Origin: Chitinophaga pinensis
Lineage (GTDB): Bacteria; Bacteroidota; Bacteroidia; Chitinophagales; CAMDFR01
Assembly (NCBI GenBank): GCA_945860705.1
Contig: CAMART010000031.1
Coordinates: 1 to 36,753, forward strand
DNA: 36,753 nt
Direction: 5' to 3'
In this document: positions 1 to 36,753 of the stretch, one piece after another
Layout of the letters: every line of letters starts with the position of its first letter
Numbering within the stretch: the stretch's first letter is position 1
Position numbers and translations under genes: made by a program
Notes under the pieces: generated by a model
What the model was told of the DNA's origin: nothing
Database searches by the model: none
The model's input: only the letters and a program-made list of their open reading frames with translations

Positions 1-1572
1 CCTGCTATATTTCATATAGTAGAAGTGACACAACCGCAAGGTCACTCCACTTCGGGTTCGCATGAGAGATATAAAAGTGCAGAAAGACTTGCTTGGGAAA
101 AAGAATACGACTGTATACAACAAATGAAACTTTGGATACTGAGTAATAATATAGCGAACCAAGAGCAACTGCAAGAAATAGAAAGAACTGCAAAAGATGA
201 AGTAAATGAAGCTAAAAAATCTGCTTGGAAAAAATATAGTGAACCTATAAAAAGTGAAATAAAAACTACAAGTGAATTATTACAAAATCTTTATAATGAG
301 ACAAATATAGAAATAATAAATGAAGCTATAAAAGAATTGAATAGTACTCTAGATCCATATAGAAGAGATATCATGAAAGCTATTCATAAGTCATTGAGAG
401 CATGTATTGGTCTTGAAATTCCGGCAAAAAAAGCCTTAAATGAATATTTAGAAAATCAATATTTACTCAATAAGGATAGATATAATTCTTACTTATACAG
501 CCACTCATCTCAAAATGCATTATCTATAGAAGAGATACCGGCTATATATTCTAACGAACCAAATAGCCTAAATGGTTTTGAAATCATCAATAAATGTTTT
601 GATAATCTTTTTACAAAATATGATAATGTGGTAGCTTTTGGAGAGGATGTAGGTAAAATAGGTGATGTAAATCAAGGATTTGCTGGACTACAAGAGAAAT
701 TTGGAAAACATAGAATCTTTGATGTGGGTATCAGAGAAGCTACTATCATGGGACAAGCCATAGGATTAGCTATGAGAGGTATACGTCCAATAGCCGAAAT
801 TCAATATTTAGATTATTTGATATATGGATTACAACCTTTGGTGGATGACCTAACTACACTTCAATACAGAACTAAAGGTGGCCAAAAAGCACCTTGTATT
901 ATTAGAACTAGAGGACATAGACTTGAGGGAATATGGCATACAGGTTCGCCTATGGGTATGATGTTACACTCTTTGAGGGGGATGTATGTACTTACTCCAA
1001 GAAACATGACACAAGCGGCAGGTTTTTATAATATGCTTATGAAAAGTGACGAGCCAGCTATAGTAGTAGAATGCTTGAATGGTTATAGACTCAAAGAAAA
1101 TATGCCAGAAAATCTAAATGAGTTTAGTTTAGCATTGGGTAAAATAGAAATTTTAGAAGAAGGAACAGACATCACTATGATTAGCTATGGAAGTACTTTG
1201 AGAGTTTGCCAAGAAGCAATAGAATTTTTAAAAGAACATAATATATCGGTAGAGTTAGTAGATGTACAAAGTCTTATACCATTTGATATCTCTCATGACT
1301 GTATGAAATCTTTGAAAAAAACAAATAGATTGATAATCGTAGATGAGGATGTAGAAGGTGGTGCTTCTTCTTATATCTTACAAAAAGTATTGGAAGAACA
1401 AAACGGATATCAATATCTAGATTGCAAACCATTAACTATTACTGCAAAAGACCATAGAAGTGCCTATGGTTCTGATGGTGATTATTTTTCTAAGCCCAAC
1501 TCCGAGGAAATATTTAATAAAGTATATCAACTCATGCATGAAGCTGAGCCAGGGTATTATCCAAGTATATAA
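1..1572 (+). CDS. 2-oxoacid dehydrogenase E1, fused alpha/beta subunit (3' part, cut by window edge)
   Basis: Thiamine-diphosphate-dependent decarboxylating E1 of a branched-chain or pyruvate-type 2-oxoacid dehydrogenase complex, acting in the cytoplasm. The reading frame is open to base 1 (it begins PAIFHIVEV), so the true start lies upstream; the first internal start-like codon is GTG at 25. The beginning holds the end of the E1-alpha domain (GHSTSGSHERYKS motif) and a charged helical linker. From about codon 190 an E1-beta domain follows with FGEDVG (Glu codon at 643, the expected cofactor glutamate), FDVGIREATIMGQAIG, and a transketolase C-terminal domain (VELVDVQSLIPFD, VDEDVEGGASS). Alpha and beta in one chain is the usual Bacteroidota form of this enzyme. 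Substrate specificity cannot be read from this part. The stop is 3 bp from the stop of the opposing gene. Confidence 0.9.
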   Translation, partial: PAIFHIVEVTQPQGHSTSGSHERYKSAERLAWEKEYDCIQQMKLWILSNNIANQEQLQEIERTAKDEVNEAKKSAWKKYSEPIKSEIKTTSELLQNLYNETNIEIINEAIKELNSTLDPYRRDIMKAIHKSLRACIGLEIPAKKALNEYLENQYLLNKDRYNSYLYSHSSQNALSIEEIPAIYSNEPNSLNGFEIINKCFDNLFTKYDNVVAFGEDVGKIGDVNQGFAGLQEKFGKHRIFDVGIREATIMGQAIGLAMRGIRPIAEIQYLDYLIYGLQPLVDDLTTLQYRTKGGQKAPCIIRTRGHRLEGIWHTGSPMGMMLHSLRGMYVLTPRNMTQAAGFYNMLMKSDEPAIVVECLNGYRLKENMPENLNEFSLALGKIEILEEGTDITMISYGSTLRVCQEAIEFLKEHNISVELVDVQSLIPFDISHDCMKSLKKTNRLIIVDEDVEGGASSYILQKVLEEQNGYQYLDCKPLTITAKDHRSAYGSDGDYFSKPNSEEIFNKVYQLMHEAEPGYYPSI

Positions 1573-1575
1573 TTA

Positions 1576-2169
1576 CTATTGATTACTAGCTAAATTCTGT
1601 TCAGAAATTATTTGCTCTAGTTTCAGGTCTTTTTCATTGAAAAGTACCTGTATATAGTTCTTATTGTTTTCTACATAGAAATATACATAGAAATTGATGT
1701 TGTTCTTTTTATCATAAAAAGTCGTCACCTTATTTTTTGATTTTTTAGACGCTTTTGTAGATATATCTAAATGCTCAAAAAAATCATTAAAACATTTATC
1801 GTAGAATGTAAACCAAGACTCGGCATCAAAGAAATTGTCTTTTTCAAGCTTTACATCTATATAACTAAATGCTTTGGCCATTTTACTACCCGGCTTATAT
1901 ATATTCAACGATACATTTGAAACTACTGGATTGATATGAGTGATATTTGCAAAAAGGTCAAAAATGTATCTTAGATTGATATTCTTTACATTTTGATTAT
2001 AATCAGAATAGCTTATAGTTTCTGGGTTATAGCTATAAAATGGGTCTTTTTTTACAAAGTCCTCAAAATTGTACCTAAAATTTGTATCAGGCAATTGATC
2101 ATCTAAATAGATCTGAGCACTACTCCTAAATGATATTAGGACAAGAAGCATTATTAACAATTTATTCAT
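1576..2169 (-). CDS. hypothetical secreted protein
   Basis: I do not recognise this 197-residue protein. It starts MNKLLIMLLVLISFRSSAQ, a clear signal peptide with likely cleavage after the alanine of SSAQ, so it should be exported to the periplasm or outer membrane. The rest is polar, rich in Asn, Lys, Phe and Tyr, and has no cysteine pair, lipobox or T9SS tail. Secondary structure looks like mixed strands (NNINFYVYFYVENNKNYIQVLF). It is single on its strand and converges on the E1 gene with a 3-bp gap and no visible terminator. The start is the first ATG and is supported by the signal peptide. No function is proposed. Confidence 0.75.
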   Translation of the reverse strand: MNKLLIMLLVLISFRSSAQIYLDDQLPDTNFRYNFEDFVKKDPFYSYNPETISYSDYNQNVKNINLRYIFDLFANITHINPVVSNVSLNIYKPGSKMAKAFSYIDVKLEKDNFFDAESWFTFYDKCFNDFFEHLDISTKASKKSKNKVTTFYDKKNNINFYVYFYVENNKNYIQVLFNEKDLKLEQIISEQNLASNQ

Positions 2170-2373
2170 CGTAGATATGATTAGTTAGGTCTTTTTACGA
2201 TAATATTTTATAAATGTTACATTCTCAGGAAGAAAGAGATATATACAAAATATTACTAATACATATCAAATGGATGTAAAAACGGATATATACCATCACA
2301 TACTATTTGTATAAAAAGATTTTATGTTAAAAAATGGTTTATATATATGTCCTATCTATTGAGAGATATTCTA

Positions 2374-2381
2374 TACTTTTG
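2374..2381 (+). promoter_or_regulatory. -7 promoter element of rpe
   Basis: TACTTTTG matches the Bacteroidota -7 consensus TAnnTTTG, 17 bases before the rpe ATG. I see no good TTTG/TTG -33 element at the right distance, so this is a half match. Confidence 0.5.
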
Positions 2382-2398
2382 AAAAAATAATTTATAAA

Positions 2399-3049
2399 AT
2401 GAGTTCAATTATTGCACCATCAATTTTAGCTTGTGACTTTTCTATATTAGGTGAAGAAATAGAAATGATTAATAAAAGTGATGCAGAATGGATACATATA
2501 GATGTAATGGATGGGATGTTTGTACCAAATATATCATTTGGGTTTCCGATATTAGATGCAGTAAGAAAAAAAACGACTAAAGTATGTGATGTACATTTGA
2601 TGATGCATCAGCCCGAAAGATATATTCAAGATTTTAAAAAATATGGAGCGGATGCCATATCTGTCCATTATGAAGCCTGCACACATTTACATCGTACTAT
2701 TCAAGAAATAAAATCACTTGGCATGAAAGCAGGTGTAGTGCTCAATCCCCACACTCCTATTCATGTATTAGACAATATTATTTACGAACTAGATTATGTA
2801 TTATTGATGAGTGTAAATCCTGGATTTGGAGGACAAAAATTTATACCATCTACTATTCAAAAAATAATTGATTTAAAAAAATATATTCAATCAAAAAATC
2901 TAACAACTCTTATTCAAATAGATGGTGGTGTAGATTTGAATAATATAGTAGCTATCAAAGAAGCTGGTGCTGATATTATGGTAGCAGGTAGCTCTGTATT
3001 CAACTCTGCAAATCCTATTGAAACAATCACTGCATTAAGAAATAAATAA
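2399..3049 (+). CDS. rpe: ribulose-phosphate 3-epimerase
   Basis: Interconverts D-ribulose 5-phosphate and D-xylulose 5-phosphate in the pentose phosphate pathway, cytoplasmic. 216 residues, the normal length of this TIM-barrel family. The N-terminus APSILACDFS, the metal/catalytic HIDVMDG (residues 33-39, His33 and Asp35), DVHLMM, VNPGFGGQKF and the second catalytic aspartate in IDGGV are all present, and the phosphate-binding end VAGSSVF is intact. A -7 element 17 bases upstream supports its own promoter. It is followed on the same strand by the SRP RNA and by transaldolase, another pentose phosphate enzyme. Function is secure from motifs. Confidence 0.97.
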   Translation: MSSIIAPSILACDFSILGEEIEMINKSDAEWIHIDVMDGMFVPNISFGFPILDAVRKKTTKVCDVHLMMHQPERYIQDFKKYGADAISVHYEACTHLHRTIQEIKSLGMKAGVVLNPHTPIHVLDNIIYELDYVLLMSVNPGFGGQKFIPSTIQKIIDLKKYIQSKNLTTLIQIDGGVDLNNIVAIKEAGADIMVAGSSVFNSANPIETITALRNK

Positions 3050-3065
3050 TTTTTTATTTTTTTTA

Positions 3066-3097
3066 TTTGAATACTGAGCTAAAAAAATGTACCTTTG
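3066..3097 (+). promoter_or_regulatory. complete Bacteroidota promoter of the SRP RNA gene
   Basis: TTTG at 3066-3069 and TACCTTTG at 3090-3097 are 20 bases apart, a full match to the Bacteroidota sigma consensus TTTG-n19/20-TAnnTTTG. The predicted transcription start, around 3102, coincides with the first base of the terminal helix of the RNA. It is the best promoter in the window. Confidence 0.85.
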
Positions 3098-3101
3098 CCA
3101 C

Positions 3102-3204
3102 GGCAAGTCTTATACGACCAGCTCCTGATGAAGCCCCCAGGGTAGGAATACAGCAAGGGTAATTGGTTGTAGCGGTGCGATGTAAGTAACTTGCCACTTT
3201 TTTT
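3102..3204 (+). ncRNA. ffs: signal recognition particle RNA, small bacterial type (4.5S)
   Basis: RNA scaffold of the signal recognition particle; binds Ffh and targets nascent membrane proteins to FtsY. Ends pair as GGCAAGT (3102-3108) with ACTTGCC (3189-3195). The conserved apical hairpin is GTA-GGAA-TAC (3142-3151), a GGAA tetraloop. Below it is the symmetric loop CAGG (3138-3141) opposite AGCA (3152-3155), the Ffh-binding site, then CCCC (3134-3137) pairing with AGGG (3156-3159). Size of about 100 nt fits the Alu-less form. A run of T (3197-3205) right after the closing helix would end transcription, so the helix doubles as terminator. No protein gene is credible here. Confidence 0.92.
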
Positions 3205-3238
3205 TCTACCAATCTCTACTAAATAAATTTTTATCCAT

Positions 3239-3898
3239 ATGAAATTTTTTATAGATACAGCCAATCTTTCCCAAATTAAAGAAGCATTTGAACTAGGTGT
3301 ACTAGATGGTGTCACTACCAATCCATCATTGATGGCCAAAGAAGGTATCAGTGGCAGACAAAATGTACTAGATCATTATGTAAATATTTGCAATATAGCA
3401 AACGGACCAGTGAGTGCAGAAGTGATTTCTACCGAATTTAATGCTATGATAAAAGAAGGTGAAGAACTTGCGAGTCTACATAAAAATATTGTAGTAAAAG
3501 TACCAATGATAAAAGATGGTATCAAAGCTATCAAATACTTTAGTAGTAAAAATATAAAAACCAATTGTACATTAGTATTCAGTGCTGGTCAAGCAATTTT
3601 AGCAGCAAAAGCTGGAGCTACTATGCTCTCCCCTTTTATAGGAAGAATAGACGATAGCAGTTGGAATGGCGTACAATTAATAGAGCAAATTGTGCATATA
3701 TACGACAATTATCACTTTGATACAGAAGTGTTGGCAGCATCTATAAGAACCCCTCTTCATATAGTACAATGTGCTGAAGCTGGTGCTCATATTGCCACTT
3801 GTCCATTAGATTCTATATTAGGATTGCTCAAACATCCGCTCACAGATATAGGACTAGAAAAATTTCTAGCAGACTACAAAAAAGTAGAATCTAACTAA
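3239..3898 (+). CDS. tal: transaldolase, small MipB/TalC type
   Basis: Transfers a dihydroxyacetone unit between sugar phosphates in the non-oxidative pentose phosphate pathway, cytoplasmic. 219 residues is the length of the short (about 215-residue) transaldolase/fructose-6-phosphate aldolase subfamily rather than the 315-residue TalB type. Visible motifs are MKFFIDTANLSQI, DGVTTNPSLMAKEG (residues 23-36), the Schiff-base lysine Lys87 in VVKVPM, and NCTLVFSAGQA. Members of this subfamily can be transaldolases or fructose-6-phosphate aldolases; proximity to rpe favours transaldolase. No promoter of its own is visible between the SRP RNA end and the ATG, so it may depend on read-through past that RNA. 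Confidence 0.93.
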   Translation: MKFFIDTANLSQIKEAFELGVLDGVTTNPSLMAKEGISGRQNVLDHYVNICNIANGPVSAEVISTEFNAMIKEGEELASLHKNIVVKVPMIKDGIKAIKYFSSKNIKTNCTLVFSAGQAILAAKAGATMLSPFIGRIDDSSWNGVQLIEQIVHIYDNYHFDTEVLAASIRTPLHIVQCAEAGAHIATCPLDSILGLLKHPLTDIGLEKFLADYKKVESN

Positions 3899-3933
3899 TA
3901 TATAATTCCTTATTATTCAGTAAAAATTGGTAC

Positions 3934-3941
3934 TATATTTG
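3934..3941 (+). promoter_or_regulatory. -7 promoter element of the thioredoxin-like gene
   Basis: TATATTTG, an exact TAnnTTTG match, 41 bases before the ATG at 3983. The -33 element is not clear. Confidence 0.5.
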
Positions 3942-3982
3942 CACCAAATTAATTTTAGTCAAACACTAAATAATAAAGCTAT

Positions 3983-5413
3983 ATGTGTAAAAAAATCAAT
4001 TTAATTTTATTCGTATTATTCGTTGCATTAGTAAGTTTTGCCGGAAAGAACGTAAATGGATACGAAATTAAATTCAAAATCAAAGGGTTGAGCAACGAAA
4101 AACTGGTAATAGCGTATAGATATGCAGATAACCAATATATCAAAGATACTTTAATGCTCGATGCAAATGGAGCTACTACTTGGACTGGTGAAAAAAAACT
4201 AAATCGAGGTGTATATTTAGGAGTAGTGCCTTCTATGAATAACAATTTTTTTGAATTTCTAGTTAGTGATGTACAAATTTTTGGACTTGAGACAGACAAA
4301 GCAGATTTAAATAGAAGTATGAAAGTAACTGGTTCGAAAGAAAATCAAATGTTTTTTGATGACTTATTATATATGTCTAATGTTAGAACTAAAGCGGATG
4401 AATATGTAGTAAAATCTAAAGATGCAAATGCTGACACAGCAAAATTTTATAAATCAAAACTAGAATCACTAGATAAAGAAGTAAAAAATTACAGAACAAA
4501 TCTAATCAAAGCTAACCCAGGTACTCTTTATTCAAAAATACTCAATGCCTTACAAGAAAGAGAACCTGCAACTGTTCCAAGAAATAAAGATGGAAGTGCT
4601 ATTGATACCAACTTTGCATACAACGACTATCATGAACACTATTGGGACAATATCGATTTTAGTGAAGAAGGACTCATCCGCTCTCCTATTTATTCAAATA
4701 AATTAGAAACTTATTTTGAAAAAACTATTGCACAAATTCCAGACTCTATCAATAAAGAATGTGATATGGTGATAAAAAAAGCACGTGCAAATAGTGAGAT
4801 TTTTAAATACACTTTAGTCACTTTACTTAATAAATATGCAGCAAGTAAAATTATGGGAATGGATGCTGTATATGTGCACTTAGTAGATAATTATTATGCA
4901 AAGGGTGATGCACCATGGGTAGATACTACTACTCTTGCAAAAATGAAAATGGAAGCAAATAAAAAACGTAATTTATTAATAGGTAAAATAGCACCCAACT
5001 TATACTTACCAGATACAACCAATATGCGTTCTGTAAATATGTATGATATTAAATCTAAATATACATTGCTTGTATTTTGGGATCCAGATTGTGGTCACTG
5101 CAAAAAAGAAATACCTCAATTAGCTCAAGTATATCCAAAATTAAAACCACTTGGAGTTACTATTTATTCTATAGCAACTATTGCAGAAGAAGAAAGAGAT
5201 CATTGGAAAGAATTTATTAGAGTAAATGGATTAGATTTTATAAATGTAGCAGATTATTTAGGCTATAGAACCTTATATGATATATCCTCTACTCCAGTCA
5301 TATATATATTAGATGCAAATAAAAAAATAATTGCAAAACGAATAGGTGTAGATCAGCTAGAGGATTTTATTTCGAAACATGATGAATTCGAAATGAAGAA
5401 AAAAATAAAATAA
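3983..5413 (+). CDS. exported thioredoxin-like protein with DUF4369/DUF5106-type N-terminal regions
   Basis: Probable periplasmic or outer-membrane-associated thiol-disulfide protein. Residues 1-20 form a signal peptide (KKINLILFVLFVALVSFAG). The next about 100 residues look like the DUF4369 beta domain (YEIKFKIKGLSNEKLVIAYR), the middle about 200 residues like the helical DUF5106 region, and the C-terminal about 130 residues are a TlpA/AhpC-like thioredoxin fold with the redox pair Cys370-Gly-His-Cys373 in FWDPDCGHCKKEIPQL and the cis-proline site SSTPVIYILD. Proteins of this build are common in Bacteroidota; their substrates are mostly unknown. It has its own -7 element and a strong terminator, so it is probably monocistronic. 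Confidence 0.88.
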   Translation: MCKKINLILFVLFVALVSFAGKNVNGYEIKFKIKGLSNEKLVIAYRYADNQYIKDTLMLDANGATTWTGEKKLNRGVYLGVVPSMNNNFFEFLVSDVQIFGLETDKADLNRSMKVTGSKENQMFFDDLLYMSNVRTKADEYVVKSKDANADTAKFYKSKLESLDKEVKNYRTNLIKANPGTLYSKILNALQEREPATVPRNKDGSAIDTNFAYNDYHEHYWDNIDFSEEGLIRSPIYSNKLETYFEKTIAQIPDSINKECDMVIKKARANSEIFKYTLVTLLNKYAASKIMGMDAVYVHLVDNYYAKGDAPWVDTTTLAKMKMEANKKRNLLIGKIAPNLYLPDTTNMRSVNMYDIKSKYTLLVFWDPDCGHCKKEIPQLAQVYPKLKPLGVTIYSIATIAEEERDHWKEFIRVNGLDFINVADYLGYRTLYDISSTPVIYILDANKKIIAKRIGVDQLEDFISKHDEFEMKKKIK

Positions 5414-5438
5414 TATTAAGAAATAGAATAAAAAAAAA

Positions 5439-5462
5439 AGCATCCTTTGGATGCTTTTTTTT
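5439..5462 (+). terminator. intrinsic terminator after the thioredoxin-like gene
   Basis: Stem AGCATCC (5439-5445), 3-nt loop, GGATGCT (5449-5455), followed by a run of T. A run of A precedes it, so it could also work on the other strand. Confidence 0.88.
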
Positions 5463-5478
5463 GCTTTACAATTCATTC

Positions 5479-5508
5479 AAAAAAAAATCCTTCACGATGT
5501 GAAGGATT
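5479..5508 (-). terminator. intrinsic terminator of the HU gene
   Basis: Perfect 10-bp stem AATCCTTCAC (5486-5495), loop GAT, GTGAAGGATT (5499-5508). Read on the minus strand it is followed by a U run, from the A tract at 5479-5487. It lies directly beside the terminator of the opposing gene. Confidence 0.87.
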
Positions 5509-5534
5509 AATTTTTGTTAGTTAAGCAAACTTAA

Positions 5535-5810
5535 TTATTTGTTAACAGTTTTAGCTAAGTCAGTACCAGCTTTAAATTTAGCAACTTTTTTAGCTTTGAT
5601 TTGGATAGTTTTTCCAGTTTGTGGATTTCTACCAGTTCTTGCTGCTCTTTTACCTACTGAAAAAGAACCAAATCCTACTAAAGATACTCTATCACCTTTT
5701 TTAAGTGCTTTAGTAATAGCTTCGATAGTTGCATCTAATGCTCTACCAGAATCAGCTTTAGTTAATTTTGAACCACCTGCAATTGCTTCGATTAATTCTG
5801 CTTTGTTCAT
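5535..5810 (-). CDS. hup: HU-family histone-like DNA-binding protein
   Basis: Dimeric nucleoid protein that bends and compacts DNA. 91 residues, the classic HU length. The N-terminal [11 protein letters not shown] helix pair, the [12 protein letters not shown] turn, and the DNA-binding arm signature [12 protein letters not shown] are all present, with a Lys-rich C-terminal helix ([20 protein letters not shown]). It has its own terminator, and the upstream region carries a near-consensus -7 element inside an inverted repeat. Whether the functional form is a homodimer cannot be told, since a second HU gene elsewhere is possible. Confidence 0.96.
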
Positions 5811-5851
5811 TGTTTTTTAATTGTTTTTTAAATTGTGAAAAAATGATAGTG

Positions 5852-5890
5852 CGAATATAAAGCTAACTATTCAATAAAAACAATAGTTAG
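5852..5890 (-). promoter_or_regulatory. HU promoter overlapped by an inverted repeat
   Basis: On the minus strand, TATATTCG (5852-5859, one change from TAnnTTTG) lies 21 bases from TTG (5881-5883), a plausible promoter for hup with a start about 35-40 bases before its ATG. Across it lies a perfect 9-bp inverted repeat, CTAACTATT (5863-5871) and AATAGTTAG (5882-5890), with a 10-base spacer. The position fits an operator. Confidence 0.45.
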
Positions 5891-5911
5891 TAGCTAGTAT
5901 AGCCCTGAAAA

Positions 5912-5939
5912 TGTTGATAAATGGGGTGTTTGTGGATAA
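5912..5939 (-). other. pair of DnaA-box-like sites
   Basis: On the minus strand TTATCCACA (5931-5939) is a perfect DnaA-box consensus, and TTATCAACA (5912-5920) is a one-mismatch copy in the same orientation, 19 bases apart. They sit between hup and the lamin-tail gene, beside an AT-rich stretch (about 5980-6065). Two boxes are too few to call an origin. The rest of this 298-bp gene-free stretch holds only the two flanking promoters. Confidence 0.4.
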
Positions 5940-6070
5940 ATTCCTTAAAAACATGGACTTCTAGGTACTTTCAGACTGTTTTAAAATTAAATATAATATA
6001 ATGTGAAAAAAATAACACAGAATGTTAAGTAAATTAAGAATTAGTTAATATACGAATACAACTATATTAG

Positions 6071-6078
6071 TACTTTTG
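6071..6078 (+). promoter_or_regulatory. -7 promoter element of the lamin-tail gene
   Basis: TACTTTTG, an exact TAnnTTTG match, 30 bases before the ATG at 6109 (39 before the alternative ATG at 6118). No clear -33 element. Confidence 0.5.
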
Positions 6079-6108
6079 TACATCTTAATAATATTGAAAA
6101 ACTAAAAA

Positions 6109-7089
6109 ATGAAATCAATGAAAAATTTTTTACTTATTACATTAGTTGCTATTATATCTTTTAATTTACAAGCTCAATGTACAGATCTATTTATCTCTGA
6201 ATATGTAGAAGGGAATCAATCAAACAAAGCATTAGAATTATACAATCCTACAAGTTCTCCTATCAACTTAGCCAACTATCAAATTCACAGATGGAATAAT
6301 GGTGCAGATATTAGAGATGCTGGATATACCCTTGTATTATCTGGTACAATTCCAGCTAAAGGTACTTGGGTGTTAGTAAAAGATACAAATGCAACAGAAA
6401 TAGTATATTTTGGATTAAGAAATAAAGCAAATGCTTTTGTAACAGCATCATGTGGAACTGGCTCTACTAATAGAACTATGTGTCACAATGGTAATGACGC
6501 CATTACACTTGAAAGAGTAGCGGGTAATACTGTAGTTGATATTTTTGGTCAAATAGGAATAGATCCTGGAAATCCTGCAGCAGGTGGAGGATGGAATGCC
6601 AATCCAGCTTCAGATTATATATCTGCAGATTCATCAGGTGATGTATGGACTACTGACAACACCCTTATAAGAAAACATACAGTATTAACTGGTGTAACTA
6701 CCAACCCTGGTGGAGGAGGATCTGTAAACGAATTTAATATTTCTACAGAATGGAAAAGAGAGGGCTTCAACATGTTTGATAGTCTTGGTTCTCATAATTG
6801 TAATTGCCTAAATTTTAATAGTATTTTGAACCCAAACAATTCACTTAGTTTTGAAGTATATCCAAATCCTACATCTTCTATAATAAATATAGAAAGTGCC
6901 GAACAAATTTCTACAATCACTATTTCAGGTATTAATGGCGCAACATATTTCAATCAAGATTACAAAAATGCTTCTATTAATACAGTAGTAGTAAACTTAA
7001 AAGAAATGAAATTGACTAGTGGAGAATATCTACTAACTGTAATAGCTAAAAATGGTGCGAAAACTACAAAAAGAGTAAGCTTCAACTAA
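6109..7089 (+). CDS. secreted lamin-tail-domain protein with T9SS sorting signal
   Basis: Predicted cell-surface or released protein. Signal peptide (MKNFLLITLVAIISFNLQAQ); the start may be 6109 (MKSMKNF) or 6118 (MKNF). From residue about 24, DLFISEYVEGNQSNKALELYNPT is the lamin-tail domain start seen in ExeM-type extracellular nucleases, but no nuclease domain follows. Four cysteines in the middle may form disulfides. Residues about 248-326 are a type A T9SS C-terminal domain (FEVYPNPTSS ... GEYLLTVIAKNGAKTTKRVSFN). It is the first of three same-strand genes with a TonB receptor and an endonuclease I, which suggests a partner role in binding or processing extracellular DNA. That role is inference; the domains are clear. 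Confidence 0.87.
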   Translation: MKSMKNFLLITLVAIISFNLQAQCTDLFISEYVEGNQSNKALELYNPTSSPINLANYQIHRWNNGADIRDAGYTLVLSGTIPAKGTWVLVKDTNATEIVYFGLRNKANAFVTASCGTGSTNRTMCHNGNDAITLERVAGNTVVDIFGQIGIDPGNPAAGGGWNANPASDYISADSSGDVWTTDNTLIRKHTVLTGVTTNPGGGGSVNEFNISTEWKREGFNMFDSLGSHNCNCLNFNSILNPNNSLSFEVYPNPTSSIINIESAEQISTITISGINGATYFNQDYKNASINTVVVNLKEMKLTSGEYLLTVIAKNGAKTTKRVSFN

Positions 7090-7106
7090 TAGTTTCTAAA
7101 TATTTA

Positions 7107-7142
7107 AAAAGTTGTTTATGACCATGTCTAAACAACTTTTTT
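7107..7142 (+). terminator. terminator-like hairpin between the lamin-tail gene and the TonB receptor gene
   Basis: Perfect 12-bp stem, AAAAGTTGTTTA (7107-7118) with TAAACAACTTTT (7129-7140), 10-base loop, then T residues. It ends only about 21 bases before the receptor ATG, with no recognisable promoter in between, so it may act as a partial terminator. Confidence 0.8.
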
Positions 7143-7163
7143 CATTTTATACAATTTACAATT

Positions 7164-10100
7164 ATGAAAAAAATTATTCCTTTATTTGTTGTTCTATTTT
7201 TCAATAGTATATTGATAGCACAAACCGGTACACTCAAAGGACATGTAAAAGATGGAGCTACAGGAGAATCGTTATTTGGTGTTGTAATTAATACTAAAGA
7301 AGGTAAACCAGTAGTAAGTGACATTGATGGTAATTTTTCTATCATACTTCCTTATGGAACTAATGTGGTAAAAGCAACCTATTTTGGATATCAAGATATG
7401 GAGCGATCAGTAAATATTAAATCTGCTGAACAAACATTAAATCTTGATATGAATAGTCAAACTTTAAAAGAAGTACAGATCACTACTGATATTGCAAAAT
7501 CTAGAGAAACTCCTATTGCGTTTTCAAACATCAATTTACAAAAACTAAAAGAAGATATGGGTAGTAGAGATATACCCATGCTACTCAATAGTACACCAGG
7601 AGTATATGCTACTACACGTGGAGGTGGAGAAGGTGATGCACGTGTAAGTATTAGAGGTTTTAATCAGCGTTTTATTGCAGTATTGATAGATGGTGTACCT
7701 GTGAATGATATGGAAAACGGAGAAGTATATTGGAGCAATTGGTTTGGTCTAGATGCTGTTACTAGAAATATACAAGTACAAAGAGGTTTGGGAAACTCAA
7801 AACTTGCTATACCTTCAGTAGGTGGTACTATGAATATTATGACCAAAGGTATAGATCAAAAATCAGAAATATCTATAAAGCAGGAGTTAATTGGTGACGA
7901 TATGATGAAAAAATACGATAGAGTATCTTTCAATGCACTACGAACTACTTTGATGTTTAACTCTGGTAAACTAAAAAATGGGTGGGGCGTTACAGCAAGT
8001 GCATCATACAAACAAGGGGATGGATATGTATTTGGAAATAACCATCGAGGTGGTTTTTACTACGTAAAAGTAGAGAAAAAGTTTAAAAATCAAACGTTGA
8101 GTTTATCTGCTTTTGGTGCTCCACAATGGCATGGAACCAGAAATGGAAGACAACTTGTACAAGCTCTTGATAGAGATTTTGCTGCAAATTTATTCAAAGG
8201 TACACAACAAGAGTATGATGAGATGATCTCAATGAATCAAGGATTGAATGAAGTAAGACAAAACCCAGGCGATTTGGCTATTAGAGAAAAATACAATCAA
8301 ATGTATAATAGCTTACAAGTAATTGACTCTTCAAATTTTTTCAATCTATTTAATTCAAGTGATTTTATAGATACGACTGGCGCGCAAAATTTTGGTCAAA
8401 GATATAATGATGTGTGGGCTCAAATACAACGATATAATAATCCAGATGATACTACTCAAGGTAGAATGAAACCTGAAATATATAACTATAGCCGAAATAC
8501 ATACCACAAACCTCAAATCACTTTAAGACATACCTGGTCACCATCTGAAAAATTCTTTTTAGTGACTACTCTTTATACATCTATAGGCATAGGTGGAGGA
8601 AACTCTACAGAAGGAAATAATATACCTATAGATAGAATCACTGGTGACCTAGATGGACAGATAGTATATGATGCCAATGTAAATAGACCTAGTGGATTAT
8701 CTAAAACTATAGTAAGACAAAGTTTTAATAATCACTATTGGGTAGGTGGCTTATCTACTTTTGAATATAAACCATTTAATTTTCTAAGTGTATCAGGAGG
8801 TGTAGATGCTCGATACTACAAGGGGATTCACTACAGACAAATTTATGATTTATATGGAGGAGATTATTTTCAAGAAGCTAGAGTTACTAACTACAATAGA
8901 AGTTTAAAAGATTCATTAAGATTAGGTGATAGAATAGGTTATGATTATGATGGGATTGTATCATATGCTGGTGCATTTGCTTTAGCTGAATACAAGAAAA
9001 AAGATTTTAGTATATTCATCAATCTTTCTGGAGGAGCTACTTTCTACGATAAGGTAGATAGATTTGCAAGAAAAGATTTGACTATAGATGGTAATAAAAT
9101 AAATACTGCAGTAGGTTTTGGAGATACGCTGTACTACAATGGTAGTGATTATCTAGTAGCATATAATGGCAGAGAAGTGAGAACAAATGGGGATACTACT
9201 TTTATAAAATATTCTCCAAGTAACGAACAATTTATTGTAGGAGCAGATCAAATATTCACTTCATCATCTGCACAAGCTTCTACTTTTAGACTTGGCAATA
9301 CTACAATACCTAGCTTTACTATCAAAGCAGGTTTCAACTATAATATAAATGAAAAAAACAACGTATTTATCAATGCAGGGTATATCAGTAAAGCACCACC
9401 CTACAATGCAGTAATACCAAATAATAGAAATTCAGTTTCATTAAATTATAAAAATGAAAATATCATTGCTTTTGAAGTAGGATATGGATTAAAAACTAAA
9501 TTTGTAAATATATCATTGAATGCATACGTGACAGATTGGAAGAACAAACCAACAACTAGAACTCTATCTGACCCTACTAATCCGGATATTTCTGAGGCTG
9601 TATATATACCCGGTTTAAATGCTAATCATATAGGCGCTGAAATAGAAGTAGGTATAAAACCTCATAAAAAACTTAGTATAGATGGATTTTTATCATATGG
9701 AGATTGGAGATGGAGTAGCTCAAATACTTTTACTTATACTTTTGCAACTGGATTTACAGATACAATTAGTTTTGATGCCACTGGAGTGCATGTAGGTGAT
9801 GCAGCACAATTTCAAGTAGGTGGTAGCGTGAGATACGAACCTATCAAAGGACTTTATTTCAAACCACAAATCGTATATTTTGGAAAAAACTTTGCTGATT
9901 TCAGTCCAGAAAGATTAGTAGGAGTGAATGCTGGTAGAGATTCTTGGAGAATGCCTTCATACTACAATCTAGATTTTTCAATGGGATATAGATATGATTT
10001 TATGAAAAGATATGCAGTGACTTTTAGACTTAATTTATTCAATATCACCAATACAACATTTATTGCAGATGCAAGTAATAATGCCAATGCACAGTATAGA

Positions 10101-10217
10101 GATTTTGATGCAAAAAGCGCCACAATATTTTTTGGTCAAGGCTTTAGATGGAATTTTGGTGTAGAATTTTCTTTGATGAATTTCTTAGAAAAGAAAGAAG
10201 TAGTAGCACCAAAATAA
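7164..10217 (+). CDS. TonB-dependent outer-membrane receptor with carboxypeptidase-regulatory-like domain
   Basis: Outer-membrane beta-barrel that imports a ligand using TonB energy. Signal peptide (KKIIPLFVVLFFNSILIAQ), then a carboxypeptidase-regulatory-like beta domain (GTLKGHVKDGATGESLFGVVI ... YFGYQD, residues about 22-100), a plug domain (about 120-225: RDIPMLLNSTPGVYATT, VSIRGFNQRFIAVLIDGVPVND, QVQRGLG) and a long 22-strand-type barrel to the C-terminus. 1017 residues is normal for the class. No SusD-like lipoprotein gene is adjacent, so it is not a standard glycan SusCD pair. Neighbours are a lamin-tail protein and a secreted nuclease; a nucleotide, DNA fragment or metal ligand is possible. 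The barrel end departs from a strict terminal Phe (it ends VVAPK). Confidence 0.93.
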   Translation: MKKIIPLFVVLFFNSILIAQTGTLKGHVKDGATGESLFGVVINTKEGKPVVSDIDGNFSIILPYGTNVVKATYFGYQDMERSVNIKSAEQTLNLDMNSQTLKEVQITTDIAKSRETPIAFSNINLQKLKEDMGSRDIPMLLNSTPGVYATTRGGGEGDARVSIRGFNQRFIAVLIDGVPVNDMENGEVYWSNWFGLDAVTRNIQVQRGLGNSKLAIPSVGGTMNIMTKGIDQKSEISIKQELIGDDMMKKYDRVSFNALRTTLMFNSGKLKNGWGVTASASYKQGDGYVFGNNHRGGFYYVKVEKKFKNQTLSLSAFGAPQWHGTRNGRQLVQALDRDFAANLFKGTQQEYDEMISMNQGLNEVRQNPGDLAIREKYNQMYNSLQVIDSSNFFNLFNSSDFIDTTGAQNFGQRYNDVWAQIQRYNNPDDTTQGRMKPEIYNYSRNTYHKPQITLRHTWSPSEKFFLVTTLYTSIGIGGGNSTEGNNIPIDRITGDLDGQIVYDANVNRPSGLSKTIVRQSFNNHYWVGGLSTFEYKPFNFLSVSGGVDARYYKGIHYRQIYDLYGGDYFQEARVTNYNRSLKDSLRLGDRIGYDYDGIVSYAGAFALAEYKKKDFSIFINLSGGATFYDKVDRFARKDLTIDGNKINTAVGFGDTLYYNGSDYLVAYNGREVRTNGDTTFIKYSPSNEQFIVGADQIFTSSSAQASTFRLGNTTIPSFTIKAGFNYNINEKNNVFINAGYISKAPPYNAVIPNNRNSVSLNYKNENIIAFEVGYGLKTKFVNISLNAYVTDWKNKPTTRTLSDPTNPDISEAVYIPGLNANHIGAEIEVGIKPHKKLSIDGFLSYGDWRWSSSNTFTYTFATGFTDTISFDATGVHVGDAAQFQVGGSVRYEPIKGLYFKPQIVYFGKNFADFSPERLVGVNAGRDSWRMPSYYNLDFSMGYRYDFMKRYAVTFRLNLFNITNTTFIADASNNANAQYRDFDAKSATIFFGQGFRWNFGVEFSLMNFLEKKEVVAPK

Positions 10218-10284
10218 ATATATAATAGTACCTTTATAAGAATAAATCAACTAAATAATTATCATAAATAAACTAAATTAACAA

Positions 10285-12516
10285 ATGAAAAAAACATTAT
10301 TATTTTTTGCTTCAATAATAGCGAGTATAGGTATGATGGCACAAGCTCCCGTTCCTACTAATTGGGATTGTGCTGGTGCATTACCTACTGGATACTCAGA
10401 AATAGAACTGACCTCTAGCAACTCGTATGTAGCTCCTTTATGTGTATCTACTCCTGCATCATATAAAATGGATAGAACTGGAGAAGCGCTTACTCTATGG
10501 GTAAATGATGTACCAGGAGCATTATCTTATCAACTAAGAGGAACAGGCTCAGGCACATGGTCTGGAACTATGACGGTACAAGAAAGTGTAGATGGATCTA
10601 TATGGACTACATTACATACATATACCAATGCAGATGTAAATACTACTTCATTCATTTTACAAACAGATATTCCAAATACTACTTCGAGATATATCCGTTT
10701 TTTTTACACAAACAAAGTAAGTGGATTTAATTTAGCAATTGATGATATAGCTATTGCTATACCTTCTGCTGGACCAGCTCAAGAAATTGCAGCAAATTTT
10801 TCTACTGCTAACGTAGCTAATAATAGTACTATTTACTTTGCTAGTCCTGTAGGAACTGCATCGCCAATAGTAGTGAATTTAGAAAACTTAGGAACAGTAA
10901 ACACATTGAATATCACTAGTGCTCTTATCTCTGGTGTTGCTGCTACAGATTACAGTATCACTTCCTCTCCTACTTCAGTAGCTGCATTAGGGACTGCTCC
11001 TATCAATATCACTTTCAATCCTAGCATGGCAGGAACTAGAACCGCTGTATTGACTATAGCAAATGATGATGCGGATGAAAATCCATTTGTAATAAATCTA
11101 AATGGAATTGGTGGCTCTTTTGCTACTGAGCCTATGAGTAACCCAACTGCAATGAGTTTTACAAATATAAAACCTTGGAAAATGACTGCAAGTTGGATAA
11201 AATCTACTGCAGATGGATTTATTGTATTGAGAAAAGAAGGTAGTGCTGTAACGGATGCTCCTGTAGATGGTCAAGTATATGATGTAGGTATGGGTATTGG
11301 TACTTCTAAAGTATTTTTTGTAGGCGATGGTGACTCTGCAAAAATTCAAGAAATGGTAGCAAATTCTACTTATCACTATGCTGTTTTTGCATACAATGGT
11401 ATTGCTAATTTCACAAACTACAAACAATCTAGCCCATTGGTAGGTAGCCAAACTAGTTCAGGACTAAATGCAGGAACATATTATAGCACAGTAGATAGCA
11501 ATGCAGCATCTTTTGTAACTGACCTGACAAGCAAAATAAATAATCATTTTCAAATATTCTATAGCGACTATGACAATACTATTATACCTAACTATTTCCT
11601 AAGAGATACTACTGGAGATGATAAAGTATTTAACTGTGATTATAGTGGTGAAACAAAAATATTTACACCTCCTTTTGGATTTGTAGGAACTAATAGTAGT
11701 AGAGAACACTGTTTTGCATCTAGTTGGATGCCTACATTTGGAACTACTGGTCATGAAGATAAAGAAGCATACTCAGATTTATTTAATCTAAAACTTGCTA
11801 ATCAAGATGATGTAAATGCACCAAGAAGCAATAGAGCTTTTGGTGAACCGCTTACAAGTACTACTAATTATCTATTAGCTACATTTGGAACAGATGCTGT
11901 AGGACATAAAGTATTCTCCCCTCGTACAGATTTTAGAGGAGATGTAGCACGTTCATTATTTTATATGACTACATGCTATCACAATGCAGACAATGATGGA
12001 AGTATCAATAGTTGGTCATGGAATAGCATCAGAGTAGCAGCATCATTTGGTGATACAGCATGGACTCTTTCTTCAAAACTAAACCAAAGCTTGATGAAAC
12101 AATGGGCACAACTAGACCCACCAAGTAATGAAGAAATGGCTAGAGCTGAATATATATATAGCATACAAAACAATAGAAATCCATACATAGATCATCCATC
12201 TTGGATTTGCTTAGTAGATTTTACTACTATGAACAAAACAGTAAACTGCAATGTAGGTATCAATGATATAGATGCTACTATACAAGCTTCAGTATATCCA
12301 AATCCTACTTCAGATTTTATCAATATAGATCTTGATGAAAAACTAAACAAGGATGCAGTAATCTCACTTGCTGATATGACTGGAAAAACTGTTTTTGAAG
12401 TGAGTACAGATGCTATAGCATCTACTATCAATACTTCTTCATTTGCAAAAGGTATGTATACGCTTACTATCTCATCTGAAGGAAGAATGGTGAAAAAGAA
12501 AATAATCATTCAATAA
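10285..12516 (+). CDS. secreted multidomain endonuclease I family protein with T9SS sorting signal
   Basis: Predicted extracellular nonspecific DNase. Signal peptide (MKKTLLFFASIIASIGMMAQ), an N-terminal beta domain, a choice-of-anchor-D/Ig-like domain (residues about 160-270, PINITFNPSMAGTRTAVLTIANDD), a fibronectin-III-like segment, then an endonuclease I (EndA/NucM/Vvn) domain from about 390 to 650. This has Arg473-Glu474-His475 (the RExH-type metal and general-base pair), NAPRSN (511-516, metal-ligand Asn region), FRGDVARSLFYMTTCY and the closing NRNPYIDHPSW. The usual DLH[HN]L is DLFNL here. Residues about 665-743 are a type A T9SS domain (VYPNPTSDFINI ... RMVKKKIIIQ). It is downstream of the TonB receptor and ends in a strong terminator. 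Confidence 0.9.
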   Translation: MKKTLLFFASIIASIGMMAQAPVPTNWDCAGALPTGYSEIELTSSNSYVAPLCVSTPASYKMDRTGEALTLWVNDVPGALSYQLRGTGSGTWSGTMTVQESVDGSIWTTLHTYTNADVNTTSFILQTDIPNTTSRYIRFFYTNKVSGFNLAIDDIAIAIPSAGPAQEIAANFSTANVANNSTIYFASPVGTASPIVVNLENLGTVNTLNITSALISGVAATDYSITSSPTSVAALGTAPINITFNPSMAGTRTAVLTIANDDADENPFVINLNGIGGSFATEPMSNPTAMSFTNIKPWKMTASWIKSTADGFIVLRKEGSAVTDAPVDGQVYDVGMGIGTSKVFFVGDGDSAKIQEMVANSTYHYAVFAYNGIANFTNYKQSSPLVGSQTSSGLNAGTYYSTVDSNAASFVTDLTSKINNHFQIFYSDYDNTIIPNYFLRDTTGDDKVFNCDYSGETKIFTPPFGFVGTNSSREHCFASSWMPTFGTTGHEDKEAYSDLFNLKLANQDDVNAPRSNRAFGEPLTSTTNYLLATFGTDAVGHKVFSPRTDFRGDVARSLFYMTTCYHNADNDGSINSWSWNSIRVAASFGDTAWTLSSKLNQSLMKQWAQLDPPSNEEMARAEYIYSIQNNRNPYIDHPSWICLVDFTTMNKTVNCNVGINDIDATIQASVYPNPTSDFINIDLDEKLNKDAVISLADMTGKTVFEVSTDAIASTINTSSFAKGMYTLTISSEGRMVKKKIIIQ

Positions 12517-12541
12517 GAACTAGTTTCATAAAATAAATTAT

Positions 12542-12578
12542 AAAAGAAGCATAGAAAAATCTATGCTTCTTTTTTTTG
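12542..12578 (+). terminator. intrinsic terminator after the endonuclease gene
   Basis: Perfect 14-bp stem, AAAAGAAGCATAGA (12542-12555) with TCTATGCTTCTTTT (12560-12573), AAAA loop, followed by T residues. It separates the nuclease locus from the repeat protein gene. Confidence 0.9.
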
Positions 12579-12625
12579 GAAAAAAAGCATATCTTTAATT
12601 ATCATTCACCTAAAAAAAATATAAT

Positions 12626-13024
12626 ATGAAAATTTTAAACATAATTTTATTTGTTGCATTTATTGCATTTTCTACACATCAAACACATGCACAAGAACTA
12701 CGCAAAAATGGTTCATCTTATGCTAAAATAGAATCGGATGGTACCGTGCGTATCAATGGCTCATCGGTAGGAAAATTTGAATCGGATGGAACTATACGAG
12801 CAAACGGCTCATCGGTAGGTAAAATAGAATCTGACGGCACTATACGCCAAAACGGCTCATCTGTAGGTAAAGTAGAATCAGATGGTACAGTGCGTATAAA
12901 TGGTTCATCTGTTGGAAAGATAGAATCTGATGGCACTATACGCAAAAATGGTTCATCAGTAGGCTCTGCACCCGGAGTAAGAAAAGAATATGCGGCAGTA
13001 TTATTCTTCTTCAACTTTTTCTAG
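12626..13024 (+). CDS. small secreted five-repeat protein (five-fold beta-flower type)
   Basis: 132 residues: signal peptide MKILNIILFVAFIAFSTHQTHAQ, then five consecutive 16-residue repeats (residues 27-106), unit [x]NGSSVGKIESDGTIR, a sixth partial unit (KNGSSVGS) and an aromatic end AAVLFFFNFF. Five such Gly/Ser repeats with a hydrophobic tail match what I know as five-fold beta-flower proteins of Bacteroidota, structures solved without an assigned function; this match is from memory. Six of its seven arginines use CGN codons, while neighbouring genes mostly use AGA, so it may be recently acquired or biased by repeat amplification. It lies between a strong terminator and a shared terminator with clpB, so it is probably transcribed alone. 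Confidence 0.85.
   Translation: MKILNIILFVAFIAFSTHQTHAQELRKNGSSYAKIESDGTVRINGSSVGKFESDGTIRANGSSVGKIESDGTIRQNGSSVGKVESDGTVRINGSSVGKIESDGTIRKNGSSVGSAPGVRKEYAAVLFFFNFF
12704..12943 (+). repeat. five in-frame 48-bp tandem repeats
   Basis: Five units of exactly 48 bp (12704, 12752, 12800, 12848, 12896), sharing the core GG[CT]TCATC[GT]GT and GAATC[GTA]GA[TC]GG. Differences are mostly at third codon positions, so the copies are old enough to have drifted but are held at protein level. They code for the repeats of the small secreted protein. Confidence 0.95.
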
Positions 13025-13128
13025 GTAAAAATTTTTATAACAAACAAACAACACTATATGCCAATTGTACTTATTATACAAGTTGGTTTTTGTGTCAACT
13101 TATTTTAGGATGCTTCAAAATATAAATA

Positions 13129-13160
13129 AAAAAAAGCAGGTCAATCGACCTGCTTTTTTA
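13129..13160. terminator. bidirectional terminator between the repeat protein and clpB
   Basis: Stem GCAGGTC (13136-13142), loop AATC, GACCTGC (13147-13153), with an A run before and a T run after, so it can end transcription from both converging genes. Confidence 0.88.
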
Positions 13161-13167
13161 TTTAAAA

Positions 13168-15801
13168 TTATTTCTTTTTAAAAGTAAATTGTTCCTTGTC
13201 TATATCTACCATTATATGATCCGATTTGGTGATAGTATCAGCTAGCAATGCTTTTGATAACTCTTTCACTATCGTTTGCTGTATGAGTCTTTTGAGTGGA
13301 CGAGCTCCATACTGAGGCTCATATCCATGCTCAGCAAGCCAGTTAACAACCTTATCAGAAAACTCGATTTTTATATCATTGTTTTCTAATTGTTTTTTCA
13401 AATAGTCTAGCTGTACTCCTACTATTTCTTTTATTTGATTTTGCATCAATGGTTGAAACATGATGATTTCATCTATTCTATTGAGAAATTCTGGACGCAC
13501 TACTTTTTTCAAACGCTCTAGCACTTCTATTTTAGTAGTTTCCACTACCGATTCTATATCTTTTTCATTGGATATGTTCATGAAATTTTCTTGGATGATA
13601 TCCGAACCAATATTAGAAGTCATGATGATAATACAATTTTTAAAATTGACTATTCTTCCTTTATTATCGGTGAGTCTACCTTCATCTAAAAGTTGCAATA
13701 AAATATTGAACACATCTGGATGCGCTTTTTCCAATTCGTCTAAAAGTATCACAGAATAGGGTTTTCTGCGAATAGCTTCTGTGAGCTGACCTCCTTCATC
13801 GTAGCCTACATAGCCTGGAGGCGAACCAATCAAACGAGAAACGCTATGTTTCTCTTGATACTCACTCATATCTATAGTAGTAAGTGCAGTTTCATCATCA
13901 AATAAAAAGTCTGCAAGTGATTTGGCTAATTCTGTTTTACCCACACCAGTTGTTCCCATAAACAGGAATGAACCTATTGGTTTTTTCAAGTCACTCAATC
14001 CTGCTCTACTTCTTCTGATAGCATCGCTCACTGCTTCAAGTGCTTTATCCTGTCCTTTCACTCGTTTATTTAGTTCAGATTCTAGTCTAAGCAATTTAGA
14101 CTTTTCTCCTTCGAGCATTTTATTTACTGGTATACCTGTCCATTTTGCTATGATTTCAGCTATATCTTCTGCATCTACACTTTCTTTGAGCAGTTTGCTA
14201 TTGCCAGCATTATTTTTTATTTCTTGTTCTGCAAGCACTATTTTATTTTCTAGTTCTTTTATCTTACCATATCTGATTTCAGCTACTTTCCCATAATTGC
14301 CATCTCTTTCAGCTTTTTCTGCATCAAGTTTACATTGTTCTATTTCTTTATTTAAATCTTGAATAGAATTGAGTTTGTTTTTCTCATTTTCCCACTTACT
14401 TCTGAAGTCATTTCTTTCTTCACTAAGCTTAGATATTTGTTCATTTAGTATACTTACTTTTTGTTCTATATTTTTTCTTTTTTCGTCTGAGCTAGATACA
14501 ATTTCAAGCTCTTGTTTGATAGCCTCTCGTTCTATTTCAAGTTGTTGTAGTTTACGCTCTAGTTCATCCAATTCTTCAGGAACAGAATCTATTTCTAATC
14601 TCAATTTTGCAGCAGCTTCGTCTATTAAATCTATAGCTTTATCAGGTAAAAAACGTTCGGTAATGTATCTATTGCTCAACTGCACTGCACTGACAATAGC
14701 TTCATCTTTTATTTTCACTTTGTGATGTGTTTCATATCTTTCTTTCAGTCCTCTCAAAATAGAAACTGCATCTTCGATACTCGGTTCATCAATTTTCACC
14801 AGTTGAAAACGACGTACCAATGCTTTATCTTTTTCAAAGTATTTTTGATACTCATCAGATGTAGTAGCACCTATTGCTCTGAGTTCACCTCGAGCGAGTG
14901 CGGGCTTCAAAATATTGGCTGCATCCATGGCACCATCTCCCCCACCTGCACCGATGAGTGTATGTATTTCATCTATAAAAAGTATGATATTGCCATCGCT
15001 CTCTTTCACTTCATTTACGACTGCTTTGAGTCTTTCTTCAAACTCCCCTCTATATTTTGCACCGGCCATAAGCGCTCCCATATCTAGTGCAAAAACAGTT
15101 TTATTTTTTAAATCTTCTGGTACATCTTTGTTAATGATTCTAAACGCCAATCCTTCTGCTATCGCAGTTTTACCAACTCCTGGCTCACCAACTAATATTG
15201 GGTTATTTTTAGCACGTCTACACAGAATATGCAGCACTCTTCGTATTTCTTCATCTCTACCTATCACAGGATCAAGCTTACCATTGCTGGCTTGTTGATT
15301 AAGATTCACTGCATATTTTTCTAGTGCATTGTATTTCATTTCTGCGTTTTGGTCATTTACTTTAGTGCCTTTGCGCATGGTAGTGATGGCTTCTTTCAGT
15401 TTACTTTCAGTGATTCCGCATTCGGTCAGTATTTTTGTAGCATCATCTTTGATACTAAACATAGACAATAACAAATGCTCTAATGAAACATAGTCATCAC
15501 CCATTTCTTTGGCTAGAGCACTAGATTTTAGCATCAATTGATTGAAATTGGTGCTGGGTACACTTATTTGTTCATTACCAAGTTTTGGCAAAGATTCTAG
15601 TTTATACACTACTTTGGCTTCGAGCAGTCTACTATCTACTTGCATATTTTTAAATAAGTATTGCAAATAATCTTTTGAAGTCTCGAGCATACCATTGAGC
15701 AAATGCACTACTTCTATACTGCTATTTTTTCTAGCAAAAGTTACTTCTTGTGCATTTGAAATAGCTTCTAGTGATTTTTGTGTGAAATTGTTTTGATTCA
15801 T
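13168..15801 (-). CDS. clpB: ATP-dependent disaggregase ClpB
   Basis: Hexameric AAA+ chaperone that extracts proteins from aggregates with DnaK; cytoplasmic stress protein. 877 residues, normal for ClpB. Order: Clp N-domain (1-150), AAA1 with Walker A GEPGVGKT (205-212) and FIDEIHTLIGAG, the coiled-coil middle domain (about 410-530, heptad-rich, which separates ClpB from ClpA and ClpC), AAA2 with Walker A GTTGVGKT (616-623), LLDELEKAHPDVFN, and the D2-small domain (YGARPLKRLIQ). Pore loop KYRGEFEERLKAV is present. No IGF/IGL ClpP-binding loop is evident. Both ATP sites look intact. No CIRCE-like inverted repeat is visible in the upstream 124 bases, so its heat regulation is not apparent from sequence. 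Confidence 0.98.
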   Translation of the reverse strand: MNQNNFTQKSLEAISNAQEVTFARKNSSIEVVHLLNGMLETSKDYLQYLFKNMQVDSRLLEAKVVYKLESLPKLGNEQISVPSTNFNQLMLKSSALAKEMGDDYVSLEHLLLSMFSIKDDATKILTECGITESKLKEAITTMRKGTKVNDQNAEMKYNALEKYAVNLNQQASNGKLDPVIGRDEEIRRVLHILCRRAKNNPILVGEPGVGKTAIAEGLAFRIINKDVPEDLKNKTVFALDMGALMAGAKYRGEFEERLKAVVNEVKESDGNIILFIDEIHTLIGAGGGDGAMDAANILKPALARGELRAIGATTSDEYQKYFEKDKALVRRFQLVKIDEPSIEDAVSILRGLKERYETHHKVKIKDEAIVSAVQLSNRYITERFLPDKAIDLIDEAAAKLRLEIDSVPEELDELERKLQQLEIEREAIKQELEIVSSSDEKRKNIEQKVSILNEQISKLSEERNDFRSKWENEKNKLNSIQDLNKEIEQCKLDAEKAERDGNYGKVAEIRYGKIKELENKIVLAEQEIKNNAGNSKLLKESVDAEDIAEIIAKWTGIPVNKMLEGEKSKLLRLESELNKRVKGQDKALEAVSDAIRRSRAGLSDLKKPIGSFLFMGTTGVGKTELAKSLADFLFDDETALTTIDMSEYQEKHSVSRLIGSPPGYVGYDEGGQLTEAIRRKPYSVILLDELEKAHPDVFNILLQLLDEGRLTDNKGRIVNFKNCIIIMTSNIGSDIIQENFMNISNEKDIESVVETTKIEVLERLKKVVRPEFLNRIDEIIMFQPLMQNQIKEIVGVQLDYLKKQLENNDIKIEFSDKVVNWLAEHGYEPQYGARPLKRLIQQTIVKELSKALLADTITKSDHIMVDIDKEQFTFKKK

Positions 15802-15925
15802 TTTGTTATATATTTAAGCATTAAACATTCTATCATTTGATATGTTAATGAATAATCAATAAATTTACCAAATAATATAACAGAAACTATGTCATGTTAT
15901 ATTGACTTAAATATGTAATAATATC

Positions 15926-16327
15926 ATGCTTAGTGCCAATCATCCTTTATTAAAAGTAAATCCTGTCATACAATTTTGTATCGCATTTTTTATTGGTGTG
16001 ATAGGAATAATATTAGCCAAGATGCAATTGCTAGCCATGAGTAATGACTGGAATGCAGTCTGCACTGCTGTATTGCTATATATTTGTATGAATGCTATCC
16101 TTGGTTTGTTTCAGGATAATCCTTTTAAATATATAGGACTATCTATTTTGATGTATGTACTTTTAATAGTAGTTTTTCTGTTTTTAGGAAAATATAATTG
16201 GATGGATAGTATACGCACTACCACCTCTCAACAATTAGTGATATTAGCTTCAACTATTTTTTATATAGTAATAAGCGTAATTACACAATTTATTAGACTT
16301 ATTTATATCAATACTCAACATCTATAA
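15926..16327 (+). CDS. small four-helix membrane protein, unknown function
   Basis: I do not recognise a family. 133 residues with four predicted membrane segments: about 15-33 (IQFCIAFFIGVIGIILA), 44-62 (VCTAVLLYICMNAILGLF), 68-88 (YIGLSILMYVLLIVVFLFLG) and 103-125 (LVILASTIFYIVISVITQFI). The loops are short and there are no conserved charged motifs that suggest transport or catalysis. It is 10 bp upstream of a VOC protein on the same strand and probably shares its transcript. Function is open. Confidence 0.75.
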   Translation: MLSANHPLLKVNPVIQFCIAFFIGVIGIILAKMQLLAMSNDWNAVCTAVLLYICMNAILGLFQDNPFKYIGLSILMYVLLIVVFLFLGKYNWMDSIRTTTSQQLVILASTIFYIVISVITQFIRLIYINTQHL

Positions 16328-16337
16328 TTTATTTATC

Positions 16338-16670
16338 ATGGAATTTAAATTTAGTCCACATATAGCTATACAGGTGAAAGATTATGAAAATGCTTGTACT
16401 TTTTACAAAAATATTTTAGGATTCAAAGAATTAGAAATCAAAAAAAACGAGACCCATTTTGAAAAAGGTGATTTGAATTTTTACATAGAAAATGAGCCTA
16501 CAAAAGAGAAAACTTTTTTTGAATTTAAAGTAGAAAATGTAGCCAATGCTATATTATTATTGGAGCAAAATGGCTGTTTGGTCACCAAAAAATATTCAGA
16601 TAAAAATGCTATGATACAAGACCCATACGGTATGAGTTTTCATATCTTTGAAGAAGGGGCAACATTGTAG
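16338..16670 (+). CDS. VOC (glyoxalase/bleomycin-resistance fold) family protein
   Basis: 110 residues, the length of a single vicinal-oxygen-chelate domain made of two beta-alpha-beta-beta-beta modules. Visible features are the start FSPHIAIQVKDYENACTFYKNILGF (metal-ligand His in PHIAIQV) and the C-terminal module IQDPYGMSFHIFEE (YGM.F.I.E with the usual ligand Glu). The family includes glyoxalases, dioxygenases and antibiotic-binding proteins; substrate cannot be assigned. It probably forms an operon with the preceding membrane protein. The AG of its TAG stop is already part of the shared palindromic repeat that fills the following spacer. Confidence 0.85.
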   Translation: MEFKFSPHIAIQVKDYENACTFYKNILGFKELEIKKNETHFEKGDLNFYIENEPTKEKTFFEFKVENVANAILLLEQNGCLVTKKYSDKNAMIQDPYGMSFHIFEEGATL

Positions 16671-16702
16671 AGTTCAAAGCCTGCCTGACGGCAGTCAGGT
16701 TG
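16669..16702 (+). repeat. palindromic repeat element, intergenic copy
   Basis: 34 bases identical, in reverse complement, to 18759-18792 inside leuS. The core CCTGCCTGACGGCAGTCAGG can fold as CCTGAC-GGCA-GTCAGG or TGCC-TGAC-GGCA. It starts in the stop codon of the VOC gene. Confidence 0.9.
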
Positions 16703-16884
16703 AGAGTTTAAAGTTTTGAATTCAAAACTAAATCACACCATGGCAACATTCATACTAATAATTCACTCCTAAGATTTGTCTTATGACCGAGCTATATTAG
16801 TGGATTGGTCATAAGACCAACCACAAGCCGAATTATTTAACTCATAATTCAATCACGCCCTGGCGTGACAAAATTCATAACTAC
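16703..16884. repeat. palindrome-rich spacer between the VOC gene and leuS
   Basis: No gene is visible. The stretch holds a perfect 18-bp palindrome AGTTTTGAATTCAAAACT (16712-16729), an 11-bp inverted repeat GTCTTATGACC (16778-16788) / GGTCATAAGAC (16807-16817), a 7-bp hairpin TCACGCC-CT-GGCGTGA (16853-16868), and two degenerate direct copies of AATCAC[AG]CC[AC]TGGC (from 16731 and from 16851). None is followed by a normal T run, though they may still end the converging transcripts. Confidence 0.75.
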
Positions 16885-19662
16885 CTAAACCACCACATTC
16901 ACAATCTTTCCTTTTACGATAATGATTTTTTTGATGGGTTTTCCTTCAAAGTATTTAGTCACTCGTTCATCTGCCAATACACTAGTTTCGATACTCGCAT
17001 TATCCATGTCTAATGGAAACTCAATATTTAATCGCACTTTACCATTGATGGAAATTGGATAATTAAATGAGTTTTCTACTAAATAACTTTCGTCATGAGT
17101 TGGGAATGACGAAGTATGTACACTTGTAGTATTGCCAAGTAAAGACCATAACTCTTCTGAAATGAATGGAGCAAAAGGTGCCATGATTTGTACTAACAAA
17201 CTTAATGCTTCACGTTTGCTACATTTGAGTGAGATCAATTCATTGGTACATATCATAAAGGCTGGAATACTTGTATTTAATGACAAGCGTTCTATATCTT
17301 CATTTATTTTTTTAATGGCTTTATGTATATGTTTATACTCTTCTTTTGTTGGTCTTTCATCATTGATGAGTAGTATTCCTTTATCATCATAAAACAACCT
17401 CCATAGTTTACGTAAAAACTTGGCTACACCGTCTATACCCTGTGTGCTCCATGGTTTGCTATCTTCAAGTGGCCCCAAAAACATTTCATACATTCTAAAA
17501 CAATCCACTCCATACTTGGCCACCATATCATCTGGATTTACAACATTGTACCAACGCTTACTCATTTTTTCTATTTCATAACCGCAAACATAAGTATCAT
17601 CATCTTCTAAAATAAACTCCGCATTTGCATATTCTTCTCTCCAAGCTTTAAATTTTTCAATATCTAAAATATCATTGTCAACGATGTTTACATCGCAGTG
17701 TATTTCACTTGTTTCAAATGTGTCTTTTTTATTTTTAGAAACAAATTTATTGGATCCATTCACTCGATAAACTATACTACTTCTTCCTTGAATCATTCCT
17801 TGATTTACTAGTTTTTTAAATGGCTCTGCTTGCGAAACCAATCCTAAATCAAAGAAAATATTTTGCCAAAGACGTGCGTATAATAAGTGACCAACCGCAT
17901 GCTCTGTACCTCCAATATACAAATCGACATTTTGCCAATATGCCTCGGCTTCTTTACTGACAAACGCATTTTCATTCATTGGATCCATATAACGCAAGAA
18001 ATACCAACTGCTACCAGCATAGCCGGGCATCGTATCAGTTTCGTAACCAGCATCTGTCCATGATTGTACATTGGCAAGTGGTGAACGGCCATCTGTACTT
18101 GGTTTAAAACTATCTACCTCTGGCAATACCAACGGAAGATTATTATCTATAACTGGTACTTCATTTTTGTATTGAATAGGAATCGGTTCGCCCCAATATC
18201 TCTGACGACTGAAACCTGCATCTCTCAAACGATAATTGATTCTTCTTTCGCCAATTTGTTTATCGACTAAAGTTTGAATCATTTTTGAAATCGCTTCTTT
18301 AATTTCTAAGCCATTTAAAAAATCGCTATTGATTAATTTCCCAACTTTATCTTCCATAGTAGCATTTGGATACATGCTTCTATCAATGACTTCAACAATA
18401 GGTAAATTGAATTTTTCTGCAAAGGCTCTATCTCTTTCATCATCGCTTGGAACCGCCATGATAGCACCTGTTCCGTAACCCCACAATACGTATTCAGCAA
18501 TATAAATTGGAATTTGTTTGTTAGTAAATGGATGTGTAGCATAAGCACCAGTAAACTCGCCTGTAACTTGTTTGTTTTGCTGACGTTCTACATCAGTTTT
18601 ACTTTTTACGTATGCAATATATTTATCAATCGCCTCTTTTTGTGTAGCACTTACTATAGTTTCTAGCATAGGATGTTCAGGTGCCATTACCATAAATGTT
18701 GCTCCAAAAATAGTATCTGGTCTAGTTGTAAAAATCTCTAAACTAAGTTCAGAACTTCCAACCTGACTGCCGTCAGGCAGGCTTTGAACTCTGAACTGTA
18801 TTATAGCTCCTTCACTCCTACCAATCCAATTGGTCTGCATATCTTTCATTGACTTGCTCCAATCTAGCGTTGGCAAAGAATCTAATAATCTATCAGCATA
18901 AGCAGTAATACGCAAAAACCACTGACGCATTTTCTTTTTCTCCACTGGATGTCCACCTCGTTCGCTCACTCCATTAATAACTTCATCGTTTGCAAGTACA
19001 GTGCCTAAAGCAGGACACCAATTCACTTCTGCATAGTCCAAATAAGCCAAACGATACTTCATCAAAATATCACTTTGTTCTTTTTCAGAAAATTTTTTCC
19101 AGTCTGAAGCTGTAAATTTCTCTTTATAATTTGATGAAAAAGCCTGTGTTTTTTCATTGCCATCTTTCTCAAATTGGTCTATTAAATATTGAATCGGATA
19201 GGCTTTATTATCTGCTTTGCAAAAACAAGAATTATAAATTTGAAGAAATAAGTATTGGGTCCACTTGTAATATTTTGGATCACTTGTATTTACTTCTCTA
19301 CTCCAGTCAAATGAAAATCCAATATTATTTAATTGCTCCTTATATCTTTTTATATTGTCTTGTGTAGTCTTAGCCGGATGTTGTCCGGTTTCTATTGCAT
19401 ACTGTTCAGTAGGCAAACCAAACTCATCAAAACCCATTGGATGCAACACATTGAATCCTTTCATTCTTTTATATCTAGAATAAATATCTGATGCAATATA
19501 ACCCAACGGATGCCCTACGTGAAGTCCAGCACCAGATGGATATGGAAACATATCTAAAACATAATATTTAGGTTTGGAAGTATCATTGAGCACTTTGTAC
19601 AGTTGTTGCTCTTCCCATTTTTGTTTCCACTTGCGTTCTATCTCAGAAAAATTGAAATCCAT
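16885..19662 (-). CDS. leuS: leucyl-tRNA synthetase with an in-frame palindromic insertion
   Basis: Charges tRNA-Leu and edits mischarged products; essential cytoplasmic enzyme. 925 residues, in the Bacteroidota range. HIGH-type motif GLHVGHP (residues 47-53), NWIGRSEG at the entry of the CP1 editing domain, the editing motif TTRPDTIFGATFMV, DTMPGYAGSSWYF, and the KMSKS loop, which here reads KMSKRWYNVVNPDD (Arg in place of the last Ser). Between the first two strands of CP1, residues about 289-306 (FRVQSLPDGSQVGSSELS) are encoded by an imperfect palindrome shared with the spacer downstream of the VOC gene. This makes the loop about 9 residues longer than E. coli LeuRS (my alignment from memory). 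The reading frame is intact and the protein should be functional. Confidence 0.97.
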   Translation of the reverse strand: MDFNFSEIERKWKQKWEEQQLYKVLNDTSKPKYYVLDMFPYPSGAGLHVGHPLGYIASDIYSRYKRMKGFNVLHPMGFDEFGLPTEQYAIETGQHPAKTTQDNIKRYKEQLNNIGFSFDWSREVNTSDPKYYKWTQYLFLQIYNSCFCKADNKAYPIQYLIDQFEKDGNEKTQAFSSNYKEKFTASDWKKFSEKEQSDILMKYRLAYLDYAEVNWCPALGTVLANDEVINGVSERGGHPVEKKKMRQWFLRITAYADRLLDSLPTLDWSKSMKDMQTNWIGRSEGAIIQFRVQSLPDGSQVGSSELSLEIFTTRPDTIFGATFMVMAPEHPMLETIVSATQKEAIDKYIAYVKSKTDVERQQNKQVTGEFTGAYATHPFTNKQIPIYIAEYVLWGYGTGAIMAVPSDDERDRAFAEKFNLPIVEVIDRSMYPNATMEDKVGKLINSDFLNGLEIKEAISKMIQTLVDKQIGERRINYRLRDAGFSRQRYWGEPIPIQYKNEVPVIDNNLPLVLPEVDSFKPSTDGRSPLANVQSWTDAGYETDTMPGYAGSSWYFLRYMDPMNENAFVSKEAEAYWQNVDLYIGGTEHAVGHLLYARLWQNIFFDLGLVSQAEPFKKLVNQGMIQGRSSIVYRVNGSNKFVSKNKKDTFETSEIHCDVNIVDNDILDIEKFKAWREEYANAEFILEDDDTYVCGYEIEKMSKRWYNVVNPDDMVAKYGVDCFRMYEMFLGPLEDSKPWSTQGIDGVAKFLRKLWRLFYDDKGILLINDERPTKEEYKHIHKAIKKINEDIERLSLNTSIPAFMICTNELISLKCSKREALSLLVQIMAPFAPFISEELWSLLGNTTSVHTSSFPTHDESYLVENSFNYPISINGKVRLNIEFPLDMDNASIETSVLADERVTKYFEGKPIKKIIIVKGKIVNVVV
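18746..18797 (-). repeat. palindromic repeat element, copy inside leuS
   Basis: Imperfect 52-bp palindrome running from AGTTCAGA to TCTGAACT. Its inner 34 bases (18759-18792) are identical to the intergenic copy at 16669-16702. In the leuS frame it reads without a stop as QSLPDGSQVG plus flanks. Confidence 0.88.
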
Positions 19663-19790
19663 TTTTTAAATTTTGAATAATTGAATTTTGAATTAAAAAT
19701 ATTATGTAATAAAAAAAATTATAATACTAATACTATGGTAAAGATAATTTATTTATATGAAATGATAAGGCACGGATTCTAGAAATCAAC

Positions 19791-19798
19791 TATTTTTG
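19791..19798 (+). promoter_or_regulatory. -7 promoter element directly before the methyltransferase start
   Basis: TATTTTTG, an exact TAnnTTTG match, ends 3 bases before the first ATG (19802) and 6 before the second (19805). The predicted transcription start falls on the start codon, so a leaderless mRNA is expected. Confidence 0.5.
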
Positions 19799-19801
19799 TT
19801 T

Positions 19802-20476
19802 ATGATGAGCAATCAATTTGATATAATACAAGAAATAATAACTATAAGTAATAAGCAATATAAAATCAATCGAATTGGAGATATTGATTTATTATTCGAT
19901 GCTTTAATAGCCAAAGGAAGTGAACATGAAGATGTAAAAGATGAAAAAATTCCTTACTGGGCAGAGCTTTGGCCTAGTGCTATAGCTATGAGTCAATACT
20001 TGATTGAAAATAATGATTTACTTATTGGGAAATCTATAATCGAGATTGGTAGTGGGTTGGGGTTGCCAAGTATTGTAGTTGGAGAATTTGCAAATAATAT
20101 TTTATGTACAGATTATATTCAAGAATCACTCGATTTTGCAAAAACAAATTATTTACTCAATCATAGTAATGATGACAACATAAAATTTGAAATATTAGAT
20201 TGGAGAAAAAGTGAAAGCACCAATAAAAAGTATGATGTGGTGATAGCTTCAGATGTAGCTTATGAAAGAAAAGCATTTGACGATTTAGAAAAATGCATTC
20301 ATCATTTATCACATGAAAATACAATAGTTTTGCTTAGTGAACCGAATAGACATATGGCCGTTGATTTTTTAGCTTCGCTAAAAAATCAACAAAAGATAAA
20401 ACACTCAAAAGAATACGAAATCACACAGAAAGGAATCAAAAATAAAATAGTGGTTTATGAGATTCGATTAAATTAA
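19802..20476 (+). CDS. class I SAM-dependent methyltransferase, METTL21/lysine-methyltransferase-like
   Basis: About 225 residues. The SAM-binding motif I is IIEIGSGLGLPSIV, preceded by PYWAELWPSAIAMSQYL, the entry signature of the METTL20/21 and nicotinamide-N-methyltransferase-like group, and followed by CTDY (acidic loop), EILDWR and DVVIASDVAYE. Members methylate protein lysines or small molecules; the target here is unknown. The frame is open further upstream through TTG at 19796, but that codon lies in the -7 promoter element, so I use ATG 19802 (or 19805). A perfect 14-bp inverted repeat lies in the coding sequence near the 3' end (20360-20390). The last 4 bases overlap the opposing gene. 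Confidence 0.85.
   Translation: MMSNQFDIIQEIITISNKQYKINRIGDIDLLFDALIAKGSEHEDVKDEKIPYWAELWPSAIAMSQYLIENNDLLIGKSIIEIGSGLGLPSIVVGEFANNILCTDYIQESLDFAKTNYLLNHSNDDNIKFEILDWRKSESTNKKYDVVIASDVAYERKAFDDLEKCIHHLSHENTIVLLSEPNRHMAVDFLASLKNQQKIKHSKEYEITQKGIKNKIVVYEIRLN
20360..20390. repeat. perfect hairpin inside the methyltransferase gene
   Basis: GTTGATTTTTTAGC (20360-20373), loop TTC, GCTAAAAAATCAAC (20377-20390): 14 of 14 pairs. Translated as VDFLASLKNQ. There is no T run after it on either strand, so it is not a standard terminator. Confidence 0.9.
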
Positions 20477-21642
20477 TAACTGAATGGGTCGCCTAGAATC
20501 CAATAATAAAAAGTTGTTAATTGCAGTAAAAATAATACAACTAATAAAACATTTTTCCATTTTGGTATTTTAGTATAAATGAAATCTCCGAATAAAAACA
20601 TAAAAGGAAACAATACTATAATAAATCGTTGCATCGATTGTGTAGAGCCTGAAATAAGTGGAAATAATAAAGAAATCCAGATAAATACATTATAACTTAA
20701 AGGTAGTTTTCTAAAGCTGATTATCGCTACTATCATAGTCAAAATAGTATAAACCGAATTGAATTGTGCTTGTAAATCGCCACGTGCAAAAAATGATGCA
20801 TATGGCATCTTTAATTCTCTCCACCAACCGCTCTGCGCCATAGAGAATGCTGTATATGAACTGGTCATTTGAAACTGATAATAGGCATATGCAACAAAGC
20901 TAAGAATCATCACTAATAGTATACTGAGTTTAAAAAAAGTTTTAGTACTTATTTTTGATAACTGTAATTTAGTTTTATCAATAATATCTTCTTTTTCTAA
21001 TATAGCTATAGCAAAAGGGATTAACAAAATAATACCATTGACTCTGGCTAAAGGTAATAGCAAGACTGGAATCAACAAAAGATAATATTTTTCTTTTTTT
21101 ATACATATGAAGGCAAATAGGACTAAAAAAGTAAAAATGGCTTCGCTGTAAAGCATCGAAAAATAATAATGAAATGGAAAGATGATAAATAGTAAGGTGC
21201 AATAAAATGCTTTCTTTTCGTTTTCAAAAAATTCGAATGCCAAAAAATAAAAACAACTAAAACAAAGTAATGAAAAGGCTAAGGCTTGTATATTTCCCGC
21301 TTGACAAAAAGTAGTATGTGTAATTGTGGCCATCGCCTTTACCGACAAGGGATAGAGCGGAAAAAATGCCCAAGTTGATTGTTCATGAAGTGAATCTACT
21401 TGTTTCCAATCGGCTTCACTCATTTTAGGATAGCCATTCTTATAAATTTCCTCATACCAATTAGAATCATTTCTTTTAAATAATTCCATTGTGTAAATAC
21501 TTCGCTTAGAAATAGTTTCTGGAAGTAAATGCGATTCAAATAAGCTAATTGCAAAAACAAAATAACATAGCTTTACAATAATTGCAACTGCAAAAATTTT
21601 AAGTAGTTTAGAAATATGATTGTTAAATAGCTTATTAATCAT
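20473..21642 (-). CDS. polytopic membrane protein, PIG-V-like (GPI mannosyltransferase 2 type) glycosyltransferase
   Basis: 389 residues with about nine to eleven membrane segments. The first periplasmic loop carries RNDSNWYEEIYKNGYP and, after it, WAFFPLYPLSVKAM. An acidic residue before WY..I...GY and a FFPLYP motif are hallmarks of the PIG-V/mannosyltransferase-2 family of polyprenyl-phosphate-sugar-dependent GT-C enzymes. SMLYSEAIFTFLVLFAF and ARVNGIILLIPFAI are further family-like segments. It would transfer a sugar from a lipid carrier outside the inner membrane; acceptor unknown. The nearest upstream gene, the acyl-CoA dehydrogenase, has its own terminator before this gene, so it is probably transcribed alone. 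Assignment rests on motifs only. Confidence 0.7.
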   Translation of the reverse strand: MINKLFNNHISKLLKIFAVAIIVKLCYFVFAISLFESHLLPETISKRSIYTMELFKRNDSNWYEEIYKNGYPKMSEADWKQVDSLHEQSTWAFFPLYPLSVKAMATITHTTFCQAGNIQALAFSLLCFSCFYFLAFEFFENEKKAFYCTLLFIIFPFHYYFSMLYSEAIFTFLVLFAFICIKKEKYYLLLIPVLLLPLARVNGIILLIPFAIAILEKEDIIDKTKLQLSKISTKTFFKLSILLVMILSFVAYAYYQFQMTSSYTAFSMAQSGWWRELKMPYASFFARGDLQAQFNSVYTILTMIVAIISFRKLPLSYNVFIWISLLFPLISGSTQSMQRFIIVLFPFMFLFGDFIYTKIPKWKNVLLVVLFLLQLTTFYYWILGDPFSY

Positions 21643-21678
21643 TGTAAAACAAAACTACATAAATGCATTTATTAAAAC

Positions 21679-21707
21679 GAAAAAAGCCCAAGTAATCCTT
21701 GAGCTTT
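21679..21707 (-). terminator. terminator of the acyl-CoA dehydrogenase gene
   Basis: Stem AAAGC-CAAG (21683-21692, one unpaired C) with CTTG-GCTTT (21698-21707, one unpaired A), loop TAATC; read on the minus strand it is followed by a U run. Confidence 0.7.
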
Positions 21708-21728
21708 CTGTTTATAGTTTAATTTATA

Positions 21729-23507
21729 TTATAAAATATATCCATTCGCCTCAATCAATTTTTCGGCAATATTTCTTCTTAATTTATTCGTATTGATAGC
21801 ATCATGTTTTGTAAAACGTTTTAAACCCATCAACATCATACGTAATTCATCACCATCTGCAAATGCCACAATCGCGTGCTTTCCATTGATATTGATACGT
21901 TCCATTGCATCCGAAATAAATACTTTAGTGATATCGATATACATTTGACAATTCTCTACACCTTTTTTAGCAATCAATTTTTGTGTACGTAATAAAGCTG
22001 ATTCCATCACAAAAATATCATTCATCACATCTGCTGCATTCATTAAAATTTCTTGTTCTTTTTCTAAATTCATCATCAATTTTTGAACCGCTGCACCAGC
22101 TACCATAAGCAATCCTTTTTTAGCATTCACTATTGCTTTTTTCTCATGATAAAAAATATCCTCTGTATCTGGCATACCAAAATCTGGAATAGACATCAAC
22201 TCTTTCTGAATAGCCATAGCTGGCGTCAATAAATCTATTTGACCTTTCATCGCTCTTTTTATGAGCATATCTAAAGTCAATAAACGATTGATTTCATTAG
22301 TTCCTTCAAAAATACGATTGATTCGTGCATCTCTGTAAGCACGAGCTGCAGGAGCTTCTTCGCTATACCCCATGCCACCATATATTTGTAGTGCTTCGTC
22401 TACTACAAAATCTAGTGTTTCAGAGGCAATCACTTTAAGCATCGCACATTCAATAGCATATTCTTCGGCTGCACCCAATAACGATTCGCTATTAGCTTTG
22501 CCTGCAGCATGTAATTCTTTTTCTTTTTTGTCTATCATATCTGAAGTACGATATACGGCACTTTCAGTAGTCCACAGACGAATAGCCATCTCAGCTATTT
22601 TATGTTTGATAGCACCAAAACTAGAAATTGGCACTTTAAATTGAATACGTTCATTGGCATATTTAATAGCTACATCACATGCTTTTTTAGCACCACCTGT
22701 AACACCTGCAGCTAATTTATATCTTCCAATATTTAAAATATTAAATGCAATTTTATGTCCTTTGCCAATCTCCCCTAAAACATTTTCTTTAGGCACTTTT
22801 ACATTTTCAAAAAACACTTGACGAGTGCTTGAGCATTTGATTCCGAGCTTTTGTTCTTCTGCTCCCAACTTCACTCCTTCCATGGTTTTTTCTACAATAA
22901 AACCGGTAAAGTTCGTCCCATTTTCTTGAGCGAAAACTATGAATACATCTGCAAATCCTGCATTGGTAATCCACATTTTTTGTCCATTCAATACATAATG
23001 TGAACCATCTTCTGATAGCATGGCTTTTGTTTTTGCTGATAATGCATCCGAACCAGAACCTGGCTCTGTCAAGCAATACGAAGCTTTCAATTCACCTGTT
23101 GCTAATTTGGGTAAGTATTTTTGTTTTTGTGCATCAGTACCAAAATATAAAATTGGTAATGTACCAATACCAATATGTGCACCTAAAGTCACTGAAAAAC
23201 CATGTGCTGCACCCATTTGCTCCACTAAAATCGAATTGGTATTGAAGTCCATAGCACTACCTCCAAACTCCTCTGGAATCGCTGTTCCCAATAATCCTAA
23301 TTCGCCAGCCATATTCAATTTAGCCACTGCTAAACCTTCTTCCATTTTATCTAATCGATCTAGATTTGGAGCAATTTCATTAGCTACGAAATCTCTTACC
23401 GAATCTCTAAACATGAGTTGTTCTTCAGTAAATTCTTCTGGAATAAAAACATCTTCAAATGATGATTCTTTTACTATAAATTGACCGCCTTTTAATAAGT
23501 TTGACAT
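21729..23507 (-). CDS. acyl-CoA dehydrogenase, long form
   Basis: FAD enzyme making trans-2-enoyl-CoA in fatty acid or branched-chain breakdown, passing electrons to ETF. 592 residues: the standard acyl-CoA dehydrogenase fold (about 30-430; EEFTEEQLMFRDSVRDFV, YCLTEPGSGSDA, KMWITNAGFADVFIVFA) plus a C-terminal extension of about 160 residues, like the very-long-chain class. The catalytic base is Glu401 in INRIFEGTNEI. QIYGGMGYSEEAPAARAYRDARI is complete. Chain-length preference cannot be read. It lies beside pruA on the same strand, but the 132-bp spacer with repeat-like sequence and its own terminator suggest separate transcription. Confidence 0.94.
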   Translation of the reverse strand: MSNLLKGGQFIVKESSFEDVFIPEEFTEEQLMFRDSVRDFVANEIAPNLDRLDKMEEGLAVAKLNMAGELGLLGTAIPEEFGGSAMDFNTNSILVEQMGAAHGFSVTLGAHIGIGTLPILYFGTDAQKQKYLPKLATGELKASYCLTEPGSGSDALSAKTKAMLSEDGSHYVLNGQKMWITNAGFADVFIVFAQENGTNFTGFIVEKTMEGVKLGAEEQKLGIKCSSTRQVFFENVKVPKENVLGEIGKGHKIAFNILNIGRYKLAAGVTGGAKKACDVAIKYANERIQFKVPISSFGAIKHKIAEMAIRLWTTESAVYRTSDMIDKKEKELHAAGKANSESLLGAAEEYAIECAMLKVIASETLDFVVDEALQIYGGMGYSEEAPAARAYRDARINRIFEGTNEINRLLTLDMLIKRAMKGQIDLLTPAMAIQKELMSIPDFGMPDTEDIFYHEKKAIVNAKKGLLMVAGAAVQKLMMNLEKEQEILMNAADVMNDIFVMESALLRTQKLIAKKGVENCQMYIDITKVFISDAMERININGKHAIVAFADGDELRMMLMGLKRFTKHDAINTNKLRRNIAEKLIEANGYIL

Positions 23508-23639
23508 ATTTTTTAATTATGAGTTTTGAATGTTGAGTTATGAGTTATAATTTTTGATTATAATTTTTAGTATTTAGTCTCAAAGCTTTACGAATAGCGT
23601 CTAGAATCTAATATCTAACGTCTAAAATCTTAAGATTAA
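23508..23639. repeat. low-complexity repeat spacer between pruA and the acyl-CoA dehydrogenase
   Basis: No gene. It contains reiterated ATGAGTT/TTTTGAAT words (23518-23550) and two 12-bp direct copies of CGTCTA[GA]AATCT (23598-23609, 23619-23630). On the minus strand this reads as a chain of TTAGA words. I see no terminator or promoter. Confidence 0.6.
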
Positions 23640-25268
23640 TTACTTAGCTAAAAACGGATATTTATAATCTACTGGTGATACAAATGTTTCTTTGATAGTA
23701 CGTGCGCTTATCCAACGTAATAAATTCAATTTGCTACCTGCTTTATCATTCGTTCCGCTGGCTCTTGCACCACCAAATGGCTGTTGACCAACTACAGCAC
23801 CTGTTGGTTTATCATTAATATAAAAATTACCCGCACTATTTCTAAGAGCTGTAGTTGCTACATCTATAGCATATCTATCTTGAGAGAAAATTGCTCCTGT
23901 TAATGCATACGGCGAAGTTTCATCTAATAGAGCTAATGTTTCTTCATATTTATTTTCATCATAAACATAAATTGTCAATACTGGGCCAAATAACTCTTCA
24001 CACATGGTTACATATTTTGGATCTTTCGCCACTATCACAGTTGGTTGAATAAAATAACCTTCCGATTTATCATAAGTACCACCAGCTATGATTTCTGCAT
24101 TGCTGTCTTTGTGTGCATTATCAATATATGTAGCCAATTTATCAAAACTTTTTTCATCAATTACAGCATTCACGAAATTGCTAAAATCTTCTGTGGTTCC
24201 CACTTTGATTTCTTTCAACATATCAATCATATATCCTTTTACTTCTACCCAAATATTGTTAGGTACATAAGCACGTGATGCGGCACTACATTTTTGACCT
24301 TGATATTCAAAAGCACCACGAACTAAACCAACTGCCAATGCTTTTGCATGTGCCGATTTATGAGCCATTACAAAATCTTTACCACCAGTTTCACCTACGA
24401 TTCTAGGATAACTTTTATATAAATGCATGTTTTCTCCAATAGTCTTCCACATACCATTGAATACTCCAGTACTACCTGTAAAATGTACACCTGCAAAATC
24501 TCTATGGCTAAAACAAACATCACCAACTGTTTTACCACTTACATAAACTAAATTGATTACACCATCTGGTAAGCCTGCTTCTTTTAAGATTTGCATGATG
24601 TAGTATGCTGAGAAAATTTGTGTTTCTGCTGGTTTCCATACACAAACATTGCCCATCAATGCTGCACTACAAGGAAGATTTCCAGCTATAGCAGTAAAGT
24701 TAAAAGGTGTTACAGCCAAGACAAATCCTTCTAGTGGACGATATTCAAGTCTATTCCAAATACCTGGAGCACTGTCTGGTTGTTCGTTATAGATTTCAGC
24801 CATATATTGCACATTGAATCTAAAGAAATCAATTAGTTCACAAGCACTGTCTATTTCTGCTTGAAAAGCGTTTTTACTCTGACAAAGCATTGTAGCAGCA
24901 TTCAAAGTATATCTATAAGGACCAGCTAGAAGTTCTGCTGCTTTAGTAAAAATAGCGGCTCTATTTTCCCATGAAGTATTTTCCCATGCATCTTTTGCTT
25001 TTAATGCTGCATTGATAGCATCTGTAACATGTGATGCATCACCTTTATGATATGTACCTAAAGTATGTTTGATTTCATGAGGTGGATGCATAGTTCCTGT
25101 ATTGCCAGTTCGTACTTCTGCTCCACCAATATACATAGGTATATCATGATTTTTATTTTTAAGCTCTTTTAAAGCTGCTTGTAATTTTTCTCTTTCTACT
25201 GAACCTGGTGCATAGTTAAGTACTGGTTCGTTTTTCGCTGTTGGTACATGAAAAAATCCTTTGATCAT
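23640..25268 (-). CDS. pruA: L-glutamate gamma-semialdehyde (1-pyrroline-5-carboxylate) dehydrogenase
   Basis: Oxidises glutamate semialdehyde to glutamate with NAD, the second step of proline catabolism. 542 residues, like the monofunctional mitochondrial-type P5C dehydrogenases. The N-terminus (NEPVLNYAPGS, YIGGAEVRTG) and the blocks VTPFNFTAIAGNLP, VWKPAETQ, VHFTGSTGVF are family-specific. The catalytic Cys327 lies in GQKCSAASR and the general-base Glu293 in VGETGGKD. EELFGPVLTIYVY and the C-terminal PFGGARASGTNDKAG are complete. A -7 element 30 bases upstream indicates its own promoter. No proline dehydrogenase (putA/prodh) gene is in the window, so the first step must be elsewhere. Confidence 0.96.
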   Translation of the reverse strand: MIKGFFHVPTAKNEPVLNYAPGSVEREKLQAALKELKNKNHDIPMYIGGAEVRTGNTGTMHPPHEIKHTLGTYHKGDASHVTDAINAALKAKDAWENTSWENRAAIFTKAAELLAGPYRYTLNAATMLCQSKNAFQAEIDSACELIDFFRFNVQYMAEIYNEQPDSAPGIWNRLEYRPLEGFVLAVTPFNFTAIAGNLPCSAALMGNVCVWKPAETQIFSAYYIMQILKEAGLPDGVINLVYVSGKTVGDVCFSHRDFAGVHFTGSTGVFNGMWKTIGENMHLYKSYPRIVGETGGKDFVMAHKSAHAKALAVGLVRGAFEYQGQKCSAASRAYVPNNIWVEVKGYMIDMLKEIKVGTTEDFSNFVNAVIDEKSFDKLATYIDNAHKDSNAEIIAGGTYDKSEGYFIQPTVIVAKDPKYVTMCEELFGPVLTIYVYDENKYEETLALLDETSPYALTGAIFSQDRYAIDVATTALRNSAGNFYINDKPTGAVVGQQPFGGARASGTNDKAGSKLNLLRWISARTIKETFVSPVDYKYPFLAK

Positions 25269-25298
25269 AATGATAAATTTTTAATGTTTTTGGAGATG

Positions 25299-25306
25299 CA
25301 AAAATA
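25299..25306 (-). promoter_or_regulatory. -7 promoter element of pruA
   Basis: On the minus strand TATTTTTG, an exact TAnnTTTG match, 30 bases before the ATG. No clear -33 element. Confidence 0.5.
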
Positions 25307-25381
25307 CATTATAATTAAGCAATTATGAATTTTGAGTTACTGAATCTCGAATAAATATAATGGTATAAAACTAACTTGGTA

Positions 25382-28300
25382 TTAGTTTACTATTAGTTTT
25401 TTAGTTATCAATTTACCCTCAAAACTTATATTTATTACATATAAGCCTTTAGCTAAATCTTTGGTACTTATTTGCGCTATCTGTGCAAAAGTTTTTCTTG
25501 TATCTATAACAGCACCTGTCGCAGAGATAATTTGAATCATTTTTTCTCCTGGAGACGACATATTTATGTATGAAATATTATCACTAGGATTTGGGAAAAT
25601 AGATACTTCAAAATCTGATTGAATAGCATTGAAAACAGAGGTATTTGTGTCCACAGGTGCTAACTTATAGTTGGCAGTAAAAGTTGCATCTCTATTGATA
25701 TTTGTTTTAAAATCAATAGCGAGTGTATCTGATATAAACTCACTAGTATCCCAATGAGAAAATTCATATGAAGGATAAGCATGTGCTTCAAGATCTACTG
25801 AATTACCATCAAAATATACACCTGACCATGGATAATAGGGAGCAGTGATAGTGCTTATTCTTACATTACCAGCACCTGGAGGATTTACTCTTAATGTAAT
25901 ATTCACTTCTTTTTCAAGATTAAAAACATCTATGATTTGGTCTTGAACAAAATCAGTTCTAAGATTTATAAATTCTTTAAAAGTATTTCTAATATCATTA
26001 AATTCGCTGATATGTGTAACTATGTTATTCGTATCGCTATCTTGCCATCTCAGTATTTGTTTATCCCATTCTGGTATTGCTTCATCCCACATAGCATCTA
26101 ATTTAGATATGGCAGTGTCTGGGAGCATATCAGAGTTGAGCAAATCTGCATATCTATTTATAAAGAAATTTCTATAGGAGCGATTTTCTAATAACTTAAA
26201 ATAAATATCTACATAGGTATATCCTCTACTTCCATCCATATAGCCAAACATATTATCCCAGTAATTTCCCCATCCTGCTAGTCCCCATTCCATATCTTGT
26301 AATGCAAATTTCCATCTATTATCAAGATTTCGCATTCTTAAAAACTTCATATTATTCCATATCCAATCATAGTTTGCCCAATAATTTTCTAAGGTCATAT
26401 AGTTAGCAAAATTTTTAACATCCAAAACTCTATTTGCATTTCTCAGAAAATTTGGATCAGTAGTATCTAAAGACATAATATAACCATGTGTAGTAAACCA
26501 GTCCAAATCAGAGCCTTCCAATGTTCTGATAACGCCAGGACCAGTAGAATAAGATACCGAAAGTATATCTACACTGTCTTTATTAGCCCCATAGTTATTT
26601 TTTAAATAATCATCAGTATACTTTTCTCTTAACTCATATAGGCCAAAATACTCCCCATTTAATAAAACCACTACAGGTCTATAAGCATTATAAATAGCAA
26701 AAGTGTCTGCTCTACTTACTCTTTCCATAAATGCTTCTTTAAAGAATACATTATTCCAAAAATTACTACCATTTCTCAAATAGATACTTGCATATTTATC
26801 TACATGTGGTTTATCAGGTATCAATACACTATTGATTACACCATCTCCAAAATTCGCATTATCAAAATCCATTCTGAAACTTCTCTGAGGATTGCCTCTA
26901 CTTCCTCCTGCTCCACCATCTATTCTTATGGATGATTTTTGTGAAGCTATCAAAGAATTATCTATATCAAATATATCTATATGACAAGGAACTCTGTAGT
27001 TGCTCCAAGGATTATCAATAATGCCTGACCATCCAAATAGGTCTGTACTATCAGCAGTAATGCTATAAATTGGAACTGTATAATCTTCATTAAACAAATA
27101 AGTTTTTGCATCTATAAAGCTGGGTAAATAATTAGTGGTATTAAAAGCTCTTGCTTTTAAAATAGTAGTATTTGATATGGATAATGGTGAAGTATATATT
27201 GGTGAAGTACTAGTAGGATCTTGTCCATTCAGTGTATACCTTATAACACCAGAAGTGGTAGAGTTATTTAATATAGTTGCAGTCTGTGTAGCACCATAAA
27301 CAGCACTTTGAAGAAGTATAGTTGGCTTATTTTCAATCCCTATGTATGGTGTTGATGAGTTATTAGAATATCCAGGAGTTGCATTATCAAAATATCTCAT
27401 GACATTTATTCCATCGGTATATCTGCCCCTACTTTCATTTGGATTTGTATTGCCTGCAACCATACTATCAATTATACTGCTAGATAGGTTTGATAGATAT
27501 AATATTTCACCAGAGTTGGCTAATTGAAAATTAGAATGTATATTACCTGCATATACAGTAGATACAAATGAAAACCAAGATGGAGGTGCTGGAAAAAAGC
27601 TAGATCCATTTTCTACCAAAAAACTTAGTGTAGGTATTGAAGTTAAATCAGAAGATGTAGTATCTGTATTATGCACCTGTATAGCTATATCATTTGTCCC
27701 ATTTCTAATTGTTCTTTTTAATAAATTTCTATCTATAAAAAAAGTTTCTGGAGCTGAAGCTCCTGTATATAAATTTGCTTCGTGATCATAAGCTGTTTCG
27801 TTCCATGCAGGTGGCGACCCCCACATATTTGCTCTAGATATTTCTACGCCATTTAGGTATACTACAAATCCATCATCATAATCCATATTTAGAATAGCAT
27901 TGATTATTTTTGATGTATCTGGTATAGAAAAACTATATCGCATATACACAGCAAAACAATTTGGTACAATAGTGCTATCATCCCCATCTCCATATCCTAT
28001 ACCACTCTTACCAAGTGGCCACGATGCATCATCAAAACCTAATTCTCTCCATGTTGGGTCTGCAGTATCACTAGATACTACATAACGCCAGAAATCGCCT
28101 TGCTTTACTGCAGTCTCCCAATGATGTGTAGTGATAGGAGCTTCATATGCACCCTTATTTTTACTTGAAGCATAAATCAATTGGAAATCATTTGGAGCTA
28201 AATTTCTATCTGGCAATCTAAATTTTGTAAGATTGTTTCTTTTATCGCTTATATAATAATTAGATAAATTTATTGTTAGAGTTGAATTATTATATAACTC

Positions 28301-28435
28301 AAACCAACTTTTTGCATCATAGTCTTCATCAAATAAAATGGATTTATTGTTTGTACAAACTTCATTTATTTTTAATTGAGTGTAGCTATATTTAAATAAA
28401 AAAAGCAAACAAATAAGTGCATATATGTATTTCAT
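25382..28435 (-). CDS. secreted lamin-tail / CotH-kinase-like protein with T9SS sorting signal
   Basis: 1017 residues. Signal peptide (MKYIYALICLLFLFKYSYTQ), lamin-tail domain (KINEVCTNNKSILFDEDYDAKSWFELYNN, about 21-75), a beta-sandwich region with DDGFVVYLNGVEISRAN (about 120-270), a second lamin-tail-like stretch, a chitobiase/hexosaminidase C-terminal-like repeat (VIRYTLNGQDPTSTSPIYT), then a CotH domain (about 460-850; SSIRIDGGAGGSRG, VVVLLNGEYFGLYELREKY, WKFALQDMEWGLA). It ends in a type A T9SS domain (VSIFPNPSDN ... GKLITKKLIVN). CotH-like proteins are atypical protein kinases in spore coats; in this architecture their target is unknown. It has its own -7 element and is likely monocistronic. 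Confidence 0.88.
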   Translation of the reverse strand: MKYIYALICLLFLFKYSYTQLKINEVCTNNKSILFDEDYDAKSWFELYNNSTLTINLSNYYISDKRNNLTKFRLPDRNLAPNDFQLIYASSKNKGAYEAPITTHHWETAVKQGDFWRYVVSSDTADPTWRELGFDDASWPLGKSGIGYGDGDDSTIVPNCFAVYMRYSFSIPDTSKIINAILNMDYDDGFVVYLNGVEISRANMWGSPPAWNETAYDHEANLYTGASAPETFFIDRNLLKRTIRNGTNDIAIQVHNTDTTSSDLTSIPTLSFLVENGSSFFPAPPSWFSFVSTVYAGNIHSNFQLANSGEILYLSNLSSSIIDSMVAGNTNPNESRGRYTDGINVMRYFDNATPGYSNNSSTPYIGIENKPTILLQSAVYGATQTATILNNSTTSGVIRYTLNGQDPTSTSPIYTSPLSISNTTILKARAFNTTNYLPSFIDAKTYLFNEDYTVPIYSITADSTDLFGWSGIIDNPWSNYRVPCHIDIFDIDNSLIASQKSSIRIDGGAGGSRGNPQRSFRMDFDNANFGDGVINSVLIPDKPHVDKYASIYLRNGSNFWNNVFFKEAFMERVSRADTFAIYNAYRPVVVLLNGEYFGLYELREKYTDDYLKNNYGANKDSVDILSVSYSTGPGVIRTLEGSDLDWFTTHGYIMSLDTTDPNFLRNANRVLDVKNFANYMTLENYWANYDWIWNNMKFLRMRNLDNRWKFALQDMEWGLAGWGNYWDNMFGYMDGSRGYTYVDIYFKLLENRSYRNFFINRYADLLNSDMLPDTAISKLDAMWDEAIPEWDKQILRWQDSDTNNIVTHISEFNDIRNTFKEFINLRTDFVQDQIIDVFNLEKEVNITLRVNPPGAGNVRISTITAPYYPWSGVYFDGNSVDLEAHAYPSYEFSHWDTSEFISDTLAIDFKTNINRDATFTANYKLAPVDTNTSVFNAIQSDFEVSIFPNPSDNISYINMSSPGEKMIQIISATGAVIDTRKTFAQIAQISTKDLAKGLYVINISFEGKLITKKLIVN

Positions 28436-28451
28436 AAAAAAATCATTTATA

Positions 28452-28459
28452 CAAATATA
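28452..28459 (-). promoter_or_regulatory. -7 promoter element of the CotH/lamin-tail gene
   Basis: On the minus strand TATATTTG, an exact TAnnTTTG match, 16 bases before the ATG at 28435. Confidence 0.5.
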
Positions 28460-28567
28460 GCTTATTTAAGTTTATAAAAATTGTATAAAGCAATAATAGA
28501 TTTAGAAGATATTGACTTGTTTATTATTTATATTTTAATTTACTGATAAACAAATAATAATAAAACA

Positions 28568-29083
28568 TTAAATTCTTTTCTTCATTTTATCCCAAACTTC
28601 AAAATAAAGATCATATTTATTATCTTCATTTTTTATTTGAAGACGAGATGAGTTGAGTGTCCACTCATGAGTAGTGAAACTAGGGAAATAAGCATCAGCA
28701 TTACCAAACATTTCATTGACTTTGGTCATATATATTTTATCTGCGAGCTTCATAGTCTGCTCATATATTTTGGCACCACCTATTATGAAAAGTTCTTTTT
28801 CTCCATTATTTTTTGCATGCTCAATACCTGCTTCTACACTATGAAAACAATGGATATTTTCATCTGTAAAAGTGACGTTTGAGCTTATAACAATATTTTC
28901 TCTACCGGATAATGGGCGAAATTTTTTAGGTATAGATTCGTAGGTGATTCTACCCATAAGTACATGATGTCCCATTGTAGTTTCTTTGAAATAAGCCATA
29001 TCTGCTGGTAAATGCCAAAGTAAATCACCATTAGCACCAATTTCATTTTTAAGTCCGCAAGCTACTATTAAGGATATTTTCAT
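28568..29083 (-). CDS. folA: dihydrofolate reductase
   Basis: Reduces dihydrofolate to tetrahydrofolate with NADPH, regenerating the cofactor used by thymidylate synthase. 171 residues, a normal chromosomal DHFR. MKISLIVACGLKNEIG, GDLLWHLPADMAYFK with catalytic Asp28 and Trp23, the NADPH loop MGRITYESIP (43-52), ISSN and FIIGGAKIYEQ are all in place. thyA is on the same strand 1.2 kb upstream, with tryptophan dioxygenase between them. It has its own -7 element, with a 14-bp palindrome just upstream of it. Confidence 0.96.
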   Translation of the reverse strand: MKISLIVACGLKNEIGANGDLLWHLPADMAYFKETTMGHHVLMGRITYESIPKKFRPLSGRENIVISSNVTFTDENIHCFHSVEAGIEHAKNNGEKELFIIGGAKIYEQTMKLADKIYMTKVNEMFGNADAYFPSFTTHEWTLNSSRLQIKNEDNKYDLYFEVWDKMKKRI

Positions 29084-29101
29084 GTCTTTTATTTATTCAT
29101 T

Positions 29102-29127
29102 CAAAAATACTCTATATTCATGAATAT
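29102..29127 (-). promoter_or_regulatory. folA promoter with an adjacent perfect palindrome
   Basis: On the minus strand TATTTTTG (29102-29109) is a -7 element 18 bases before the folA ATG. Just upstream of it ATATTCATGAATAT (29114-29127) is a perfect 14-bp palindrome lying in the promoter spacer, a possible operator. Confidence 0.4.
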
Positions 29128-29168
29128 TCATTATTAATTACAAACAATAAAAATCATATATATAAAAT

Positions 29169-30086
29169 CTATTGAAGATTATGTCCCCAATTTTCTATTT
29201 CTTCATCTGACCAAACTTCTGGAAAAAATATTCTTCTTTGATATCTAGGCAACATATATTTTCGCCAGTCACTTCCTCCTGTAGCCTCTCCACTTCCTAT
29301 ATATTTTGCTGCTGCATGATAGTGTGCCATTACCCATGTAATATTTACAGTATAGTCATAGTGGCGCATTGCTTTTATTAATTCTTCATCTTTTCTAACT
29401 TCGTCTGGTAGTTGCTTGAATTTGGTATAAAGATTAGTAGTATTATATCCTTCCATTTTATCCAAGAACATTTGCTTATATTTTTTTTCAAAATTCAACA
29501 ACAAAGCATTCTTTTTACCAGTTGCATGGTCATTACCAGCTGCTTGCCAATATAAGTGATCAAATGCATGTTCATAAGGAGTATTTCTATCTATAGTAGC
29601 TCTAAATCTAAAATCAATTAGATTGATTAACTCAGTAGATGCAAATTCTATTAAACGGTATTGTGCACTTTGAAAACCACTTGCAGGAGTAAGTGTATTT
29701 CTAAATTTCATATATTGTTCTTTTTCCATACCATCACCCATGATATCAAATGAAGTAGAAAGCATATCAAAATATCGACTAATTCTTCTCAATTTTTCTG
29801 TGAAAAAAGCAGCTTCTATTTTATCGCATTTACTTACTTGGTCTATTTCCCATAGTATCATTTTAAATAACAATTCATTGATTTGATGATACATAATAAA
29901 TACCATTTCATCAGGCAATGTAGTTCTTTGTACTTGAAGACCCAATAAAGCTTCTGGCAGGATATAATCCCAATAAGTAATAGGATTGGCCCAAACCAAT
30001 CCTTCTAAATGTACATCTGGATTTTGATCTATAGCTTCATATTTTTTTGAAATTCTTGCTACTAAATCTTCTTGTTCGTGTGTCAT
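29169..30086 (-). CDS. kynA: tryptophan 2,3-dioxygenase
   Basis: Heme enzyme that opens the indole ring of L-tryptophan to N-formylkynurenine, the first step of the kynurenine pathway. 305 residues, near the bacterial norm of about 280-300. The family motifs are VWANPITYWDYILPEALLGLQ, MVFIMYHQINELLFKMILWE (distal-side region), FRNTLTPASGFQSAQYRLIEF, and the proximal heme region WVMAHYHAAAKYIGSGEATGGSDWRKYM, close to the consensus GTGGS. No other kynurenine-pathway gene is next to it; it sits between thyA and folA. No -7 element is obvious upstream. Confidence 0.95.
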   Translation of the reverse strand: MTHEQEDLVARISKKYEAIDQNPDVHLEGLVWANPITYWDYILPEALLGLQVQRTTLPDEMVFIMYHQINELLFKMILWEIDQVSKCDKIEAAFFTEKLRRISRYFDMLSTSFDIMGDGMEKEQYMKFRNTLTPASGFQSAQYRLIEFASTELINLIDFRFRATIDRNTPYEHAFDHLYWQAAGNDHATGKKNALLLNFEKKYKQMFLDKMEGYNTTNLYTKFKQLPDEVRKDEELIKAMRHYDYTVNITWVMAHYHAAAKYIGSGEATGGSDWRKYMLPRYQRRIFFPEVWSDEEIENWGHNLQ

Positions 30087-30198
30087 ATTGTTAGATTTTA
30101 AATTTTATTTTTTACTAATGATTTTTGATAATCAATATTTATAAATGATAAATAATATAAATTAAATAGATTTTAACTTTAAATAATAAAGTCTGATA

Positions 30199-30245
30199 AG
30201 CGAAAGGATTATTTCGCTAAAGTATATAAACTAAGACGGTCGTCT
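30199..30245. promoter_or_regulatory. two short inverted repeats between thyA and tryptophan dioxygenase
   Basis: AGCGAAA (30199-30205) pairs with TTTCGCT (30212-30218), and AGACG (30234-30238) with CGTCT (30241-30245). Both lie in the 222-bp spacer where no promoter was recognised. They are stem-loops or operator-like sites of unknown role. Confidence 0.3.
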
Positions 30246-30309
30246 AATAATATTTTTCCAAATATTCATATTGTAAATATGTATAAAATAAATGTAAAAA
30301 CAAAATAAA

Positions 30310-31191
30310 CTATACGCTCACTGCTGCTTTTATGTGTGGTTGTGCTTCGTAATTCACCAATTCAAAATCTTCATATTTAAAATCAAAAATAGAAGTGACT
30401 GCTGGATTTATTTTCATCTGTGGAAGTAGTCCTGGCTTACGTTCTAGTTGTATTTTTGCTTGCTCTAAATGATTTAAATACAAATGCGTATCTCCTAAAG
30501 TATGAACAAAATCTCCCAATCCAAAACCACATACTTGTGCTATCATCATGGTGAGTAATGCATATGAAGCAATATTGAAAGGTACGCCCAAAAATGTATC
30601 GGCACTTCTTTGATAGAGTAGACAAGAAAGCTTATTGTCGGCTACATAAAACTGAAATAAACAATGACAAGGTGGCAATGCCATTTCATTGATATAAGGA
30701 ACATTCCAAGCACTGATGATATGTCTTCTTGAATCTGGATTTTTTTTCAATTGTGAGATCAATTCACTTATTTGGTCTATAGCTTGTCCATTGGGTGCTG
30801 GCCAGCTTCTCCACTGATAGCCATATACAGGTCCAAGATTACCATATTTCTTTGCAAATTCACTATCTGTTGCTACTCTTTCAGAAAATTCTTTGATGCT
30901 TTCTCCATTGTATGCTGCTGATTTTTGATAAGAAGCAAAAGGCCAATCATCCCAAATACGCACTCCATTTTTTGCTAAATATTCAATATTAGTATCGCCT
31001 TGAAGAAACCAAAGCAATTCGTGTATGATAGATTTTGTGTGTAGTTTTTTAGTAGTAAGCAAAGGAAAACCTTCTTCTAAATTGAAGCGCATTTGATATC
31101 CAAAAATACTTTTAGTACCTGTACCAGTTCTATCTTTTTTTTCTACACCTTCGTCTAATATCTTTTTTAGTAAATCTAAATATGCTTGCAT
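30310..31191 (-). CDS. thyA: thymidylate synthase
   Basis: Methylates dUMP to dTMP with methylene-tetrahydrofolate, releasing dihydrofolate, which FolA (encoded downstream) recycles. 293 residues, longer than the 264 of E. coli because of an insertion around residues 85-120 ([24 protein letters not shown]), a known variation in the family. Motifs: [42 protein letters not shown], the nucleophile Cys175 in [29 protein letters not shown] and [12 protein letters not shown]. The last residues HIKAAVSV match the usual end, where the C-terminus closes the active site. Confidence 0.97.
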
Positions 31192-31265
31192 TGATTCATT
31201 TATTTCTAAGCAAAATAAATAGAAATAACAAGGCTTACAAAATTTTCTTATTCACTATATCTGAA

Positions 31266-32183
31266 TTACCACAACTTAGGAATAAATCGAGGTATCGATT
31301 TAATGTATTCTTTATATAATGGATATTTTTTGGCTGAGATACCTTCACTAAAATCTGCACTACTATGAAATAGAATCACTAATAATACAGCGCCTGCACC
31401 AGACCAGTTGAACCAAACACCTGTAGCGGCTACACTAAAGAAATAAAATACTATCCAAATAGCTTGTTCACTAGCATAGTTTGGATGTCTCACTTTTCCC
31501 CAAAGTCCAGTATCAATAAATCCTTTTGCAAAATCGCCTTCCAGAGGCTCCCCAGCTTTTATTTTTCTGTGTTTTTCTGTTTGGTAGTCATATTGTTGCT
31601 GGTCTGCAATAGTTTCAGTCACTATAAATCCTATTATCAACACACTGCATATTACATCATATATATTTATGCCTTTACCCATTCCATTGGCTGTAAATAA
31701 GATTGGTAGTGTAAATAACCAAACCAAAGCATTTTGATATAGTGAAATGAAAAACAAATTGAACATCATAAATCTGAATCTGCCTTTAAGTGCTGGCTCT
31801 TGACGGAGAACTTCCCATCTATAGTCTTCCATACCTTCCCAAAATTTGATAGAATAGCCTCCTCTTCTTCCGAAATTGTAGGTAAGTCTTGCTCCCCATA
31901 AAGTAGCTAGAACAGACATCAATATCATACGTGGATCCCAATGAAATGCATAAGTGATGTACCATGCATAAATTACAGGTTTTATACTCCATAGTTTATC
32001 TACTTGACTCATATTTTGAGTAATCTCGCTCAATACAAAACATACTAATGATATCCCTATCATGATATAAAAAGAATTCCAAAGTATTTGAGTTTGCTCT
32101 GCGGTTAAAGGGTCTGATAAATAAAAAGATGCAATAGGAATAATAATTACTGCAATAATTAAAAGTAAAATTGTTCTTAACAT
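31266..32183 (-). CDS. DUF1295 family membrane protein (steroid-5-alpha-reductase-like fold)
   Basis: 305 residues with about seven membrane segments; no signal peptide is needed. The C-terminal third has GLWGKVRHPNYASEQAIWIVFYFFS and KKYPLYKEYIKSIPRFIPKLW, the hallmark of DUF1295 and related isoprenylcysteine methyltransferase/5-alpha-reductase-like proteins, where the RHPNY segment takes part in NADPH or SAM binding. Whether it is a reductase or a methyltransferase cannot be decided. The start is 53 bp after the stop of the SDR gene on the same strand, so a two-gene transcript is likely; a lipid or sterol-like substrate is possible but unsupported. Confidence 0.88.
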   Translation of the reverse strand: MLRTILLLIIAVIIIPIASFYLSDPLTAEQTQILWNSFYIMIGISLVCFVLSEITQNMSQVDKLWSIKPVIYAWYITYAFHWDPRMILMSVLATLWGARLTYNFGRRGGYSIKFWEGMEDYRWEVLRQEPALKGRFRFMMFNLFFISLYQNALVWLFTLPILFTANGMGKGINIYDVICSVLIIGFIVTETIADQQQYDYQTEKHRKIKAGEPLEGDFAKGFIDTGLWGKVRHPNYASEQAIWIVFYFFSVAATGVWFNWSGAGAVLLVILFHSSADFSEGISAKKYPLYKEYIKSIPRFIPKLW

Positions 32184-32236
32184 ATATTGGTTTTTGGTTT
32201 GTAAAAAGTGTGTAACAATAAAAAGTATTTAATAGT

Positions 32237-32941
32237 TTAAATGTCACCTAACTGTGGACGTAGAATTATTTTTTCTACTACAGTTCTTTTACTTAGTTGG
32301 TATATATCAAATACTGTTTTTCCTATATCTGATGCATCCATAAATCGCTCTGGAGGTAACTCTACACCTTCCCAAGAATCTGTAAGAACTGCTCCAGGAT
32401 TAATAGAGGTCACTCTTATTCCCATTTCTCTCAACTCATCACGCAGTGCATCATTAAATCCTTGCAATGCATACTTGGATATTGTATAAGCGCCTCCGTT
32501 TTTGTATGCTTGCAGTCCTGCAATAGAACTGATATTAAAAATATGTCCAGATTTTTTTTCTATCATCAAGGGCACTAAGTTGTGTGTAGAGTATACCGCA
32601 CTATATAGATTGGTTTCTATTGTTTTCTCTATTACATTATCTGTAGCATTATATGCTAATCCTGGTAGATAAACACCAGCATTATTTATCAAAACATCTA
32701 TTTGAGTAAATTTTGATTTTACAAAATCTGTAAATTCAATAACAGCAGATTTTATACTCATATCTGTGGGTAGATAATAGAACGATTGGTCTGAATTTAT
32801 ATTTTTAAGTTCATTTAACAACTCTTCGCATTTGTCTTTACTTCTAGAGCAAAATACAATATTGAAGCCATTTTTAGCAAATTCTATAGCTATGGCTTTG
32901 CCAATACCTCGAGATGCTCCTGTGATAACTAAATTTTTCAT
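32237..32941 (-). CDS. short-chain dehydrogenase/reductase
   Basis: NAD(P)-dependent oxidoreductase of the classical SDR type, 234 residues. The cofactor motif TGASRGIG is at 7-14, NNAG (INNAGVYLP) follows, the catalytic Ser is in FNISSIAGLQAY, and Tyr152/Lys156 are in YTISKYALQGF; INPGAVLTD completes the pattern. Arg in FCSRSKDK after the second strand suggests NADP. Substrate unknown. The start is fixed by the Rossmann motif, and a -7 element ends only 4 bases before it, so the mRNA is probably leaderless. It shares the promoter region with mlaE on the other strand. Confidence 0.92.
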   Translation of the reverse strand: MKNLVITGASRGIGKAIAIEFAKNGFNIVFCSRSKDKCEELLNELKNINSDQSFYYLPTDMSIKSAVIEFTDFVKSKFTQIDVLINNAGVYLPGLAYNATDNVIEKTIETNLYSAVYSTHNLVPLMIEKKSGHIFNISSIAGLQAYKNGGAYTISKYALQGFNDALRDELREMGIRVTSINPGAVLTDSWEGVELPPERFMDASDIGKTVFDIYQLSKRTVVEKIILRPQLGDI

Positions 32942-32945
32942 TCTG

Positions 32946-32953
32946 CAAATCTA
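32946..32953 (-). promoter_or_regulatory. -7 promoter element of the SDR gene
   Basis: On the minus strand TAGATTTG, an exact TAnnTTTG match, ending 4 bases before the ATG at 32941. The expected transcription start is on or next to the A of ATG. Confidence 0.5.
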
Positions 32954-32975
32954 AATTATTAATATAAATATTCTC

Positions 32976-32983
32976 TATCTTTG
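32976..32983 (+). promoter_or_regulatory. -7 promoter element of mlaE
   Basis: TATCTTTG, an exact TAnnTTTG match, ending 5 bases before the mlaE ATG at 32989. The two divergent -7 elements are 22 bases apart, so their upstream promoter halves overlap. Confidence 0.5.
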
Positions 32984-32988
32984 TCATT

Positions 32989-33738
32989 ATGTATTTTTTA
33001 TCATTTATAGAGGAATTGGGTAAGTATCTTGCGATGCTTGCAAGTTTGTTTACTAAACCAGAGAGGTTTAGTATGTATTGGAAAGAAACCATGCGCCAAA
33101 TGGTCAATATCGGTATTGGCTCATTGATAATAGTAGGTATCGTATCTACTTTTGTTGGTGGAGTTACAGCCGTACAATTTTCCAATCAAATCATGGGACT
33201 AGAATTAATCCCTATGTGGTGGCTAGGATATATCATCAGAGATTCCATGATTCTTGAGCTAGCTCCTACTATTACTGGTTTATTATTAGCTGGTAAAATT
33301 GGTTCAAATATATCTTCAGAACTTGGTTCCATGCGTATCACTGAACAAATAGATGCACTTGAAATTATGGGTGTAAATACTCCAGCATATTTAATTGCTC
33401 CAAAAATAATATCCGGTATTTTTGTGATGCCTATATTAGTAACTATAGCTGTATTTTTAGGCATTATAGGTGGTATGTTTGCTGGTGTTATCGGTGGATA
33501 CTACTCTACTACAGAATACATCAGAGGTACACAAGATATGTTTGTACCTTGGTTTGCATTTATGATGCTTATCAAATCTGCAGTTTTTGGGTTTATCATT
33601 TGTTCTATAGCTGCATATTATGGATACAATGTAAAAGGTGGTGCATTAGCTATCGGTGAAGCAAGTACTAAAGCAGTTGTAAATAGCTGTATCATCATTA
33701 TTATTGCTAACTTTATTATTGCCTTTTTACTTTTATGA
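32989..33738 (+). CDS. mlaE: MlaE-type ABC transporter permease (phospholipid transport)
   Basis: Inner-membrane permease of the Mla/MCE system that moves phospholipids between the inner and outer membranes. 249 residues with five or six membrane segments; family motifs are IGIGSLIIVGIVSTFVGGVTAVQF, ITGLLLAGKIGSNISSELGSMRITEQIDALEIMGVNTPAYLIAPKI (the conserved coupling region with E.G.M) and the C-terminal GGALAIGEASTKAVVNSCI. It overlaps mlaF by ATGA. The substrate-binding MCE protein (MlaD) and others are not in the window. A -7 element 5 bases before the ATG suggests a leaderless mRNA. Confidence 0.95.
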   Translation: MYFLSFIEELGKYLAMLASLFTKPERFSMYWKETMRQMVNIGIGSLIIVGIVSTFVGGVTAVQFSNQIMGLELIPMWWLGYIIRDSMILELAPTITGLLLAGKIGSNISSELGSMRITEQIDALEIMGVNTPAYLIAPKIISGIFVMPILVTIAVFLGIIGGMFAGVIGGYYSTTEYIRGTQDMFVPWFAFMMLIKSAVFGFIICSIAAYYGYNVKGGALAIGEASTKAVVNSCIIIIIANFIIAFLLL

Positions 33739-34505
33739 TCGAGATTAAAAATATTGAAAAAGCATTTGGTGCTCAACAAGTATTAAAAGGTATCTCCACT
33801 ACTTTTGAAACTGGTCAATGCAACCTTATAATAGGTAGATCAGGTTCGGGTAAAACAGTTTTTCTTAAATGTATGGTGGGACTTTTTCATCCAGATAAGG
33901 GAGAAATAAATTTTGATGGAAGAGATGTGATACAAATGGACAGAAAAGCCAAACAAGAACTTAGAAAAGAAATAGGGATGCTTTTTCAAGGCAATGCACT
34001 ATTTGATAGTATGACGGTTTTTGAAAACATTCAATTTCCATTAGATATGTTCACACATATGAGTCTTGCAGAAAAACAAGAACGTGTAAATTTTTGCCTC
34101 AAAAGAGTAGCACTCACAGGAGCAGAAAAAAAGTATCCAGGCGAAATAAGTGGTGGTATGATGAAGCGTGTAGGTATAGCTAGAGCTATAGTGATGAATC
34201 CCAAATATCTTTTTTGTGATGAACCAAATAGTGGTCTAGATCCAAAAACAGCAATAGTTATAGATGAGCTGATCAAAGAAATCACTCAAGAATTTCAAAT
34301 GACAACTGTTATCAATACACATGATATGAATAGTGTGATGGGTATAGGTGATAAAGTGGTATATTTGAGTAATGGGCTAAAATGTTGGGAAGGCAATAAA
34401 AGCGAAATCATGCATACAGATAATGAAGATTTGTATGATTTTATATTTGCAAGTGACTTTTTAAAGGGCTTACAACAAGCTGCAGTAAAGCAAAAAATAG
34501 TATAA
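33735..34505 (+). CDS. mlaF: MlaF-type ABC transporter ATP-binding protein
   Basis: ATPase partner of MlaE. 256 residues: Walker A GRSGSGKT (34-41), Q-loop MLFQGNALFDSMTVFENIQFPL, signature ISGGMMKRVGIARAI, Walker B YLFCDEPNSGLDP and H-loop VINTHD. The MMKR form of the signature (SGGMxKR) is typical of MlaF rather than of import ATPases. The start codon overlaps the mlaE stop (ATGA), so the two are translationally coupled. In place of mlaD the next gene is sucD with its own promoter, so this is a two-gene operon in which the MCE protein must be coded elsewhere. Confidence 0.95.
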   Translation: MIEIKNIEKAFGAQQVLKGISTTFETGQCNLIIGRSGSGKTVFLKCMVGLFHPDKGEINFDGRDVIQMDRKAKQELRKEIGMLFQGNALFDSMTVFENIQFPLDMFTHMSLAEKQERVNFCLKRVALTGAEKKYPGEISGGMMKRVGIARAIVMNPKYLFCDEPNSGLDPKTAIVIDELIKEITQEFQMTTVINTHDMNSVMGIGDKVVYLSNGLKCWEGNKSEIMHTDNEDLYDFIFASDFLKGLQQAAVKQKIV

Positions 34506-34558
34506 TACAGTAATTTAAATCTGAAGAATTTATTTAGCATAAATTATTGCTAAATGCT

Positions 34559-34566
34559 TACATTTG
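34559..34566 (+). promoter_or_regulatory. -7 promoter element of sucD
   Basis: TACATTTG, an exact TAnnTTTG match, 41 bases before the ATG; it separates sucD from the mlaEF operon. Confidence 0.5.
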
Positions 34567-34607
34567 CAGACCAAAAAATAAAATTTTAATAAAACAAATA
34601 AAAACGT

Positions 34608-35480
34608 ATGTCAGTTTTAGTAAACAAAAACTCAAAGATAATTGTACAAGGTTTTACTGGTAAAGAAGGCACATTTCATGCATCACAGATGATAGAATAT
34701 GGTACCAATGTAGTAGGTGGTGTTACTCCAGGAAAAGGTGGTGAAACACACTTAGATAGACCCGTATTCAACACTGTACAAGATGCAAAAGATAAAACTG
34801 GAGCAAACGTGAGTATCATATTTGTACCGCCTGCTTTTGCCGCTGATGGTATCATGGAAGCAGCAGATGCTGGGATAGAAGTTATTATCTGTATCACAGA
34901 AGGAATTCCGGTACAAGATATGGTGAAAGCTAGAAACTATTTGAATGGAAGAAATTGTAGACTAATAGGACCAAATTGTCCAGGTGTAATCACTGCAGGA
35001 GAAGCTAAAGTAGGTATCATGCCGGGCTTCGTATTCAAAGCAGGTAGAATAGGTATCGTATCAAAATCTGGTACTCTTACATATGAAGCAGCTGACCAAG
35101 TAGTAAAAGCAGGATTAGGTGTAAGCACAGCTATTGGTATAGGTGGTGATCCTATCATCGGTACTACTACCAAAGAAGCAGTAGAACTATTGATGAATGA
35201 CCCTGAAACGGATGGTATCATCATGATAGGTGAAATAGGTGGAACACTAGAAGCAGAAGCGGCAAGATGGATAAAAGATAACATGAAAAAACCAGTAGTA
35301 GGTTTTATAGCTGGACAAACTGCTCCTGCTGGACGTACAATGGGGCACGCAGGTGCTATAGTAGGTGGCAAAGATGATACAGCAGCAGCTAAAATGGCAA
35401 TCATGAGAGAATGTGGAATACATGTAGTAGATAGTCCTGCCGAGATAGGAGAAACAATGGCTAGAGTAATAAACAAATAA
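34608..35480 (+). CDS. sucD: succinyl-CoA ligase, alpha subunit
   Basis: TCA-cycle enzyme: succinyl-CoA + ADP/GDP + Pi gives succinate + ATP/GTP, with the beta subunit SucC. 290 residues, full length. CoA-binding start [62 protein letters not shown], and the phospho-histidine His247 in GHAGAIVGG are present. sucC is not adjacent; the genes before and after are unrelated, so alpha and beta are unlinked here. A strong terminator follows. Confidence 0.98.
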
Positions 35481-35500
35481 TACTATTCAAAACTATATTT

Positions 35501-35535
35501 AAAAGTCGTCACGCCAAAAGCGTGACGACTTTTTT
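35501..35535 (+). terminator. intrinsic terminator after sucD
   Basis: Stem AAAAGTCGTCACGC (35501-35514), loop CAAAA, GCGTGACGACTTTT (35520-35533), then T residues; 14 bp perfect. The flanking A and T make it usable for the opposing gene too. Confidence 0.9.
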
Positions 35536-35713
35536 ATTGATAATATCTAATAAAAATACTTGAAATAAAAACTTAATATTTATATAATTACTATTTAAAT
35601 AAATTTATTTAATTTGTGTATAATACATTAAGTTTACAACCTTTTGCTTTAAGATTTTCTAACTACAATCTTAAGTTTTTATTGATTATATTACTATCTG
35701 AAAATTATAAAAA

Positions 35714-36724
35714 TTAACTTCTTTTAGTGTTAAAACTTCTACCAAGCTCTTCATAATACTCGCTTATAAATCTTTCTACAATTTCTTTTGTAGGTCTTAT
35801 AGCATCAACATATTCTATGGTTTTACCAGCAACCCATACTGTTTTATAGGTGGCACTCATAGCAGCTTTTTCTACTGCTTTCATACCTTTCAGAAAGGTA
35901 AACATTTTTATGTATTTTTTGAGCGTTTTATTTTTGCTTAAAAGTTTTTCAAGCCAATTTTGTTGTGTTCCTATTTTTTGTACATATGGTGTATTGATAA
36001 CCGTGCAGGGTGTACCACTTATTTTTGTTGTGAGTACGATATCTTTTGCACCATAAATCACACATGCATTTTTGTAGTCCTCACTCACGGGACTTTCTGG
36101 AGTAGCAATAAATGGACTACCTACACTCACTCCACAAGCACCATCAAACTCTATTTTTTGAAACATTTGTGCTCCATTTCCTACTCCGCCTGCAGAAATT
36201 ACAGGTAGTTTGCAGACAGCTTTTATTTTATTAATAAGAGTATGACCATCTAAAGTACCACAGTGTCCACCAGCTTCATTATTTACAGCTATCACTGCGT
36301 CTGCTCCTAAGTCTTCAACTTTTTTTGCATAGAGTTCATCTACTACATCACAGATTACTTTTATACCATGTGGTTTGCATTTTTTTATCACTTCTTCAGG
36401 ACTACCTAATGAGGTGATAATAAAATCTACTTTCATTTCAACACAACAATCTAGTTGTTCGGGATATTTTATATTTGATTGATTCACTATAAGATTAATA
36501 CCGATTGGTCCTCTAGCATATGTACGAATATTGTTGATGGCATTTTTAAGCTCCGGGATAGTTCTATAATTAAGTGCTGGTATAGCACCTGCTATGCCAC
36601 TATTTAGTGCTTCTATCATCATTTTGTCATTTGTAACCAAAAACATAGGTGCCATGATGATAGGATATTCAATATTAAGTAATCTTGTGAGAGCGGTTTC
36701 TATTTTTGGATATGAGCCTGCCAT
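35714..36724 (-). CDS. nitronate monooxygenase (2-nitropropane dioxygenase) family protein
   Basis: FMN-dependent TIM-barrel oxidoreductase, 336 residues, complete and starting 30 bases from the window end. PIIMAPMFLVTNDKMMIEALNSG (flavin-binding start), FIITSLGSPEEVI, AVIAVNNEAGGHCG with the catalytic-type His, PVISAGGVGNGAQMFQKIEFDGACGVSVGSPFIAT (phosphate-binding GG and GS loops). Family members oxidise alkyl nitronates such as propionate-3-nitronate, but some act as enoyl-ACP reductases (FabK); the shorter FabK pattern fits less well. No promoter is visible in the remaining upstream sequence. Confidence 0.87.
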   Translation of the reverse strand: MAGSYPKIETALTRLLNIEYPIIMAPMFLVTNDKMMIEALNSGIAGAIPALNYRTIPELKNAINNIRTYARGPIGINLIVNQSNIKYPEQLDCCVEMKVDFIITSLGSPEEVIKKCKPHGIKVICDVVDELYAKKVEDLGADAVIAVNNEAGGHCGTLDGHTLINKIKAVCKLPVISAGGVGNGAQMFQKIEFDGACGVSVGSPFIATPESPVSEDYKNACVIYGAKDIVLTTKISGTPCTVINTPYVQKIGTQQNWLEKLLSKNKTLKKYIKMFTFLKGMKAVEKAAMSATYKTVWVAGKTIEYVDAIRPTKEIVERFISEYYEELGRSFNTKRS

Positions 36725-36753
36725 AATTTTTGAATTATTATGATGTAAAACTA

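Follow-up and report, generated by a model that had tools for sequence, protein, structure and literature searches.

A conserved trio of lamin-tail protein, TonB-dependent receptor and secreted nuclease in Bacteroidota: a candidate locus for extracellular DNA scavenging

The window analysed here is a stretch of 36,753 nucleotides from Chitinophaga pinensis (contig CAMART010000031.1). It carries three neighbouring genes that code for a secreted lamin-tail domain (LTD) protein, a TonB-dependent receptor (TBDT) and a secreted nuclease. The genes (as called from open reading frames) and the possible transcript signals around them are:

6071..6078, + strand: TACTTTTG, possible Bacteroidota -7 promoter box, 30 nt upstream of the LTD gene
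6109..7089, + strand: secreted LTD protein, 326 aa, with a signal peptide, LTD at aa 22-148 and a T9SS type A tail at aa 250-322
7164..10217, + strand: TBDT, 1017 aa, with CarbopepD_reg_2 at aa 24-104, Plug at aa 113-213 and the barrel to the end
10285..12516, + strand: secreted surface nuclease, 743 aa, with a signal peptide and a T9SS type A tail at aa 670-742
11518..12198, + strand: Endonuclease I catalytic domain (PF04231), aa 412-638 of the nuclease
12542..12573, no strand assigned: 14-bp hairpin with a T/A-rich tail, possible terminator, 26 nt downstream of the nuclease gene

A sequence-only reading of this DNA had described three same-strand genes in a row, two of them with T9SS tails, and no SusD partner, and all of this was borne out. 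The open reading frames at 6109-12516 are all on the + strand, separated by gaps of 74 nt (LTD to TBDT) and 67 nt (TBDT to nuclease). A motif search placed the -7 box upstream of the LTD gene and in neither of the two gaps, and the trio may be carried on one transcript; the box itself is weak evidence because such motifs abound across the window (96 observed against 59 expected). Terminator-like sites number four against 2.1 expected, the hairpin site being listed there on the - strand. Por_Secre_tail scores 30.7 bits on the LTD protein and 59.9 bits on the nuclease (cut-off 27), as for type A cargo of the T9SS. The genome must have this secretion system, since its translocon SprA is present; this and the other pathway checks in the window's own genome were single family searches. 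In Riemerella, a stand-alone endonuclease I is depleted among the secreted proteins of a T9SS (gldM) mutant (PMC6549377). The neighbouring proteins of the window that were scanned have no SusD domain.

Other genes of the window can be noted in passing. Immediately 3′ of the trio (12626-13024, + strand) lies a gene for a small secreted repeat protein (PF21785, 5-fold beta-flower) whose repeats, ‘NGSSVGKxESDGTxR’, are near-identical; no such protein was seen at the loci of congeners. Outside the trio, a second LTD protein of 1017 aa (25382-28435, - strand) combines LTD, chitobiase-type and CotH kinase domains with a T9SS tail. Close by (28568-31191, - strand) are dihydrofolate reductase and thymidylate synthase genes with a tryptophan-dioxygenase-like gene in between.

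The LTD protein matches PF00932 (E=3.7e-15) and Por_Secre_tail (E=3.9e-07) and has a conserved region that ends in an H-x-C-x-C motif. Its N-terminus had been likened in style to that of the ExeM nuclease, a likeness that holds for this part and fails for the full length: the match to the ExeM model (NF033680) covers positions 2-131 of 884 at 62 bits, far below the family cut-off of 1300, and a nuclease (EEP) domain is missing, so the protein is ExeM-like in its N-terminal part only. The predicted structure (pLDDT 85) matches lamin A/C Ig domains and T9SS tails. Trio LTD proteins are acidic (median pI 4.5), with no basic charge signature. We propose that the protein could act as a surface DNA-binding or adaptor partner.

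The TBDT model has the ordinary fold of its class, structurally tied among BtuB, FecA, PqqU and FhuA at 12-17% identity, and because of this tie the fold is uninformative on substrate. The sequence-only reading would have been undone by a receptor that grouped with known siderophore or vitamin receptors, and it did not: similarity to these by sequence is at plug level only, and the equivalog models score far below their cut-offs (TonB-B12 32.6 against 599.7 bits; MxcH 22.4 against 925). NCBIfam likewise gives no hit to the SusC model (E ≤ 1), and with SusC homologues in the PDB only N-terminal parts align. The VIA-align structural comparison also has no SusC homologue among the matches listed, which carries no weight. 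Charge was considered as a sign of DNA binding and rejected, trio TBDTs having a median pI of 5.9 and no basic signature. It is gene context that suggests a substrate, and on that ground the TBDT is proposed to be an importer of DNA fragments.

The clearest pointer in that context is the third gene. The nuclease has weak F5/8-type and choice-of-anchor D/fn3 modules before its Endonuclease I domain, which belongs to PF04231 (94.2 bits, cut-off 25) and is the sole endonuclease I that the genome (2.94 Mb) encodes. Among the 27 endonuclease I members found in trios, R473-E474-H475 and N511 are kept in all, R514 and N516 in 25, and D498 in 25 to 27. The R-E-H, N and R-x-N positions are known to be catalytic in EndA/Vvn-type enzymes. 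Across trio loci, the third gene codes for an endonuclease I in 26, whereas 43 have a PLD-family protein in its place, of which 39 retain both HKD motifs. The endonuclease I and PLD folds are unrelated but share one reaction, and nucleases are found in both families. Since the type of nuclease is swapped while the TBDT and the LTD protein are retained, nucleic acid would be what the system handles, and this exchange is the strongest sign of it. Many trio relatives have an OB-like/DUF5689 domain N-terminal to the nuclease, which is not found in the window nuclease. Separately, four loci (L036, L038, L039 and L196) have an endonuclease I beside an LTD-OB-T9SS protein and no trio TBDT, joined in L038 and L196 by an adjoining Exo_endo_phos_3 nuclease; this cluster looks like a further secreted nuclease set of Bacteroidota.

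Conservation of the neighbourhood had been named as a check on the trio, and the trio passed it. Named genomes were scanned with a receptor alignment, and the best 80 loci were taken by receptor similarity alone, ignoring neighbours. Where there was room on both sides, LTD gene, TBDT gene and nuclease gene stood in that order in 57 of 62 of these loci. The two neighbours, neither of which was in the query, can also be counted singly: the LTD gene is upstream of the TBDT in 67 of 70 and the nuclease downstream in 62 of 67. With the full trio in 57/62, the linkage is not a matter of chance. In two of the five exceptions (L076 and L130), the LTD gene lies between the TBDT and a PLD nuclease. The best 80 loci include metagenome-assembled genomes labelled Saprospirales, Chitinophagales, Bacteroidales, Flavobacteriales and Crocinitomicaceae, and the same order recurs in three congeneric genomes and in one genome from another family of the order, while the flanks vary. 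The trio is thus a widely conserved system in Bacteroidota. An independent set of 198 evenly sampled Bacteroidia genomes has related TBDTs at 77 places in 73 genomes; at 38 of the 77, an endonuclease I gene follows downstream in the same orientation, a count that leaves out PLD members and in which many of the remaining places are sister TBDTs without the trio. About 30 trio loci in Flavobacteriales and Bacteroidales (for example, L057 and L102) are adjoined, in either orientation, by GT2 and dihydroorotase-like amidohydrolase genes. They were not counted as functional partners, since they seem to be chromosomal neighbours that have simply been retained.

Immediately downstream of the trio, six loci have a pair of genes, one with a 5′-nucleotidase C-terminal domain and one with a metallophosphatase domain. 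The window's genome has such a 5′-nucleotidase pair elsewhere: one half is a lipoprotein, and the start of the other is Tat-like. No nucleotidase adjoins the window's own trio, which counts against a scavenging role, and a search for phosphate (Pho) regulation that did not go deep found no evidence of it. The literature gives reason to expect that DNA can be food: EndA of Shewanella is needed mainly for using DNA as a phosphorus source (PMC6085458), and among Bacteroidota, Lutibacter assimilates DNA carbon and sediment genomes encode secreted nucleases and periplasmic nucleotidases (PMC8289736). Because that study mentions neither ‘TonB’ nor ‘outer membrane’, it leaves the import step open.

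We favour a reading in which digestion of DNA at the cell surface is coupled to TonB-dependent import of the fragments for nutrition, with a probability of roughly 60%; DNA as the substrate is our deduction from the genes. The T9SS would export the endonuclease and the LTD protein and anchor both at the cell surface, where the endonuclease would cut extracellular DNA. The LTD protein may hold the DNA or dock the nuclease onto the TBDT, which would import the resulting oligonucleotides or nucleotides, and in the periplasm the 5′-nucleotidases (lipoprotein half and metallophosphatase half) would free phosphate and nucleosides. DNA or nucleotide scavenging fits because endonuclease I and PLD are swapped and 5′-nucleotidases adjoin the trio in some loci. 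Cutting of DNA and import of its pieces was also the job first proposed for these genes, and these two observations support it. We infer DNA as the physiological substrate, fragment import by the TBDT, a nutritional purpose and the function assigned to the LTD protein from features that are themselves observed: gene content, secretion signals, catalytic residues, synteny, the exchange of two nucleases and, in some relatives, the 5′-nucleotidase linkage.

The main rival, a live though less likely one, is that the trio serves chiefly to let DNA through the outer membrane in natural transformation: the TBDT would admit longer DNA to the periplasm, the surface nuclease would trim or nick it into loadable ends, and ComEC would carry a single strand through the inner membrane. 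The precedent is in Riemerella anatipestifer, where transformation requires both the outer-membrane CarboxypepD_reg protein RA0C_RS04915 and the adjacent RA0C_RS04920 (DUF5689/DUF5017); according to the authors' proposal, the two proteins bind DNA and pass it on (PMC8459023). Transformation is also lower in Riemerella tonB mutants, though one effect is perhaps indirect, through iron (PMC8383284). Twenty DUF5689 loci from other genomes (L192-L211), matched to Riemerella by architecture, were compared. In 19 of the 20 there is a TBDT of one clade, with an adjacent DUF5689 protein in 18 of the 19 and an Exo_endo_phos_3 nuclease at most three genes away in 14 of the 19. L205 resembles Riemerella in having DUF5689 together with a weak match to DUF5017; L193 encodes a DUF5689-PLD-T9SS nuclease built like those of the trios; and L196 has an endonuclease I with an OB/T9SS protein. 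Against a profile of the DUF5689-type TBDTs, the window TBDT reaches 214 bits and the next best TBDT of its genome 45. In family searches, that genome has ComEC and no secretin, so that DNA would have to cross the outer membrane by some other route.

The combination of TBDT, DUF5689 lipoprotein and nuclease is a distant sister system with the architecture of the Riemerella pair. Like the trio, the pair joins a CarbopepD_reg TBDT-like outer-membrane protein to a partner gene, and DUF5689-type loci usually have a nuclease near. The partner, however, is a DUF5689/anchor-J protein rather than an LTD protein, the TBDT sequence is distant, and the known role is transformation. DUF5689 is absent from the window's genome, and with it the Riemerella-type adjacency of DUF5689 protein and TBDT. 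The link to Riemerella is one of architecture. In the tree, DUF5689-type TBDTs form one clade and trio-type TBDTs another, and between them, closer to the trio, stand orphan sister TBDTs with no adjacent nuclease; because these orphans are the nearer kin, receptor kinship alone does not reveal function, and they count against the feeding reading as well as against transformation. Some of the sisters (L212-L215) are solitary, in some genomes beside a glucose-6-phosphate isomerase-like gene. Two further points weigh against transformation: a nuclease at the entry point would degrade the transforming DNA, and the 5′-nucleotidase neighbours indicate feeding. To our knowledge ComEC is also nearly universal, which weakens its presence as a sign of transformation. 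Feeding and transformation need not exclude one another. A tentative and rather doubtful extension would unite them: a TBDT family in two versions, one LTD-linked with a secreted nuclease and the other DUF5689-linked with an EEP, PLD or EndoI nuclease, might move DNA itself across the outer membrane, for feeding and transformation, in bacteria without secretin-based uptake.

It is improbable that the nuclease feeds the cell while nucleotides pass through porins and the TBDT imports something co-released, such as a metal ion complex, a phosphate-rich ligand or a peptide. The structural tie of the TBDT among BtuB, FecA, PqqU and FhuA would allow this, as would its nearest tree relatives, which have no nuclease neighbours; the linkage of TBDT, LTD protein and nuclease, however, is very strict even though the nuclease fold is swapped. 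Least of all do we expect the TBDT to be Oar-like, helping to export its neighbours at a locus for biofilm DNA remodelling or DNA-trap defence: it has a carboxypeptidase-regulatory domain and a plug, and the TBDT Oar of Myxococcus, as far as it is cited in PMC8383284, is needed for PopC export, but with T9SS tails on both the LTD protein and the nuclease and SprA in the genome an export route is already available.

DNA capture and import, the favoured reading, would make the trio a relative in plan of several known systems. Like SusC/SusD polysaccharide loci (PULs), it brings together a surface hydrolase, a surface partner and a TonB-dependent transporter with a CarbopepD_reg domain; unlike them, it has no SusD or SusC match, its enzyme is a nuclease, it has T9SS tails, and an LTD protein takes the place of SusD. 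In Shewanella, ExeM and EndA degrade extracellular DNA with similar parts (LTD, OB-fold and nuclease modules, and an endonuclease I), but ExeM is a single protein that combines LTD, OB and nuclease, and no TBDT is linked to it (PMC6085458), whereas in the trio these parts are on separate proteins around a TBDT and are exported by the T9SS. The DNA-degradation loci of Candidatus Izemoplasmatales (PMC8289736) also serve DNA foraging and bring extracellular nucleases together with transporters and an LTD protein; those bacteria, however, have no outer membrane, and use ABC transporters and no TBDT. The trio had been thought not to be a described system, and no description turned up in the open-access literature, the scope of a search that set subscription papers and preprints aside. 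It could be seen as a nucleic-acid version of the Bacteroidota surface capture-and-import locus, of known plan but with a different enzyme, partner and export route.

Bacteroidota are reported to play an important part in breaking down environmental DNA, and natural competence is known in some of them, but how DNA or its fragments cross their outer membrane is undescribed in the open-access literature searched. A conserved TBDT tied to an exchangeable surface nuclease offers a specific candidate gene for DNA import. If the favoured reading is true, nucleic acids would join the substrates of TonB-dependent transport, and the trio would be a marker of DNA foraging in metagenomes.
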